Part shown: piece by piece, positions 1-64,000 of the stretch
How positions within the stretch are numbered: the first letter of the stretch is position 1
Layout of the letters: the number at the start of each line of letters is the position of its first letter
Assembly (NCBI RefSeq): GCF_014205845.1
Contig: NZ_JACHCR010000012.1
Span: 109,004 to 173,003 of the forward strand
Origin: Mucilaginibacter cryoferens
GTDB lineage: Bacteria > Bacteroidota > Bacteroidia > Sphingobacteriales > Sphingobacteriaceae
DNA: 64,000 nt
Direction of reading: 5' to 3'
Position numbers and translations under genes: made by a program
The notes under the pieces: generated by a model
Told to the model about the DNA's origin: nothing
Databases searched by the model: none
Seen by the model: the letters and a program-made list of their open reading frames with translations, nothing else

Positions 1-955
1 TACCAATACCATATATGTATGGCGAATATGGATAAAGAAAAATTTGAGGATAACTGTATTTGTACATCCCAAACAGCCCAATTTTGGGTGATACATTGGC
101 GCGTACATTTTTAAGCTGTAAGCGGCGCAGTTCTGTTTCCTGCTCCGATATTTTAACCTGGTAAGCGTTGCTGCCCGCATCGGCCAGGTAATCCTGGTTC
201 GATTTTAATGACAACGAATCAAGCATGCTGTTTTGGGTTGGCAATATCCGTTGCTCATCGGGCAGACCAATCAAAATATTAAGCTTTTGGTTGGCAATAG
301 TGAGATCGTTATTAAGCTGTACAAGGGAAAGTTTCTGTTTCGAAAGCTTTAACTCGGCCCGCAGTACATCACTTTTTAATACAACGCCATTGGTTTTCAA
401 TGCTTTTATTTGCAGCAATTGTTTTTCCTGGGCGGCAATATCTTTAAGCAACAGATCGCGAAAAATAATGCTCCGCTGCATATCCAGATAATAGGCCGCG
501 GCCCGTAGTTTAATTTCCGATACGGTTAGCTTTTTCTGCTCGGCCGCAATTTTGCTTTCTGTTTTGCGGGCGTCAATTTCAATATTGGTTTTGCCGCCAT
601 TGTAAAGGTTGAAGTATGCATCGGCACCAACAGTATAGGTACTGTGCAATACCTCAAATTGAGTTGGCGTTTTAAATAAACCATTGTCGTAAACGGGCAT
701 ATTGGTTATGCGGGCGTATTCGCCTTCCACGTTAAATTCGGGTAACCGTTCGGCTTTGGCGTTCTTAATTTGTTCGGTGCTGCCATCAAGGTGTATCTGC
801 TTTATCTGTACAGCTTTGCTGTAGGTTGCAGCGCGCTCCCAAACCTGGTTTAAGGTTAAGGGCAGCTTACTTAGCGTATCTGGCTGTGTGGCCATTGCCT
901 GTAACGGTATTAAAACCGCAGCTAATAACAGGCTATTTTTAAATAAAGATTTCAT
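1..955 (-). CDS. TolC-family outer-membrane efflux protein, N-terminal part
   Basis: The reading frame is open on the minus strand from an ATG at 955-953 to the window edge, giving about 318 codons; the 3' end lies outside. Translation begins with a signal peptide (residues 1 to about 22) and continues as a helix-rich protein typical of outer-membrane efflux (OEP/TolC) subunits, with a first helical repeat rich in Gln, Lys, Ala and Leu and a strand segment around residues 90-120. TolC proteins form the outer-membrane channel of RND or ABC tripartite pumps. The gene is divergent from an AraC-type regulator whose start codon is 87 bases away, so local control is likely. The pump partners, if present, would be beyond the left edge. 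Confidence 0.85.
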   Translation of the reverse strand, partial: MKSLFKNSLLLAAVLIPLQAMATQPDTLSKLPLTLNQVWERAATYSKAVQIKQIHLDGSTEQIKNAKAERLPEFNVEGEYARITNMPVYDNGLFKTPTQFEVLHSTYTVGADAYFNLYNGGKTNIEIDARKTESKIAAEQKKLTVSEIKLRAAAYYLDMQRSIIFRDLLLKDIAAQEKQLLQIKALKTNGVVLKSDVLRAELKLSKQKLSLVQLNNDLTIANQKLNILIGLPDEQRILPTQNSMLDSLSLKSNQDYLADAGSNAYQVKISEQETELRRLQLKNVRANVSPKIGLFGMYKYSYPQIFLYPYSPYIYGIG

Positions 956-994
956 ATTATTTGATGACACAAAATTGAGTCTATTTTGAACAAG

Positions 995-1035
995 TAATTT
1001 TATGTACATTGCCAAAGTCTTACTCATTCCAGCCA
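995..1035 (+). promoter_or_regulatory. Putative operator, copy A of a 41-nt element
   Basis: A 41-nt sequence just before the araC-type gene matches a second copy at 2824-2864 with the same length and spacing. Shared blocks are TAATTTTATG, GCCAA and TTACTCATTCC followed by GCCA; about 32 of 41 positions agree. It lies between the divergent tolC-like and araC-like genes. I infer a binding site, most simply for the neighbouring AraC protein. Confidence 0.5.
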
Positions 1036-1042
1036 AATTAAA

Positions 1043-1834
1043 ATGATCAACGCACCCGATTTTTTTACCGCTATAGACCGCCTGCCCGAGTCGGTTTATG
1101 TAATGCACGAGAAAAACGAGTTCAGGCTGCCACAGCATGCCCACCACAAAGGGCAGCTGATATATATTGAGGGTGGCGTGGCCTATATTCACCTGGTTAA
1201 TAAAACCCTGATAATTCCGGCACGCCATTATGTTTGGATACCCAAAGGGATGCTGCACTTTATTGAGATGCATAAATCGGTGGTTATCATCTCCCTGTAT
1301 TTTTATGCCGATGACGATGATGACCATCCCTTTTTCAACAAAGGAGGTATCTACCCCATTAATACCCTGCTGATGCAAATGCTCTCCTATTCGGTAAAGT
1401 GGGAGGGCGATGTTTTACCCGGCGACAAGACCTTCCCATTTTTGGCAGCCATAAAAAACATCCTCCCCGAGATTAGCAGGAAGGCACTGCCCATTGCACT
1501 ACCTACCACCGAAAACGAGCGCATGCAGCCGGTTATCAGCTACATCAGCAGTCACCTGTTTGAACCGCTAACTTTAGCTACCTTAAGTAAAGACACCGGC
1601 TTTAGCGAGCGCACCTTAACCCGATTGTTTCAGGCTACCATGAAGATCTCTTTCTTGCAGTATTTTAAATTATTACGCATGGTAAAGGCTATTGAAATGA
1701 TGCTGCAAACAGACAAATCCATGAGCGAAATTGCCTATACCCTGGGCTACAATAATGTATCGGCCTTTAGTAATATCTTTTATCAGCTAACCAGAACCAG
1801 GCCGTCTGAATTTGCCAAACAACTACAGATGTAA
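1043..1834 (+). CDS. AraC-family transcriptional regulator
   Basis: A 263-residue protein with the usual two-part AraC layout. Residues 1 to about 130 resemble a cupin-like effector domain (His-rich entry around residues 32-36, then alternating strands). Residues about 165-262 form the double helix-turn-helix DNA-binding domain, including the typical second-helix segment with SEIAYTLGY and a following FSNIFY stretch. It probably controls the divergent TolC-type efflux gene, and possibly itself. The 41-nt element directly upstream recurs before the universal stress gene at 1903-2760, so that gene may be in the same regulon. The effector cannot be told from sequence. Confidence 0.9.
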   Translation: MINAPDFFTAIDRLPESVYVMHEKNEFRLPQHAHHKGQLIYIEGGVAYIHLVNKTLIIPARHYVWIPKGMLHFIEMHKSVVIISLYFYADDDDDHPFFNKGGIYPINTLLMQMLSYSVKWEGDVLPGDKTFPFLAAIKNILPEISRKALPIALPTTENERMQPVISYISSHLFEPLTLATLSKDTGFSERTLTRLFQATMKISFLQYFKLLRMVKAIEMMLQTDKSMSEIAYTLGYNNVSAFSNIFYQLTRTRPSEFAKQLQM

Positions 1835-1902
1835 GTACCTGTTAAGCTTTACTTTCAATAAGGCAATTAAGTATGTCGTCCATAATTTTTACGGATAAAC
1901 GT

Positions 1903-2760
1903 TTACCAGGAATTTTTGAGGATAAGCACCGGTTTATAATTATTGCGGGCCAGGCCTTTGGTAATGCTGCGATGGGTTAAGTTGTATAAAAAGCTATGCT
2001 CACCCGGCAGCGCGATGATGAGTTGCAAATCGTTCTCGTAACTAAAATGATTGATTCCTTTCAGCACATCCTTCTCGCCCGAATAATAAAACTGGTAGCA
2101 ATAGCTTTGCAGGTGGCTGCCAATTTGCTCCGCTACTTTACAGGTAAGGTCATCTTTAACAAGCAACTCCGGCGTATTATCAACATTTAACAACAGCAGT
2201 TTGGGATGCGGCCAGTTTTTGAGGCTATCCAACCGTTTTATTAAACTTATACCGGCAAAATTACTGAGGTTAAAAGGCACCAAGGCGTTTTTTATGGGAT
2301 GATACTTAGCCAGTGCAGGGACTATAAGTACCGGTATTACACTTGTACGCGCAACTTTTATTAAATGATCGCTGATATAACTTTCTTCTGTAGCGCCCGA
2401 ATGATTACTGCCTACAACCAGCAGATCTGGCTTTTCCTGCTTTATCAATTCTCTTATCGATTGTAAAAACGGCATTTTGCTTAAAATAAAACTAACCCTC
2501 ACCTCGGGCTTCAGTCGTTTCAACAAAGTAGATTTCAAATCTTCAAACTGGGTTTTAAGCTGGCCGTTTAAGGCCTGCGCCTTATCCATCGTAAATTGAA
2601 TAAAATCGGCAGAGGGTATCAGCTGCTCAAACTCGGTGATATAAACATTTACCACCAATATAATTTGTTTAATGGGACTATGCTCGCTTAGCGCTACCGC
2701 ATAACTTATAGCGTTGTTTGATGACCGGGTAAAATCAATAGGAATGAGTACCTTTTTCAT
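1903..2760 (-). CDS. Universal stress protein (two UspA domains)
   Basis: A 285-residue protein with tandem UspA-like domains, about residues 1-148 and 155-283. The first opens with the typical strand MKKVLIPIDFTRSS and ends with a VVGSNHSG segment followed by PVLIVP. The second ends in KPVLILK. The nucleotide-binding signature is recognisable in domain 1 and weak in domain 2. Such cytoplasmic proteins are induced by starvation or stress, but their molecular role is usually unknown. It is a single gene on the minus strand. Copy B of the 41-nt element sits 64 bases upstream of its start, which suggests shared control with the AraC/efflux locus. Confidence 0.88.
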   Translation of the reverse strand: MKKVLIPIDFTRSSNNAISYAVALSEHSPIKQIILVVNVYITEFEQLIPSADFIQFTMDKAQALNGQLKTQFEDLKSTLLKRLKPEVRVSFILSKMPFLQSIRELIKQEKPDLLVVGSNHSGATEESYISDHLIKVARTSVIPVLIVPALAKYHPIKNALVPFNLSNFAGISLIKRLDSLKNWPHPKLLLLNVDNTPELLVKDDLTCKVAEQIGSHLQSYCYQFYYSGEKDVLKGINHFSYENDLQLIIALPGEHSFLYNLTHRSITKGLARNNYKPVLILKNSW

Positions 2761-2823
2761 AATGTGGCTGCTTACAGGTTATTGATGAATTTGTTAGGCA
2801 AAATTGATTGTTTTATAAGAAGA

Positions 2824-2864
2824 TAATTTTATGAGCAAAGCCAATAAATTACTCATTCCGGCCA
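2824..2864 (+). promoter_or_regulatory. Putative operator, copy B of a 41-nt element
   Basis: Second copy of the element at 995-1035, with the conserved blocks TAATTTTATG, GCCAA and TTACTCATTCC at the same spacing. It lies between the universal stress gene (minus strand) and the riboswitch-controlled locus (plus strand), so it could serve either one. Confidence 0.45.
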
Positions 2865-2993
2865 GTGCATTTATTGTCGCTTCAACCGCAAAGAAGTTGC
2901 ATTGACAGATAGCCGATGAGGTGGCCGATTGAGGGGATTTTCTTTGATGACAATTAAATTATATAATATCTATGTATTTAGTAGAATATATTA

Positions 2994-3001
2994 TACATTT
3001 G
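2994..3001 (+). promoter_or_regulatory. Bacteroidota-type -7 box (TACATTTG) upstream of the riboswitch
   Basis: TACATTTG matches the Bacteroidota -7 consensus TAnnTTTG and lies about 28 bases before the riboswitch, which fits a start site near 3008. No clear -33 TTG is visible, so the call rests on the box and its position. Confidence 0.5.
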
Positions 3002-3028
3002 CATTATTAAATAGTTCTTTAATTTAAA

Positions 3029-3133
3029 TTATCAAGAAAGACTGAGGGAAAGGCCCTGTGATGTCTTAGCAACCTGTAAACTCTGGTTATAAAGGTGCTA
3101 ATTCCTGTTTGCTCCCAGGAGCAAAAAAGATAA
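3029..3133 (+). ncRNA. SAM-I (S-box) riboswitch
   Basis: The core signatures of the S-box aptamer appear in order. P1 is formed by TTATC (3029-3033) and GATAA (3129-3133). A GAGGG/CCCT P2 follows AAGAAAGACT. Then come the conserved AGCAACCT, the P3 segment GGTGCTAATTCCTG, and a P4 hairpin of TTTGCTCC and GGAGCAAA (3108-3125). SAM-I elements turn down methionine and sulfur genes when S-adenosylmethionine is abundant. The downstream gene is thioredoxin-like, followed by a SusC/SusD pair. No clear terminator follows the aptamer; a short CAGCC/GGCTG hairpin occurs at about 3152-3164, so the expression platform is unresolved. Confidence 0.92.
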
Positions 3134-3257
3134 TGTTCGCAAAATTATTGCACAGCCCATGGCTGGTCGTTATATCCTCCCCTCTTTGATATTCCTTTTA
3201 ATTAAAATTATTTGAACATGATTGTCCGCCAAAAACGCGGGATTAAAATTTACTGTT

Positions 3258-3836
3258 ATGAATGTTAAACATTTACTTATTGCCTCAATCTTACTAATAA
3301 CCGGCACAATTGCTTCGGCACAAACCGCGTCCCAGCAGCAAACAGCCGATAATGCCAACGACGACCGTGGCTATACAGTAAAAGTTGGCGACCAGGCCCC
3401 TGCCGATTTTGAACTGCAACTTACCGATGGCACCAAAACATCGTTAAAAAACTTACGCGGCAAAGTAGTTATACTACAATTTACCGCAAGCTGGTGTAGT
3501 GTATGCCGCCAGGAAATGCCCCACCTTGAAAAGGATGTATGGCAGGCCTATAAAAACAAAGGCCTGGTATTAATAGGCGTCGACCGCGACGAACCGCTTG
3601 AAAAAGTAAAACACTTTCACCAGGAAATGAACATAAGCTACCCGTTGGCGCTTGATCCCGGGGCCGATATTTTTGGTCGTTTTGCCAACAAAAAAAGCGG
3701 TGTAACCCGCAATGTGGTAATTGATAAAGATGGTAAAATAGTTTATCTCACCCGCTTATATGATACCCAGGAGTTTGCATCGATGCTAAAAGCTGTTGAT
3801 GCGCTGGTTAACAACAAAACTGCATCTATCAATTAA
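3258..3836 (+). CDS. TlpA/peroxiredoxin-like thioredoxin-fold protein, exported
   Basis: About 192 residues from the ATG at 3258, chosen because it gives a clean signal peptide (residues 1-22, ending SAQ). A start at 3222 would put twelve odd residues before it. The mature part has the AhpC/TSA-thioredoxin fold with the redox pair in WCSVC (Cys80 and Cys83) and a later Gly-Val-Thr-Arg segment holding the cis-loop position. TlpA-type proteins act in the periplasm as thiol-disulfide reductants. It is the first gene after the SAM-I riboswitch and precedes a SusC/SusD pair, so it may reduce a disulfide-bonded sulfur nutrient or keep a partner protein reduced. That role is inferred. Confidence 0.85.
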   Translation: MNVKHLLIASILLITGTIASAQTASQQQTADNANDDRGYTVKVGDQAPADFELQLTDGTKTSLKNLRGKVVILQFTASWCSVCRQEMPHLEKDVWQAYKNKGLVLIGVDRDEPLEKVKHFHQEMNISYPLALDPGADIFGRFANKKSGVTRNVVIDKDGKIVYLTRLYDTQEFASMLKAVDALVNNKTASIN

Positions 3837-3924
3837 ATAATACTGGCCGGTATTATATTGGCATGTACCACCTGCAAATATCAACATTACAAATACCCCT
3901 GTTAAGCACTATATTAAAACTGTT

Positions 3925-4035
3925 ATGAAAACAACAAGTAATCCCCTACACAACATCTCCCCTGCAAAAAAAACTCTGTTATTTAACTGCTCTTTTGTTC
4001 ATGCTTGTATGCAAAGCATGCGTTGTTGCTGTTAA
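3925..4035 (+). CDS. Putative 36-residue leader peptide ending in Arg-Cys-Cys-Cys
   Basis: A small ORF in the 388-base gap between the thioredoxin-like gene and susC. It starts MKTTSNPLHN, contains two further Cys residues, and ends MRCCC followed by TAA, so the last three sense codons are TGT TGC TGT. Two perfect 7-bp hairpins flank the end: 4000-4006 with 4014-4020, and 4026-4032 with 4040-4046. The second uses the Cys codons as its 5' arm. This layout resembles amino-acid attenuators, where ribosome stalling on scarce charged tRNA changes RNA folding. It may instead be a non-functional short frame; there is no homology evidence from this sequence alone. Confidence 0.5.
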   Translation: MKTTSNPLHNISPAKKTLLFNCSFVHACMQSMRCCC

Positions 4036-4224
4036 CCCCACAGCAAAGGTTATAGGGTAAAGGTACCTGCTGCAGCCTGCTGCCTCCCGCTTAACCATCA
4101 AACTACAATCAATTATTTACCAGTGCTAAAAGTGCTTCAGTAGGGCTTGCCATGGCCAAAAAGCTGTTAGCTATACTTCGCCGCACCGGTATCGGCATTA
4201 ACAACTATTCACAATTAATTTATC

Positions 4225-7200
4225 ATGTTTAAAAATTACAAACTTTTACTGGCAATCCTGTTGCCTTTTTTTCTCATCCAAACGGTTGCTGCGCAATCTG
4301 TTAAAATAAGCGGCGTGGTAACCGCTAAGGCCGACGGGCTGCCTCTGCCCGGTGTAAGTATCCTGGTAAAAGGCACCAACACGGGGGCGCAAACCGATGT
4401 TGATGGTAAGTTTACCATCAATGCCAATGTTAACGACGTATTAAAGGTTACCTATGTGGGTTTTACAACCCGGGAGATCGCCATTAAACAAAATGAGAAC
4501 AATTTACAGATAGTATTGCAGAATGCACCCAATTCGCTTAACGAGGTAGTAGTTACAGCACTCAATATTTCTAAAGATAAAAAGTCATTGGGTTATGCCG
4601 TTCAGGGTTTAAAATCGAAAGATATTTCGGAAGCTAAGGAAACCAACCTGGTAAACGCGCTGGCCGGTAAAATTGCCGGTGTGCAGGTTACCAACAGCCA
4701 GGGAGATATGGGATCGTCACGTATCATTATCCGTGGCGAAACTTCTATTGCCGGTAACAACCAGCCGCTTTTTGTAGTTGATGGTATTATTGTTGATAAC
4801 TCCCAGTTTTTGGGCACCAACGGCTCACGCGATTTTTCCAACGCCATTGCCGATCTTAACTCCGAAGATATTGAGTCGGTAACTGTACTTAAAGGCCCCA
4901 ATGCCGCGGCGCTTTATGGCTCCAGGGCAGCAGCGGGTGTTATTCTTATAAAAACCAAAACAGGTAAAGGCTCTAAAGGTTTAGGCATTAATGTAAACTC
5001 CAATACCAGTTTCTCTAATGTACAGCTTTTACCAACCTATCAAAACCAATACGGACAGGGATCAAACGGTAAATTTAGCTATGTTGACGGCAAAGGCGGC
5101 GGCGTTAACGATGGTGTTGATGAAAGCTGGGGACCTGCTTTGGATGGTTCGCTTATACCTCAATTTAATTCCAACGGGGTAGCAGTACCATTTATAGCAC
5201 ATCCGGATAATGTAAAAAACTTCTTCCAAACAGGCGTTACCACAAACAATGGCGTAGCGTTAACAGGCAGTAATGATAAGGCCGATTATCGCTTATCTTA
5301 CAATAACCTGCATCAAACAGGTATTATCCCTAATACATCGCAGGGCCGCAACTCGTTTTTACTGAACTCTACCTTCAGACTGAGCCCTAAGTTAACGGTA
5401 ACTACCATTGCTAATTATATTAAAGATGACGCCGATAATTTACCTGGTGCAGGCGGCAAACGTGCAACCAGTACCATGTTGCAATTTACATGGTTTGGCC
5501 GCCAGGTTGATATCAGCCAGCTAAAAAACTATAAAGATGCCAACGGCAATACTTTTAACTGGAACAATAGCTACTACAGCAACCCCTACTGGCTGGCTTA
5601 CGAAAATACAGTTGGACAGCACAAAAACCACCTGATTGGTAGTGTGGAATTAAATTATAAGATCATCAATGGCTTATCGGCCAATTTCCGTGCCGGGACA
5701 GATTATTATACAGATCGCCGTAAGATCAAGGTAGCTTACGGTACCAACGGCACGCCATTTGGATCGTACGAGGAAGATGCTTACAATGTAAACGAAACCA
5801 ATACTGAAGGCCGCCTGCAATACACCAAAAAACTAAACAGCGACTTCTCGTTAGATGTTTTGGGTGGTGGCAACATCAGCACCATACTGAATGAAGAAAA
5901 CGACCAGATTGCACCTAAACTGGCTGTAGCTGGCTTGTATACCTTAAGTAATTCCCGCGATCCGCTGGTATCATCAAACTACTATGGCAAACTTAAAACC
6001 TACAGCTACTTTACATCTGTTCAATTAGGATATAAAAATTATGCGTTTATTAACGCAACTGCCCGTAACGATTGGTCATCTACCCTGCCAAAAGCAAACC
6101 TGGCTTATTTTTATCCTTCAGTAAACGGAAGCTTGGTGCTTTCAGAGGCACTTGATATCAAAAGCAATGTGCTTACGTACTTAAAACTAAGAGGAGGATG
6201 GTCAAAGGTAGGTAAGGCAACAACTCCTTATCAGCTTATTAATACTTATAACTTTACAGCACCTTTGGGTACTAACCCGCAGCAAAACCTTAATAGCATT
6301 GATTTAAACCCTAACCTGAAACCAGAAACCACCACATCCTCAGAAGCGGGATTTGAAATTGGTTTCTTTCAGGACAGGCTTCATTTAGATGCCAGTGTTT
6401 ACAATACAAACAGTATCAATCAAATATTGAATGTTGATGTTAGTCCATCTACTGGTTATTCGCAAAAACTCATCAACGGCGGGAGCATCAACAATAAAGG
6501 CTTAGAGGTTCAATTGGGCATAACCCCAATAAAATCAAGAGAATTTACCTGGGATATTAATACCAATTATTCCCTTAACCGCAGTAAAGTGATCTCGCTT
6601 TATCCGCAGGGCAACCTGCAAACCTTTGTCTTGGGTAGCGACCGTACCGTACAGGTTTTAGCTGCTGTTGGCCAGCCTTATGGTACTTTATACGGTAACG
6701 CTTACCAACGTAATTCATCAGGACAAATCATTGTTGCGGCTAACGGCACACCGGTTATTAATCCAACCAAACAATACCTGGGTAAATTTACACCTAAATG
6801 GCTGGGTAGCATCAACAACAGCTTTAGCTATAAAGGTGTCAATCTTAGCTTTTTGGTTGACGCCCGTTTTGGCGGCTCTATTTATTCAAACACCAACCGT
6901 ACCGGTACCTATACCGGCGTATTGGCCTCAACCTTACCGGGCCGTGGTGCTGCAAATGGTGGCTTAAGCTACTATTATCCGGGTAACAATACCTCGGCAA
7001 CAGCTGTTCAGGCAACTACCGCCCCGGCCGGCGAAACTGTTTACCACGATGGGATGATATTTAAAGGCGTAAAAGCTGATGGTACAGCAAACACTACCAT
7101 ATTGCCTGCCCAATCGTACTATAAAGGTTTTACCAATGTTGATGAAGCGTTTGTTTACGACGCATCGTACATTAAGCTGCGCGAGGTTAAACTGGGTTAC

Positions 7201-7404
7201 ACCTTTCCGTCAAGATGGGTAAAAAGCGTTGGTTTACAGGCAGCAACCCTGTCATTAGTTGGCCGTAACCTTTGGATCATCCACAAAAATGTGCCTAACA
7301 TCGATCCTGAAACAGCCTTTAACTCGGGCAATGGCCAAGGACTGGAAGACCTTACCCTGCCAACCGTACGCAATATTGGCTTTAACATCAACCTTAAATT
7401 TTAA
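4225..7404 (+). CDS. SusC/RagA-family TonB-dependent outer-membrane transporter
   Basis: A 1059-residue protein with a signal peptide (1-24), a carboxypeptidase-regulatory-like N-terminal extension (about 28-105), a plug domain (about 115-235, with LNEVVVTALN at the entry and the VDGIIVDN segment) and a 22-strand-type barrel to a C-terminal Phe. SusC proteins form the outer-membrane barrel of SusCD complexes and take up oligomeric or bulky nutrients using TonB energy. The susD partner starts five bases later. The gene lies downstream of a SAM-I riboswitch, a thioredoxin-like gene and a Cys-rich leader ORF, so its substrate may be a sulfur compound rather than a glycan. The substrate is inferred, not shown. 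Confidence 0.95.
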   Translation: MFKNYKLLLAILLPFFLIQTVAAQSVKISGVVTAKADGLPLPGVSILVKGTNTGAQTDVDGKFTINANVNDVLKVTYVGFTTREIAIKQNENNLQIVLQNAPNSLNEVVVTALNISKDKKSLGYAVQGLKSKDISEAKETNLVNALAGKIAGVQVTNSQGDMGSSRIIIRGETSIAGNNQPLFVVDGIIVDNSQFLGTNGSRDFSNAIADLNSEDIESVTVLKGPNAAALYGSRAAAGVILIKTKTGKGSKGLGINVNSNTSFSNVQLLPTYQNQYGQGSNGKFSYVDGKGGGVNDGVDESWGPALDGSLIPQFNSNGVAVPFIAHPDNVKNFFQTGVTTNNGVALTGSNDKADYRLSYNNLHQTGIIPNTSQGRNSFLLNSTFRLSPKLTVTTIANYIKDDADNLPGAGGKRATSTMLQFTWFGRQVDISQLKNYKDANGNTFNWNNSYYSNPYWLAYENTVGQHKNHLIGSVELNYKIINGLSANFRAGTDYYTDRRKIKVAYGTNGTPFGSYEEDAYNVNETNTEGRLQYTKKLNSDFSLDVLGGGNISTILNEENDQIAPKLAVAGLYTLSNSRDPLVSSNYYGKLKTYSYFTSVQLGYKNYAFINATARNDWSSTLPKANLAYFYPSVNGSLVLSEALDIKSNVLTYLKLRGGWSKVGKATTPYQLINTYNFTAPLGTNPQQNLNSIDLNPNLKPETTTSSEAGFEIGFFQDRLHLDASVYNTNSINQILNVDVSPSTGYSQKLINGGSINNKGLEVQLGITPIKSREFTWDINTNYSLNRSKVISLYPQGNLQTFVLGSDRTVQVLAAVGQPYGTLYGNAYQRNSSGQIIVAANGTPVINPTKQYLGKFTPKWLGSINNSFSYKGVNLSFLVDARFGGSIYSNTNRTGTYTGVLASTLPGRGAANGGLSYYYPGNNTSATAVQATTAPAGETVYHDGMIFKGVKADGTANTTILPAQSYYKGFTNVDEAFVYDASYIKLREVKLGYTFPSRWVKSVGLQAATLSLVGRNLWIIHKNVPNIDPETAFNSGNGQGLEDLTLPTVRNIGFNINLKF

Positions 7405-7409
7405 TTATC

Positions 7410-8849
7410 ATGAAACTTAAATATACAACCATCATATTATCCGGCGCGCTTTTATTATCGGCGGCGTCGTGCAAAAAAGATTTGGTAAAAATTAACCAAA
7501 ACCCAAACAACTCGCAAACGGCGCAGCCAGATTACCTGCTTACCGCAGCCACCAAGGCAACTGCCGATACTTATTGGGGAGTTGCCAATACCATGGAATC
7601 GAGTCTATTGTTTGTACAGTACTGGGCCAAAATTCAGTACACAGATCCAGACAGGTATATAGTAACCAACAGCGCCTTCCAGGAGCTTTGGACGGTAGGT
7701 TATTCTAAAAGCATTGTTAACCTTAACCAGATCATTAAACTGGGCGATGCACAAGCCAATACCAACTATAAAGGTGTTGCATTGGTGTTACGTTCATGGG
7801 TATTTACATTGTTAACTGATGCCTATGGCAATATCCCATACAAGCAGGCAGCCAATATCGACCAATACCTTACCCCGGCTTACGACAATCAAAAAGATGT
7901 TTACTTTGCCTTGCTTGATGATTTAAAAGCTGCGCAAACCGCGCTTGATCCGGCAGGTAAAGCTATTGCCGGCGATGTAATTTATGGCAATAATATTGCC
8001 CTTTGGAAAAAGTTTGCCAACTCGCTGCGTTTGCGCATCGCCCTGCGTATTGCCGATAGAGAACCCGCAAAAGCCAAACAGGTTTTGGCCGATATTGCCA
8101 CAGAAGGGGGCTCCTATATTAATGCCACAGCAGAGATAGCTCAATTTACGTATCTGGATTCGCCCAACCAAAACCCGGTGAGCAATTTATTTGATACCCG
8201 CGACGATTACCGCGTAAGTAAAACCATTGTAGATAAGTTAACTACCCTCAATGATCCGCGCTTACCTATCTACGTTAGTAAAACGTCGGCTGCCACGCCA
8301 CAAACCTATGTAGGTATCCCTAACGGATTATTGGTTGGCGATGCCAGTAACCTTGGTTTTACCAAAACATCAAGACCGGGTACTTACTTTTTGGCTCCAC
8401 ATGCCCCGGCTGTGATCATCAGCTACGCCGAGGTATTGTTTGATCGTGCCGAAGCGGCAGCCCGTGGTTTTACCACTGAAAACGCGGCAGATCTGTACAA
8501 GCAGGCTATAGCTGCATCCTTAAAACAATACAGTATAGCCGATGCAGATGCGGCTACGTACACCGCATTACCGGCAGTACAATATGATGCCACCAACTAT
8601 AAAAAATCTATCGGCGAACAAAAATGGATAGCACTTTTTGGCCAGGGGTTAGAAGCCTTTGCCGAATGGCGCAGGCTGGATTACCCGCAACTGCAACCCG
8701 CTGTTGCCGGTACTCTAAACGGTAAAATACCGGTAAGGTTTATTTACCCGGGTACCGAGCAATCGCTTAATGGCGCCAACTATACTGCCGCTGTAGCTGC
8801 CCAGGGAGCCGATGTACTAACCACTAAATTGTGGTTTGATGTAAACTAA
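7410..8849 (+). CDS. SusD/RagB-family nutrient-binding lipoprotein
   Basis: A 479-residue protein with a lipoprotein signal (SAASC, acylated Cys21) and the helical TPR-like SusD fold. The N-terminal LVKINQNPNNS segment and the later WTLLTDAYGNIPYKQA-like motif are typical of the SusD/RagB (SusD-like 2) family. It caps the barrel encoded just upstream and binds the incoming nutrient at the cell surface. The five-base gap to susC implies co-transcription, and a strong terminator follows at 8858-8898. A region near residues 330-345 (AEVLFDRAEAAARG) matches the usual SusD C-terminal helix. Confidence 0.94.
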   Translation: MKLKYTTIILSGALLLSAASCKKDLVKINQNPNNSQTAQPDYLLTAATKATADTYWGVANTMESSLLFVQYWAKIQYTDPDRYIVTNSAFQELWTVGYSKSIVNLNQIIKLGDAQANTNYKGVALVLRSWVFTLLTDAYGNIPYKQAANIDQYLTPAYDNQKDVYFALLDDLKAAQTALDPAGKAIAGDVIYGNNIALWKKFANSLRLRIALRIADREPAKAKQVLADIATEGGSYINATAEIAQFTYLDSPNQNPVSNLFDTRDDYRVSKTIVDKLTTLNDPRLPIYVSKTSAATPQTYVGIPNGLLVGDASNLGFTKTSRPGTYFLAPHAPAVIISYAEVLFDRAEAAARGFTTENAADLYKQAIAASLKQYSIADADAATYTALPAVQYDATNYKKSIGEQKWIALFGQGLEAFAEWRRLDYPQLQPAVAGTLNGKIPVRFIYPGTEQSLNGANYTAAVAAQGADVLTTKLWFDVN

Positions 8850-8857
8850 AGATTACA

Positions 8858-8898
8858 GGCGATCATCCTAAGTAAATACTCCGGATGATCGCCTTTTA
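8858..8898 (+). terminator. Rho-independent terminator after susD
   Basis: An 11-bp perfect stem (8858-8868 with 8883-8893), a 14-base loop and a short T run follow the susD stop. It separates the SusCD unit from the tRNA-Cys gene that starts at 8903. Confidence 0.85.
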
Positions 8899-8902
8899 TA
8901 AA

Positions 8903-8975
8903 GGCGGAGTGGCCGAGTGGCTTAGGCGGGGGTCTGCAAAACCCTTTACGGTGGTTCGAATCCACCCTCACGCCT
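8903..8975 (+). tRNA. tRNA-Cys (anticodon GCA)
   Basis: A cloverleaf can be drawn: D-arm GCC/GGC, anticodon stem GGGGT/ACCCT around CTGCAAA (anticodon GCA), a four-base variable loop, and a TTCGAAT T-loop on a GGTGG/CCACC stem. The acceptor 5' strand GGCGGAG pairs with CTC and CGCC, but an extra A (8970) interrupts the 3' strand, so the stem has a bulge. CCA is not encoded. It lies between a sulfur-themed susCD pair and a PIG-L deacetylase gene starting 21-27 bases later. Confidence 0.9.
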
Positions 8976-9002
8976 CATTGTTAAGTATTAACTAACATGA
9001 GT

Positions 9003-10010
9003 ATGAAAAAGTTGACTGCTTTATTACTGACCATTATCTTTTACTTTAACGTAAACGGGCTGGAACAGTCCTTAGCCCAGGCCCCATCTCATGGGCCGCG
9101 TGTGTTAGTAGTAATGGCGCACCCTGATGATGAAAGTACATTTTCGGTAGCGTTGTACAAAATTGCGAAGGAGCAACATGGCATTGTAGATCTGTTTGTG
9201 ATAACCAATGGCGAAGCCGGCTATAAGTATTCGACCCTGGCCGAAACCTATTATGGCGTTAACCTTACCGTCGAAAAAACGGGCAGGGCCAACCTACCTG
9301 CCATCCGCAAAAAAGAACTGTCTAATGCCGGTAGGATATTAGGCGTAAACCAATATTACTTTGCCAATCAATTGGACGCTCATTATACTTTGGACGAAAA
9401 AGAACCTTTAGATACCAGCTGGAACACCCAGGCAATTAAAAAACAATTGAACCAGGTATTACTAAACAACCATTACGATTTTGTTTTTACGCTGCTGCCC
9501 GAAACTACAACCCATGGTCAGCATAAGGCAGCAACCTTAATAGCGTTGGGTGCTATAGCCGCTTTGCCTATAGCTAATCGGCCCATTATTTTAGGTGCTG
9601 CCACTTTAAATAAAATAGCTCCTGTTGCCCATTTTACACAATACGCACAATATCCATTAACTAAAACGGTAAGCGACACCGCTTTATTTAGTATAGATCG
9701 TAACGCGTCGTTCAGTTACAAAAACAGGATAAATTATAAGGTTATAGCCAACTGGGAAATTGCAGAACACAAATCGCAAGGCCTTACCCAGATGAGTATG
9801 AACGATGGCGACCTGGAGGAGTTTTGGTATTTCGCAATCAATGGTGAGGCTGGTATCAGCAAAAGTAAAGCCTTCTTTAACGCGCTTGCTAACACACCGT
9901 ATGTGTCTAAAATTTACACTGAGCGTAAACCGGTGTATTCCAAATTAAATTATATGGTGAGCTTGTCGTTCACCACTGGTGATTTAACCGCCGGAAATAG
10001 TTGCCTGTGA
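9003..10010 (+). CDS. PIG-L/LmbE-family deacetylase, exported
   Basis: About 335 residues from the ATG at 9003; a second in-frame ATG lies two codons upstream at 8997. A hydrophobic signal segment (about 1-26) is followed by the PIG-L zinc site: AHPDDE (His40, Asp42, Asp43) and, later, HGQH (about residues 171-174). This fold removes acetyl groups from N-acetylglucosamine-type sugars, as in bacillithiol (BshB), mycothiol (MshB/Mca) and GPI-anchor enzymes. Here an export signal and the nearby riboswitch-controlled importer and tRNA-Cys suggest a periplasmic amidase or deacetylase acting on a thiol conjugate; the substrate is inferred. The stop codon and last residues fall inside a palindromic repeat. 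Confidence 0.85.
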   Translation: MKKLTALLLTIIFYFNVNGLEQSLAQAPSHGPRVLVVMAHPDDESTFSVALYKIAKEQHGIVDLFVITNGEAGYKYSTLAETYYGVNLTVEKTGRANLPAIRKKELSNAGRILGVNQYYFANQLDAHYTLDEKEPLDTSWNTQAIKKQLNQVLLNNHYDFVFTLLPETTTHGQHKAATLIALGAIAALPIANRPIILGAATLNKIAPVAHFTQYAQYPLTKTVSDTALFSIDRNASFSYKNRINYKVIANWEIAEHKSQGLTQMSMNDGDLEEFWYFAINGEAGISKSKAFFNALANTPYVSKIYTERKPVYSKLNYMVSLSFTTGDLTAGNSCL

Positions 10011-10103
10011 GGACACAGGCAACGGGACAAAGTAACAACTTCTCCCCGATGGCTGTGTCCTCACAGCCATCTAACCGCCGGAATGGTTACCTGTGAGGGC
10101 AAC
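9984..10103 (+). repeat. REP-like palindromic repeat cluster
   Basis: Two perfect 10-bp hairpins: GTTGCCTGTG/CACAGGCAAC (10000-10023, loop AGGA) and GATGGCTGTG/CACAGCCATC (10048-10071, loop TCCT). The core of the second is the exact reverse complement of the first. A TAACCGCCGGA direct repeat flanks them (about 9985-9995 and 10072-10082), and a third, partial copy follows to 10103. The arrangement resembles paired REP (BIME-type) elements. Confidence 0.75.
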
Positions 10104-10116
10104 ATTTAATTTATCG

Positions 10117-10147
10117 CACAAAAAAGCCCCCTTTTGCAAGGAGGCTA
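10117..10147 (-). terminator. Rho-independent terminator after atpG
   Basis: On the minus strand, AGCCTCCTT and AAGGGGGCT form a 9-bp stem with one mismatch and a four-base loop, followed by a run of T. It lies about 27 bases after the atpG stop and closes the ATP synthase operon. Confidence 0.85.
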
Positions 10148-10173
10148 TATAAAATAAGTTTATAAATGGCTTA

Positions 10174-11058
10174 TTATCCTGCCAATGCTGCCGCGCCGCT
10201 CACAATTTCGGTAAGCTCGGTAGTAATAGCTGCCTGACGGGCCTGGTTGTATGAAAGTTTTAAGGCTTTTAACAGTTCGCCGGCATTTTCTGTCGCTTTA
10301 TCCATCGCTGTCATACGGGCGCCATGCTCAGATGCATTTGAATCTAATACGGCACGGTATAACTGGATCTTAATATTTTTAGGGATCAATTGCTCTACAA
10401 TTTCCTCCTGCGAAGGCTCCAGAATGTAATCAACAGTAGATGTTGATTTAACCACTTCCTTTTTCTCGGGTTTTGGAACCGGTAACAATTGCTCGGCAAT
10501 TTGGTATTGCACTGCGGCGTTACGGAAATGGTTATACACCAGCTCCACGCGATCGTATTGGCCGTTCACAAAACCTTGCATAATACTTTCTGTAATTACA
10601 GAAGCGTTTTCGAAGTTAAGGTTCAGGTACAAATCGTTATTGTTGCCTATTACGTTGTACTTGCGTCTTTCGTAAAACTCCTGGCTTTTTTTGCCAATAG
10701 CAACTATAGAAACATTCCCGGCCGCTAATTGCTTGCTGTATTTTTCGGCAATAAGGTTATTGGCCGTTTTAATTACATTGGCGTTAAAAGCACCAGCCAA
10801 ACCACGGTTTGATGATACCACAACAACCAATACACGCACGGGCTCGCGCTCCTGCAAATATGGTGATGAGCCATCTTCCAAACTTTCAGAAAGGTTAGCC
10901 AAAAGTTCTTTCAACTTATTGGCATACGGGCGCAATTGAACAATAGCATTTGTAGCGCGTTTCAGCTTAGCTGCCGAAACCATTTTCATGGCCTTGGTAA
11001 TTTGCTGTGTTGACGATACAGACTTTATCCTGTTTCTTACTTCTTTTAAATTAGCCAT
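10174..11058 (-). CDS. atpG: F1F0 ATP synthase subunit gamma
   Basis: A 294-residue protein beginning MANLKEVRNRIKSVSSTQQITKAMKMVSAAKLKRA, the conserved N-terminal helix of the rotating central stalk. It ends with the matching C-terminal helix (ATENAGELLKALKLSYNQARQAAITTELTEIVSGAAAL). Gamma turns inside the alpha3-beta3 ring and couples proton flow to ATP formation. A Lys/Glu-rich insertion near residues 200-225 is seen in other Bacteroidota. It is the last gene of the minus-strand operon, with a terminator just after it. The 139-base gap to atpA is unusually long and filled by TGAGATA-type repeats. Confidence 0.97.
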   Translation of the reverse strand: MANLKEVRNRIKSVSSTQQITKAMKMVSAAKLKRATNAIVQLRPYANKLKELLANLSESLEDGSSPYLQEREPVRVLVVVVSSNRGLAGAFNANVIKTANNLIAEKYSKQLAAGNVSIVAIGKKSQEFYERRKYNVIGNNNDLYLNLNFENASVITESIMQGFVNGQYDRVELVYNHFRNAAVQYQIAEQLLPVPKPEKKEVVKSTSTVDYILEPSQEEIVEQLIPKNIKIQLYRAVLDSNASEHGARMTAMDKATENAGELLKALKLSYNQARQAAITTELTEIVSGAAALAG

Positions 11059-11065
11059 TCTTTGT

Positions 11066-11197
11066 TGAGATGTGAGATATGAGATATGAGATATGAGATT
11101 AACCCCATACTCTTATTTCCTCTCTATATCTAATTTAATCTGCCAGGTATGAGATTTAAGAAAATCTCAAATCTCATATCTAACATCTCATATCTAA
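11066..11197. repeat. Inverted low-complexity GAGATAT repeat between atpA and atpG
   Basis: Four tandem GAGATAT-like units (about 11073-11099) are matched by complementary ATCTCA/TATCTA units at 11163-11196, making a long imperfect inverted repeat in the atpA-atpG gap. Related sequences occur at 13370-13436 and in the rRNA spacer at 63729-63805. Confidence 0.7.
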
Positions 11198-12772
11198 TTA
11201 ATATTTTCCTGCCAGTTCTTTAGCTACTGTTTCCAGTACGCCTGTTATCTGATCATCAAATTTACCTGCTTTAAGGGCAGCTAATACTTCTGGATGACGA
11301 GCTTCTAACTGACTTGTGTATTCTGCTTCAAACTTCCTGATATCTTTTACAGGTACGCTACGCATCAGGTTTTTAGTACCTAAGTAAATGATAGCAACTT
11401 GTTTTTCTACAGATACAGGTGAGTACTGGCCTTGTTTCAATACCTCTACGTTACGAACGCCTTTATCCAACACGTTTTTGGTAGATGCATCCAAATCTGA
11501 ACCGAATTTAGAGAAAGCCTCTAATTCGCGGTATTGAGCCTGGTCTAACTTCAAAGTACCTGCTACTTTCTTCATCGATTTGATCTGCGCGTTACCACCC
11601 ACACGAGATACCGAGATACCTACGTTAATGGCCGGACGAACACCCGCGTTGAATAAGTTAGACTCTAAGAAAATCTGACCATCGGTAATTGAAATTACGT
11701 TGGTTGGAATGTATGCAGATACGTCGCCAGCCTGAGTTTCGATAATAGGCAAAGCGGTTAATGAACCACCACCTTTTACGATACTACGGATAGACTCCGG
11801 AAGATCGTTCATTTGCTGCGCGATAGAATCATTTGAGTTGATTTTAGCGGCACGCTCTAATAAACGGCTGTGCAGGTAAAATACGTCACCAGGATAAGCC
11901 TCACGACCCGGTGGACGACGTAATAACAATGATACCTCGCGGTAAGCAACTGCCTGTTTTGATAAATCGTCATAAACGATCAATGCAGGGCGACCAGTAT
12001 CGCGGAAGTACTCGCCAATTGCAGCACCTGCAAAAGGAGCAAAGAACTGCATGGTAGCAGAGTCTGATGCGTTTGCAGCAACAACGATAGAGAATGGCAT
12101 AGCACCATTTTCTTCAAGCGTGCGTACAATGTTTGCTACTGTTGATGCTTTTTGACCACATGCAACATATATACAGATAACCGGTTTACCGGCATCATAA
12201 AATTCTTTCTGGTTGATGATGGTATCGATACAAACAGCTGTTTTACCAGTCTGGCGGTCACCAATAACCAACTCACGCTGGCCACGGCCGATAGGGATCA
12301 TCGCGTCGATAGCTTTGATACCTGTTTGCAAAGGCTCAGTAACCGGCTGACGGTAGATAACACCTGGTGCTTTACGCTCCAAAGGCATTTCGTAAGTTTG
12401 GCCTAAGATTGGTCCTTTACCATCAATTGGAGTACCTAAAGTATCAACAACACGGCCAAGCATGCCTTCGCCTACGTTGATAGATGCAATACGGTTGGTA
12501 CGTTTTACGGTATCACCTTCTTTAATATCGTCAGATCTGCCTAACAATACCACACCCACATTATCTTCTTCAAGGTTAAGTACGATACCCTGTAATCCTG
12601 TGCCAAATTCAACAAGCTCACCTGATTGTACTTTTGTTAATCCATAAACGCGTGCAATACCGTCGCCCACCTGGAGTACAGTACCCACTTCTTCTAATTC
12701 AGATTCTGACTTGAAGCCTGCCAACTGCTGACGCAAAATTGCCGATACTTCGTCTGGTCTTACCTCTACCAT
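11198..12772 (-). CDS. atpA: F1F0 ATP synthase subunit alpha
   Basis: A 524-residue protein of normal alpha length. It has the beta-barrel N terminus (about 1-95), the Walker A loop GDRQTGKT (171-178), the conserved [18 protein letters not shown] segment, and the [14 protein letters not shown] signature (here [10 protein letters not shown], around residue 388). Alpha subunits hold non-catalytic nucleotide sites and complete the catalytic sites of beta with the arginine finger, seen here in the SVSRVGG motif. It lies 47 bases after atpH in the same minus-strand operon. The catalytic beta subunit gene is not in this cluster. Confidence 0.98.
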
Positions 12773-12819
12773 TGTTTAAATTTATTTAGAGTTTTATGTT
12801 TAATAATGTTAAATCCCTT

Positions 12820-13356
12820 TTAAAGGGCAAATTCTTTTTTTAATTTGTTCAAAGTGCCTGTAACACTCGAATCAAGCTGCCTGTCGCCTACAGTAAGTAT
12901 AAAACCTCCTATTAACGATGCATCAACTTTAGTGGCCAATTGTATGGTACCACCGATAGACTTTTGCAGTTCGGCAGCTATTACACTTTTATTTGCTTCA
13001 GATAAAGCTTTAGCCGATACTACTGTAGCTTTAGTAATATGATTTTTTAAGTTGTACAGGTTAACAAACTCGTACCCGGTAGTTCCTAAAATTTCGCCAC
13101 GGCCTTTATTAACCATCAGCTTAAAAAAAGCAAGGGTTAGCTTATTTACTTTACCGGCAAAAATAAGATCAAGTATATTTAACTTTTTTGTATGCGCTAC
13201 CACCGGATTAGCCAGCACAGCGGCAAGCTGCGGGTTAGCCTTTAAAGTATGCACAAAAAGCTCCATATCGGTTTTAGCTGCTTCTACACTGTTTTGCTCC
13301 TGAGCAAGATCAATGAGTGATTTGGCGTACCTGGCTGCTACTGTTAATTCTGACAT
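12820..13356 (-). CDS. atpH: F1F0 ATP synthase subunit delta
   Basis: A 178-residue protein with the OSCP/delta pattern: an N-terminal helical domain starting ELTVAARYAKSLIDLAQEQ and a C-terminal domain ending VGDRQLDSSVTGTLNKLKKEF. The VDASLIGGFILTVGD segment is the family signature. Delta links the top of F1 to the peripheral b stalk. It sits 80 bases after atpF and 47 before atpA, the normal bacterial order. Confidence 0.96.
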   Translation of the reverse strand: MSELTVAARYAKSLIDLAQEQNSVEAAKTDMELFVHTLKANPQLAAVLANPVVAHTKKLNILDLIFAGKVNKLTLAFFKLMVNKGRGEILGTTGYEFVNLYNLKNHITKATVVSAKALSEANKSVIAAELQKSIGGTIQLATKVDASLIGGFILTVGDRQLDSSVTGTLNKLKKEFAL

Positions 13357-13369
13357 ATTTTATTTAGAT

Positions 13370-13436
13370 GTGCGATGTTAGATAAGTGATTTGAGATTAA
13401 AAAAATCCCATGTCGTCATATCTCCAATCTATACTA
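13370..13436. repeat. Low-complexity intergenic repeat between atpF and atpH
   Basis: A stretch with GATGTGCGATGTTAGAT, TTTGAGATT and ATATCTCCAATCT segments resembling the GAGATAT-type repeats at 11066-11197 and in the rRNA spacer. It fills most of the 80-base gap. Confidence 0.5.
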
Positions 13437-13928
13437 CTATAATGTAACTTCTTTTAATAGTTGTGCAACCAATGCATCCTGCTTGTTCTGGTCTTCCAGT
13501 TGTCCCTGCAATACCTTTTCGGCAATTTGTATAGATAATACAGCAACCTGATTTTTAACATCAGCCATAGCAACCGCTTTCTGATTGTTTATTTCCACAC
13601 GGGCAAGCTCAATCATGCGCGCGCCTTCTCTATGAGCCAATTCTTTAGCATCGCTTATCATCTGCTCTTTTACCTTTTTAGCATCAGATAAAATCTGATC
13701 GCGCTCTGCACGGGCCTGTTTAATTAAGGCTTCATTTTCGCTGGTAAGGCGTGCCATTTCTTCTTTAGCTGCTTCAGCCTTTAATAAGGCCTTTTCTATT
13801 GAAGACTCACGTTCGGTAATTGCCGACATGATAGGTTTCCAGGCAAATGCCTTTAGTAAAACAAGTAATATTAAAAAAGTAATACTTGTCCAGATAACTA
13901 AACCCCATTCTGGTGTAACTAATTCCAT
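13437..13928 (-). CDS. atpF: F1F0 ATP synthase subunit b
   Basis: A 163-residue protein with one N-terminal membrane helix (about residues 8-28, GLVIWTSITFLILLVLLKAF) followed by a long charged helix rich in Ala, Glu and Lys, as expected for the peripheral stalk that holds F1 against rotation. The WKPI motif just after the membrane helix is typical. Length is normal for a bacterial b subunit. It lies 95 bases after atpE. Confidence 0.96.
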   Translation of the reverse strand: MELVTPEWGLVIWTSITFLILLVLLKAFAWKPIMSAITERESSIEKALLKAEAAKEEMARLTSENEALIKQARAERDQILSDAKKVKEQMISDAKELAHREGARMIELARVEINNQKAVAMADVKNQVAVLSIQIAEKVLQGQLEDQNKQDALVAQLLKEVTL

Positions 13929-14023
13929 TTTATTAACCTTATATACTTATATCAAATGAATATTCAATTAAAAACCATGGCGCAACCAACCGTTACGCAC
14001 ATGGTTTTTCCCTTTAGGCAATA

Positions 14024-15359
<1,336 letters not shown>

Positions 15360-15376
15360 TAATTGCGAGATTCTTA

Positions 15377-15757
15377 CTATAAATTTTGGTTGCGCAAGTT
15401 ACGTAACAAACAGTAGATTTCAAAGCCCATATTCAGAAAATAAATATATAGAAAATCGGCCATAAAAACGTATCGGTTAACAGTAGTTTTAGTTAAAAAA
15501 AACAGTACAAAAAATAAGGTGAAAAGAATCTTAACCGTAGTAGCGGCCATAAATGTCTGGGTATACAAATCCTTCTTTATTTCTCCAACTATTACAATCA
15601 AAGCTAAGGTGAGAAACGTAAGCAAGCATATAAACAAAAACATAACCCAAAACTTTGGTACCAGCCAGCCGGGTTGTAAATAACTAACAACTATTGCGGG
15701 CACAGCTAACAACGCAACAAAAAGCAGAAACGAAACGATGGTAAAGGTTAATTTCAA
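15377..15757 (-). CDS. AtpI-like ATP synthase accessory membrane protein
   Basis: About 126 residues with four predicted membrane helices and little else, matching ATP synthase subunit I in size and position. I place the start at a TTG (15757) that overlaps the stop of atpZ in TTGA, giving MKLTFTIVSF at the N terminus. A longer frame from 15829 has no ATG and would run through the end of atpZ. AtpI proteins assist c-ring assembly or Mg handling. It lies 17 bases before atpB. Its sequence is weakly conserved, so the family call relies partly on context. Confidence 0.75.
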   Translation of the reverse strand: MKLTFTIVSFLLFVALLAVPAIVVSYLQPGWLVPKFWVMFLFICLLTFLTLALIVIVGEIKKDLYTQTFMAATTVKILFTLFFVLFFLTKTTVNRYVFMADFLYIYFLNMGFEIYCLLRNLRNQNL

Positions 15758-15987
15758 TTTTTTAACGATCTGATAACAATATATAATGAAATAAAAACGC
15801 CAACAAGCGATAGCAACGCCGTAACCCATTTGGTTTGATGATTAGTTGCCTCGTCAATTTTATAACCGGCAAAAGCACCTATCCCAATCACAACCACCAT
15901 CTGGAAGGCAATGCCACTAAACTTGGCATAGGTATTTAATCCACCGCCCTCATTATCCTTATTATCACCTTGTTCATTTTGAGCCAT
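15754..15987 (-). CDS. atpZ: AtpZ/AtpI-family protein
   Basis: A 77-residue protein from the ATG at 15987, with a charged N terminus (NEQGDNKDNEGG) and two membrane helices separated by the GYKIDEATNHQT loop, the AtpZ pattern. It is the first gene of the ATP synthase operon and overlaps the next gene by four bases. AtpZ and AtpI together are reported to form an ion channel or assembly aid in other bacteria. It is divergent from porW/sprE with about 70 bases between the starts. Confidence 0.85.
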   Translation of the reverse strand: MAQNEQGDNKDNEGGGLNTYAKFSGIAFQMVVVIGIGAFAGYKIDEATNHQTKWVTALLSLVGVFISLYIVIRSLKN

Positions 15988-16057
15988 GCGCAAATTTATT
16001 AAACCTATTGTATAATCTTTAGTATTTTAGCAATGCTTTTATAACCATGATCTTATT

Positions 16058-19000
16058 TTGAGGCGAGTGAGCATATTTTCCCTATCTAAAACACGTAATT
16101 TTTTATTACCGGCGCTATTGATTGTGATAGCAGGCTGCTCGCTCGAAAAGGAAAGCGGCTTTAACCGCAATATGCAAAACCTTACCGCGCATTATAATAT
16201 ACTGTTTAATGCAAATGAGATACTCCGCATTAAACAGGAAAGCTATGCTACCGCCTTTGTTGATTCTTATAACGAGCTGTTGAATGTTTACCCAGATACG
16301 TCAGCACAAAGCAGCATACCGGATAAGGACCTGGAACTTGCCATCAGCAAAGCCAACAAGATCATCAATATTAAAGAACAAAGCCATTACCTGGGCGATG
16401 CCTACCTTGTTATGGGTAAAGCCCGCTTTTTAGAAGGCAGCTACTTTGATGCCGTAGAGTATTTTAACTACGTAATTGCATCCTACGGTAAACAAGCCAA
16501 CTTAAAACAGGAGGCTTTAATATGGAAAGGGCGTGCTTTACTATACCTTAATATACCTACCCAGGCCAAAGTGGCTATTGATACGGCTATCCAAAACATC
16601 AATCCTAAAAAAAGCGTTCCGGCAGGCATATACGCTACCCAGTTACAATACGATATTAATACGGAAGAATATCCTGCCGCCGAAGAAAGCGCCAAAATAG
16701 CTTTGCAGCACTGCCACGATGGTAGCCTTAAATTACGATGGACATTTATTTTGGCCCAGCTACAGGAACTTAATCAAAAGCCCGATGCAGCTATAGCTAA
16801 CTATACCAGCATTGTTAAAAGTAACGCGTCGTTCGAAATGGCTTTTAATGCCAACTTAAACCGCATCCGCCTGCAGGATCAGGAGAACGGCATCAAACAA
16901 AATAAAATTGAGCGTTTGCGCAAGTTGCTCAAAAACCAAAATAACAAGGAGTTTACAGATCAGATCTACTACCAGGTTGCCCAGCAGCTTTATGCATCGG
17001 GCGATATTGATGGCGCCGTTAAAAATTATAAGTTATCGGTACGCACAAGTCTTAAAAATCAAAACCAAAAAGGGCTCTCCTATTTACGCATTGCAGATAT
17101 CGACTTTAAAAACAAAGCCGATTACGCGGCGGCTAAATTGTATTACGATAGTACGCTTACCTATCTGGCCCCTACCTATCCCGGCTATCAGATCATCCGC
17201 AAAAAAGCAAACAACCTGCAAATATTAACAGGCTTGCTACAAACCATAAGTCGTGAAGATACACTGCAAATGCTTGCGGGGTTAGACGAGAAAGCCCGGG
17301 CGGCCCATATTGATGCTATGGTTAACCGTAAAATATTACAGGATAAAGCAAACCTTGCCGCCGCCGCGGTAAATAACGGGCAAGTTGAAAATAGCCGCAA
17401 CGCTAATAACCTTAATAGCCCGCAAAACAACAGGGGTGGCAGCAGCACATTTTATTTTTATAACCAGGCTGCTTTAAGCCAGGGAGGCAACGATTTTAAA
17501 AAACAATGGGGTACCCGCAAGCTCGAAGATAACTGGCGTCGCAGCAAACGCAGTAACGGCAATATCGCACTTAATAATAATGGTGCCGGCATTGCACAAA
17601 ACGACGACCCTTTTGCCCCCTCGGTACAGGATGCAGCCAATAGCGCCAATGGTAACGCGGGTAGCTACAGGCAAGATCTGATCAAAAATTTACCATTAAC
17701 ACCAGATCTGCTAAATCGCTCCAACTTGCGGGTTTATAACGCATATATGGATATGGCCAATTTTTATCGCGATGTTTTAGGCGATAAAAAGGAAGCAATA
17801 GTTACTTACGAGCTTTTGTTGACCCGTTTCCCTAAAAGTACAGATATGGCTGCCATATATTATAACCTGTACCGGTTATATGCCGATATAGATGCAGCAA
17901 AATCTGAGGGTTACAAAAACAGGATACTGAAAGAATTTCCCGAAACCGCTTTCGCCAAGATCATCCTCGACCCCGAATACGCCAAACACCTGGATGATGC
18001 GAATGCCGAGTTCACCGGATATTACAACGCGGTTTATGAGTTGTACGCACAAAAGAAATATACAGAAGTTATTACCCAGGCCAACGCGCTGCTAACCAAA
18101 TATCCAGATAATCGTTTTGCAGTTCAGCTGCTTTATTTACGTACCATAGCTGCCGGCCATCAGGAGAAGTTAGCACCCTTTGTTACCGACCTGCAACAAA
18201 TTGTAGCCAAATACCCCGATGATAAACTAGTGACCCCGCTGGCGGTTCAGCACCTCGCTTATATCGACTCCAACAAAGTAGAGATGGCTGCCCGCCCCGT
18301 AGTTTTAACAGGGAATGATGTTAATGATATTCCGTTTACGCCGCCGGTTGCCTATCAAAAACAAACAGAATACCGCCCGGTTTACAAAGCTTCGGCACAA
18401 GCCCCGGCCCCACTGATACCCGAGGTACGTAAGGTTACTCCGCCTGCTGTGGTACAGGCAAAACCAAAACCACCGGTAGAAAAACCGAAAGCTGTTGAGC
18501 CGGTAAAACCACCTGTTGTAGCCACTGTTGTACCTAAGGCCGATTCTGTTAAAACAATAGCACCTTTGCCTAAACAACCTATAACTACGGCACCCGCACC
18601 AAGTGTCGATTCGGTAAGGAAGTTGCTTGATCAGTTTGCCGCCGCCAAACAGGCTTTACCACAAGATCAACCAGCAAGCCCGCCGCCTGTAATAGCTGCC
18701 CCGCCTGTAACCTATATTTTCAGCCTGCGCGATAGCACAAATTATTATTTCGCCATAAATGTTACCACCGGTACAACTAACCTGGCCTCCTCACGTTTTG
18801 GTATAGGGCAATTTAACCGCACCAGGCCTACGGGCAATACCGTTAGGCATAGTCTGCTACCTATAGGTACCGACGATCAACTTATAGTTGTTGGCCGCTT
18901 TTATACCCTGGACGATGTTAAAAAATACGCACACGGTATTATCCCCCTGTTACCCGATATTATGAAGGTGCCCAAGGATAAATACAGTTTTTTTATCATT

Positions 19001-19078
19001 ACAAGGGAAAATCTGGATAAATTAGCCGACCCAAAAACATTAGATAGTTATATTGATTACTATCAAAAATATTATTAG
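16058..19078 (+). CDS. porW: Type IX secretion TPR lipoprotein PorW/SprE
   Basis: A protein of about 1006 residues. The start is a TTG at 16058 (a GTG at 16067 is the alternative); no ATG precedes the signal. It has a lipoprotein signal with the acylated Cys at residue 27 (VIAGCSLEK), then the FNRNMQNLTAHYNILFNANEIL segment seen in PorW/SprE. Many TPR repeats follow (about 60-690), then a Pro-rich linker (about 770-870) and a conserved C-terminal domain. These lipoproteins are needed for type IX secretion and, in gliders, motility. It pairs with the gldKLMN core encoded 4.8 kb downstream. A class A penicillin-binding protein follows with a four-base gap. Confidence 0.88.
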   Translation: MRRVSIFSLSKTRNFLLPALLIVIAGCSLEKESGFNRNMQNLTAHYNILFNANEILRIKQESYATAFVDSYNELLNVYPDTSAQSSIPDKDLELAISKANKIINIKEQSHYLGDAYLVMGKARFLEGSYFDAVEYFNYVIASYGKQANLKQEALIWKGRALLYLNIPTQAKVAIDTAIQNINPKKSVPAGIYATQLQYDINTEEYPAAEESAKIALQHCHDGSLKLRWTFILAQLQELNQKPDAAIANYTSIVKSNASFEMAFNANLNRIRLQDQENGIKQNKIERLRKLLKNQNNKEFTDQIYYQVAQQLYASGDIDGAVKNYKLSVRTSLKNQNQKGLSYLRIADIDFKNKADYAAAKLYYDSTLTYLAPTYPGYQIIRKKANNLQILTGLLQTISREDTLQMLAGLDEKARAAHIDAMVNRKILQDKANLAAAAVNNGQVENSRNANNLNSPQNNRGGSSTFYFYNQAALSQGGNDFKKQWGTRKLEDNWRRSKRSNGNIALNNNGAGIAQNDDPFAPSVQDAANSANGNAGSYRQDLIKNLPLTPDLLNRSNLRVYNAYMDMANFYRDVLGDKKEAIVTYELLLTRFPKSTDMAAIYYNLYRLYADIDAAKSEGYKNRILKEFPETAFAKIILDPEYAKHLDDANAEFTGYYNAVYELYAQKKYTEVITQANALLTKYPDNRFAVQLLYLRTIAAGHQEKLAPFVTDLQQIVAKYPDDKLVTPLAVQHLAYIDSNKVEMAARPVVLTGNDVNDIPFTPPVAYQKQTEYRPVYKASAQAPAPLIPEVRKVTPPAVVQAKPKPPVEKPKAVEPVKPPVVATVVPKADSVKTIAPLPKQPITTAPAPSVDSVRKLLDQFAAAKQALPQDQPASPPPVIAAPPVTYIFSLRDSTNYYFAINVTTGTTNLASSRFGIGQFNRTRPTGNTVRHSLLPIGTDDQLIVVGRFYTLDDVKKYAHGIIPLLPDIMKVPKDKYSFFIITRENLDKLADPKTLDSYIDYYQKYY

Positions 19079-19082
19079 AAAA

Positions 19083-21338
19083 ATGAAGACCACCTATAAT
19101 AAGAAACCGTCACTCAGCTCTGCAGAAACAAGGCACTATAACTGGTATATATGGCGTACCGTTATAGCACTTTTTGTTTTTGTAGCCTTGATGATAACCC
19201 TTACCGTTTTTGATGTGTTTGGTCAGCTACCCTCTTTCCGCGATCTGGAAAACCCTAAAAGCAACCTCGCATCCGAAGTAATATCTGCCGATAAGCAGGT
19301 TTTAGGCACCTATTATATTCAAAACCGATCTAACGTTACCTATAAAGAATTATCGCCTAATGTTATTAACGCATTGGTTGCTACAGAGGATAAACGTTTT
19401 TATGAGCATTCGGGGATAGATTTCGGCCGAAGCTTTACTATATTTCTGCATTTACTTATCGGGCAAAAACAGGGAGGCAGTACCATAACACAGCAATTGG
19501 CCAAAAATCTCTTTACCGAAAAATCAAACAATCCTTTTGTGCGGATAACCCAAAAACTGCAGGAATGGATAACAGCGGTTAAGTTAGAACGCCACTATAC
19601 CAAAGAAGAAATATTAACCATGTACCTAAATACGGTTGATTTTGGCGCCTATAATACCTACGGCATAAAATCTGCAGCACGCACCTATTTTAATACTACC
19701 CCAGATAAGCTAACGCCAGATCAGGCCGCGTTATTAATAGGCATGGTTAACGGCCCGGGCATTTACTCGCCTATAAGGCATCCTAAAAATGCTATTAACC
19801 GCCGTAACCTGGTACTTAACCGGATGCAGGAACAAGGCTTTTTAAGCGAGGGGCAAATTGCCGACTTTAAACAAAAACCATTGGGTTTAAACTTCCACCA
19901 AAACAATCACTTTGATGGCCCGGCACCCTACTTCAGGTCGGTTTTGAAAAAAGAGGTACAGAAGATCTTTAAAGAACAAAACATTAACCGCCCCGATGGC
20001 ACTCCTTATGATCTCGATCGCGACGGCATCAAAATTTATACCACTATTGATGCCACCATGCAGCAATATGCCGAAGAAGCACAGCAGGAATACATGAAAA
20101 ACCTGCAGGGACAGTTTAATGACCACTGGCGCGGCCAAAACCTGGCAAAAAGCATCCACAACTTTAAGTTTTTAGTTAACCAGGGTATGTTGAAAAGCGA
20201 CCGGTACAAGCAATTGAAAATGGAAGGGATGAGCGATGAGGATATTAAAACCAACTTTGATACCAAGGATACGCTGAACCTGTTTACCTGGCATGGTAAT
20301 ATCGATACCGTGATGAGGCCTACAGACTCTATCATTTATTGTAAAATGCTTTTACGCAACGCCCTCATGAGTATGGACCCAACTACCGGCTATGTTAAAG
20401 CCTGGGTTGGAGGTACCAACTTCGAGCATTTTAAGTACGATCAGGTTAAAAATGGCACCCGCCAGGTGGGCTCAACAGCCAAGCCGTTTACTTATGCAGT
20501 GGCTATTGATAATGGCTACTCACCATGTTTAAAAATAAATAACGTACCAGATACCATTCGCGGTTATGGTGCACCATGGTGCCCGCGCTCGTCGCCATCA
20601 GAAACTTTATCTGGCTTTATAACCTTGCGCCAGGCTTTGGCTCACTCGCAAAACTGGGTAACCGCCCACGTAATGAGTGAGGTAAAACCCGAGCCTGTTG
20701 TAGAGCTGATCAAGAAAATGGGGATCACCAGCAACGTACCTCCATACCCGTCTATATGCCTGGGCACATTTGATGCTTCGGTATTTGAAATGACGGCTGC
20801 CTACTCGGTATTTGCCAACCACGGCTTATGGACCGAACCTACCTATATATTACGTATAGAAGATAAAAACGGCAATGTGCTTTATACCCATACCCCTAAA
20901 GTTGTGCAGGCCATGAACCCGCAAACCGCTTACGTAATGACCTATATGCTTAAAGGTGTTATTCAAGAAGGTACCGGCTCCAGATTAGCCTATAAATACG
21001 GCTTACGTAACCCGATAGGTGGTAAAACCGGCACTACCCAAAACAACTCCGATGGTTGGTTTATTGGGATAACCCCGCAATTGGTTACCGGCCTGTGGAC
21101 AGGATGCGAAGACAGGGATATTGCATTTCAATCAACCCGCCTGGGCGAGGGGGCTAACAGCGCACTGCCTATATTTGCCATTTATATGAAAAAGGTATAC
21201 GCCAACCTGGCACTCGGCATTAAAAAAAATGTTGATTTTGATGCACCCAAAAACGGTGTAAGCATTATTATGGATTGCGGCCAGTATACCCAACAACAGC
21301 AGGGCACCAATGACGTTGATAAGAAGTTGGATTTCTAA
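19083..21338 (+). CDS. Class A penicillin-binding protein (PBP1A type)
   Basis: A protein of 751 residues from the ATG at 19083, four bases after porW. It has one N-terminal membrane helix (about 20-45) and a GT51 transglycosylase domain with EDKRFYEHSG and GGSTITQQLAKNLF. A transpeptidase domain follows, with the nucleophile in STAKPF, a SQN motif and KTGT. It polymerises and crosslinks peptidoglycan on the outer face of the inner membrane. The tight link to porW/sprE suggests co-expression with a secretion apparatus that must cross the wall. The C-terminal tail is Gln-rich and short. Confidence 0.95.
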   Translation: MKTTYNKKPSLSSAETRHYNWYIWRTVIALFVFVALMITLTVFDVFGQLPSFRDLENPKSNLASEVISADKQVLGTYYIQNRSNVTYKELSPNVINALVATEDKRFYEHSGIDFGRSFTIFLHLLIGQKQGGSTITQQLAKNLFTEKSNNPFVRITQKLQEWITAVKLERHYTKEEILTMYLNTVDFGAYNTYGIKSAARTYFNTTPDKLTPDQAALLIGMVNGPGIYSPIRHPKNAINRRNLVLNRMQEQGFLSEGQIADFKQKPLGLNFHQNNHFDGPAPYFRSVLKKEVQKIFKEQNINRPDGTPYDLDRDGIKIYTTIDATMQQYAEEAQQEYMKNLQGQFNDHWRGQNLAKSIHNFKFLVNQGMLKSDRYKQLKMEGMSDEDIKTNFDTKDTLNLFTWHGNIDTVMRPTDSIIYCKMLLRNALMSMDPTTGYVKAWVGGTNFEHFKYDQVKNGTRQVGSTAKPFTYAVAIDNGYSPCLKINNVPDTIRGYGAPWCPRSSPSETLSGFITLRQALAHSQNWVTAHVMSEVKPEPVVELIKKMGITSNVPPYPSICLGTFDASVFEMTAAYSVFANHGLWTEPTYILRIEDKNGNVLYTHTPKVVQAMNPQTAYVMTYMLKGVIQEGTGSRLAYKYGLRNPIGGKTGTTQNNSDGWFIGITPQLVTGLWTGCEDRDIAFQSTRLGEGANSALPIFAIYMKKVYANLALGIKKNVDFDAPKNGVSIIMDCGQYTQQQQGTNDVDKKLDF

Positions 21339-21418
21339 AAAAGATTAAAATCAATCAAATCGTCATTGCGAGTGACAACCAGGGTTACCCTGGAAAAAAC
21401 AGTAATGACATCTTAAAA

Positions 21419-21525
21419 AGGCCGTCCTTGCGAGGAGGTACGACGAAGCAATCCCCAAATTACGGGGCGGATTTGCATAGCGACTCTGTAGGTCGGGGAT
21501 TGCTTCGTGCCTCGCAATGACGGCG
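21419..21525. repeat. Interspersed palindromic repeat (GCAATGAC type), copy 1
   Basis: A roughly 107-base element whose ends are complementary: a CTTGCGAGG...CGAAGCAATCCCC arm pairs with GGGGATTGCTTCGTGCCTCGCAATGAC. A related element lies at 21579-21675. Together they fill most of the gap between the penicillin-binding protein gene and uvrC. No coding potential is visible. Confidence 0.8.
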
Positions 21526-21578
21526 GTAAGGGGTTTGTGTTTAAAAACGTATGCTGAAAATCAACACCTTACAATCAT

Positions 21579-21675
21579 GTCATTATAAGGAACGAAGCAA
21601 TCTCTATGCTGTACAGAGCCGATTTACACATCAGACCTGCCTATGTAGAGATTGCTTCGGTCCTCGCAATGACGC
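21579..21675. repeat. Interspersed palindromic repeat (GCAATGAC type), copy 2
   Basis: A second member of the same family: GTCATTATAAGGAACGAAGCAATCTCTA on the left and TAGAGATTGCTTCGGTCCTCGCAATGAC on the right form a long hairpin with a roughly 45-base centre. Confidence 0.8.
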
Positions 21676-21759
21676 ACTTTTTATATGTCATTGATGTTTT
21701 TCCCAGCCCCCTGGAGATCACTCAATGACGTATTTATAGTTATTTTTAGTAAGTGAGTA

Positions 21760-23571
21760 ATGAGTGAAAAATTCGATTACCGGGAAGCTCTAAAAAACAT
21801 CCCCCATAAACCGGGAGTTTACCAGTATTGGGACGAGGAGAAGGAACTGATATACATTGGTAAGGCCAAAGATCTGCGCAATCGTGTGGGGTCGTACTTT
21901 AATAAGGATACGCATATTAATGCCAAAACACGGGTTTTGGTATCCAAAATACGTAATATAACTTTTACCATTGTTGATACCGAGGTTGATGCCTGGCTGC
22001 TGGAAAACAGCATGATCAAAAAGCACCAGCCAAAGTACAACGTAATGCTTAAGGATGATAAAACCTATCCCTGGGTTATTATCAAAAACGAGAATTTCCC
22101 GCGTATCTTCTGGACCCGGCGTATTGTTAAAGATGGCTCGAAGTATTTGGGGCCTTATGCTTCGGTAAGCATGATGCACAACATCCTGGGGCTCATTAAA
22201 GAAACCTATCCCCTGCGTACCTGTAACCTGGCCCTTACGCGCGAGAATATCGACAAAGGGAAGTTTAAAGTTTGCCTGGAGTACCAGTTGGGTAATTGTA
22301 AAGGCCCCTGCCAAAACTACCAGACAGAGACTGATTATGATAACAGTATTGCAGACATAACCGACATTCTGAATGGTAAGATTGGCGCTATCCTGCGTCG
22401 CCTAAAAAGCGAAATGGAAGCCGCTGTGGGCGAATATAATTACGAGCTGGCCCATCGCCTGAAACGGAAGTTTGATTTGCTGGAGAACTACCAGAGCAAG
22501 TCTACCATCGTAAACTCATCTATTACAGATGTGGATGTGTTTAACATCGCATCAGAAGAGAAACTGGCCTTTGTAAACTATTTAAAGGTAATGAATGGTA
22601 CCATCATCCAAACCCAAACCATCGAGCTTAAAAAACGGTTGGATGAAAGTGATGAAGAACTGCTTACGCTGGCCATTGTAGAGTTTAGGAGCCGTTATAA
22701 CAGCACCTCGAAAGAGGTGATTGTTCCGTTTGATATAGACCTGGAAGATTCATCTATAAAATTTACCGTACCCAAACTTGGCGAAAAAAAGAAACTGCTC
22801 GATCTGTCACAAAAAAACGTGCAGTACTTCAAAAAAGAAAAGATAGATCAATACGAAAAACTAAACCCCGAGATCCGCACCGAACGTTTGCTTACGCAAA
22901 TGATGAAGGATTTGCGCATGAACCAGCTGCCCCGCCATATTGAATGTTTTGATAACTCTAACTTTCAGGGTAAATACCCGGTTTCGGCTATTGTGGTATT
23001 TAGGGATGGTAAGCCATTTAAGAAAGATTACCGCCACTTCCACGTAAAAACGGTAGAGGGGCCCAATGATTTTGCTACCATGGAAGAGGCCGTTCACCGC
23101 CGCTACCGCCGCATGCTGGATGAAGGAACCGAGCTGCCTCAACTTATTATTATTGATGGTGGTAAAGGGCAGCTATCATCGGCAATGCATAGTTTAAAGT
23201 TATTAGGGATTGATAAACAGGTAACCGTTATTGGAATTGCCAAACGTTTGGAAGAATTATATTATCCAAACGATCAGTACCCCATGTACCTCGATAAAAA
23301 ATCAGAAACGTTAAAGGTTATCCAATACCTGCGAGACGAAGCTCACCGCTTCGGCATCACCTTCCACCGTAAAATACGCGACAAAGGCACCTTGGCTACC
23401 GAGTTGGAACTGATAGAAGGCGTTGGCAGAACAACCGCCGAAAAACTCCTTAAATACTTTAAATCTGTAAAAAAAATACGCGAAGCAAGTGAAGAATTAT
23501 TACTCGAAGTAGTGAACTTAAAACAGGCAAAAGCTATTTGGGGATATTTTAACAGGGAAGAGGTGAGTTAA
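21760..23571 (+). CDS. uvrC: Excinuclease ABC subunit C
   Basis: A 603-residue protein with all UvrC parts in order. The GIY-YIG nuclease domain has PHKPGVYQYW and IYIGKAKDLRNRV (about 14-95). Then come the Cys-containing middle region, the UVR motif around residue 225, the RNase H-like nuclease domain with ECFDNSNFQG and the FATMEEAVHRRY segment, and tandem helix-hairpin-helix motifs at the C terminus (ELIEGVGRTTAEKLLKYF). UvrC makes both incisions in nucleotide-excision repair. It stands alone, flanked by repeat-rich gaps. Confidence 0.97.
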   Translation: MSEKFDYREALKNIPHKPGVYQYWDEEKELIYIGKAKDLRNRVGSYFNKDTHINAKTRVLVSKIRNITFTIVDTEVDAWLLENSMIKKHQPKYNVMLKDDKTYPWVIIKNENFPRIFWTRRIVKDGSKYLGPYASVSMMHNILGLIKETYPLRTCNLALTRENIDKGKFKVCLEYQLGNCKGPCQNYQTETDYDNSIADITDILNGKIGAILRRLKSEMEAAVGEYNYELAHRLKRKFDLLENYQSKSTIVNSSITDVDVFNIASEEKLAFVNYLKVMNGTIIQTQTIELKKRLDESDEELLTLAIVEFRSRYNSTSKEVIVPFDIDLEDSSIKFTVPKLGEKKKLLDLSQKNVQYFKKEKIDQYEKLNPEIRTERLLTQMMKDLRMNQLPRHIECFDNSNFQGKYPVSAIVVFRDGKPFKKDYRHFHVKTVEGPNDFATMEEAVHRRYRRMLDEGTELPQLIIIDGGKGQLSSAMHSLKLLGIDKQVTVIGIAKRLEELYYPNDQYPMYLDKKSETLKVIQYLRDEAHRFGITFHRKIRDKGTLATELELIEGVGRTTAEKLLKYFKSVKKIREASEELLLEVVNLKQAKAIWGYFNREEVS

Positions 23572-23639
23572 TTAGCGGAAAACGCTGTTTGACTGAGTGC
23601 TCTTATATGAGTCGGCATTGCATCATAGTATATTAAAAG

Positions 23640-23745
23640 GCTTTGTTATCCTGAGGTACGAAGGGTCTATGCGCCTACTATACAGAGCAAAGATGTATGG
23701 CGGACAATAGATTCTTCGTACCTCATCCTCATGACAAGCGTTCCG
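23640..23745. repeat. Interspersed palindromic repeat, degraded copy
   Basis: TTATCCTGAGGTACGAAGGGTCTAT on the left and ATAGATTCTTCGTACCTCATCCTCATGACA on the right are largely complementary around a roughly 45-base centre. It belongs to the same broad class as the elements at 21419 and 21579 but has a different stem. It fills most of the gap after uvrC. Confidence 0.7.
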
Positions 23746-23802
23746 ATTATAGCCCCGCATTAAACACATCATAGATAGTTATACTTATCCCCCCAGAAAC
23801 GC

Positions 23803-23834
23803 AAAAAGTCAAAACCACAACAGTTTTGACTTTT
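23803..23834 (-). terminator. Rho-independent terminator after gldN
   Basis: AAAAGTCAAAAC and GTTTTGACTTTT form a perfect 12-bp stem (23804-23815 with 23823-23834), with a T run on the minus strand. It lies 25 bases after gldN and closes the gldKLMN operon. Confidence 0.7.
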
Positions 23835-23859
23835 CACTTTTGAATTTTGACTTCCCCTT

Positions 23860-24834
23860 TTAGTACTGCCAAAGGTTAAGTTCCCAATCCATTAACGTTT
23901 TTTTGATTCTCTCGGCTTCGTAAAGCTTGTCGATGCCTTGCGCGTAGTCCTTTACACTCTCATCTTTATCGTTACTTTCTTTTACAATGTAACTGTTAAA
24001 AATCCGCTTCATAAACACATCATCGAAACTTAAGCCGGTACCGTCACTTGCGCGGCTAACCACCTCTTTGGTAGCTAAAATAGGGCGTGCTTCGGGAAAA
24101 TATACCCAAAAAGCAGGCTGATAGCCAACGTCGACACCTGGGGCAGCCTTCGGCTTAAACAACGGCGCAATACCTATAATACGTGGCTCAAATACCGAAC
24201 GCTGTTTGTCAAACACCCAGTCTTCTTTAATTCTAAATTTAATAACACTATCGGGATTAAATTCATTGGCAACCATTTTAGATGATACGATGTTGCCGTC
24301 TTTATCCGGAACACTCACTACGCTACTATCACCACCGGCAAGCCTGGCCCTTGCCGCTCCCGCAGCAAGCGGTGTCGAAAATCCATCACCATTAATGTCA
24401 TCCTTTTTACCTTGTGTAGCATCGTAAGCGGTTAATTCGCCTGCGGTAATAGCATCCAGCAATACATCAATTAAACGGCGTTTTGGCGATGCAAGGTAAG
24501 TGTTCATTTTATCGCGCACATCAATTTCGCGCCATACCCTTTTTGCAAAAGCTACATCACTTTCGCGCAGGTTAGGATAAGGTGTTACCCTGGCGTTTAA
24601 AATATTATTCTTTTTAAAGTAACCATCAAGTGGCCTTTCAAAAGGCTTCATTGGCACTCTTTTAGAGGTATCAACCGATGGCCCAGGATTGCTCACCACA
24701 CTATTAGCTTGTGGCTTTACCTGCCTGTTTGTTGTAGCAGCAGCCTTTTTAGCCGGGCGCTTCTTTTTCTTTGTTTGCCCGTATGATGTAATACAAGCTA
24801 AACAAAGTACAACTACTAAAATTCTCTTTTTCAT
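23860..24834 (-). CDS. gldN: Type IX secretion protein GldN/PorN
   Basis: A 324-residue protein with a signal peptide (about 1-20, ending SYGQ), a Lys/Arg/Ala-rich low-complexity stretch (20-50), and the GldN domain with KRVWREIDVRDKMN and PKRRLIDVLLDAI. GldN/PorN is periplasmic and forms the outer-membrane-associated ring with the lipoprotein GldK/PorK. It follows gldM by six bases and is last in the operon. A terminator lies 25 bases downstream. Confidence 0.93.
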   Translation of the reverse strand: MKKRILVVVLCLACITSYGQTKKKKRPAKKAAATTNRQVKPQANSVVSNPGPSVDTSKRVPMKPFERPLDGYFKKNNILNARVTPYPNLRESDVAFAKRVWREIDVRDKMNTYLASPKRRLIDVLLDAITAGELTAYDATQGKKDDINGDGFSTPLAAGAARARLAGGDSSVVSVPDKDGNIVSSKMVANEFNPDSVIKFRIKEDWVFDKQRSVFEPRIIGIAPLFKPKAAPGVDVGYQPAFWVYFPEARPILATKEVVSRASDGTGLSFDDVFMKRIFNSYIVKESNDKDESVKDYAQGIDKLYEAERIKKTLMDWELNLWQY

Positions 24835-24840
24835 ACGCTT

Positions 24841-26355
24841 TTAATTTGCGGATAATACAATAGCGTCAATTGGTCTTGATAAACCATCCGGGCCAACTGC
24901 CACAATATCTCTGAATACAACAGTACTTCCAGGGGTTACAGTATTTAATGCACTGGTCATAGCACCTGTAAGTTCGCCGCCATTACCCGAATATATAACC
25001 GGATCTAAACGTGGCTTTATCACTAATAATGTAAAACGTGTTACGGTAAATTTAGCATCAAAATCGAAACCTTCTAATTTGGCAAACAGCCTGTTTTGGG
25101 CTCTGATGTTGGCGGCACTTGTGCTGCCGCCGCTTTTACCGGCAAACTGCGCTTTAGGGTCAGGGATTCGTTTTACGCGAAACTCTGAGGTACCCAAAAC
25201 CATTCCCTTATCGCCAGATACTGTAATTTTAGCAGCGCCTATGCTGGTTACGGTAGCAGTATAATGGCCTGCCGAACCGCTGATAGAACCACCGCTCATA
25301 CTTACTTTAATACTCTCTTTAGGTACACCCGGAGCCGATACAGATACAGGGTTAGGTACGCCTATATACAGTACATTCATTTTATCCGGAGAAACTACCG
25401 CCGATGGTTTTGCAACCATGTAACTGATAGGAACATTATATGTTTTAGGCGCGCTGCCATCAACAGATTTAACGGATAACGTACCATTCACAGTGTGTAT
25501 CCCCTCACCACTTGCTGTAACTGTGTATTTACCTACACCATTGGTTGTTGGTATTGATGAACCTCCTATTGTGATGGTAGGGTTTGAATGCGAATCGTAA
25601 GCAGTTAAGTAAATATCCGCTGTATATTGCTGACCAGCCAAAACATAACTACTTGGCGCCACTGCAACTGCCTGGAAAGCGTTTAATGTTACTTCTGCTT
25701 TATCAACGTTGCTGTATAATTTTTTAACAACCTCGTTCTCGGCATTTTTTGAGTCGGCTTCTATTTTGGCAAGTGTGGTTATAGTAGCTCCCAAAGGAAT
25801 ACCGTCTCCAAAATAAGCTTCCTGCCAGTTTTTTTGCTGCATACCTGCGTTTGCTTTAGGGGCGTTAGCGTTTAAAGAAAAGTTAACGCCTACACTGTCT
25901 TTACCTAATAACTCTAACAATTTAGCCCGGGTAGCCTCTATTTTTTCCTTTAGAACATCAGCTTTTTTCCCATTGATCATCACCTCTGATGAGATATCTA
26001 AATTATCCCGTGCATTAATATCATCAATCTCGGGGTTTATGCCTCCGCCTTTGTCTGTTAACTCTTTCTTCAATTCCTCAATGTAGTTATTCAGATCATC
26101 GGTCATTTTAGTTGCCGCTTTAGCAGCGGCAAGGTATTTGCTCTTATCGGGCTGGGCTTTTACTTTAGTCTCAAATGAGCTATATGTATTTGCTAAGCTG
26201 GTATTTACATTCTTTGTGGATGCATCCAAACTTTTGGTAATATTTTTAAAAGCATCTAACAGGTTCTCTGGTACGTTAAGGGCAATTAAGCCTAAAAGCA
26301 CCAGGTATAAGATACCTATCATTCGCTGTCTTGGGGTTTCCTTACCTCCGGCCAT
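24841..26355 (-). CDS. gldM: Type IX secretion motor protein GldM/PorM
   Basis: A 504-residue protein starting MAGGKETPRQRMIGILYLVLLGLIALNVPENLLDAF, the conserved N-terminal motif and single membrane helix of GldM. The rest is periplasmic: a helical D1 domain (about 35-220) followed by beta-rich domains D2-D4 to the C terminus. GldM and GldL form the proton-driven motor that powers type IX secretion, with the GldM dimer reaching the GldKN ring. It lies 39 bases after gldL and six before gldN. Confidence 0.95.
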   Translation of the reverse strand: MAGGKETPRQRMIGILYLVLLGLIALNVPENLLDAFKNITKSLDASTKNVNTSLANTYSSFETKVKAQPDKSKYLAAAKAATKMTDDLNNYIEELKKELTDKGGGINPEIDDINARDNLDISSEVMINGKKADVLKEKIEATRAKLLELLGKDSVGVNFSLNANAPKANAGMQQKNWQEAYFGDGIPLGATITTLAKIEADSKNAENEVVKKLYSNVDKAEVTLNAFQAVAVAPSSYVLAGQQYTADIYLTAYDSHSNPTITIGGSSIPTTNGVGKYTVTASGEGIHTVNGTLSVKSVDGSAPKTYNVPISYMVAKPSAVVSPDKMNVLYIGVPNPVSVSAPGVPKESIKVSMSGGSISGSAGHYTATVTSIGAAKITVSGDKGMVLGTSEFRVKRIPDPKAQFAGKSGGSTSAANIRAQNRLFAKLEGFDFDAKFTVTRFTLLVIKPRLDPVIYSGNGGELTGAMTSALNTVTPGSTVVFRDIVAVGPDGLSRPIDAIVLSAN

Positions 26356-26394
26356 CTATTATATTCTTAGCTTTTAAAAAAATCTGTTCAATAA

Positions 26395-27201
26395 TTAATT
26401 AGTACGCGGTTGGTTCATAGCTGTAAGCATATTACCATATATGGCATTTAACGAGCCAAGGTTTTTAGCTAAACGGCCAACTTCTTCTTTAAACTGTTTC
26501 GAATCATCTAACGACTCGTTAAAGTTGTTCATGGTTAATGACAGGTTCTGATAAAACTTGTTCATTGATTTTAAATGCGCGCTCGAATCTTGTAACTCTA
26601 ACTCATACACAGCATTTAATGAACCTAAGTTTTTAGCCAGTTTGTTTACCTGATCGTGGTAAGCTTTTGAATCGACATTTGAATTTGCCATTTCGGCCAA
26701 GTTTGCCGAGGCTTTGTCAAATGATATACTTAAGTTATCGTAGCTAGCTGTAGCCGCCTTTACTTTGCTGGTAAATGCGATAGTAGCTTCGCCGGCATCG
26801 GTTACTCTTGATATAGCGGCAACCTTATCGCCAAATGTTCTTAAACCATCGCCTAAGCTACGTACCAGATCCGGACCAATCTTGGCATCATCCAGCATTT
26901 TATCTAAAGCAGCGGTACTGCTTGAGCCGGCACCAAGTGCTACCGGATGCGATGATGATTTTGGTAATTCGCCTGCAAAATCTTCGTTAAGTTCGGGGTA
27001 AACACGCACCCAATCAACATCTTTATCCTCGCGTTGTAAACCCAAAATAAAGAAAAGTATAGCCTCGGTAGTTAAACCTGCGGTAATAAATTCTGAGGCG
27101 AATTTCCAGTGTTGTATCTTAAATAACAAACCTATGATAACAACCGTTGCACCGATTGAAATTATGTTACCTATCCCGAATGGTTTTTTCTTTCCTGCCA
27201 T
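26395..27201 (-). CDS. gldL: Type IX secretion motor protein GldL/PorL
   Basis: A 268-residue protein with two N-terminal membrane helices (about 10-27 and 36-56). The GLLFKIQHWKFA turn and a helix-2 Glu in TTEAILFF match the GldL motor stator. The long cytoplasmic tail is helical and carries a near-identical AKNLGSLNA-(V/I)Y motif twice, about 60 residues apart, showing internal duplication. The tail is expected in the cytoplasm, beneath the motor. It lies 49 bases after gldK. Confidence 0.94.
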   Translation of the reverse strand: MAGKKKPFGIGNIISIGATVVIIGLLFKIQHWKFASEFITAGLTTEAILFFILGLQREDKDVDWVRVYPELNEDFAGELPKSSSHPVALGAGSSSTAALDKMLDDAKIGPDLVRSLGDGLRTFGDKVAAISRVTDAGEATIAFTSKVKAATASYDNLSISFDKASANLAEMANSNVDSKAYHDQVNKLAKNLGSLNAVYELELQDSSAHLKSMNKFYQNLSLTMNNFNESLDDSKQFKEEVGRLAKNLGSLNAIYGNMLTAMNQPRTN

Positions 27202-27250
27202 AATAATCAGAAATAACTTTGTTTTTAAATGTTATAGTTTGTTTTGTTTG

Positions 27251-28561
27251 TTAGTGCTTGTCTTTAATATCTCGGCCCAGGTAGCTGGTTACACAACGGA
27301 AACCAATATATGATTTCGCGGTATCCTGGTACTCATAAGTACGGGTTGAGTTTTGAAGAAAGTAACCGATATCTTTCCATGAGCCGCCACGTACAACTTT
27401 ACGTTTAAGCACTTCCGGGTCAGAAGCTTTTGCTTCAACAGCAAATGTTGGAGCTAAATCATGTACAAATGTTGATGCAGACTCGTCGAAGGCAGATGAT
27501 GTCCACTCCGCAACGTTACCGGCCATATTGTACAAGCCATAATCGTTAGGGAAATAAGAGCGTACGTTTACAGTGTAAGCGCCGCCATCATCGGTATAGT
27601 TACCACGGCCTGGTTTAAAGTTGGCCAATAAACAACCTTTAGCATTTTTAATGTACGGACCACCCCATGGATAATCTGTACCTAACCTGCCGCCACGTGC
27701 AGCGTATTCAAACTCGCCTTCTGTAGGTAAGCGGTAATCGGCACGCAATGGTAAATGTCTCGAATCTTTGTAGGCTTCGTTATAGCGGGTACGCCATACG
27801 GTAAAAGCCCTTGCCTGTCTCCAGGTTACACCCACTACAGGGTAGTTGCGAAAAGCCGGGTGAGAAAAGTAAGCTTCAACCATTGGTTCGTTGGCAGCGT
27901 ATGAAAAATCGCTTAACCATACCAGGGTATCGGGGTAAACGGTTACGGTATCACGCAGTATGAAATCAGAACGGCGCGATTTGGGATCGTTACGGTGGTT
28001 GGCGGCATCGCGCAGTACCATTAAGGCGTAATTGTATTTTAATAAACGTACATCAAGCTCATCGCGGTCAAATACACGGTCTTCGTTCTGGTAATACATA
28101 CCCTGAAGCTTGTTTTTGTTACCGGCCGTACCTTTTTTATTGCTCCAAACCGGATTTTTTTGAACGTAAGCCCAGTTGATATATTTTTTACCGCTTGAAT
28201 TGGCCGGACGGCCTTTTGGCTGCAGGTAATATTTGTTATCGTTAACGTAATTGGTAATTGCTATTGAATCGCGAACCCAGAATACAAATTTTTTGTATTG
28301 ACTGTTGGTGATCTCGGTTTGATCCATAAAGAATGGAGCCTCGGTAACCTGCTTAGGTTGAGCCGTTTGAGCAAAAGTTACATCCTGATCGGTTTGCCCC
28401 ATCATAAAAGAACCACCCGGAATGTACACCATACCGTAAGGCACCTCGGCCTTAAATGATCGCTGTGGAACCCCGGTTAATTCGCCCCTATCGCTACCGC
28501 CGCCGCAACCGCTCAATATTCCACCAGCTAAAACAACTATTAAAAAGTATATCTGCTTCAT
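27251..28561 (-). CDS. gldK: Type IX secretion lipoprotein GldK/PorK
   Basis: About 436 residues from the ATG at 28561; an in-frame start at 28573 adds four residues. It has a lipoprotein signal (GILSGCGGG, Cys around residue 18) and a formylglycine-generating-enzyme-like fold. Typical segments are MVYIPGGSFMMGQTDQD, RLPTEGEFEYAARGG, NMAGNVAEWTSSAF and RKVVRGGSW. GldK is a structural homologue of the enzyme family rather than a sulfatase modifier; it forms the outer-membrane ring of the type IX machine with GldN. It is the first gene of the operon, 254 bases after hemD. Confidence 0.95.
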   Translation of the reverse strand: MKQIYFLIVVLAGGILSGCGGGSDRGELTGVPQRSFKAEVPYGMVYIPGGSFMMGQTDQDVTFAQTAQPKQVTEAPFFMDQTEITNSQYKKFVFWVRDSIAITNYVNDNKYYLQPKGRPANSSGKKYINWAYVQKNPVWSNKKGTAGNKNKLQGMYYQNEDRVFDRDELDVRLLKYNYALMVLRDAANHRNDPKSRRSDFILRDTVTVYPDTLVWLSDFSYAANEPMVEAYFSHPAFRNYPVVGVTWRQARAFTVWRTRYNEAYKDSRHLPLRADYRLPTEGEFEYAARGGRLGTDYPWGGPYIKNAKGCLLANFKPGRGNYTDDGGAYTVNVRSYFPNDYGLYNMAGNVAEWTSSAFDESASTFVHDLAPTFAVEAKASDPEVLKRKVVRGGSWKDIGYFLQNSTRTYEYQDTAKSYIGFRCVTSYLGRDIKDKH

Positions 28562-28815
28562 TTTTAAAATCAAAATTCAGTTATAAAAATTATAACATTA
28601 TGAGACCCCCGAATATATCAAATTTGCGTTATCACGCCAAAAAACATTTAATTAAAGCAATAAAAAGCCCTTTTAAATGCTTTTGGCATCATATTATTAA
28701 TAAATTACAGTGTACAAAACAATTACCTACCTACACACTCCAGTGTAAAATAGATGTCATTAATACGCTACTGCCAACAAAAAAGTTGCAATTGGGTTAA
28801 ATAAATTTCTAATTT

Positions 28816-29574
28816 TTATTTGTTTACCAATTTACAGTACTGCTCAATAGCCATTGTCATAGATGGGGCAGCGGGAGTTGGAGCCGGAACATCCAGGATC
28901 AAACCGGCTTCAAGCACTGCTTTGTGTGTGGTTGCACCAAAAGCAGCAATGCGCGTGTTGTTTTGTTTAAAATCGGGAAAGTTTTTGTAGAGGGACTGAA
29001 TGCTTGATGGGCTAAAGAAAGCGATAACATCATAAAACACCTCGGCCAGATCAGAAAGATCTGAACAAACCGTACGGAAAAGCACAGCAGGCGTAAAGTT
29101 ATAACCGTTCTCGAGCAGGAAGCGTTGGGTTTCTTCGGCAGCTACATCAGAGCAAGGGTAAAGGAATTTTTCGGCAGCGTGTTTTTTCAACACTTCAGCC
29201 AGGTCGGCAGCGGTTTGCTTGCCAAAAAATATCTTACGCTTACGGTATTGAATATATTTTTGCAGGTAAAGCGCAATAGTTTCTGAAAGGCAGAAATATT
29301 TCATTTCAACAGGCACCTCAAAACGCATCTCTTCGCAAATACGGAAAAAATGATCGGCAGAGTTGCGGCTGGTAAAAATAACCGCGGTGAAATCGGCAAG
29401 GTTTATCTTTTCCTTTCGGAAATCCTTGGCAGGTACACCCTCAACATGGATAAACGACCTGAAATCAATCTTCAGGTTTAGCTTTTTAGCCAGTTCAGCG
29501 TACGGGTTTTTATCATTTTCAGGCTTTGATAAAGTAACTAATATACTTTTAACCTTTTTCTTTCTGTCTTCCAA
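28816..29574 (-). CDS. hemD: Uroporphyrinogen-III synthase
   Basis: A 252-residue protein with the two-domain HemD layout; sequence conservation in this family is low. Recognisable parts are ILVTLSKPE at the N terminus, the TAVIFTSRNSADHFF segment, and the C-terminal DVIAFFSPSSIQSLYKNF with the following FGATTHKAVLEAG. The enzyme closes hydroxymethylbilane to uroporphyrinogen III in haem and sirohaem synthesis. It follows the DUF4271 gene by 18 bases, a pairing I know from other Bacteroidota, and precedes gldK. Confidence 0.85.
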   Translation of the reverse strand: MEDRKKKVKSILVTLSKPENDKNPYAELAKKLNLKIDFRSFIHVEGVPAKDFRKEKINLADFTAVIFTSRNSADHFFRICEEMRFEVPVEMKYFCLSETIALYLQKYIQYRKRKIFFGKQTAADLAEVLKKHAAEKFLYPCSDVAAEETQRFLLENGYNFTPAVLFRTVCSDLSDLAEVFYDVIAFFSPSSIQSLYKNFPDFKQNNTRIAAFGATTHKAVLEAGLILDVPAPTPAAPSMTMAIEQYCKLVNK

Positions 29575-29592
29575 GTCAATTCTTTTAACTAC

Positions 29593-30573
29593 TTAAATTC
29601 TAATATTCAATGCCTTTATTAAAATCAAAATGGGGCAAATTTCAAGGGCACAAAGATAGGTAAATAAATAAAACTTATGAAATCTGAAAGTAGAAATTAT
29701 GTTTACGCTGCTCCTGATGTATTGCCATATAAAAATTATAATAATGATGATGAGTGTGAGGGTAAGTAAAACGTGTATATACTGCGTGCCCAATAAGCTA
29801 AAGCAGATGATAACCGGTAAAAAAACAAATGCGATATTAAAATAAGTGAGGTGCAATATGTTAAGGTATTCGCTCACCAATTTGTTGATATCAAATATAA
29901 AACCAAGTAGCTTTAATACAATGAATTTTAGCGCAAACAAAGTTATAACCCCTATCGTGAGCAAAACAAAAAGCCTGCTACCGCTTACGGTATAATACAC
30001 CCCTTTGTATCCGGCCAGTTGATACAAAAACAAACTAAATGTTGAACAAAACAAAAGAAAAAGACCGAAAAACGCCCAGGGACTTACCATAGCTTCTTCT
30101 TTACCGGCCTGCGAAAGCACACGTTTGCTATAAAATGATTGTAACACAAAACTTACATCGCTATTCATGGCAATGTTTAGCATGGCGGTATATAACAACA
30201 AGGCTATAATGATCATCACAACCCAGGGATCGCGCGAGGGACGGCTGATGCCATCTTTTACTTTGCCTTTGGTTTTTAGGTTGATATCTAAAAAGCCATA
30301 ACCCTTATATAAGGTATGTGCAAGCAGGCTATCGGTAAATTCGCTACTGGTATTGGCATCGGGTATGCGAATGTAGCGCATAGCTATAGAATCGGCCACA
30401 AAAAGCTTGCGGGCCTGCATGGCGTTGGCAACAGAATCAAGCAGCGAATTACCACCCGTTGCTATACGCCTGTATACCGGGGCTTTCGCGCTTGTTTTTA
30501 CGGTATCCTGCCAGGCATAAGCGGCAGATATACTCCATAAAATCAATAGAAAGCAGCAGGTAAAAAATCGCAT
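29593..30573 (-). CDS. DUF4271 membrane protein
   Basis: A 326-residue protein with a signal-like N terminus (about 1-20), an extracytoplasmic stretch of some 100 residues, and six or seven membrane helices from about residue 115 to the end. It matches DUF4271 proteins of Bacteroidota in layout and in its position before hemD. The function is unknown to me. The DPWVVMIIIALLLYTAMLNI segment starts the membrane part, and the C terminus ends ILILIKALNIRI. The 18-base gap to hemD suggests one transcript that may continue into gldKLMN. Confidence 0.75.
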   Translation of the reverse strand: MRFFTCCFLLILWSISAAYAWQDTVKTSAKAPVYRRIATGGNSLLDSVANAMQARKLFVADSIAMRYIRIPDANTSSEFTDSLLAHTLYKGYGFLDINLKTKGKVKDGISRPSRDPWVVMIIIALLLYTAMLNIAMNSDVSFVLQSFYSKRVLSQAGKEEAMVSPWAFFGLFLLFCSTFSLFLYQLAGYKGVYYTVSGSRLFVLLTIGVITLFALKFIVLKLLGFIFDINKLVSEYLNILHLTYFNIAFVFLPVIICFSLLGTQYIHVLLTLTLIIIIIIFIWQYIRSSVNIISTFRFHKFYLFTYLCALEICPILILIKALNIRI

Positions 30574-31041
30574 CTAAATAATCAGCCCTTTAAATTCGGT
30601 GCAAAATTACGGTATTAATTGGTTGTTTTGCAATGCGTGTTGCATTAATTAAAACGAGGCACATGCAAGCTCCATGCACCTGATGCCTACCGGTAAACCG
30701 GCCGGCCAAACAAGGGTAAACCTATCGGTATTGCTCCCATATATATTGAAATTACCTGCCAGTTTAAACAACAGCTGATTAAGCTATACACCATTAACAA
30801 TCAATATATTACTCAATAAAAGTTAGAATATAATTAAGGTATTGGCCTTACAGCGACTTAATCCCATGCTAAAATCCCTGTGCGTTATGCTAATAATTAT
30901 ACATAGATTAAACGGAAATTATATTTAAGATTGTGACCGGCTTTATGCTTTTTTGAGCTAAGGCAAGCGTTGCAGCAAATAAACCGGATATTGCATTTAC
31001 CAATTAATGCGCTATCTAATTTTTACTGACAGAGAACCTTT
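30574..31041. other. 468-base intergenic region between DUF4271 and GH172 genes
   Basis: Divergent intergenic DNA, AT-rich, without a convincing ORF, RNA or terminator. A small ACCGGTAAACCGGCCGG palindromic patch lies near 30700. I see no exact TAnnTTTG box at a useful position. It presumably carries the two outward promoters. Confidence 0.5.
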
Positions 31042-32223
31042 ATGTTAAAAATGAAAAGTTGTGTTTTGTTAAGCTGGATGTTTGTTTTACTTACATTGCC
31101 TGCGGCGTTTGCCCAAAAAAAGTTTAATGGCCTGGATGTAGGGTTAGGTAACCTTTACAGAACAAGCGATGCCAAAACCAGATCGATAAGCCCGGAGAAT
31201 TTTACGGGCGAAAAAGGAAAAGGCGGCATGGCTACCACAGGTACCGGCGCCGGCCCATCGCGCGATTTGGGGCAAACCTGGAAGGTAAGCCCAAGTGTGG
31301 TGATCAAAAAACATACTACTTATACAGTTGCCCAAATTGATGGCAGCGGAGCCATACAACACATCTGGATGACCCCTACCGGCAACTGGCGTTACAGCAT
31401 ACTGCGTTTTTATTGGGATGATGAAACTACACCAGCTGTTGAGGTACCCGTAGGCGACTTTTTTTGCATGGGCTGGGGGAAATACTCGCCCCTATCGTCG
31501 CTGGCCGTTACGGTTAATCCGGGCAGCGCGTTTAATTGTTACTGGCCTATGCCGTTTCGCAAAAAATGCCGCATTACCATGGAGAATATTGATGATGCAG
31601 ATATGGTGTTGTATTACCAGGTTGATTATACATTAACAGAAGTGCCGGATGATGCCGGATATTTTCATGCCCAGTTTAGGCGTACCAATCCCTTGCCTTA
31701 TAAAAAAGATTATGTTTTGGTAGATAGCATTGTGGGTAAGGGCCAATATGTGGGTACCTACCTGGCTTACGGCAGCAACAAAAACGGTTGGTGGGGCGAG
31801 GGCGAGATCAAATTTTTTATGGATGGCGATACCAAATTCCCTACCATAAACGGCACGGGTACCGAGGATTATTTTTGCGGATCGTATGATTTTGATACCC
31901 ACCATAAGGATGCCAGCGGCAAAGAAGAAGATAAAACCGAATACACCGAATTTAATACCCCCTATAGTGGTCTTACGCAGGTGATCCGTGGCGACGGCCA
32001 TTATAATGTGGCCCAGCGTTTTGGTTTATACAGATGGCATATTGTAGATCCCATCCGTTTTGAGAAAAATTTAAAGGTAACCATTCAGGCCCTGGGCTGG
32101 CGGCACGATGGCCGCTACATGCCTTTACAGGATGATATAGCATCTACCGTGTTTTGGTACCAAACCGGCCCAACCAACCCATTCCCTAAACTTCCCTCCC
32201 GCGATGAGCTGGAAGTAAACTAA
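31042..32223 (+). CDS. DUF2961/GH172-family protein, exported
   Basis: A 393-residue protein with a signal peptide (about 1-24, ending AFAQ) and the DUF2961 domain. Typical segments are QIDGSGAIQHIWMTPTGNW, the acidic VEVPVGDFFCMGWG and ING(T)GTEDYFCGSYDF. GH172 enzymes of this fold act on fructofuranosyl or arabinofuranosyl bonds, with Glu residues in the GTEDYF and related motifs; the substrate varies. A FucP-like transporter follows by 48 bases and then a dehydrogenase, suggesting a small sugar-degradation operon. The export signal puts it in the periplasm or at the surface. Confidence 0.88.
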   Translation: MLKMKSCVLLSWMFVLLTLPAAFAQKKFNGLDVGLGNLYRTSDAKTRSISPENFTGEKGKGGMATTGTGAGPSRDLGQTWKVSPSVVIKKHTTYTVAQIDGSGAIQHIWMTPTGNWRYSILRFYWDDETTPAVEVPVGDFFCMGWGKYSPLSSLAVTVNPGSAFNCYWPMPFRKKCRITMENIDDADMVLYYQVDYTLTEVPDDAGYFHAQFRRTNPLPYKKDYVLVDSIVGKGQYVGTYLAYGSNKNGWWGEGEIKFFMDGDTKFPTINGTGTEDYFCGSYDFDTHHKDASGKEEDKTEYTEFNTPYSGLTQVIRGDGHYNVAQRFGLYRWHIVDPIRFEKNLKVTIQALGWRHDGRYMPLQDDIASTVFWYQTGPTNPFPKLPSRDELEVN

Positions 32224-32271
32224 AGCATAAATCAACCTGTTAAAACCCATTATAACCAACCCTAACTAATT

Positions 32272-33531
32272 ATGTCAAAAGACAAAAAACTATTCGCTGT
32301 AGGCCTTATAACATCCCTCTTTTTTGTGTGGGGCTTCGCGCTTAATTTAAACCCTATACTTATTCCTCACCTTAAAAAAGCCTGCCAGTTAACAGATCTG
32401 CAATCATCGCTTGTAGATTCTGCTTCCTATATCGGTTATTTTGTAATGGCCATACCTGCAGGCTTATTTATGAAACGTTTTGGCTATAAAGGTGGCATTA
32501 TTGTTGGCTTAACACTTTGCGCGCTGGGTGCTTTCCTGTTTTACCCGGCTGCTTCGGTACGCAGCTATGCGTTTTTCCTTACTGCCTTGTTTATCATCGC
32601 CTGCGGACTAGCCTTTCTGGAAACAGCGGCCAACCCCTACATGACAGCCCTCGGCGATCCGGAGAGCGCGGCCTTTCGCTTAAACTTTGCGCAATCATTT
32701 AATGGATTGGCAGCAACTGTGGCACCCTATGTTGGAGGCTTATTCATTTTATCAGAAACCAACCTAACAGCCGCGCAGGAGAGTAGTATGGCACCATCGC
32801 AATTAAGTGCATACCTTAATAAAGAAGCATCGGCCGTACAGATCCCTTTCCTTATTATCGGGGCAGTAGTATTGTTACTAGCCATCATCCTGTACAAAAC
32901 ATCATTACCAGAAATTGCCGATGATGAAGAAGCGGCGGTTACCTCACAGGCAGAAACCTCATCCAAAACCAAAAACCTGGTACTTGGCGTTATCGCGCAG
33001 TTTTTTTACGTGGGCGCACAGGTTTGCGTAAGCAGCTTTTTCATCCGCTTTGCGGGTAAGGTTGCGGGCATCCCCCAAAAGCCGGCATCTATATTTTTGG
33101 CAATTGCTTTAGCAGGCTTTATGTCGGGCAGGTTTATAGGTACATTTTTGATGAAGTATATCCGCCCGGCCAAGCTGTTGGCTATTTATTGTGTTATCAA
33201 TGTTTTCCTGGTTATTTTGGCGGTAATGCTACATGGCAAATTAGCCGTTTACGCATTAATGGGCGTTGAGTTTTTCATGTCGATAATGTTCCCAACCATA
33301 TTTTCGTTAAGCATCAGGGGTCTGGGAGCAAAAACCAAATTAGGTTCGTCGCTGGTTATTATGGCCATTGTTGGTGGGGCTGTTTTCCCGCCGCTATTGG
33401 GCTTTGTATCCGATAAAACCAATATCCAGGTGGCCTACCTGGTGCCGGCAGTTTGCTTTTTGTTTGTGTTATATTTTGCACTTACCAACCTGCGGGTTAA
33501 AGAGAAGGTTGATATGAGTGTAGCCCATTAA
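32272..33531 (+). CDS. FucP-like sugar:H+ symporter (MFS)
   Basis: A 419-residue, 12-helix major-facilitator protein clearly of the FucP/glucose-galactose-permease family: FFVWGFALNLNPILIPHLK at the N terminus, YIGYFVMAIPAGLFMKRFGYK, and GLAFLETAANPY. Escherichia coli FucP uses Asp46 and Glu135 for proton coupling and binding. The Glu is kept here (ETAANP), but the Asp position in the LNLN-x-ILIP motif is Pro. The gene lies between a GH172 protein and a dehydrogenase with short gaps, so the three probably handle one sugar. Fucose is only the nearest named substrate. Confidence 0.88.
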   Translation: MSKDKKLFAVGLITSLFFVWGFALNLNPILIPHLKKACQLTDLQSSLVDSASYIGYFVMAIPAGLFMKRFGYKGGIIVGLTLCALGAFLFYPAASVRSYAFFLTALFIIACGLAFLETAANPYMTALGDPESAAFRLNFAQSFNGLAATVAPYVGGLFILSETNLTAAQESSMAPSQLSAYLNKEASAVQIPFLIIGAVVLLLAIILYKTSLPEIADDEEAAVTSQAETSSKTKNLVLGVIAQFFYVGAQVCVSSFFIRFAGKVAGIPQKPASIFLAIALAGFMSGRFIGTFLMKYIRPAKLLAIYCVINVFLVILAVMLHGKLAVYALMGVEFFMSIMFPTIFSLSIRGLGAKTKLGSSLVIMAIVGGAVFPPLLGFVSDKTNIQVAYLVPAVCFLFVLYFALTNLRVKEKVDMSVAH

Positions 33532-33566
33532 TAATTGATTTTTTATAACGTATACAATATATATTC

Positions 33567-34355
33567 ATGAATTTACAACTTACAGGCAAGGTAATTATAG
33601 TAACAGGTGGCGCAAAGGGCATTGGCGAAGGCATTGTTAAAGTACTGGCCGCCGAAGGAGCTATCCCCGTTATTGTTGGGCGCAGTGAAGAGGACAACCT
33701 TAAAGTAGTTCATGAAATTGAGGCTACCGGCGGCAGGGCCTTCCAGGTAGTGGCCGAACTTACCAACCCTACAGCCTGCGAAAACGCGGTTAATACAGCC
33801 ATTGCCCAGTACGGCCGTATTGATGGTCTGGTAAATAACGCTGGGATGAATGATAGTGTAGGCTTAGAAAGCGGCAATTATCAGGGCTTTATTAATTCGC
33901 TGCATAAAAACCTGGTGCATTATTACCTGATGGCACACCATGCTTTGCCCGAGCTTATTAAATCAAAGGGCGCTATACTTAATATCACCTCCAAAACAGC
34001 CGATACAGGCCAGGGCCATACCTCAGGCTATGCGGCATCAAACGGCGGCAGAAATGCCCTTACCCGCGAATGGGCGGTAGAACTATTAAAATATGGCATC
34101 CGTGTTAACGCCATTGTTGTAGCCGAATGCTGGACTCCTCTATATGAAAGCTGGATAGCTACCATGGCCGATCCGGCCGCGAAGCGGAAAGAGATTGAAT
34201 CAAAAATACCGTTGGGTAACCGCATGACCACTGCCGAAGAGCTGGCCAACACCGCCGCTTTCCTGCTGTCGCCAGTATCCAGCCATACCACCGGGCAACT
34301 GGTATATGTTGATGGCGGTTATACCCACCTGGATAGGGCGCTGGCAAACGGGTAG
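33567..34355 (+). CDS. Short-chain dehydrogenase, L-fucose-dehydrogenase-like
   Basis: A 262-residue Rossmann protein with the cofactor loop TGGAKGIGEG, the NNAG motif and a C-terminal LVYVDGGYTHLD. The segment ALTREWAVELL and the following AECWTPLYESW stretch resemble L-fucose/D-arabinose dehydrogenases. The active-site motif reads YAASN instead of YxxxK, so the catalytic Lys is replaced by Asn; the Ser in NITSK and the Tyr are kept. It lies 35 bases after the FucP-like gene. The likely role is oxidation or another step on the imported sugar; the missing Lys makes true dehydrogenase activity uncertain. Confidence 0.82.
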   Translation: MNLQLTGKVIIVTGGAKGIGEGIVKVLAAEGAIPVIVGRSEEDNLKVVHEIEATGGRAFQVVAELTNPTACENAVNTAIAQYGRIDGLVNNAGMNDSVGLESGNYQGFINSLHKNLVHYYLMAHHALPELIKSKGAILNITSKTADTGQGHTSGYAASNGGRNALTREWAVELLKYGIRVNAIVVAECWTPLYESWIATMADPAAKRKEIESKIPLGNRMTTAEELANTAAFLLSPVSSHTTGQLVYVDGGYTHLDRALANG

Positions 34356-34417
34356 TAGATGTGCGGATTTCAGATTATAGATGTGCAGATGAAACAAGGC
34401 GCTCCGCTTAGCGTGCT

Positions 34418-34468
34418 GTCCGAAGTCTCCAGACTTCGGACTAATATGCCTGTAGTCTTCAGACTACA
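34418..34468. repeat. Two short perfect palindromes (GAAGTCT and TAGTCT types)
   Basis: GTCCGAAGTCT/AGACTTCGGAC forms an 11-bp stem (34418-34441) and TGTAGTCT/AGACTACA an 8-bp stem (34451-34468), each with a two-base loop. A similar GTTCGAAGTC/GACTTCGAAC hairpin is at 58155-58177. No T run follows, so these look like dispersed palindromes rather than terminators. Confidence 0.65.
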
Positions 34469-34544
34469 ACTAAAGGTGTAAACATTTTCCTCTCCATATT
34501 TAATAAAAACCCTATCTTTTCGTCGTTAACTGACGAAAACAACT

Positions 34545-35849
34545 ATGCCCGAATCAACAAAAAAATTAGGTTTATGGACAAGCACCTCCCTGGTGGTGGG
34601 CAATATGATAGGTGCCGGGGTATTTTTAATGCCCGCCGCTATGGCCGGCTTCGGGAGTATTGGTTTGCTGGGCTGGGTGTTTTCGGCTATTGGCTCGTTC
34701 TTTTTGGCCAAAGTTTTCAGTAATATGAGCAAACTGCTGCCGCATGCCACCGGCGGTCCGTACGCGTTCACCCGCAACGGGCTTGGCGATTTTGCAGGCT
34801 TTTTGGTAGCCTGGGGGTATTTTATATCTACCTCCTGCGCATGCGCGGCCATCACCAAATCGCTTGTGAGCGCATTAAGCACGTTTTTCCCGACGTTAGC
34901 AAATAATAATTTTGCGGCTATCTCCACAGGCTTATGTGCTATATGGTTACTTACCTACATCAACACACGGGGTGTGGTTACCAGTGGAAAATGGCAATTG
35001 GTTACCACCATACTCAAAATTTTACCTTTATTACTGGTTGCTGTTGGTGGTTTGTTTTTTTTACAGGCTAAAAACTTTTTGCCCTTTAACAGCAGTGGTT
35101 TTACCACCTATGGTGCCATTAGCGCCACAGCCGCCATGACGATGTTTTCGTTCATCGGCATAGAGTGTGCAACTATACCCTCCGGCAGTGTAGAGAATCC
35201 CGAAAAAACGGTACCACGGGCAACGCTGCTGGGTTTACTTATTGCCACTTTAGTTTATATTTTAGGTAGTATAAGTGTTATGGGCATTATTCCGGCTATT
35301 CAACTACAGCACTCACAAACCCCTTATGCCGATGCTGCCGCCGTAATTTTTGGCAATGGTGCCCGTTACTGGGTGAGCGCAGGCGTAGCCATCGCAGCTT
35401 TCGGCGCGCTCAACGGCTGGACGCTGATGCAAGGCCAAATGCCCTTTGCCGTCGCTAATGACAAATTGTTCCCGGCCATATTTGGCAAGCAAAATAAAAA
35501 AGGAGTACCGTATGTTGGCATCTTGTTGAGCAGTACGCTGGTTTCGCTTTTTATGAGTATGAATTATACCAAAAGCTTTGTGGAGCAATTTAGGTTTTTA
35601 CTGCTGCTGTCTCTTTTATCCATGTTGATTCCTTATCTGCTCTCGGCGGCATCATACCTTATCATCAGGGTAAAAAACAAACAGGTTGATGGTTGGCTGG
35701 GTGCCGTATTTTTGGCTATAATAGCATTTAGCTATGCCTTGTGGAATATTGTTGGCACCGGTAAAGAAGCCGTTTATTATGGCTTTATACTGCTGATGAT
35801 AAGCGTACCGTTTTACGTTTGGGTAGCATATAAAAAGAGTTCGGAGTAG
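34545..35849 (+). CDS. APC-superfamily amino-acid permease
   Basis: A 434-residue, 12-helix inner-membrane protein. The helix-1 motif VVGNMIGAGVFLMP, the following GPYAFTRNGLG and the helix-6 FSFIGIECATIPSG segment are those of the APC family, close to the AdiC/arginine-agmatine type. It probably exchanges or imports amino acids. It stands alone after a palindrome-containing gap of 189 bases, and the substrate cannot be read from sequence. Confidence 0.9.
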   Translation: MPESTKKLGLWTSTSLVVGNMIGAGVFLMPAAMAGFGSIGLLGWVFSAIGSFFLAKVFSNMSKLLPHATGGPYAFTRNGLGDFAGFLVAWGYFISTSCACAAITKSLVSALSTFFPTLANNNFAAISTGLCAIWLLTYINTRGVVTSGKWQLVTTILKILPLLLVAVGGLFFLQAKNFLPFNSSGFTTYGAISATAAMTMFSFIGIECATIPSGSVENPEKTVPRATLLGLLIATLVYILGSISVMGIIPAIQLQHSQTPYADAAAVIFGNGARYWVSAGVAIAAFGALNGWTLMQGQMPFAVANDKLFPAIFGKQNKKGVPYVGILLSSTLVSLFMSMNYTKSFVEQFRFLLLLSLLSMLIPYLLSAASYLIIRVKNKQVDGWLGAVFLAIIAFSYALWNIVGTGKEAVYYGFILLMISVPFYVWVAYKKSSE

Positions 35850-36135
35850 GTGCTTTGCCGGGTAGTTTACCTAATTAATTGTTTTAGGCTATATCTAATG
35901 TTCCCCACAAACAAATAATAAAGCCACCATAGCCCTTATCATTACCTATTTTTTATATGTCAATTATACATTATAGACATATGCCATACACATAAGATAA
36001 TCAATTACTTACATAAAAATCCTAAAATCTCAAATGTTAAATTTATTGCCTTAAATGTTAAATTTCAACATTCAACTGTTAAATATATTTGAATACTAAA
36101 AGTTTAGTTTTAACTTGGCTTTCATAAACTACCTT

Positions 36136-38934
36136 ATGAAAATCACAATACCTGCAATAATAATACTCTGCTTGAGTACGGTTTCTGTTTTCGCGCAAAA
36201 TACGTATTCTATTAAAGGCGCGGTAGCCGATACCGCTTCAAACTCCAAACTTACCAACGCTACAGTTGCTGTTTTAAATTCCAAAGACTCGGTTCTGCAA
36301 AAATTTACCAGGGTAAGCGACGGCCAGTTTGCCATCAGTAACCTAAAAAAAGGTAAATTTATTTTACAGATAAGCTATTCGGGCTATGCCGATTTTGTGG
36401 AGCGCTTTACGCTCGATTCGGTACATACCACGCACAATTTTGGGCACATTGGTATGATTCTGAAAACGCAACTACTAAAAGAGGTAATTATAAAGGCCCA
36501 GGTAGCAGCCGTTAAAATTAAAGGCGATACCACCGAGTTTAATGCCAAAGCTTTTACCGTACAACCTAATGCCAAGGTTGAAGACCTGCTGAAAGAGCTG
36601 CCGGGCATACAGGTGGATAAGGATGGAAAAATTACCGCCCAAGGCCAAACCGTTAGTAAGGTTTTGGTTGATGGCGAAGAGTTTTTTGGCGACGACCCCA
36701 CACTGGTTACCAAAAACCTGCGGGCCGATATGGTTGATAAAGTGCAGCTTTATGATAAAAAAAGTGATCAGGCCGCATTTACCGGTATTGATGATGGCGT
36801 AAAGAATAAAACCATTAACATAAAGCTTAAAGAGGATAAAAAGAACGGCTATTTTGGCAAACTGGATGCCGAAGGCGGTACCGACAAGTACTACCAGGAG
36901 CAGTTGATGTTTAACCGTTTTAAGGGCAAACAAAAATTTTCGGTTTACGGTACTATAGGTAATACCGGTAAGGTAGGCCTTGGCTGGAGGGAAGAAAGTA
37001 AATACGGCGGCTCGGGATTGGAATTTGGCGACGATGGCGGCATATTTATTAATGGCAGTGGCGGCGAAAGCGACCTTGATAGCTGGAATGGCCGTTTTGA
37101 AGGTGAGGGTATCCCGCTGGCACGCACCGCCGGTGCACACTACGATACCAAATGGGATGGCGATAAACAATCCATCAACGGTAATTATAAAATAGGCTCG
37201 CTTGATGTGGATGGGACCAAAAACACATTAACCCAAAATACGCTGCCCGGCAATTTCATCAACAGTAATTCTGATCAGGCCTTTCATAAATATATGTTTC
37301 GCCAAAAGCTTGATGTAACTTACCAGGTAAAAATTGATACCTCATCAAACCTAAAGCTTATGGCAGATGGTACCGGTAAAAACAGCAAGGTTGATAATAC
37401 GTATTCATCTACAAGCTTACGCCAGGATGGCAGCAAGCTTAACACCAATAACCGTACGGTAAATAATGATGTTACTGAAAAGATATTTCACGCCAGTGCC
37501 TTTTATACCAAAAAGTTTAAGAAAGTGGGGCGTACTTTATCTGTAAACGTAAGCGAAGCTTATAACGAGAGCGATGCCAACGGCTTTTTAAAATCGACCA
37601 CTACTTTTTTTGATACGCTGGGCCATGCAACCACGCCACAACCTATAGATCAGCGTAAAAGCACTCAAACTAAAAACAATGTATTAAGCTCTACCGTTAC
37701 TTATACCGAACCGCTTTCTAAAAAATTATCGGCCGTTATCAACTACGGCATCAATGTTAATAACGGCACCTCCGATAGGCGCTCCTACAACCAATCGGCT
37801 CCAGGAGTTTATAATGTACAGATAGATTCGTTGAGTAACGATTATAGGCTTAACCAGCTATCTAACCAGTTTGGCTTAAATTTTAATTATAAAAGCAAAA
37901 AAGCCACTTTCAACTTCGGCTCAAAAGTATCAACAGTTAATTTTAAACAGATAGATCTGTTTGATGATGCAAACTCGCGCACACGCAATTTTGTAAACTG
38001 GTTTCCGCAGGCTACCTATCAGTATCGTTTTTCGCAGCAGCAATCAATCCGCATCAGCTACAATGGCAATACCTCGCAGCCAACAATTGATCAGATACAG
38101 CCGGTAAGAGTAAATACCGATCCGCTTAATATAACGCTGGGTAACCCCAACCTTAAGCCATCATTTACCAACCGTTTTTCGTTGTGGTACAACTCCTATA
38201 AAGTTATCAGCAACGAATCGCTTTACATTGGCGGCTCGTACAGTAACACCATGAACCCCATAGTAAGTAACGTAGTTACCGATACCGCTACAGGTAAAAG
38301 TGTTTTCCAATCCTCAAATCTGCATAAGCAAACCATTAATATGGATGCCAACGTTTATTATGGCCGTAAAATACCAATTGGCGATCTAAACGCCGGCCTT
38401 AGTGCCGATGCCAATGGCAATACCTATTATAATTTATCAAACAACAAGCTTAACAAAACAACTTCGTATACCTATTCGGCTAATTTCAACCTGTCAAAAT
38501 ACAAGCAGAAAAAGTACGACGCCTGGGCTTCTGCGGGGCCAACCTATACGCTTAACTCGTCGTCGCTTTTGCCAAACGTAAATAATAATGGCAGCGGGTT
38601 TAATGCCAACGGCGGCTTTAACGTTTATTTACCGGCCAAATTCTCAATAGGCAGCGATTGCTCCTATCAATATAATGCCAAAACACAATCGTTCCCCGAA
38701 GATTTTAAACGCACAACTTTAAATGCCAACATCGGCAAATCATTTATGAAAGATGAAAGCATCAAAGTAATGTTAAGCGGCAACGACCTGCTTAATCAAA
38801 ATAAAGGATACAACAGAAGCGGATCGGCAGGGATACTCACACAAGAAAGATATACCGCCATTAAAAGATATTTTATGCTATCGCTTACCTGGGATTTTAA
38901 TCACGTTGGCGGCGGCGCGGCACCTAAAAAATAA
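36136..38934 (+). CDS. Outer-membrane beta-barrel protein, TonB-receptor-like
   Basis: About 932 residues from the ATG at 36136; the frame extends upstream only to a TTG. A signal peptide (1-20, ending VFAQ) leads to a carboxypeptidase-regulatory-like domain (about 22-110) and a plug-like domain containing KVEDLLKELPGIQVDKDGKITAQG and VLVDGEEFFGDDP. A long barrel of the outer-membrane beta-barrel family 3 type follows. These resemble TonB receptors without a SusD partner. A GLPGLI-type gene follows five bases later, a common pairing in Bacteroidota. The cargo is unknown. Confidence 0.88.
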   Translation: MKITIPAIIILCLSTVSVFAQNTYSIKGAVADTASNSKLTNATVAVLNSKDSVLQKFTRVSDGQFAISNLKKGKFILQISYSGYADFVERFTLDSVHTTHNFGHIGMILKTQLLKEVIIKAQVAAVKIKGDTTEFNAKAFTVQPNAKVEDLLKELPGIQVDKDGKITAQGQTVSKVLVDGEEFFGDDPTLVTKNLRADMVDKVQLYDKKSDQAAFTGIDDGVKNKTINIKLKEDKKNGYFGKLDAEGGTDKYYQEQLMFNRFKGKQKFSVYGTIGNTGKVGLGWREESKYGGSGLEFGDDGGIFINGSGGESDLDSWNGRFEGEGIPLARTAGAHYDTKWDGDKQSINGNYKIGSLDVDGTKNTLTQNTLPGNFINSNSDQAFHKYMFRQKLDVTYQVKIDTSSNLKLMADGTGKNSKVDNTYSSTSLRQDGSKLNTNNRTVNNDVTEKIFHASAFYTKKFKKVGRTLSVNVSEAYNESDANGFLKSTTTFFDTLGHATTPQPIDQRKSTQTKNNVLSSTVTYTEPLSKKLSAVINYGINVNNGTSDRRSYNQSAPGVYNVQIDSLSNDYRLNQLSNQFGLNFNYKSKKATFNFGSKVSTVNFKQIDLFDDANSRTRNFVNWFPQATYQYRFSQQQSIRISYNGNTSQPTIDQIQPVRVNTDPLNITLGNPNLKPSFTNRFSLWYNSYKVISNESLYIGGSYSNTMNPIVSNVVTDTATGKSVFQSSNLHKQTINMDANVYYGRKIPIGDLNAGLSADANGNTYYNLSNNKLNKTTSYTYSANFNLSKYKQKKYDAWASAGPTYTLNSSSLLPNVNNNGSGFNANGGFNVYLPAKFSIGSDCSYQYNAKTQSFPEDFKRTTLNANIGKSFMKDESIKVMLSGNDLLNQNKGYNRSGSAGILTQERYTAIKRYFMLSLTWDFNHVGGGAAPKK

Positions 38935-38939
38935 AAGCT

Positions 38940-39716
38940 ATGAAAAACCTTATAATACTTACCACCTGTATACTTGCCTTTGGCAGCAGCGCTGTGCTGG
39001 CGCAAAACAAACACTTTACCATCAACGGCAGTATTGAGTTTGAGAAAACAGTGAACATGCACGCCTTTTTTGAAAAGCAGATCAATAAAAACAACGAGGA
39101 TTTTCTTCGCCCTGCTTTTGACTCCTATAAAAAAACACAGCCACAGTTTAAAAAGCTTAAAAGCACTTTAACATTTGCCAACAACAAAACGCTGTACACT
39201 CCTATTGAATCTGACGCGCCCGACAATGGCTTTTTTGGTGACAGCCCTATAGTGAACCAGGTAAATACCATAGCCGACGATTTAACAACCGGCTTGAGCA
39301 CCAACCAGAAAAAAGTTTTTGAACAAACTTTCCTGGTAAAAGATACCTTACGTAAAATAAACTGGAAAATAACCAGCGAAACCCGCGAGATAGCCGGTTT
39401 TACCTGTAGGCGGGCAAACGCGCTGGTGATGGATTCTATTTACGTGGTAGCCTTTTATACAGATGATATTGCAGTATCTGGCGGTCCCGAAAGTTTTACC
39501 GGGCTTCCCGGAATGATATTAGGACTTGCACTCCCGCATGAAAATGTAACCTGGTTTGCTACCAAGGTAAATGAAATAGCAATTGATGATAAATCTCTTG
39601 TACCACCTAAAAAAGGGAAAGTGGTAAACAACCAGCAACTGGCCGCAACCCTAAAAAATGTAATGAAGGATTGGGGTACTTACGCCGATGCCTATTTAAA
39701 AGCTTTTAGCCTGTAA
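38940..39716 (+). CDS. GLPGLI-family exported protein
   Basis: A 258-residue protein with a signal peptide (1-21, ending VLAQ). The family motif is present as GLPGMILGLALPHENV (around residues 191-206), preceded by the conserved ITSETREIAGFTCRRANA segment and a VVAFYTDDIAVSGGPESF stretch. GLPGLI proteins have no established function and are usually encoded next to outer-membrane barrels, as here with a five-base gap. A transcription terminator lies 20 bases downstream. Confidence 0.88.
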   Translation: MKNLIILTTCILAFGSSAVLAQNKHFTINGSIEFEKTVNMHAFFEKQINKNNEDFLRPAFDSYKKTQPQFKKLKSTLTFANNKTLYTPIESDAPDNGFFGDSPIVNQVNTIADDLTTGLSTNQKKVFEQTFLVKDTLRKINWKITSETREIAGFTCRRANALVMDSIYVVAFYTDDIAVSGGPESFTGLPGMILGLALPHENVTWFATKVNEIAIDDKSLVPPKKGKVVNNQQLAATLKNVMKDWGTYADAYLKAFSL

Positions 39717-39735
39717 CCAAATCATAATCCTGTGT

Positions 39736-39776
39736 AACACCCTGGTACGCCTGGCATACCGGGGTGTTTGTGTTTT
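39736..39776 (+). terminator. Rho-independent terminator after the GLPGLI gene
   Basis: AACACCCTGGTA and TACCGGGGTGTT form a 12-bp stem with one G-T pair (39736-39747 with 39757-39768), a nine-base loop, and TGTGTTTT after it. Confidence 0.85.
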
Positions 39777-39825
39777 AGCTTTATAGATGCAAGTGCCTAT
39801 TTAAAAACAAATAAACAGATGCGCC

Positions 39826-41964
39826 CTACCTATACCCTTTAATTCCCTTAACATCAGCCCCGGCCGGCTTTATGCTGATGGCCGCGCCACCACCTTTGGC
39901 CAGCTGGATATTGAGTTTGGTATCGGCGTTAACCACATAGCTATTAATTTGATAAGCTTCGGGGTTGGTTTTCCACTCGGCGTTACCGGCATCGGCATAA
40001 ATGGTGGCTATGTACTTTTTGCTCTTATCCAAAAAGTCTAAAGGGATTGTGGCTTTACGGCTGTTCTGGTTGGTAATGGCACCAATAAACCAGTTATCGG
40101 TACCTTTTGCTTTGCGGGCGGTGGTGATGTAATCGCCGGGCTCGGCTTCTATGATCTTAGTGTCGTCCCAGTCAACAGCCACATCTTTAATAAATTGAAA
40201 GGCATCCATGTGTGCATCATAGTTTTCGGTAAGGTCGGCAGCCATTTGCAGGGGGCTGTACATGGTTACATATAGCGCCAGCTGCTTGGCAAGCGTAGTG
40301 TGCACCTGCCTGCTGGGTACATCGCTGTAGCCTTTAATTTTAAAAATGCCGGGGGTATAATCCATGGGGCCGCCCATGAGGCGGGTAAAGGGCATTATGG
40401 TTTCATGTTCCGGCTCGTTACCCGTGCTAAAAGCGTTATACTCGTTACCACGCCCAGCCTCACTGGCCATCCAGTTTGGATAGGTGCGCGATTGCCCCGT
40501 TGGCCGCACAGGTTCATGTGCATCCAGCATTACCCGGTAACCGGCTGCTTTTTGGGCTACACGTACATAATGGTTTATCATCCATTGCCCGTCATGATGC
40601 TCGCCGCGCGGGATGATCTTACCTACGTAACCGGTTTTTACTGCGGGATAGCCATACTTGTTCATAAACCTAAAGGCGGTATCCATCTGGCGTTCATAAT
40701 CTGTTGCCGAGCCGGATGTTTCATTGTGCATAATAATTTTCACCCCTTTGGCAGCGGCATATTGGCTAAGCTCCTTCACATCAAAATCGGGGTAGGGTTT
40801 GGTAAAATCAAAAACGTTCTCTTTCCAGTTGCCAAACCACTCTTCCCAGCCTTCGTTCCATCCTTCAACCAAAACACCACCGATACCGTTTTTAGCGGCA
40901 AAATCAATGTAATGCTTTACGTTGGCGGTGGTAGCGCCGTGTTTGCCGCTTGGTTTAAGGTTGCCGGCGGCATCCACATCGGCCATGCTACTGGCGTAGC
41001 TCCAGGTACTTTTACCAATCTGCATCTCCCACCATACGCCCACAAACTTCATGGGTTTAATATAAGAGGGATCGGCAATTTTTGAGGGATCGTTTAAATT
41101 GAGTATCATTTTGGATGAAAGGATCTCCGCTGCCTTATCGCTCACAATAATGGTACGCCACGGTGTTTTGCCGGGTGCAACCATATAGGCTTTGTTACCC
41201 ACAGCATCGGGTACCAGGTTGACCGATAGCGTATAAGTTGCCCTATCTACATGTAACTGCATCGATGTATAGTTAACCAGCGCCGCTTCGTGAATGTTAA
41301 TATACAAGCCCTCTGCTGTTTTCATCATCAGCGGGGTTTGCACAGCATATTGGTCTGGCACTACGCGTACGGCAATATCGGTAGCGGCTTTGTAGGGTAC
41401 AAAAGCATCTACCCCACTTAGTTTTGAGGTGGTGTATTTATACTCGTTACTATCGTAATCGCCCGGAATCCAAAAGGTTTTATGATCGCCGGTGAGGCTA
41501 AACTGGGTAACTTCGTCGCTCACAATAAAGTAACGCAGGTTGCCTTGTTGCGGAAACTCGTAGCGAAAACCTACCCCATCCTCAAACACCCGGAAAACAA
41601 TATCCATTAGCCTGCCCGGCGCATCGGTTTGTTTAAGGTGAACGGTAAGCTGCTGGTAGTGGTTACGTATTACGCTTACCTCGCCCCAAACGGGTTTCCA
41701 AAGCTCATCTACGTTGGTGGTTTCGGTGCCGATGAGCTGCAGATGCGCATCAAACCCAACATCGTTTAATAGTTTTATTCCCAGCCGCGACGGCTTAATT
41801 ACCGGCTGCCGGTTATAGCTTACCGCATATTGAGGGTGGCCATCGGCATCAATTGCAAAATCGAGTTTAACTTTGTTAAGTTCTGCTGTGGCTGTCTTTT
41901 TATCCTGCGCAAACACGTTTACAGATATGGAGAAGCTTAGCAGGTATATATATACTTTTTTCAT
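39826..41964 (-). CDS. GH97 alpha-glucosidase, SusB-like (inverting type)
   Basis: A 712-residue exported protein (signal 1-19, ending VFAQ) with the GH97 layout: N-terminal beta-sandwich (about 25-290), (beta/alpha)8 barrel (about 300-590) and C-terminal beta domain. Glu415 (HNETSG), Glu484 (DAHEPVRPTG) and Glu508 (GRGNEY) fall at the same mutual spacing as Glu439, Glu508 and Glu532 of Bacteroides SusB, so it should be an inverting, calcium-dependent alpha-glucosidase. It is the last gene after susC and susD on the minus strand, where it would split alpha-glucans delivered by that pair. The exact linkage is not certain. Confidence 0.93.
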   Translation of the reverse strand: MKKVYIYLLSFSISVNVFAQDKKTATAELNKVKLDFAIDADGHPQYAVSYNRQPVIKPSRLGIKLLNDVGFDAHLQLIGTETTNVDELWKPVWGEVSVIRNHYQQLTVHLKQTDAPGRLMDIVFRVFEDGVGFRYEFPQQGNLRYFIVSDEVTQFSLTGDHKTFWIPGDYDSNEYKYTTSKLSGVDAFVPYKAATDIAVRVVPDQYAVQTPLMMKTAEGLYINIHEAALVNYTSMQLHVDRATYTLSVNLVPDAVGNKAYMVAPGKTPWRTIIVSDKAAEILSSKMILNLNDPSKIADPSYIKPMKFVGVWWEMQIGKSTWSYASSMADVDAAGNLKPSGKHGATTANVKHYIDFAAKNGIGGVLVEGWNEGWEEWFGNWKENVFDFTKPYPDFDVKELSQYAAAKGVKIIMHNETSGSATDYERQMDTAFRFMNKYGYPAVKTGYVGKIIPRGEHHDGQWMINHYVRVAQKAAGYRVMLDAHEPVRPTGQSRTYPNWMASEAGRGNEYNAFSTGNEPEHETIMPFTRLMGGPMDYTPGIFKIKGYSDVPSRQVHTTLAKQLALYVTMYSPLQMAADLTENYDAHMDAFQFIKDVAVDWDDTKIIEAEPGDYITTARKAKGTDNWFIGAITNQNSRKATIPLDFLDKSKKYIATIYADAGNAEWKTNPEAYQINSYVVNADTKLNIQLAKGGGAAISIKPAGADVKGIKGYR

Positions 41965-42096
41965 GTATGGTTTATTATTGATAAAACACCGGGTTATAAA
42001 CCCAAAGGCTTATAAAGTTTTGTGATGATTTACAGAGAAAGGGGTAAAAAGTGCAGGGCCATCTCACAAGCCCCGCACCCATAATCAACTATATAC

Positions 42097-43920
42097 TCAA
42101 TAACCCGGGTTCTGTTTCATTTTGCTGTTGGAGTTGATCTCGTTGAGCGGAATAGGCCAGGTGTATGATTTGCTATCGTCCCACTGGAAAGCGCCCGAAA
42201 CATTGATGGCCGTTTTATAGTAAGCTGCTTCAGATTTACCTATCCTCCAGCGGCATACATCAAACCACCAGCTCCCCTCGTTAAACAATTCGGCCCAGCG
42301 CTCGTAATACAGCGGATTGTTGCCCAGTACCGGATCGCCAATGGCCGAGGTTTGGTCTGTTAACGATTTGTAATCCACAGCTACCGATGGGGTGTTTACA
42401 GGCAAGTTATATGCCCTGCGTTTTACTTTGTTCAAATATTCTAAAGCCGTAGCATTATCGCCCGCGCCTTTTGATGCTTCGGCAAACAACAGGTATACAT
42501 CGGCCATGCGTAACAGGTAATAGTCCCATGCATCGGCTATAGAATTGGTTGGCGCATTACCTTCGCCGGTATTTTCGTTATACAAGGTTGGGGCATATTT
42601 ACGTACGCTCCAGGCATATACACCGCTGTTATAAGCCAGCCCGTTTGGTTTTGCCGATGGGGCGTAATGCACGCCATCAAACCGTACAGAATCTACCCAG
42701 GGTTGTAAACCATTCACAAACAAACGCGGATCGGCAGTTTTATTTGTACGCACGGCTAAAGACTGGGTCATATAAACCGGGTCCATTATTTTCTCAGGAT
42801 TTTTATAGCTTGGGTTGCTGCCTGTATATTTAGGGTTAGCCACAATATTATAGGCTGTGCCCAGCGGGAAACCGAAACGGGTAATATTGCCATCGTGCAT
42901 AAACTCGTTGCCATAACCCAAAGCAAAAGCATTTTCTGGTTTACCATCACCGCCTAAGCTCCATGGTGCCCATATTAACCCATTAAGCGTTGTGGCATTG
43001 GCAGCACCGCTATAAATACCGTAACCTCCTTTAGAGTCGTTATCAACATTCAACTCAAATAACGATTCTTCATTAAATTTGTTGGCCGTGTTACCGTTAA
43101 AGGCATCCTTATACTTATCAAACGGCATTAAGGTTTTACCACTGTTCTGAATAACATCTAACAGCGTGGTTTTGGCATTGGCCCAATCCTGGGTGTATAC
43201 ATAGGCTTTACCCAGCAAACCTTTGGCAGCCCATTCGCTCACACGGCCACGGTCGTCGCCGCTCCATACTTTGCCTTTTAACAGGTCGGCGGCTTTTTTC
43301 AGATCGGCCTCAATAAAGTTCCACACATCTTTTACAGACGAGCGGGCTTTTTGGGTGCTGTTTAAGTCGGTAGGCAAACCATCGTAAATAGGAACCCCCA
43401 TTTTATCGCCGCCGCCGGCACTGGTAATATAGCTTTCGCCAAACAAGGTTTCCAGCTGCATGTAGTAAAAAGCACGTAAAAAATAAGCCTGACCTAAAAT
43501 GGCGTTTACATCGGCCGCGTCTTCGGGCTTGGCGTATTTGCTGGTAAACAAAGCTGCTGCCGCAATAGTAGCGTTACAGTTTTTAACGCCGGTATACATG
43601 GTTTGCCAGGCCTCCAAAGCATATTGGTTGGTAATGGCCAGGTTAGTATTGGCCATCTCGTTCCATGAACCATCGCCATTGTACAGCGAGTTTACGGTGT
43701 GCATACTGTTTGATAAGGCTTTGGGCAAAAAGTGAAAGCCCAGGTAACCCTGATCGCGCAGGTTGGAGTAGCCAGCCGCCAGCACGCTATTTAAATCAGC
43801 CGTACTTTGCGGGTATCCGCCTGTAGAGTACTGATCCGTTGGTGCAACATTCAACGGATCTTTTTTGCAACCGGAAACTAAAGATATTGCCAGTATTGCT
43901 ATATATATTTTCTTATACAT
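42097..43920 (-). CDS. SusD/RagB-family nutrient-binding lipoprotein
   Basis: About 607 residues from the ATG at 43920; an in-frame start at 43962 would overlap the end of susC and hide the signal. It has a lipoprotein signal (LVSGCKKD, Cys18) and the SusD fold, with YSTGGYPQSTADLNSVLAAGYSNLRD near the N terminus and the LADVYLLFAEASKGAGDN-like helix near residue 500 (LRMADVYLLFAEA). The C terminus has the usual WPIPLNEINSN segment. It works with the SusC barrel encoded 22 bases upstream. Confidence 0.94.
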   Translation of the reverse strand: MYKKIYIAILAISLVSGCKKDPLNVAPTDQYSTGGYPQSTADLNSVLAAGYSNLRDQGYLGFHFLPKALSNSMHTVNSLYNGDGSWNEMANTNLAITNQYALEAWQTMYTGVKNCNATIAAAALFTSKYAKPEDAADVNAILGQAYFLRAFYYMQLETLFGESYITSAGGGDKMGVPIYDGLPTDLNSTQKARSSVKDVWNFIEADLKKAADLLKGKVWSGDDRGRVSEWAAKGLLGKAYVYTQDWANAKTTLLDVIQNSGKTLMPFDKYKDAFNGNTANKFNEESLFELNVDNDSKGGYGIYSGAANATTLNGLIWAPWSLGGDGKPENAFALGYGNEFMHDGNITRFGFPLGTAYNIVANPKYTGSNPSYKNPEKIMDPVYMTQSLAVRTNKTADPRLFVNGLQPWVDSVRFDGVHYAPSAKPNGLAYNSGVYAWSVRKYAPTLYNENTGEGNAPTNSIADAWDYYLLRMADVYLLFAEASKGAGDNATALEYLNKVKRRAYNLPVNTPSVAVDYKSLTDQTSAIGDPVLGNNPLYYERWAELFNEGSWWFDVCRWRIGKSEAAYYKTAINVSGAFQWDDSKSYTWPIPLNEINSNSKMKQNPGY

Positions 43921-43942
43921 GTCTGTAATTTTTATTTTAACA

Positions 43943-46900
43943 TTAAAAAGTAAGATCAACACCTGCCGAATAAATTCTCACCTGCGGATATTGCGAAACC
44001 TGGTCGAGCCCGCGTGTGGTTACCCCATAACCACTTGGCGATTGTGCAAAGCCCAGTTCGGGATCAAGCCCCGAATACTTGGTGATGGTGAACACATTAT
44101 TGGCCATTACAAATATGCGGGCACCCTTAATGTAAGCGCGCGATAAAGCTGCTTTTGGAAATGAGTAGCCTATTTGCAAATTTTTGAGTTTCAGATAATT
44201 CCCGCTCTCTACAAAATAGCTGTTTACCGACGAGTAGTTTTTGTTAGGATCGTTGGTAAAACCATTGGCATCAACTATACCAATACGCGGCTGCGATGTA
44301 ACCTGGTTACTGCCCAAAAACGATGCGCCAAATACCTGGCTGGTGGTATTGCCATCAGAAAAAGGCGTTTGGGTATACGCTTTTACGCCGTTATACAACT
44401 GCACCCCGGCAACACCGTTAAACAGTAAGGCGGCATCAAAACCTTTATAGCCAACATGTATATTAATACCGTAAACCAGTTTAGGGTTAGGGTTACCTAT
44501 TATCTGGCGGTCGGCATCGGTAATTTTGCCATTACCGTCAAGGTCCTGGTAATGCAGGTCGCCGGCATGAGCTACGTGGCCGTCAACGGTTTGGCCTGCT
44601 GCTTCCTGGTCGGTTTTAAATATGCCCAATACTTTGTAGCCGTAAAAAGAACCAAATGGCAGGCCCGCTTTTGTTAGCGTAATGTTTTGGCTTGGGGTGG
44701 CGCTAAATGCGGCATCGCCGTAGCTGTAGTAGTTATAACCATCTGGTATGCTGCTGGTGGCAATACCATCCAGCTTGGTTACTTTGTTTTTGTTAAAGCC
44801 TGCGGTTGCGCTTACATCATAACTAAACGCGCCTGCCTGGTTTTTAACACCTACCATAAAATCGAACCCACGGTTATTAACTGCGCCTATATTGGCTAAA
44901 AAAGGAGTTGTAATACCCGTGCTTAGCGGCAGGTTAATACCGTAAAGCATGTTGCTGGTATTTTTGTTATAATACTCGGCAGAGAAATAAATTTTACCAT
45001 TAAGGGCCTCGCCATCTAAGCCAATATTGGTTTCGGTAACAGTTTCCCAGTGTAAGGCGGGGTTTGGTATGGCGTTAATAGAATTGGCAATAACCAACGG
45101 ACCGCCCGGTGCAAAATTTTGCGCACCAGATGCTATGCCATTGGTGGCATTAAACTGGCTGTAAGTTGCCAAAAACTTGTACTGCCCAATATTGCTGTTA
45201 CCTAACTGCCCGTAGCTGCCACGCAGTTTTAAGTTGTTTATTACGGGTACATTATTTTTCCAGAAACTTTCTTCGCTCACATTCCAGCCGGCAGATGCTG
45301 CGGGGAACGTTCCCTTTTGCTTGTTGGGGCCAAAGGTGGTAAAATTGGCATCCTGCCTTATAGAGCCTGATAGATAATATTTACCGGCGTAGTTGTAGTT
45401 TAAACGGCCAAATTCGGATTTGATGAGGCCATTTGGATCATAATGGCCGGCCAGCGACAAGTTTGATGCCGACGATTGTACAAACGAATAACCGGGTAAA
45501 CCAACCGAGCTTTCGGTGCCTATAATGTTGTTAAACTTATTGATGATCTGCTCAAAACCGGCAATGGCATTAATATGATGTTTGCCAAAGTTTTCATCGT
45601 AGGTTAACACATAGTTGGTTAACAACTGGGTGCTTTGCAATGATGATTTGGTAAGCGAGTTGGTACCAATACCTACCTTGCCTATCGAAAACTTATCCTG
45701 AAAGGTATCCTGGGTTTCCAGGTAATAGTTATACCCCAAATTGGTACGGAAGCTTAAGTGGAATGGTAAGGCGATCTCTGCAAAAAAGTTGGTTTGCAGG
45801 TTATTTTTAAAGTTTTGCGCATCGGCAAAATGAGCGGTACCAACCGGGTTTGGTCCGCCAAATTGCGATACCTGGTCATACCCTTGCGGTACTATGCCGT
45901 AATTGCCGTTTTTATCCATAATGGGGATAATGGGCAGCGTACGGAAAGGCGCATTGTGCAACTGCGCTTCAGAACCTACCGGCGGCGCCGTTTTGCGTTG
46001 CGACATCGCTATCTGTTCGCCTATCTTAATGTATTTACCCAGTTTATAGTCGGTATTAACACGGGCGCCGCCAATGTTGGAGTAATTTTTTATGTAGATA
46101 CCTTTCTGATCGTTATAAAAACCCGATACCAGGTAATTTACAACAGGCGATGAACCGGCGATAGACAGGTTGTAGTTTTGCTCGTAAGCGTTACCATACA
46201 AGGCGTTTACCCAATCGGTATTGGCCAGGGTATCAATCCCTGCTTTTGGCGAACCGTCGGCATTTTCAAAATAAGCCGGGTGAATGTAGTTCTCTAATTT
46301 AATAAAGTCGTTTTTATCCAGCAGGTGTATCAGCTTTGGCTTGGTGATACCGTAACGCGCGCTTAGGTTAATAACCGGTTGGGCCGAGTTGCCCCGTTTG
46401 GTAGTGATAAGGATAACACCACCCGCAGCAGCCGAGCCGTAAATAGCGGCGGCAGCGGCATCTTTCAACACATCAACCGAGGCAATATCCTGTACGTTAA
46501 TGTTGTTACCATCGGGTACCCGTACACCATCTACAATGTATAATGGGCTTGGCTGGCTTAACGAAGCCACACCACGAATAATAATGATGGGCGTAGCATC
46601 GGGCGCACCAGAATTTTTAACAATATCAACACCCGCTACCCGGCCCTGCAAGGCTTCGGTGGGGTTGGTGATGGGTTGATTTTTAAACTGATCGCCTTTT
46701 ACGGATGCTACCGAACCGGTAATATCCCGGCGGCGTTGTGTACCGTAGCCCACAACCACAACTTCGTTCAGTTGCTTTTCTTCGTCTTTAAGGGTTACGT
46801 TGATGTTTGTTTGACTGCCAACAGTAACCTGCTGCCTGGTAAAGCCCACCATGGTAAATACCAGTACAGAGGAGCTGTTATCGACGGTGATGGAGTAGGT

Positions 46901-47083
46901 ACCACTTGCGGTAGAGTTGGTACCTTTTGTGGTTCCTTTAATGGCGATGGATACACCGGGGAGTGGTGCACCCTTATCGTCGGTTACTTTGCCCGTAACT
47001 GATATCTGCGCAAACGACGACAAGGATATCAGCAAAAACAAAGGACAAAAAAGTAATTTCTGTAGTAATTGTTTTTTATACAT
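43943..47083 (-). CDS. SusC/RagA-family TonB-dependent outer-membrane transporter
   Basis: A 1046-residue protein with a signal peptide (1-26, ending SFAQ), a carboxypeptidase-regulatory-like domain (about 28-105, GVSIAIKGTTKGT), the LNEVVVVGYGTQRRRDITGS TonB-box region, a plug domain (about 120-235) and a barrel. It is the first gene of a susC-susD-GH97 operon on the minus strand. It probably imports alpha-glucan or maltooligosaccharide fragments for the GH97 enzyme; the substrate follows from that enzyme, not from this protein. Confidence 0.95.
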   Translation of the reverse strand: MYKKQLLQKLLFCPLFLLISLSSFAQISVTGKVTDDKGAPLPGVSIAIKGTTKGTNSTASGTYSITVDNSSSVLVFTMVGFTRQQVTVGSQTNINVTLKDEEKQLNEVVVVGYGTQRRRDITGSVASVKGDQFKNQPITNPTEALQGRVAGVDIVKNSGAPDATPIIIIRGVASLSQPSPLYIVDGVRVPDGNNINVQDIASVDVLKDAAAAAIYGSAAAGGVILITTKRGNSAQPVINLSARYGITKPKLIHLLDKNDFIKLENYIHPAYFENADGSPKAGIDTLANTDWVNALYGNAYEQNYNLSIAGSSPVVNYLVSGFYNDQKGIYIKNYSNIGGARVNTDYKLGKYIKIGEQIAMSQRKTAPPVGSEAQLHNAPFRTLPIIPIMDKNGNYGIVPQGYDQVSQFGGPNPVGTAHFADAQNFKNNLQTNFFAEIALPFHLSFRTNLGYNYYLETQDTFQDKFSIGKVGIGTNSLTKSSLQSTQLLTNYVLTYDENFGKHHINAIAGFEQIINKFNNIIGTESSVGLPGYSFVQSSASNLSLAGHYDPNGLIKSEFGRLNYNYAGKYYLSGSIRQDANFTTFGPNKQKGTFPAASAGWNVSEESFWKNNVPVINNLKLRGSYGQLGNSNIGQYKFLATYSQFNATNGIASGAQNFAPGGPLVIANSINAIPNPALHWETVTETNIGLDGEALNGKIYFSAEYYNKNTSNMLYGINLPLSTGITTPFLANIGAVNNRGFDFMVGVKNQAGAFSYDVSATAGFNKNKVTKLDGIATSSIPDGYNYYSYGDAAFSATPSQNITLTKAGLPFGSFYGYKVLGIFKTDQEAAGQTVDGHVAHAGDLHYQDLDGNGKITDADRQIIGNPNPKLVYGINIHVGYKGFDAALLFNGVAGVQLYNGVKAYTQTPFSDGNTTSQVFGASFLGSNQVTSQPRIGIVDANGFTNDPNKNYSSVNSYFVESGNYLKLKNLQIGYSFPKAALSRAYIKGARIFVMANNVFTITKYSGLDPELGFAQSPSGYGVTTRGLDQVSQYPQVRIYSAGVDLTF

Positions 47084-47637
47084 AATAGTTTGATTTGGTT
47101 TATTTCCTAATTGGTTGGTTGCTGTGCTGGTGTTATTGCCTTATGGTTTTTATGGCACTAGCTTTAGCCCGATAGCAGGCGGGCTAAACCTGCACCCTGT
47201 TTGCGGGTAGCCTGCCATTGCAAAACGCAAACAGAAAGGCACTCCAACATCCGCCCGGATTGATGACTCGTTTTCATAACATTAAAAAAATTTAACTGGT
47301 AACTGGTTTATAAAATTGGCCTTCAGCAAACGGTATGTGTTGCGGCGCAATTACAAATCAAAGAGAGTGGATTATTAGCGAGGCATCAATTTTTACAATC
47401 AAAATATAAATCAAAAGAAAAAAAATAAAATACAAATATTTGATATACAGATAATTAAAAACAAAAACCATTACCCTAAATATAAATGGCATATAACAAA
47501 AAATAAACATACAAGCTCTTAAAGGTGTATCTAAAACCGGTTTTAGCGAAGGTTTTATGCAGATGGCACGCAGCCTGGTTGGTTAAATGAAATATAGGCC
47601 GATTGCATTTATTAATAAATAAAGCACATTTTTGTAT
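47084..47637. other. 554-base intergenic region between susC and the Crp/Fnr gene
   Basis: Divergent region with AT-rich DNA (47380-47500) and a TTTAGCCCG/CGGGCTAAA hairpin (47163-47171 with 47180-47188, loop of eight). There is a further CCGGTTTTAGCGAAGGTTTTA patch near 47540. No ORF, tRNA or exact TAnnTTTG box is convincing. It should hold the susC operon promoter and that of the Crp/Fnr gene. Confidence 0.5.
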
Positions 47638-48210
47638 ATGCCCTTTACACTCATACTAAACAACATTGCCAAACACATTCACCTAACGCCCGATGAGCAG
47701 GCCATTTTTACCGGCATGCTGCGTACCCAAACCGTAAAGCGCAAACAATTTTGGCTCTCCGATGGCGATATCTGCAAACACTCGGCCTTTGTAACCGCCG
47801 GCTGCCTGCGTGGTTTTACGGTAGATAAAAACGGCATCGAACATGTACTCAGCTTTGCCCCGGTAGATTGGTGGATGGCCGATATGTATAGCCTCATTAG
47901 CCAAAAGCCCGGCATCCTAAATGTAGAAGCGCTGGAAGATACCCAGATACTCCTGCTCAGCAAAACCAACCAGGAAATATTATATAAACAGATCCCCAAA
48001 TTCGAACATTTTTTTAGGGTACTGGTAGAAAACTCGCTGGTTGCCAGTCAGCAGCGTTTAATAGACGGCCTCAGTCTTACTGCCGAAGAGCGCTACAACA
48101 ACTTTTGTAAACGCTACCCCACATTAATATATACACTGCCCCAAAAGCAAATAGCATCGTACATTGGCGTAACCCCCGAGTTTTTTAGCCGGATGAGAAG
48201 CAAGATGTAG
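47638..48210 (+). CDS. Crp/Fnr-family transcriptional regulator
   Basis: About 190 residues from the ATG at 47638 (a TTG lies two codons upstream). Residues about 15-115 form a cyclic-nucleotide-binding-type beta-roll (FWLSDGDICKHSAFVTAGCLRGF). The C-terminal helix-turn-helix includes LPQKQIASYIGVTPEFFSRMRSK. This short Bacteroidota subfamily lacks the residues that bind cAMP in Crp, so the effector is unknown. It is divergent from susC-susD-GH97 and followed by a pirin gene, which are candidate targets. Confidence 0.9.
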   Translation: MPFTLILNNIAKHIHLTPDEQAIFTGMLRTQTVKRKQFWLSDGDICKHSAFVTAGCLRGFTVDKNGIEHVLSFAPVDWWMADMYSLISQKPGILNVEALEDTQILLLSKTNQEILYKQIPKFEHFFRVLVENSLVASQQRLIDGLSLTAEERYNNFCKRYPTLIYTLPQKQIASYIGVTPEFFSRMRSKM

Positions 48211-48213
48211 TTG

Positions 48214-48298
48214 GCCCCTCCTAAATCCTCCCCCGTAGGGAGGACTTAAAAACTGCAAATCAAAAGTCTCCCCTGCCGGAGGAGATTTAGAGGGGGCT
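48214..48298. repeat. Interspersed inverted repeat (CCTCCTAAATCCTCCCC type)
   Basis: GCCCCTCCTAAATCCTCC and GGAGATTTAGAGGGGGC form the outer arms, with inner GGGAGGACTT and AAGTCTCCC arms. A half copy of the same element lies inside the coding sequence at 49201-49238. Confidence 0.75.
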
Positions 48299-48378
48299 AC
48301 TACTTTTCTTAACCTACATCAACTTCCTCCTGCAAATCCCGCCATACCTTTACACCAACACAAAAGGGAAACAAAATA

Positions 48379-49095
48379 ATGGCACAAACTATATTTCATA
48401 AAGCAGAAACCCGCGGGCACGCAAGCCACGGTTGGTTAAACAGTCACCACTCCTTCAGCTTCGGCACATATTATAATGCAGAAAGGATGAACTTTGGTGC
48501 GCTGCGCGTTTTAAACGATGATACCGTTGATGCGGGCATGGGCTTTGGCAAACATCCGCACGATAATATGGAGATCATCAGCATCCCGTTAGAAGGCGAT
48601 CTGGAGCATAAAGACAGCATGAACAATACCGCCGTTATTAAAAATGGCGACATACAGGCCATGAGCGCCGGTACAGGTATTTACCACAGCGAATACAACC
48701 AGGATAAAGATAAACGTGTAAAATTTTTACAAATTTGGCTATACCCCAACCAACGCAACGTTGAGCCAAGGTACGATCAGATCACCCTTAACCTTGCCGA
48801 CCGCCACAACAAATTGCAACAGGTGCTTTCGCCCAACCCGGATGACGCAGGCGTATGGATTCACCAGGATGCCTGGTTTAACCTTGGTAAGTTTGATAAG
48901 GGTACAACGGTTGATTACAGCATTCACAAGGCAGGCAACGGCGTATATGCCTTTGTATTGAGCGGCCAGGTACAGATAAATGGCCAAACCCTTAATACCC
49001 GCGATGCCCTGGGCATTTGGGATACCGAAGGCTTTACCATCACCGCCACCAGCGACGCAGAATTTTTGCTGATGGATGTACCGATGGAGTTTTGA
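48379..49095 (+). CDS. Pirin-family (YhaK-like) bicupin protein
   Basis: A 238-residue protein with the pirin signature: RGHASHGWLNSHHSFSFG at the N terminus, metal-site HPHDNMEIISIPLEGDLEHKDS, and SAGTGIYHSEYN. The first cupin holds the His/His/Glu-type metal site; the second is degenerate, as in YhaK and short pirins. Some pirins have quercetin 2,3-dioxygenase activity, and others act as redox-sensitive regulators. It lies after a repeat-filled gap from the Crp/Fnr gene and before a small receiver-like gene. Confidence 0.92.
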   Translation: MAQTIFHKAETRGHASHGWLNSHHSFSFGTYYNAERMNFGALRVLNDDTVDAGMGFGKHPHDNMEIISIPLEGDLEHKDSMNNTAVIKNGDIQAMSAGTGIYHSEYNQDKDKRVKFLQIWLYPNQRNVEPRYDQITLNLADRHNKLQQVLSPNPDDAGVWIHQDAWFNLGKFDKGTTVDYSIHKAGNGVYAFVLSGQVQINGQTLNTRDALGIWDTEGFTITATSDAEFLLMDVPMEF

Positions 49096-49185
49096 TTTCG
49101 AATTTCGGATGTTCGATTTCGGATTTTTAATTTTCGACTTTAGCAATTAAAAAAGCTAAAGTATAACAAGAGCAAATAAAAAACT

Positions 49186-49539
49186 ATGAACCAAGAAAAT
49201 CAAAAGTCCTCCCCTTTAGGGGAGGATTTAGGTGGGGCTTCTTCCGCCATTAAAATATTAGTTATCGGTCGGCACCCCGAAATACTGGCAACCGTAGTAC
49301 GCCTGGTGAATAACAACCCCGATTGGATTGCCACCGGCTGCCAAACAGATGATGAAGCTATCCAGGCTTTCGACGAACAGGCTTTTGCCATGGTACTTTT
49401 GGGTGGCGGCATCCCGCCCGAGTCCGAGACCCGGCTCAGCGCCTATTTCATTGGCTGCAATCCCCACATCCGCATTGTACAACATTACGGTGGCGGCAGC
49501 GGCTTGTTAACGGCCGAGATCTATGAGGCATTGAGGTAG
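49186..49539 (+). CDS. Small degenerate receiver-like protein
   Basis: A 117-residue protein. Residues about 23-115 follow the beta-alpha rhythm of a response-regulator receiver (IKILVIGRHPEILATVV, then AMVLLGGGIPP where a receiver would read VLLDIxMP). The acidic pair after strand 1 is replaced by Gly-Arg and the phospho-acceptor Asp by Gly, so phosphorylation is not expected. Residues about 6-18 (QKSSPLGEDLGGA) are encoded by half of an interspersed repeat. The first ATG after that repeat would not leave a complete domain, so the repeat-derived start appears to be used. Function unknown. Confidence 0.65.
   Translation: MNQENQKSSPLGEDLGGASSAIKILVIGRHPEILATVVRLVNNNPDWIATGCQTDDEAIQAFDEQAFAMVLLGGGIPPESETRLSAYFIGCNPHIRIVQHYGGGSGLLTAEIYEALR
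49201..49238. repeat. Half copy of an interspersed repeat inside a coding sequence
   Basis: CAAAAGTCCTCCCC, TTTA, GGGGAGGATTTAGGTGGGGCT closely matches the right half of the element at 48214-48298. It supplies codons 6-18 of the receiver-like gene. Confidence 0.75.
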
Positions 49540-49565
49540 TTCATTAGTTCGCCGGTTTATTGATA

Positions 49566-50294
49566 TTACCTGATCAATAAATACAAGCCCGCAGCTAAAG
49601 ATGCACCCAAAATTGGCCCAAAAACTGGTATCCAGGCGTAGGCCCAGTCGCTGGTGCCTTTGTTTTTGATGGGGAGTATCATATGCATGAAACGCGGCCC
49701 AAGGTCGCGGCAGGGGTTAATGGCGTAGCCGGTTGTGCCACCCAGCGACAAGCCAATAACCCACACCAGTAACCCTACCGGCAGCGCACCAACAGAACCA
49801 AGACCAATAGGTATTTTTGCAGGTACAATTTGCGCGCCCGAAATGTAAAATATGGTGAACAGCAGCACAAAAGCGCCAATAATTTCGCTGATAATGTTCG
49901 ACATATAATTACGCACGGCCGGACCGGTACAAAACACAGCCAATATAGCAGCGGGCTCGTTGGTACGTTTAAAATGATCATAATACATAGCCCATACCAG
50001 GAAGGAACCTATCATAGCGCCTAAAAATTGAGCCGCAATATATAACGGCACCTGGGCCCATGGAAATTTACCGGCTATGGCCAATGCTATAGTAACTGCC
50101 GGGTTAAGGTGCGCGCCGCTATAAGGCCCGGCCACTACCACCCCAATAAATACAGCCAGGCCCCAGGCGGTGGTAATAACCATCCAGCCGCTGTTATTTC
50201 CTTTGGTATCTTTTAATACTACGTTGGCTACCACGCCATCGCCTAAAAGTATCAGTAACATGGTGCCAAGCACTTCGGCAATAAATGGAGACAT
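49566..50294 (-). CDS. glpF: MIP-family glycerol facilitator
   Basis: About 242 residues from the ATG at 50294; a longer in-frame start at 50399 would lie inside glpK. Six membrane helices are arranged as two inverted halves. The first half carries HLNPAV; the second carries INPCRD, where the usual NPA is NPC. The Asp-Arg after the second motif (RDLGPR) is typical of glyceroporins, which have an Asp here. It carries glycerol into the cell. Its gene follows glpK by 31 bases in the glpD-glpK-glpF operon. Confidence 0.92.
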   Translation of the reverse strand: MSPFIAEVLGTMLLILLGDGVVANVVLKDTKGNNSGWMVITTAWGLAVFIGVVVAGPYSGAHLNPAVTIALAIAGKFPWAQVPLYIAAQFLGAMIGSFLVWAMYYDHFKRTNEPAAILAVFCTGPAVRNYMSNIISEIIGAFVLLFTIFYISGAQIVPAKIPIGLGSVGALPVGLLVWVIGLSLGGTTGYAINPCRDLGPRFMHMILPIKNKGTSDWAYAWIPVFGPILGASLAAGLYLLIR

Positions 50295-50325
50295 GATATA
50301 AAGTTTAGTGGTTTGAATAATTAAT

Positions 50326-51840
50326 TCAGATGCTTTGAACAGGTTGATTGCTATCCGCCCAACAGCGGGCCGTATGGATGGCTCTTTTCCAGCCCTCAAT
50401 ATCCGTTTTAATATCTTGCAGATCGTCGGCGGGCGTAAATACCTTTTCGGTTTGCCATAGCTGCTGAATCTCAGCTACATCTTTCCAGAAACCTACGGCC
50501 AAACCGGCAAGGTAAGCAGCACCTAAAGCGGTTGTTTCTACCACATTTGGCCTTATCACCTTACAATTTAACACATCCGCCTGGTACTGCATCAGCAGGT
50601 TATTGGCAGTTGCGCCGCCATCTACCCGCAACTCTTTAATAGCCATACCGGCATCGGCCTCCATCGCCTTTAATACATCCATGGTTTGGTAAGCTATGGA
50701 TGCCAGTGCCGCCCGTGCCAGGTGACCGGCGGTGGTGCCACGTGTAAGCCCCACTATAGTACCACGGGCTTCGGGGTCCCAGTAAGGAGCGCCCAGGCCT
50801 GCAAATGCGGGCACAAAAAATACGCCGCCGGTATCTTCAACACTCATGGCCAGGCGTTCTACATCGGCCGATGTTTTGATGATGCCCAATCCGTCGCGTA
50901 GCCATTGTACTACGGCCCCGCCAATAAATATACTACCCTCAAAAGCGTATTGTATTTCGCCGTTAATTTTCCAGGCAATGGTGGTGAGCAGGTTATTTTT
51001 TGATTCGATAAACTCCTTACCGATGTTCATCAGCATAAAACAACCTGTACCATAAGTATTTTTAACCATGGCCTTATCAATACACATTTGCCCAAACAAC
51101 GCGGCATGCTGATCGCCGGCTATACCCGCGATGGGAATTTTGCTGGCAAATATGGTGGTTGCCGTTTCGCCATAAACCTCGCTGGATTGTTTTACCTCGG
51201 GCAGCATGCTTTTAGGAATATCCAATAGTTGCAGCAACTCCTCATCCCATTGCTGGGTGCGAATATTAAATAACATGGTGCGGCTGGCATTGGTTACATC
51301 GGTAACATGTACCTGCCCGCGGGTAAATTTCCATACCAGCCAGCTATCAACTGTGCCAAATGCCAGTTTACCGGCATCGGCCAGCGCCCGTGCCCCTTCT
51401 ACATTATCCAGTATCCATTTGATCTTTGAACCCGAAAAATAAGCATCTATCACCAGCCCCGTTTTGGCGCGGATCATATCGGTGTGCCCATCCTGCTTTA
51501 ATTTATCGCAAAAGGCAGCCGTGCGCCTATCCTGCCAAACTATGGCGTTGTAAACGGCTTCGCCTGTTTCACGGTTCCAAACAATGGTGGTTTCGCGCTG
51601 ATTGGTAATGCCAATGGCTTTGATGTTTTTACCGTTAAGGCCGGCCTTAACCGTTGCCTCGGCTGCCACTCCCGCCTGGCTCGACCAGATTTCGTTCGGA
51701 TCATGCTCCACCCATCCCGGTTTTGGGAAATACTGTTTAAATTCTTTTTGCGAAACAGCTTTGATCTGCCCCGCGTGATCAAATATGATCGCCCTGGAGC
51801 TGGTTGTACCCTGGTCAAGGGCCAAAATGTATTGTTCCAT
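50326..51840 (-). CDS. glpK: Glycerol kinase
   Basis: A 504-residue FGGY-family kinase starting [24 protein letters not shown], with the ADP-binding [12 protein letters not shown] segment (around 265) and the FGGY C-terminal half ending in [13 protein letters not shown]. It phosphorylates glycerol to sn-glycerol 3-phosphate. It lies 146 bases after glpD and 31 before glpF, all on the minus strand and controlled from the glpD-glpR gap. Confidence 0.97.
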
Positions 51841-51861
51841 TACGTAGGTTTTATAATTGGT

Positions 51862-51986
51862 TGGTTAGTTGAGAGTCAATAATTTAGAATCAAGAGTTAA
51901 GATAAAAAATGAAAGCCATCGGAATGATTTACGTGATATAAACCTATTTCGTCAACTCTTGATTCCTTAACTTTTGATTCTCTTCC
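51862..51986. repeat. Imperfect inverted repeat between glpD and glpK
   Basis: TTTAGAATCAAGAGTTAAG (51891-51900 region) is matched by CTCTTGATTCCTTAACTTTTGATTCTCTT further right, giving an imperfect hairpin that fills much of the 146-base gap. It may be a dispersed repeat of the low-complexity class seen in the atp operon. Confidence 0.5.
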
Positions 51987-53561
51987 CTATGCTAATATAT
52001 AGTTTCCGGCCACTTTATTAAAGGCGTTCACCTGTTCAGTTTGCCATTCGTCATTTTTGCCCAGCTCGCCGGCCATCAGGCGGGCAACTTCGCGGGCCAT
52101 TTCTATAGCCAGGCGAGCGTTTAAAAACAGTACCCGGGTACGGCGGGCCAGTATATCCTCCACAGTACGCGCCATCTCGTACCGTATCGACCATATCACC
52201 TCGCCTTTGGTGTATTCATCATCCGGGTGCACCCGGTTTTTCCAGTCGCTCTCCTCGTTACTAAGCGCCAACAGCTTCTCTATATCGGCGCCGTATACAT
52301 ATAAGTGATTGCTCCTATCGGGGTTTGGTTTGCTGCCATGTATGGGCAGGCTATGGGTATAGCAAACCTTGTGGGGCAATTTGCCCACTTCTATCGCTTT
52401 ATTGATGGTATCCTCGCCCATTTTGCGATAGGTGGTCCACTTACCCCCGGTAATGGTGACGAGGCCCGATTTGGACACGATCAATTTATGGCTGCGCGAG
52501 ATCTCTTTTGTTTTAGATGAATCATCCTGCGGGGCCGCCAGTGGCCTTAGTCCGGCAAAAACGCTTAATACATCCTTACGGGTGGGTACTTTTTTCAAAT
52601 ATTTGGCAGCGGTACGCAAAATAAATTCAATTTCGGCATCAAGGGCAATGGGCTCCAAGCTATGCGCGTCGATGGGGGTATCGGTGGTGCCCACCAGCAG
52701 TTTATTGTGCCAGGGTACTACAAACAGCACCCTGCCATCCTCGGTTTTGGGGATCATTATCGCGTCGTCGCCGGGCATAAACAGTTTGTCTAAAACAAGG
52801 TGTACACCCTGACTTGGCCTTACCAAAGGCTTTTTATCGGGCACATCCATTTTAAGCACATCATCAACAAAAACACCGGTGGCATTAATAACGGTTTTGG
52901 CTTTAAACTGATATGCAAGCCCGGTTTCCGCGTCGGCAGCATTAACACCTGCTATTTTATCGCTGCTATTTTTTATCAGCCCGGTAACTTTAAAATAATT
53001 CAACACGGTGGCGCCCTGCTCCAAAGCGGTTTGCGCCAGGTTAACGGCCAGCCTCGAATCGTCAAACTGCCCGTCGTGGTATACCACGCCGCCGTGCAGC
53101 CCCTTATCTTCAATACCGGGCAACCTGTTCATCGTCTCCTTTTTGGAGATATGCTTTGCCCTTCCAAAACCCAGTTTGCCGGCCAGCAGATCATATATGG
53201 TTAAACCCACGGTATAAAAGACCCCATCAAACCAACTATAGTTAGGAATAATGAAGCTTTCGTTTTTCACCAGGTGCGGGGCGTTCTTTAATAATAGCCC
53301 CCTTTCGTGCAGGGCTTCACGTACAAGGCCAATATCGCCTTGCGCCAGGTAGCGCACACCGCCATGCACCAGTTTGGTGGCGCGGCTTGATGTGCCTTTG
53401 GCAAAGTCGGCCTGTTCCAATAGTAAAGTGGTTAGCCCTCGTGAAGCGGCATCAACCGCGGCACCCAGCCCGGTGGCACCGCCGCCTATAATGATGATGT
53501 CCCAAACCTTGTCCTCCCCCCCGATGGATTGCAAAATAGAATCCCTACTGAAAATACTCAT
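51987..53561 (-). CDS. glpD: Glycerol-3-phosphate dehydrogenase (FAD, aerobic type)
   Basis: A 524-residue protein with the FAD dinucleotide loop IIIIGGGATGLGAA near residues 22-35, the RGLTTLLLEQADFAKGTSSRATKLVHGGVRYL signature, and the HNKLLVGTTDTPID segment. It oxidises glycerol 3-phosphate to dihydroxyacetone phosphate and passes electrons to quinone at the inner membrane. It is the first gene of the operon and divergent from glpR; the gap holds a -33/-7 promoter and repeated TTTCGTTT/AACGAAAC sites. Confidence 0.96.
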   Translation of the reverse strand: MSIFSRDSILQSIGGEDKVWDIIIIGGGATGLGAAVDAASRGLTTLLLEQADFAKGTSSRATKLVHGGVRYLAQGDIGLVREALHERGLLLKNAPHLVKNESFIIPNYSWFDGVFYTVGLTIYDLLAGKLGFGRAKHISKKETMNRLPGIEDKGLHGGVVYHDGQFDDSRLAVNLAQTALEQGATVLNYFKVTGLIKNSSDKIAGVNAADAETGLAYQFKAKTVINATGVFVDDVLKMDVPDKKPLVRPSQGVHLVLDKLFMPGDDAIMIPKTEDGRVLFVVPWHNKLLVGTTDTPIDAHSLEPIALDAEIEFILRTAAKYLKKVPTRKDVLSVFAGLRPLAAPQDDSSKTKEISRSHKLIVSKSGLVTITGGKWTTYRKMGEDTINKAIEVGKLPHKVCYTHSLPIHGSKPNPDRSNHLYVYGADIEKLLALSNEESDWKNRVHPDDEYTKGEVIWSIRYEMARTVEDILARRTRVLFLNARLAIEMAREVARLMAGELGKNDEWQTEQVNAFNKVAGNYILA

Positions 53562-53576
53562 TTTATTCTGTTATAT

Positions 53577-53655
53577 TTCGTTTACATTTCAAATATACAA
53601 TAACGAAACATAAAATAACAAATCGAAACATATTTTTTGTTTCAAATTTGTTTTA
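53577..53655. promoter_or_regulatory. glpD promoter and candidate GlpR operators
   Basis: For glpD (minus strand) a -7 box TATATTTG (53590-53597) lies 21 bases from a -33 TTG (53619-53621). TTTCGTTT (53577-53584), AACGAAAC (53602-53609), ATCGAAAC (53622-53629) and GTTTCAAA (53639-53646) surround or overlap these boxes in alternating orientation. Repeated sites of this kind suit a DeoR/GlpR repressor encoded by the divergent gene. Confidence 0.6.
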
Positions 53656-53685
53656 CAGCTGCTTTTTTGCTTAATTTGATTGTTT

Positions 53686-54453
53686 ATGAATAAAAATACC
53701 GACAGGCATAAGATCATATTACAGCAACTGGAAGACGGCGGCTTTGTAAATGTACAGGAGCTGGGCAAACAATTGAATGTTTCGGAAGTTACTATCCGAA
53801 AGGATCTGAAACTTTTGGAGGATAAAAAACTATTATTCAGAACCCACGGCGGCGCCACCAAAAGCAACCCGTACACCAACGACCGCCCCGTAGCCGAAAA
53901 AGAAAAATTAAACGCTGCCGAAAAGCAGCAGATAGCCATCGCCGCCGCAGCGTTAATTGGTCATAATGATTCTATTATTATCGCCTCGGGCACTACCATG
54001 CTGGCCCTGGCACGGTCTATCAACCCGGGTAAGCATTTAACGGTTATCACGTCGGCCCTCAATGTGGCTATCGAGCTATCGCAGCATCCTAATGTGGAGG
54101 TAGTTCAATTAGGCGGCCAGCTGCGCAGCTCCTCCTCATCGGTAACGGGTTCATACCCCGAAGTAATGCTACAGGATATGGCATGCAGCATCCTTTTTTT
54201 AGGTGTCGACGGCATCGACCCCGAAATTGGCCTCACCACCACCAATTTAATGGAAGCCCGCCTCAATCAAAAAATGATCGACACCGCTCAAACTGTAGTG
54301 GTACTGGCCGACAGCACCAAATTTGGCAAACGCGGCCTCGGCAAAATCTGCCCCATCGACCAGGTACAACACATCATCACCGACAGCGGCATCAGCCCCG
54401 CCATGCTTAAACTACTCCAGGAAAAAGGAATAGCGGTTACGGTGGTAAAGTGA
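53686..54453 (+). CDS. glpR: DeoR/GlpR-family transcriptional regulator
   Basis: About 255 residues from the ATG at 53686 (a TTG lies two codons upstream). The N-terminal DeoR helix-turn-helix (NVQELGKQLNVSEVTIRKDLKLLE, about 19-45) is followed by the FRTHGGATKSN linker. The sensor domain is of the sugar-phosphate-isomerase-like type (ASGTTMLALA, LFLGVDGIDPEIGLTTTNLMEARL, VVLADSTKFGKRG). GlpR represses glycerol genes and is released by glycerol 3-phosphate. It is divergent from glpD-glpK-glpF with repeated TTTCGTTT-type sites between, which fits a local repressor. Confidence 0.9.
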   Translation: MNKNTDRHKIILQQLEDGGFVNVQELGKQLNVSEVTIRKDLKLLEDKKLLFRTHGGATKSNPYTNDRPVAEKEKLNAAEKQQIAIAAAALIGHNDSIIIASGTTMLALARSINPGKHLTVITSALNVAIELSQHPNVEVVQLGGQLRSSSSSVTGSYPEVMLQDMACSILFLGVDGIDPEIGLTTTNLMEARLNQKMIDTAQTVVVLADSTKFGKRGLGKICPIDQVQHIITDSGISPAMLKLLQEKGIAVTVVK

Positions 54454-54607
54454 TTGCCTTTCGGCAATTGGACTATTGGATAAAGGATTTTTTTGTTGCC
54501 CTTGTTGTGTGTTGTCACACTTAACTCAAGTCTTGTGTGACTGCCGATGACCTTTGACTCTTTTAACGAAATATGTATCTTGTTGCCGGCTATTATCCTG
54601 CTTAAAA

Positions 54608-55012
54608 ATGATAGATGAAACCCTGATACAAGAAATTGACAATATGCATAAAGTGGCAAACGATGCACAGCAGCATAAAAATTTCAACTCCTACATGAAC
54701 GTTTTTACTGATAACTTGCAATATAAACAACTCAGTGGAAAAACAATTGAAAAAAAACAACTGGCAAACGACGTAAAAAGGTATTTCGAAAGGGTGAAAA
54801 GTATATCTGGGAGTTACCAGCGTAAAGAAATTAACAGCAACGCAGGCAAAGTCACAGAAAAGCTCATCCAACACAGCCAGGTTTCAATCCGCGTTTTCGT
54901 TTTCTTTTCAAAAAACTGGACCGTTGAAAGAGAGGCTATTTACGACTGGGTAAAGGAAAACAGCGAATGGAAAATCTACAGGGTTGAGGTTTTAGCCGAG
55001 AAAATATTTTAG
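54608..55012 (+). CDS. NTF2-like (SnoaL/DUF4440-type) protein
   Basis: About 134 residues from the ATG at 54608; the frame opens upstream only at a TTG. Residues about 3-28 form helices, then DNLQYKQLSGKTIEKKQLANDVKRYF, followed by strands ending in AIYDWVKENSEWKIYRVEV, the usual NTF2-like cone-fold pattern. No signal peptide or catalytic signature is visible. It follows glpR by about 150 bases, apparently as an independent gene. Function unknown. Confidence 0.7.
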   Translation: MIDETLIQEIDNMHKVANDAQQHKNFNSYMNVFTDNLQYKQLSGKTIEKKQLANDVKRYFERVKSISGSYQRKEINSNAGKVTEKLIQHSQVSIRVFVFFSKNWTVEREAIYDWVKENSEWKIYRVEVLAEKIF

Positions 55013-55483
55013 TCGCCACCGGAGAGCATCCCCTTTCGCTGGCGCACGCGTATCGCGTGTGCCCAACTGACAGGTATGCGTCATGCCTGGTCTTTTTAAT
55101 TTCAATAATAGCATGTGGATAATGACACACGCGTGCGCCAGCAGCGCGAACCATCACTTATTTAGTTTCAACAGGAATTTTCTATTTCCACGCAGCTCGC
55201 GTTAAGGATGGCAGCGAATACCGGCCTCGCGGCTAATGCCTGCGCAGTATAAGCGTACAGCCTGGCCCGCCCCTATCGGCGGGAAACGCCCTTTTGAAGA
55301 ATTAGAGAAAAACCAACAGAACAAACTTATTTACAGATTATTACACCAAATTAGTAGGTTTTATCAAACCAGATATCTTATCTTTATACTAGGAAAACCA
55401 AACAGGCTTTTTACCAGTTGCCTGTTATACCTAATTGATTTTCGCGGTACAAAATTAACCTGTTTATACAAAACCTACAGGAT
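55013..55483. other. 471-base intergenic region with a palindromic element
   Basis: Holds the inverted-repeat element at 55038-55142 and a TGCCTGCGCAGTATAAG to GGCGGGAAACGCCC stretch (about 55227-55292). An open frame at 55236-55487 lacks recognisable domains and is not called as a gene. Confidence 0.55.
55038..55142. repeat. MITE-like inverted-repeat element
   Basis: Perfect 14-bp inverted ends GCTGGCGCACGCGT (55038-55051) and ACGCGTGCGCCAGC (55129-55142) flank a 77-base centre. No coding capacity and no obvious target-site duplication. It resembles short interspersed elements or MITEs. Confidence 0.7.
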
Positions 55484-56728
55484 ATGAGGCAGACCATCCT
55501 AACCTTTATTACAGTAATTGATCCCGCTCAAAAAACAACGCTGAAGGGCATATTGGAGACCATTAGGGGCAACCTGCTTGGCAACGCTTATATCGCTTTT
55601 CCATCAGTTACACGGCTCCATTTTGCAAGCTTTGTGATAGCCAATGACCAGGACACCGAATCGTTGCTGGTATTTGAGAACAATTTTGACGGCGAGGTAT
55701 CGGAATACCTTGATGAACTGTTGTCGGTAGCCGGTCAGGGTCTGCACCAAATTTATGAGTGCTGTACAGATTACCGGGGATCGACTTTTAACGCCCATCA
55801 TTTAAAACACTTTTTGCTGGAAAAAATAACACGGCCGAATGCCTTCCACATTGGCAATGTTGGCCGGGCGGCAAAGGTGATTAAAGACAACCAACAGACG
55901 CGCGAAAAACTGCAGGGCTGCCTGGATGACATTTTCAGCAAAACATCGCCCGGGAGTATTTCTGCTGTACAGCTTCGTACGCAGTTGCTGGCTTTCGCTT
56001 CTGCGCAATTGCCTGGCTCATCCACACCCATACCTCCTCATGAAACCTTTGCGGCAAAGGTGGTGAACTGGACAAAATTAATACTGTTTGTTATTATAGG
56101 GCTGCCTGTTTTGTTGATACCGGCGCTGATAGCGCTGCCCGTACTGCGCCGCCTGGAGAAAACAGACGAGGTTGACAAAACCCCGCCATCAACAGCAGAA
56201 GTTGAACAGTTTATAGCAACAGAAAACCATATTACGCAAAACCATCTTGCAGTAGTTACCGATATTAAGCTGCCTAAATTTCGTTTATACCTGCTCAAAT
56301 TTGTGTTGTTTGCAGTTAACCTGGTGGCACGCACAGCCACTAATGGCAAGCTGAGCGGCATACCAAGTATCCATTTCGCGCACTGGTCGATTATTAACGA
56401 CGACAAGCAGATGCTTTTTCTGAGTAATTACGACGGCAGCTGGATTAGCTATCTTGACGATTTTATTGATAAGGCCGCCACCGGTTTAACGGGAATATGG
56501 AGTAACTCGAAAGGGTTCCCCTCTACCCGATTCCTGGTGCTTGATGGCGCCCGCGATGAAGTGCGGTTTAAGGCTTATTCCCGCAACCACCAGGTACCAT
56601 CGCTGGTTTGGTACAGCGCTTACCGCGATTTGACCGTGCAAAACGTTGACAAAGACAGTAAAATAAGGGAGGGGATTGCAAAAACGTTCTCCGAATCTGA
56701 AACCGAAGCTTGGCTTAAACTTTTTTAA
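55484..56728 (+). CDS. Membrane protein with duplicated HFA-x-(W/F)-x-I-x-(N/D)D domain
   Basis: A 414-residue protein made of two similar halves joined by a membrane segment (about 195-222). The first copy has LHFASFVIANDQDTESLLVFENNFDGEVSEYLDELL (about 45-85). The second has IHFAHWSIINDDKQMLFLSNYDGSWISYLDDFI (about 295-330), followed by TGLTGIWSNSKGFPSTRF. A DyP-type peroxidase gene follows five bases later. From memory I associate this kind of protein with Dyp peroxidases in other phyla, but its activity is unknown to me. It may be a membrane-linked partner of the peroxidase. Confidence 0.75.
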   Translation: MRQTILTFITVIDPAQKTTLKGILETIRGNLLGNAYIAFPSVTRLHFASFVIANDQDTESLLVFENNFDGEVSEYLDELLSVAGQGLHQIYECCTDYRGSTFNAHHLKHFLLEKITRPNAFHIGNVGRAAKVIKDNQQTREKLQGCLDDIFSKTSPGSISAVQLRTQLLAFASAQLPGSSTPIPPHETFAAKVVNWTKLILFVIIGLPVLLIPALIALPVLRRLEKTDEVDKTPPSTAEVEQFIATENHITQNHLAVVTDIKLPKFRLYLLKFVLFAVNLVARTATNGKLSGIPSIHFAHWSIINDDKQMLFLSNYDGSWISYLDDFIDKAATGLTGIWSNSKGFPSTRFLVLDGARDEVRFKAYSRNHQVPSLVWYSAYRDLTVQNVDKDSKIREGIAKTFSESETEAWLKLF

Positions 56729-56733
56729 CCGAT

Positions 56734-58101
56734 ATGGCATCACTAAATTTTTCTGACATCCAGGGTTTTGTTTTGAGCTCATACGCTACAAAAATGCCCT
56801 GCGCCAACTACCTGCTACTGAAGGTAACTGATGTGAAAGCCTGCAAGGCATGGCTGGGATCGATCATCCCGCAGATTACGACGGGAACCGACCGTAAAAA
56901 TGATTTTAGCCTCAACATTGCTTTTTGCGCTACGGCGTTCCGCAGTTTTGGCTTTACGGAGGCTGATATGATAAGCTTTTCGGCAGCGTTTCAGGAAGGT
57001 ATGATCACCGAGACAAGGCGACAAATAATGGGAGATACCGGGAACAATAAGCCCGATAACTGGACATGGGGCAACGATAAGCGCGGTGTGGATATCCTGC
57101 TGCTGCTTTTCGCCATTGACGAAACGGAGCTAAAGAAAAAGCTAACAGCCCTTGAGGCTGGTATTTTGGAATCGGGTGGTGTTGAGGTGGTGCAGTCGCT
57201 ACCAGCAGGTCGCCAGCCCGATTCGAAAGAGCATTTTGGCTTTTTAGATGGCATAGGGCAGCCTACAATTGAAGGAACCGGGCAGAAAGAGCGGCAACTG
57301 ACCAGAACGGGCCATGCAACGGAACTTAAAGCAGGCGAATTTGTGCTGGGTTACGAGAATGAAATGCAAAAGATAGATCCGCTGCCGGCCATAGCGGGCG
57401 CGCCCGAATTTGGAAAAAATGGCACCTATCTTGTGTTTAGGCAGATAGAACAGCATGTGCACCGCTTTTGGAACTACGTTAAAGAAACAGCAATAACCAT
57501 TAACGCCCAGGCTGGTGTTGCCGACCAGGATAAACTGGCCGCCAAGATGGTTGGACGATGGAAGAGCGGTGCTCCACTTGCTGAATACCCGGATGCCGAC
57601 CCTGCGCCAACGGGTACCAATGAAGAAAATAATTTTGGTTTTGCTGCCAATGATCAATCGGGCGCCAAATGCCCGATTGGGGCACATATCCGGCGCACTA
57701 ATCCGCGCGATTCGTTATTCGATGATCCAAAGATGTCTACACTAACCGTAAGGCGGCACAGAATCATCCGCAGGGGCCGCTCCTACGGCCACCGGACGGA
57801 AGACGTTTATACCGATGACAGGGAAGAACGCGGTTTGCATTTTATCTGTATCAACAGCAATATTGAACGGCAATTTGAATTTACACAGCAAACCTGGGTA
57901 AACAACCTCAATTTTGCCGCGCTTGACCATGAGACAGATCCGCTGGTTGGTCAGCGCGATCCTAACAGCATGTTTTCTATACAGGGCTGCCCCGCCCGCA
58001 CAAGAATCCATAACCTGCCAGATTTTGTGACCATTAAAGGAGGAGCCTATTTTTTTATGCCAGGCATGGCAGCGCTGCTGGAATTGGTGAAAGAGAGGTG
58101 A
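56734..58101 (+). CDS. Dyp-type haem peroxidase
   Basis: A 455-residue protein starting NFSDIQGFVLSSYATKMPCANYLLL. It carries the GxxDG motif as HFGFLDGIGQP (about residue 170), the proximal haem His in GAHIRRTNPRD (about 310), and the distal Arg region IIRRGRSYG. Dye-decolourising peroxidases use hydrogen peroxide to oxidise dyes, lignin-type compounds or other substrates; the physiological substrate is seldom known. No export signal is seen. It lies five bases after the duplicated-domain membrane protein and is probably co-expressed with it. Confidence 0.93.
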   Translation: MASLNFSDIQGFVLSSYATKMPCANYLLLKVTDVKACKAWLGSIIPQITTGTDRKNDFSLNIAFCATAFRSFGFTEADMISFSAAFQEGMITETRRQIMGDTGNNKPDNWTWGNDKRGVDILLLLFAIDETELKKKLTALEAGILESGGVEVVQSLPAGRQPDSKEHFGFLDGIGQPTIEGTGQKERQLTRTGHATELKAGEFVLGYENEMQKIDPLPAIAGAPEFGKNGTYLVFRQIEQHVHRFWNYVKETAITINAQAGVADQDKLAAKMVGRWKSGAPLAEYPDADPAPTGTNEENNFGFAANDQSGAKCPIGAHIRRTNPRDSLFDDPKMSTLTVRRHRIIRRGRSYGHRTEDVYTDDREERGLHFICINSNIERQFEFTQQTWVNNLNFAALDHETDPLVGQRDPNSMFSIQGCPARTRIHNLPDFVTIKGGAYFFMPGMAALLELVKER

Positions 58102-58154
58102 GGTTCGGGTTGCGGGATTGTTGGATTCTGGGATGATCCTTGATCGTTACAATG

Positions 58155-58177
58155 GTTCGAAGTCTCCGACTTCGAAC
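58155..58177. repeat. Short palindrome (GAAGTC type)
   Basis: GTTCGAAGTC and GACTTCGAAC (10 bp, loop TCC) form a perfect hairpin after the peroxidase gene. It shares its core with 34418-34441. No T run follows. Confidence 0.6.
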
Positions 58178-58335
58178 AGCGCCCGGCAGAAAACAGCGCG
58201 AAAAACCGGAACTTAAATTAGGCATCACCTTCTTAATGCATAATTTGTATTAACTACTAACTGATCTAAAGAACGATTGAAGGAATATTTTAGAATTAGC
58301 TATTTGGGCGATTATTGTAATATTTTATTTAATAC

Positions 58336-60792
58336 TTACAACGCATCATCAATTCGCTTATCGGGGTTATCTTCTTTTTTCTTCGGCGGTTTGCGGGTGC
58401 CTGTGCTTTTACCAAAACGATAAGTAAAGGTTAAAGTACCCCTTGAACCAACCGTACGCCGCTCAAAATCCAAAAGCAATGCATCGCTGCTTCTTAAAAA
58501 TGCCCATTTACGGCTATTAAAAATGTCGACACTATTAAAGCTTAAGGAGGCTTGGTTCCCCGGAAAATCATATTTAGCACCGGCATCCAGCCCAAATGCC
58601 GGGCGGTTTTTGTCTTGTACAATAATGTCGGCCGCACGGTAATCTGCCCTGATCTGTACAGAAAGGCTTTTTATGAGCGATATATTATTAGTGATATTAG
58701 CATTCCAGCTCAGGCCGCTATTAGCCGTAATTCCATATTGCGGGGCTGCATCATTTTGTCGCCGAAAAATATTTGCATTCGCGGTAAAGTCCCAAGCCTT
58801 TATTAAATCAAAATGACCTATCAGCTCAAGGCCTGTTGTGGTAGAATGTTTTAAATTTTGAGCCGTTGTTGTAATAAGCCCGTTAACCGGGTCGCTCTCT
58901 ATATGTTTAATCACATTATTAAGCCGGCTGTAATAGATGCTTGAGGTAAACGAAATATTTTGCCAGTTTTTGTTGTAACCCAACTCCAAAGCGTTGATAC
59001 TTTCTGGTATCAAATGCGGATTGCCTGTTTCATAGTTGGTAGGATCAGAAAAATCTGTTGAGGGATTAAGCTCCCGTGGGGTAGGCCGCGTTATCCGGTT
59101 GGTAAAGCTAAATTGCAGCTGCTGATCTCCTTTAAATTTCTGTGTTAAAAACAGGCTGGGGTAAAGCCCCTTACTCGGAACTCTTATTGGCGTACGATAT
59201 AACGAGTTGTTTGCATCGTAGCCCTGAAATGTAGCATTTAAATGAGCGTCTTCTCCCCTCAAACCTATTTCATAACTAAAGTTACTGATCTGGTTTTGGT
59301 AGTTTAAATATATCGCATTAACCTTTTTATTGCTGCTGAAAAGGTTAGTAAAAGCATAAATTGGATCTGCGCCTAAGCTGGTAAGCCGATAAGCAAACTG
59401 ATTGTTGTTCCCTAGGCTTATCTGGCTCCTAAAACCGGCAGATAGTTGCCCCGTTTTACCCGCAGGCAATACATAATCGGCTTGTATATTATAATTGGCA
59501 CCATTGTTCCATAGGTCGCTTTCTAAGGGGTCGGGCGAGGTCGCGTAGTTGTTAACATTGGTTTTATATATCTGAAAATTTCTGGAAGTGCCACGTGAAA
59601 AAGCAAAATTAAAGGTTAACTCTTCCCGGGGCTTTTTAAAGTGTTGGCTGTAATCAAGGTCAAACTCATAGCTTTTGCCATTACTATTGGTTGTATTGCT
59701 TTGGGTACTAAATTGTGTGGGAATACCGTTTGCATCCCGGTTATCAATATCTAAAAGCTCATCCCGGTGCGTATTACGTAAATTAAGGTTACCAGAAACA
59801 CTCAATATGCTTTTTGGCGCTATTGAATAATCGATACCGGCTTTTAAATTTTGCACCTTGTTGCTGGTGGTAGAGGGGAATAGCTCATTCGAAAAAACAG
59901 TTGCATCGGTGGGCTTTAAAAAAGTGAGATACTGAAAACCGTTGCTATAGGTATCACCATCGCGCAGACTATAATTTCCGTAAACATTTATCTTATTGGT
60001 TTGGTAACTTAAATTTGCACTGCCATTATAATTATTGCGGGTACCTGCCGCCAGGGTTGCCGCTCCGTTAAACCCGACTTTGCTATTCTTTTTTAGCACA
60101 ATATTGATAACACCCTGGCCTTCGGCATCATATTTAGCAGATGGATTGGCAATTACTTCTACGCTTTCAATAGAACCAGCAGGAATTGATTGAAGGATTT
60201 GCGAAACATCTCCGCCGGCGATAAGAGAGGGCTTACCATCAATTAATACTTTCACCCCCGTAGACCCGCGCAAGCTTACGTTGCCATTTACATCAATTTG
60301 CAGAGTGGATACATTCTGCAGCAAATCTGCCGCGGTACCACCCTGGCTTACCAGGCTTTGGTTCACCGAAAAAACTTTTTTCCCGTCTTTATTTTGTATC
60401 GTAGATTTCTTTGCGGTAACTGTAACCTCATTTAGTACTTTGTTAGGAGCTGCACTCATCTCCATATCGCCCAAATTCAAAGTACTACTCTCCTGCCTAA
60501 CAATAATATTTTCCTTAATAATCGGATCATAGCCTATAAAACTTAGCCGGAGTGAAAATGTGCCGACAGGTAAATTGTTCAAAATAAAATTGCCGTTTAT
60601 ATCTGTTTGCGTACCCCCAATATTCGCTTTGGTATTTTGATCTGTTAAAGTTACAGTGGCAAAAGAGATATTTTGGTGAGTTTTGGCATCTTTTATACTA
60701 CCGGTTATTTTCCCGTTATTCTGACCGTATACCCTTACTGCTGCCAATAGTATCAGCAACGTTGTTGTTATTTTCAATTTAAATGATCTCAT
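58336..60792 (-). CDS. TonB-dependent-receptor-like outer-membrane protein
   Basis: An 818-residue protein with a signal peptide (1-23, ending VYGQ), a carboxypeptidase-regulatory-like domain (about 26-110), a plug domain (about 118-225, with DLLQNVSTLQIDVNGNVSLRGS and VLIDGKPSL) and a barrel ending in a tail rich in Lys, Pro and Asp. It belongs to the outer-membrane beta-barrel family 3 group and has no SusD partner. A DUF2911 gene ends two bases before it. The cargo is unknown. Confidence 0.88.
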   Translation of the reverse strand: MRSFKLKITTTLLILLAAVRVYGQNNGKITGSIKDAKTHQNISFATVTLTDQNTKANIGGTQTDINGNFILNNLPVGTFSLRLSFIGYDPIIKENIIVRQESSTLNLGDMEMSAAPNKVLNEVTVTAKKSTIQNKDGKKVFSVNQSLVSQGGTAADLLQNVSTLQIDVNGNVSLRGSTGVKVLIDGKPSLIAGGDVSQILQSIPAGSIESVEVIANPSAKYDAEGQGVINIVLKKNSKVGFNGAATLAAGTRNNYNGSANLSYQTNKINVYGNYSLRDGDTYSNGFQYLTFLKPTDATVFSNELFPSTTSNKVQNLKAGIDYSIAPKSILSVSGNLNLRNTHRDELLDIDNRDANGIPTQFSTQSNTTNSNGKSYEFDLDYSQHFKKPREELTFNFAFSRGTSRNFQIYKTNVNNYATSPDPLESDLWNNGANYNIQADYVLPAGKTGQLSAGFRSQISLGNNNQFAYRLTSLGADPIYAFTNLFSSNKKVNAIYLNYQNQISNFSYEIGLRGEDAHLNATFQGYDANNSLYRTPIRVPSKGLYPSLFLTQKFKGDQQLQFSFTNRITRPTPRELNPSTDFSDPTNYETGNPHLIPESINALELGYNKNWQNISFTSSIYYSRLNNVIKHIESDPVNGLITTTAQNLKHSTTTGLELIGHFDLIKAWDFTANANIFRRQNDAAPQYGITANSGLSWNANITNNISLIKSLSVQIRADYRAADIIVQDKNRPAFGLDAGAKYDFPGNQASLSFNSVDIFNSRKWAFLRSSDALLLDFERRTVGSRGTLTFTYRFGKSTGTRKPPKKKEDNPDKRIDDAL

Positions 60793-60793
60793 T

Positions 60794-61324
60794 TTAATCT
60801 ACTGGTTCGGGCGATACGGGTACAAAAACGGAGAGCATCTCCCATGTTAATGAAAATCCGCCGGGTACAATTTTATAAACCAGCATCTCCTGCCCGGTAT
60901 CCAGGGGCTGTGCCGCTACGTTTACGCGTATCGCATCCTTGGTTTTATCGTATTTAAAAGCTCCCCACTGGTCGGCAACATTGTTAAAGATGGCAACCCA
61001 TTGGTTGGCCTTACCCGGAATAATGAAAAAGCCGTATTTACCGGCGGGCAAATATTGCCCGCCTATTCTCAGGGGTAAGTCGGTTTCAAATGTGGTAGCC
61101 TCATTGGCACCTGCCCGCCATACGGTATCATAAGGCACCAATCCGCCCCATATTTTTCGCCCTTTAACAGAGGGACTGCTGTAATTGATGGTGACGGTAG
61201 CATCGTCTAACTTCCCGGTAACGGATTCGGGAGGGCTTACTCTTGGTTTGTGAACCTGAGCATCAGCAGGAATTGACAGCATCACTGCCAATAACATAAA
61301 GATCGTGTTGATAATTTTTTTCAT
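60794..61324 (-). CDS. DUF2911 exported protein
   Basis: About 176 residues from the ATG at 61324, chosen for the signal peptide MKKIINTIFMLLAVMLSIPADAQ; the frame opens further upstream at 61375. The DUF2911 domain follows, with INYSSPSVKGRKIWGGLVPYDTVWRAGANEATTFETD and the later PAGKYGFFIIPG. DUF2911 proteins are common in Bacteroidota and of unknown function. It lies two bases before the barrel gene on the same strand, so both are likely one transcript. It is divergent from the LytS-like kinase gene. Confidence 0.9.
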   Translation of the reverse strand: MKKIINTIFMLLAVMLSIPADAQVHKPRVSPPESVTGKLDDATVTINYSSPSVKGRKIWGGLVPYDTVWRAGANEATTFETDLPLRIGGQYLPAGKYGFFIIPGKANQWVAIFNNVADQWGAFKYDKTKDAIRVNVAAQPLDTGQEMLVYKIVPGGFSLTWEMLSVFVPVSPEPVD

Positions 61325-61691
61325 GCGTTTGGTTATTGATGAACAAAGCTGCTTTTTGCAATTCGTTTTCAACAATCATTTAGATATCATAGGTCTTATT
61401 TCTAACGGCGATGGCAATTTATTCGACAACCTGGTTTTTAGTACCTTTTTAACCGATTATCTGAATTTTTAGGCCAATTGTAGAGAATATTGCCCCAACG
61501 GCATAAAACTATGCCTGAAGAAATAAAAGGTTGGTATTTTTGAATAGGAGCAGCCCTAAAAGTTGGAATAGCCGCTATCGGAAATTTGTTATGATGAATA
61601 ACGAAGAGTTTATTCAGAGAACATACTATTCGAATCATAAAACGGTTTTACAGCTAAATTTAAACCGCCCTTTAAAAAACAAACAGTACTG
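61325..61691. other. 367-base intergenic region before the LytS-like gene
   Basis: AT-rich divergent gap between DUF2911 and the kinase gene. It carries a TATTTTTG box (61535-61542) that fits TAnnTTTG but is 150 bases from the kinase start. No convincing ORF or RNA is seen. Confidence 0.45.
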
Positions 61692-62711
61692 ATGGAAATA
61701 TGGAAGTACAAAGCAAGTCTTACTCAGCTTCAGGTGTTGATCTGGGTTGCCGTGCTATTGTTAATTTTTTTCTCGTTGTTGCCGATGGATGGTTTTCTGA
61801 AATCACTACTCTATACGGCAGTTAACACAACCTCTTACGCTATTATCATTTATGGAAATATCCTGATCTTATACCCGGTATTTTACCAAAAAGGAAAATT
61901 TGCATGGTACGGCATAACGGTTGTGCTTTTACTGGTTTCGACAGGCATTTTGCGGGGTTACACCTCTGTTGTGCTTTACCAGCATTTTTTACTGATAAAA
62001 ACAGCCCCGGTAAATTTAGGGATGCTGCTTGGTTATGTACCCGGCGGCGTTTTAATCTATGTACTCAGTCTTGTTTTTCGTATTGCCATTGCTTACTTCA
62101 CTTTAAAGCAGCAAACCGAGGAAATACTGTTACAAAAAAGTCAGGCCGAACTCAATTTACTCAAATCGCAGGTACAACCGCACTTCCTGTTCAATACCCT
62201 AAATAACATTTATTACAAGGTTTATAAGGTCGATCCTACGTCGGCCGGTTTGATAGAGCGGCTTTCAGATATCATGCGCTATTTTGTTGACGAAAGCCCA
62301 AAAGATGTGGTGCCAATAGCCACCGAAGTTGCATTTATTGAAAATTACATGGAGCTTGAAAAAATCAGGATCAGGCATGGCGCCAGTATTAGTTTTGAGA
62401 AGGCGTATAATCCAGACCTTCGCATCCCTCCTATGTTGCTGATGACCTTTGTAGAGAATATTTTCAAACACGGGATCGATAAGTCGCGGAAGCAAAACCC
62501 GATAACTATTTCGCTGACCCAAAAAAATGGCTACCTGCTCTTTAAAACCAGTAATCCCCTAACCGAAACAATAGTAACCACTCAGCCCAACGGATTTGGG
62601 ATAGCCAATTTAACGCAAAGGCTTAAAATGCTATATGGCTCTAATTTTGAGCTGGAAATTGATAAGGAAGAAAAATCATTTACCGCATTTTTAAAAATTC
62701 CGCTTTTATGA
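61692..62711 (+). CDS. LytS/YehU-type sensor histidine kinase
   Basis: A 339-residue protein with four membrane helices (about 13-135) and the His_kinase-type domain, with the phospho-acceptor region QPHFLFNTLNN (His164). The C-terminal ATPase domain has FVENIFKHGI as the N box and GFGIANLTQRL as the G box. This family senses signals through the membrane part and phosphorylates a LytTR response regulator. The partner gene overlaps by four bases (ATGA), so they are co-translated. Confidence 0.95.
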   Translation: MEIWKYKASLTQLQVLIWVAVLLLIFFSLLPMDGFLKSLLYTAVNTTSYAIIIYGNILILYPVFYQKGKFAWYGITVVLLLVSTGILRGYTSVVLYQHFLLIKTAPVNLGMLLGYVPGGVLIYVLSLVFRIAIAYFTLKQQTEEILLQKSQAELNLLKSQVQPHFLFNTLNNIYYKVYKVDPTSAGLIERLSDIMRYFVDESPKDVVPIATEVAFIENYMELEKIRIRHGASISFEKAYNPDLRIPPMLLMTFVENIFKHGIDKSRKQNPITISLTQKNGYLLFKTSNPLTETIVTTQPNGFGIANLTQRLKMLYGSNFELEIDKEEKSFTAFLKIPLL

Positions 62712-63418
62712 ACTTAAACTGCATAATTGTTGACGACGAACCCCATGCTGTTGCCCTTGTAGAACTACTAATTAACCAAAGTACAACATGGACGCTAAAA
62801 GCCAGGTGTTACGATGCCCTGGAGGCACTTGCCTTTTTAAAAAAGAACCAGGTTGATTTTATTTTTCTGGATATTAATATGCCACAACTAACGGGTATAG
62901 AACTTGCCGCCTTGCTACCACCCCAAACCAAAATTGTTTTCACCACCGCTTATTCCGAATATGCGGTAGAGAGTTATGCATTTGAAACAATAGATTATCT
63001 TTTAAAACCCATTACTTTAAAACGTTTTCTCTCATCGGTACAAAAAATAGAGCAATATTTCCTAAAACGTGAACGGGAACCATCCCCTGGCGTGGAGCAT
63101 AGTCTGGATTATTTTTTCGTAAAATCAGGCAAGGTTTTAAGAAAAATAGTTCTTAAGGATATCCTATATTTTGAAGGGGAGAAAGATTATGTAAGGTTAG
63201 TAACTACTACGGAGCAATTATTGATATACCGCCGCCTAAAAGATATAGAGGAGCAGCTTAACCCTCCTTTTGTTAGGGTGCATAACTCATATATAATTAA
63301 CTACGAACAGCTTAGCAAAATTGAAGACAACCATATTTATATAGCTGATAAACGAATACCCGTTAGTGAAAAGTTTAGGGATGGATTTATGGAGATCATC
63401 AACAAAAAGAAATTCTGA
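62708..63418 (+). CDS. LytTR-family response regulator
   Basis: A 236-residue protein with an N-terminal receiver domain (IIVDDEPHAV and the phospho-acceptor Asp55 in IFLDINMP) and a C-terminal LytTR DNA-binding domain (about 130-232; FVKSGKVLRKIVLKDILYFEGEKDYVRL and FVRVHNSYIIN). It binds direct repeats of short motifs upstream of targets when phosphorylated. It is translationally coupled to the LytS-like kinase. The adjacent DUF2911/barrel operon is a plausible target by position only. Confidence 0.95.
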   Translation: MNLNCIIVDDEPHAVALVELLINQSTTWTLKARCYDALEALAFLKKNQVDFIFLDINMPQLTGIELAALLPPQTKIVFTTAYSEYAVESYAFETIDYLLKPITLKRFLSSVQKIEQYFLKREREPSPGVEHSLDYFFVKSGKVLRKIVLKDILYFEGEKDYVRLVTTTEQLLIYRRLKDIEEQLNPPFVRVHNSYIINYEQLSKIEDNHIYIADKRIPVSEKFRDGFMEIINKKKF

Positions 63419-63423
63419 TCTAT

Positions 63424-63507
63424 CCCGAACACCTATCATACTGACTACCTTCACGTTAAGTGTTCGGCCCCGAACACCCGAACAGTGTTAGTCAAAAGCG
63501 AACACCT
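63424..63507. repeat. Repeated CGAACAC motifs with a hairpin
   Basis: CGAACA occurs at about 63426, 63471, 63479 and 63500. The hairpin GTGTTCGG/CCGAACAC spans 63460-63477 (8-bp stem, two-base loop). It lies just after the LytTR gene and before the rRNA terminator; it may end the response-regulator transcript or be a binding site. Confidence 0.45.
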
Positions 63508-63548
63508 TATTGCCTGTGGGCTGGATCAGGTTGCAAAGTATACGAACG

Positions 63549-63579
63549 CAAAAAGCCCTTACCTGTTAAGATAAGAGCT
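63549..63579 (-). terminator. Rho-independent terminator of the rRNA operon
   Basis: Reading on the minus strand after the 5S gene, AGCTCTTATC and GGTAAGGGCT-type arms form a 10-bp stem with two G-T pairs and a six-base loop, followed by TTTTT. A small AGCC/GGCT hairpin lies between it and the 5S end. Confidence 0.8.
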
Positions 63580-63607
63580 TTCGCGATTCAGCCTTTCGGC
63601 TTTTAAG

Positions 63608-63718
63608 ATTGGGCACCGACCTACTCTCCCACGTTTTACCGCAGTACCATCGGCTCTGGCGGGCTTGACTTCTCTGTTCGGAATGGGAAGAGGTAGACAC
63701 CGCCGATATAGGCACCTG
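63608..63718 (-). rRNA. rrf: 5S ribosomal RNA
   Basis: On the minus strand the sequence begins CAGGTGCCTATATCGGCGG and includes CCCATTCCGAACAGAGAAG and the 3' GTGGGAGAGTAGGTCGGTGCC typical of Bacteroidota 5S rRNA. Ends are approximate to a few bases. It follows the 23S gene in the same direction with a spacer of about 200 bases. Confidence 0.95.
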
Positions 63719-63728
63719 AATTTCTTTT

Positions 63729-63805
63729 AGATTTGAGTATGGAGATTTGAGTATGGAGATTGACTTGCGCCAGGTCTCATATCTCACATCTAATAGCTCA
63801 CATCT
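63729..63805. repeat. Tandem and inverted repeat in the 5S-23S spacer
   Basis: The 14-base unit AGATTTGAGTATGG occurs twice in tandem (63729-63742 and 63743-63756), followed by partial complementary TCATATCTCACATCTAATAG copies to 63805. It resembles the GAGATAT repeat between atpA and atpG. Confidence 0.65.
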
Positions 63806-63864
63806 ATTGACATATTATTGAAAGAAGTTCTTGAGTAAAGAAAACAACAGTATTAGTTTTTCTC

Positions 63865-63901
63865 GGTTATACGTACTACGTAAAACGTATGACGTATAAC
63901 C
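63865..63901. repeat. Hairpin in the 5S-23S spacer
   Basis: GGTTATACGTACTACGT (63865-63881) and ACGTATGACGTATAACC (63885-63901) form a 17-bp stem with two mismatches and a three-base loop. It lies just outside the 23S 3' end. Confidence 0.75.
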
Positions 63902-63915
63902 ATTTATTACCTGCT

Positions 63916-64000
63916 ATGAGAAAGCTTCGGGCAATTAGTATCACTCGGCTATGATGTCACCACCTTTATACCTATGACCTATCAACGTAGTAGTCTCCTA
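63916..64000 (-). rRNA. rrl: 23S ribosomal RNA, 3' end (partial)
   Basis: On the minus strand the final bases read GGAGACTACTACGTTGATAG and then GCCGAGTGATACTAATTGCC to CGAAGCTTTC, which is the 3' terminal domain of 23S rRNA in Bacteroidota. The gene continues past the right edge; the 3' end is placed near 63916. Confidence 0.9.

Follow-up and report, generated by a model that had tools for sequence, protein, structure and literature searches.

The short open reading frame (ORF) upstream of susC in the stretch of Mucilaginibacter DNA analysed here (the window, 64,000 nucleotides) belongs to a class of leaders that end in cysteine codons. Comparison of sequences shows such in-frame ORFs with a Cys-rich end repeatedly before several sulfur and transport genes and, at the susC locus, usually behind a SAM riboswitch. 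Cysteine sensing by the leader is likely, and we consider it probable that the leader measures charged tRNA-Cys (perhaps also tRNA-Met) and that stalling at the Cys codons raises the expression of susC and susD. These comparisons give good support to the Cys sensor but not to the switch that it would operate in the window's own species.

When cysteine is short, the ribosome would stall at the Cys codons that end the ORF, and the stalled ribosome would change the fate of the RNA just 3' of it, so that expression of susC and susD rises. When cysteine is plentiful, the ribosome would finish and leave, and a downstream RNA element would lower expression. Uptake by SusCD would presumably relieve the sulfur shortage.

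Organization of the susCD operon

All elements of the operon lie on the plus strand. Its first sensor is a SAM riboswitch (RF00162; 3026-3136), which scores 88.6 bits in Rfam versus a gathering threshold of 44.4. A gene for a TlpA/AhpC-TSA thioredoxin-like protein (3258-3836; PF00578, 5e-25; PF08534, 4.8e-24) stands between riboswitch and leader and was not found at this position in some orthologous loci, e.g., L050, L053, and L055. The leader ORF (3925-4035) comprises 36 codons; its translation, MKTTSNPLHNISPAKKTLLFNCSFVHACMQSMRCCC followed by TAA (MKTTSNPLHN...MQSMRCCC), confirmed the frame ending Arg-Cys-Cys-Cys-stop given in a preliminary description of this site. The peptide had no match in Pfam (E <= 0.01) or NCBIfam (E <= 1). 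Its Cys codons TGT TGC TGT (4024-4032; codons 34-36) are the proposed sensing site. They are flanked by the two perfect 7-bp hairpins already described: hairpin 1 (CATGCTT-GTATGCA-AAGCATG; 4000-4020) lies 5' of the Cys codons, and in hairpin 2 (4026-4046) the Cys codons provide the 5' arm (TTGCTGT, 4026-4032), which is separated by a 7-nt loop from a 3' arm past the stop (ACAGCAA, 4040-4046). Farther downstream, alignments revealed the segment AATCAATTATTTACC (4108-4122), which is kept in many orthologs about 100 nt 5' of susC; taken over the window and its orthologs, the segment reads AATCAATTCTTTACAG and is retained though the leaders have otherwise diverged. The operon continues with susC (4225-7404; SusC/RagA TonB-linked outer membrane protein, TIGR04056, 4.2e-194) and a SusD-like_2 gene (7410-8849; PF12771, 3e-113), directly followed by a tRNA-Cys (GCA) gene (8903-8976) recognized by ARAGORN and the Rfam tRNA model and by a PIG-L deacetylase gene (8997-10010) identified by Pfam profile search. 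A promoter scan, whose model was not built for Bacteroidota, returned 7 sites versus 4.1 in shuffles.

Conservation of the leader among SusC orthologs

Among 149 genomes of the genus Mucilaginibacter, 56 encode this SusC (E <= 1e-100). In the 61 genomes drawn first, 22 orthologs (E <= 1e-111) stood clearly apart from paralogs of about 53% identity. Together with two orthologs from other genera of the family, 58 upstream regions were searched from -320 to -50 for ORFs that start with ATG, comprise 15 or more codons, and have three or more Cys within a window of four among their last eight residues. Such a Cys-tailed ORF precedes 48 of the 58 SusC orthologs and occurs in 5 of 3480 dinucleotide shuffles; it is absent from the 58 reverse strands and from the regions upstream of 22 distant SusC genes. 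Extension to 380 nt raised the count to 51/58, because the ORFs of L042, L063, and L065 are longer (the shuffles refer to the 320-nt stretch). Thus, the search of orthologous gaps that had been proposed as a check found the Cys cluster widely retained. Among the remaining seven orthologs, L046 ends in CYC and L071 in CC, L059, L079, and L095 have a single Cys, and L056 and L094 are the two of the 58 orthologs examined without such a leader upstream of SusC. The 58 regions do not equal 58 independent trials because the orthologs are mutually related, and some rows are nearly identical (e.g., L081 and L084). Four family members (G240, G304, G310, and G340) are not part of the counts, and L134 and L136 were dropped as they contain no SusC match, so that 97 of 99 related sources were counted.

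A run of at least three TGY codons occurs in 48 of the 58 orthologs. In all 48, a stop follows within four codons (26% in shuffles), and in 45 of them an in-frame ATG lies at least 12 codons 5' of the run (13.5% in shuffles), while the other two frames are open in only 1/48 and 3/48 cases, respectively. That frame, stop, and start are kept around the TGY run points to selection on codons and not on a bare RNA repeat, and the conserved frame suggests that the leader is translated. In the set of 55 leaders (all orthologs except L056, L094, and L095), Cys accounts for 46.6% of the last eight residues and 2.6% elsewhere, and Met for 16.8 and 1.6%, respectively. These leaders range from 29 to 58 residues in length, and their sequence outside the tail is free to vary. 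In the 38 leaders that end in CCC, both T and C are used at the third positions of the Cys codons.

Outside the genus, the leader is found 5' of SusC in named records of Niabella, Ferruginibacter, Niastella, and Paraflavitalea. Altogether 6 of 16 named records passed the automatic Cys test. Nine Chitinophaga records (L270-L278) and Arachidicoccus failed it, and no such leader precedes the Chitinophaga orthologs.

Recurrence of Cys-tailed leaders before other genes

All 99 TGYTGYTGYTRA sites of the window's own genome were read, a search that covers clusters ending at the stop and leaves TAG stops aside. Of these sites, 89 lie in or across another ORF of more than 100 aa. Ten are not overlapped, and nine of the ten end a short ATG ORF; L177 contains no ATG ORF. 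Five of the short ORFs are followed by a TonB-dependent or SusC-type receptor gene (the window; L147, whose receptor is that of L360; L178; L204 on the minus strand; and L220) and one by a gene for MetY (L226; TIGR01326, 671 bits), a member of the O-acetylhomoserine sulfhydrylase / cysteine synthase family. The others precede genes for an AhpC/TSA protein (L152), a sigma-70 factor (L204, plus strand), and a protein without a Pfam match (L185). At about positions 2193-2204 of L204, Cys-ended short ORFs thus occur on both strands, with a TonB-dependent receptor downstream of one and a sigma-70 factor downstream of the other; the ORF on the sigma-70 side may be due to chance. The exact motif CGTTGTTGCTGTTAA has two copies in the genome, the second of which was rejected as a leader since it lies inside a 435-codon frame in another register.

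The leader of metY in this genome, which ends in ICMCCCC, starts directly 3' of a SAM riboswitch. In the genus, the 30 best of 58 genomes with a MetY match were read: the Cys test was passed at 27 of the 30 loci (a count made without a shuffle control), and the other three leaders end in RRCC or RSCC. The leader ATG lies 7 nt past the aptamer at four of five MetY loci checked. For a wider sample, 20 loci were hand-picked among 191 matching genomes so that they spread over several families and had high identity. Seven of these Bacteroidota loci have Cys-tailed leaders 5' of metY (L361, L363, L366, L367, L368, L369, and L373), four have weaker tails with two or three Cys, some of them unclustered (L362, L364, L370, and L380), and the remaining nine of the 20 have no Cys-tailed leader; a riboswitch match was obtained at 14 of the 20. 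A second SusC family is preceded by the leader at 18 of 19 loci (again without a shuffle control; L354 is not readable in frame), and no riboswitch match was found at the 18 loci searched. The shared tail before non-homologous genes indicates that the window's leader belongs to a family of leaders with Cys (and Met) codons, some of which stand in tandem with SAM riboswitches, and its recurrence before other sulfur and transport genes suggests that the leader probably reports cysteine shortage to them.

Two further RNA features were observed at these and related loci. The 5' leader of the second SusC family (L342-L360) contains a hairpin, ACCGGCAAGGAAGCCTTGCCGGT, that is conserved and a stem whose loop, CGTAACGCCAATCAC, is conserved as well; an Rfam search of L342 and L360 gave no match up to E 0.05. 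A locus of the genus g14 (L115:392-489) contains a Flavo-1 RNA (RF01705, 47.5 bits).

SAM riboswitches and tRNA-Cys genes

The SAM-I riboswitch senses SAM. The link between susC and an upstream riboswitch, which had been noted for the window, proved to be real and wider than described: the riboswitch model matches near 51 of the 58 SusC orthologs and 5' of metY at all 30 loci read in the genus. In the stretch examined at the other seven SusC orthologs (L042, L056, L058, L063, L065, L085, and L086), no match was found. Across the related sources, the model (R1) matches 89 of 99, some of which were used to build it, and among the 16 named records only the two Niabella loci match. In seven orthologs without an intervening gene (L050, L053, L055, L074, L080, L087, and L088), the end of the aptamer and the leader ATG are 78-123 nt apart, and this spacing suggests that the leader ORF is not leaderless.

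A RF00162 element stands 50 nt 5' of a tRNA-Cys gene elsewhere in the same genome (L169:1501-1733; C8:130096-130328). Four tRNA-Cys genes were found in this genome, and two are in SAM riboswitch contexts (L169 and window 8903-8976). A tRNA-Cys gene also adjoins the susCD locus in L039, L041, L045, L055, L056, and L057, with differing positions and strands; in L057 it separates the thioredoxin gene from the leader. The tRNAs in L045, L056, and L057 were called Cys only at the relaxed threshold of ARAGORN.

RNA structures and the switching step

The clearest candidate for a switch was found in genus g14, which is probably Pedobacter as judged from the identity of named Pedobacter records. The set examined (L097-L133) contains 37 loci, 36 from g14 and one from g20 (L100). 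A hairpin CTGTTA…TAAC(A/G)G is present at 20 of the 37 loci and missing from 17. At 19 of the 37, its 5' arm includes the stop of an ATG ORF together with the Cys codon that closes the peptide (endings such as RMRMPC or RMRGVC), and 16 of these 19 hairpins are followed by at least four T in the next ten bases. In L117, the hairpin is kept and the ORF stops before it, without Cys. A scan for hairpins before T-rich sequence reached a score of at least 6 at 27 of the 37 loci versus 21% of shuffles. A separate terminator-like hairpin is located 3' of the SAM aptamer in the alignment of this set. Judging from the size of the ribosome, a ribosome stalled at the Cys codon would cover the 5' arm and so block the hairpin and termination. 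Most g14 leaders with this hairpin end in a single Cys that is accompanied by one or two Met (RMRMPC, RMRGVC, RMRQSC), and these endings suggest that the signal may involve more than Cys.

In Mucilaginibacter, the structural picture is mixed. Hairpin 2 of the window is a contiguous 7-bp helix (p 0.047 versus shuffled downstream sequence). A stem with the Cys codons as its 5' arm is partly supported by contiguous helices of this kind, which are significant at p <= 0.05 in 13 of 55 leaders (22 of 55 at p <= 0.1), but not by a looser test of RNA duplex formation between the Cys segment and 44 downstream bases (mean z -0.11, 0/55 at p <= 0.05 in the genus; 6/34 in the g14-type set), and many orthologs do not have the stem. 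Hairpin 1 exists, but support for it across leaders is weak and patchy: 16 of 55 have a counterpart of at least 6 bp (8.9% in shuffles). The whole 221-nt region (3900-4120) folds no better than shuffles (z 0.18), and the hairpins alone are therefore weak evidence. In the window, no U-tract follows hairpin 2, and when the Cys codons were masked in the predicted fold, its 3' arm found no new partner (P 0.07 with 4060-4084). The start of susC was predicted to be unpaired about equally in both states (0.83 free, 0.79 with the Cys codons masked). An alternative-pairing model for the window is thus not supported by folding. A terminator scan of the Mucilaginibacter leaders gave a weak result (score of at least 6 in 39/56 versus 48% of shuffles). 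A covariation table for the Cys stem was not counted as evidence because it had been selected on its own core pairs. At the MetY loci, a 2:3 helix versus a 1:2 helix with the Cys codons can be drawn, whose position and partner changes appear conserved by eye; single sequences are not significant, however (1 of 30 at p <= 0.05), although 25 of 30 could form a 1:2 helix with 5 bp or more. Hence the preliminary reading of the site as a cysteine attenuator is partly supported: a translated Cys-codon leader as sensor is favoured by the comparisons, but the analysis revealed neither a terminator nor an antiterminator in the window's leader.

Within susC itself, codons 9-16 (4251-4265) form a terminator-like hairpin, GGCAA/TTGCC, followed by seven T. 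All five pairs are kept in 35 of 54 distinct orthologs, a count uncorrected for relatedness, and in 35 of the 52 gap-free ones versus 9.6% after random synonymous recoding; paired changes include GGTAG/CTGCC and GGTGG/CTACC. A general count of hairpins is less striking (31/54 orthologs, 7/22 distant SusC, 11/37 g14-type).

Nature of the signal and alternative explanations

Because Cys dominates the tail, Met is enriched, and the g14 leaders combine both, charged tRNA-Cys is proposed as the main signal, with the sulfur amino acids as a possible wider one. A role in sulfur metabolism is supported by the link of the leaders to SAM riboswitches, MetY, and tRNA-Cys. The most serious alternative concerns how the leader acts: a stalled or released ribosome may decide over translation of susC, or over loading of Rho on the untranslated gap of about 190 nt. 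This possibility falls somewhat short of an even chance. It would fit a leader that has no intrinsic terminator 3' of its Cys codons, as in the window, and the terminator-like hairpin with its T-run at 4251-4265, but the g14 relatives do have a terminator-like hairpin at the equivalent place, and the susC start is predicted to be mostly unpaired with or without a ribosome.

Explanations that dispense with the codons as sensor are much less probable. The peptide itself might sense copper, zinc, or the thiol state, like nascent exported sensors of metal genes, and both its Cys-rich end and the several TonB-dependent receptors downstream would suit such a role; CutF is described as a nascent protein that does so for copper (PMC9973294). 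We regard this as improbable, since by eye the window's peptide lacks a stretch resembling a signal peptide, the peptides are variable in sequence and length apart from their tails, and SAM riboswitches and a sulfhydrylase are among the neighbours found repeatedly. Moreover, the Cys residues sit at the very end of the chain, and C-terminal residues have not yet emerged from the ribosome when it arrives at the stop. Less probable again is that the TGY repeat is an RNA motif, serving as a structure or protein site, and the ORF incidental: some of the leaders do share a stem that uses the TGY run, but the codons are better conserved than the stems, and an incidental ORF would not account for the retained frame, start, and stop or for the rarity of open reading in the other two frames. 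Chance or shared ancestry alone is very improbable. The close relationship of many orthologs speaks for it, but it is already contradicted by the tail's recurrence in other families and in front of genes that are not homologous, and by its scarcity in shuffles. The proposal that the Cys codons report on charged tRNA-Cys thus remains preferred.

Comparison with known leaders and implications

Short ORFs with Cys codons have a precedent in mycobacteria, where, going by the title of the original study, the polycysteine short ORFs are reportedly leaderless. Unlike these, the leader described here, from Bacteroidota, is embedded in a more extended 5' region that precedes SusC or MetY and in many cases includes a SAM riboswitch upstream of the ORF. 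Common to both is a short upstream ORF with Cys codons, and the mycobacterial ORFs are described as tying downstream genes to the supply of cysteine (PMC9094748 and PMC13236596, citing Canestrari et al. 2020, Mol Microbiol 114:93). In Rhodobacterales, uORFC-8-2 of cysS is a conserved ORF with tandem Cys codons in a stem, followed by a terminator, and was predicted to be a ribosome-mediated cysteine attenuator (PMC8632094). Its Cys codons usually occupy positions 14-15, it belongs to Alphaproteobacteria, and the sections of the article on this element do not mention a SAM riboswitch. The window's leader falls outside that class as it is described there, with SusC instead of cysS downstream and a Cys run at codons 34-36, by the stop. 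In the present leaders the SAM-I riboswitch (RF00162) is a common upstream element, and the transcript would receive a second input, based on tRNA, through the leader.

In the classical trp and his attenuators, the regulatory codons stand where the position of the ribosome decides the folding of the RNA. The present leaders resemble them in having regulatory codons at a point of putative ribosome-dependent folding, and differ from the 1:2 / 2:3 / 3:4 set of helices in that the codons end the ORF and that g14 has a single terminator-like hairpin. Features expected of amino acid attenuators are present at the level of the ORF, i.e., clustered codons in a short 5'-leader ORF and conservation of the cluster in orthologs and before pathway genes. 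As for structure, the window offers hairpin 2 only, without a U-tract or alternative helix, whereas g14 has its terminator-like hairpin at 19 of 37 loci.

Cysteine leaders themselves are already known, predicted in Rhodobacterales (PMC8632094) and studied in mycobacteria. For Bacteroidota, none was found among the matches listed in a literature search that lay mostly outside subscription journals; transcriptome papers on F. psychrophilum and B. thetaiotaomicron, in the passages retrieved, mention leader-peptide-like ORFs in general terms. Within the scope of this search, the novel features are the phylum, the targets (SusC and TonB-dependent receptors), a Cys run placed right at the end of the ORF, and the tandem arrangement with SAM riboswitches.

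There is about an even chance that Bacteroidota contain a large undescribed regulon in which leaders with runs of Cys, often with Met, and SAM riboswitches work together on one transcript. They would act as a two-input gate (SAM and charged tRNA-Cys) on the uptake of sulfur through SusCD and on its fixation by MetY, and tRNA-Cys genes would themselves stand behind SAM riboswitches. To our knowledge, the substrates and control of SusCD systems are largely unknown outside glycan loci. A cysteine leader would mark the SusCD system, like other TonB-dependent receptors that have one, as likely to be linked to sulfur, and it provides a sequence rule to find more of them. A metabolite riboswitch and a sensor of tRNA charging on one leader would let the transcript compare SAM, the end product, with cysteine, and cysteine attenuation, described for mycobacteria and Rhodobacterales, would be extended to the Bacteroidota.
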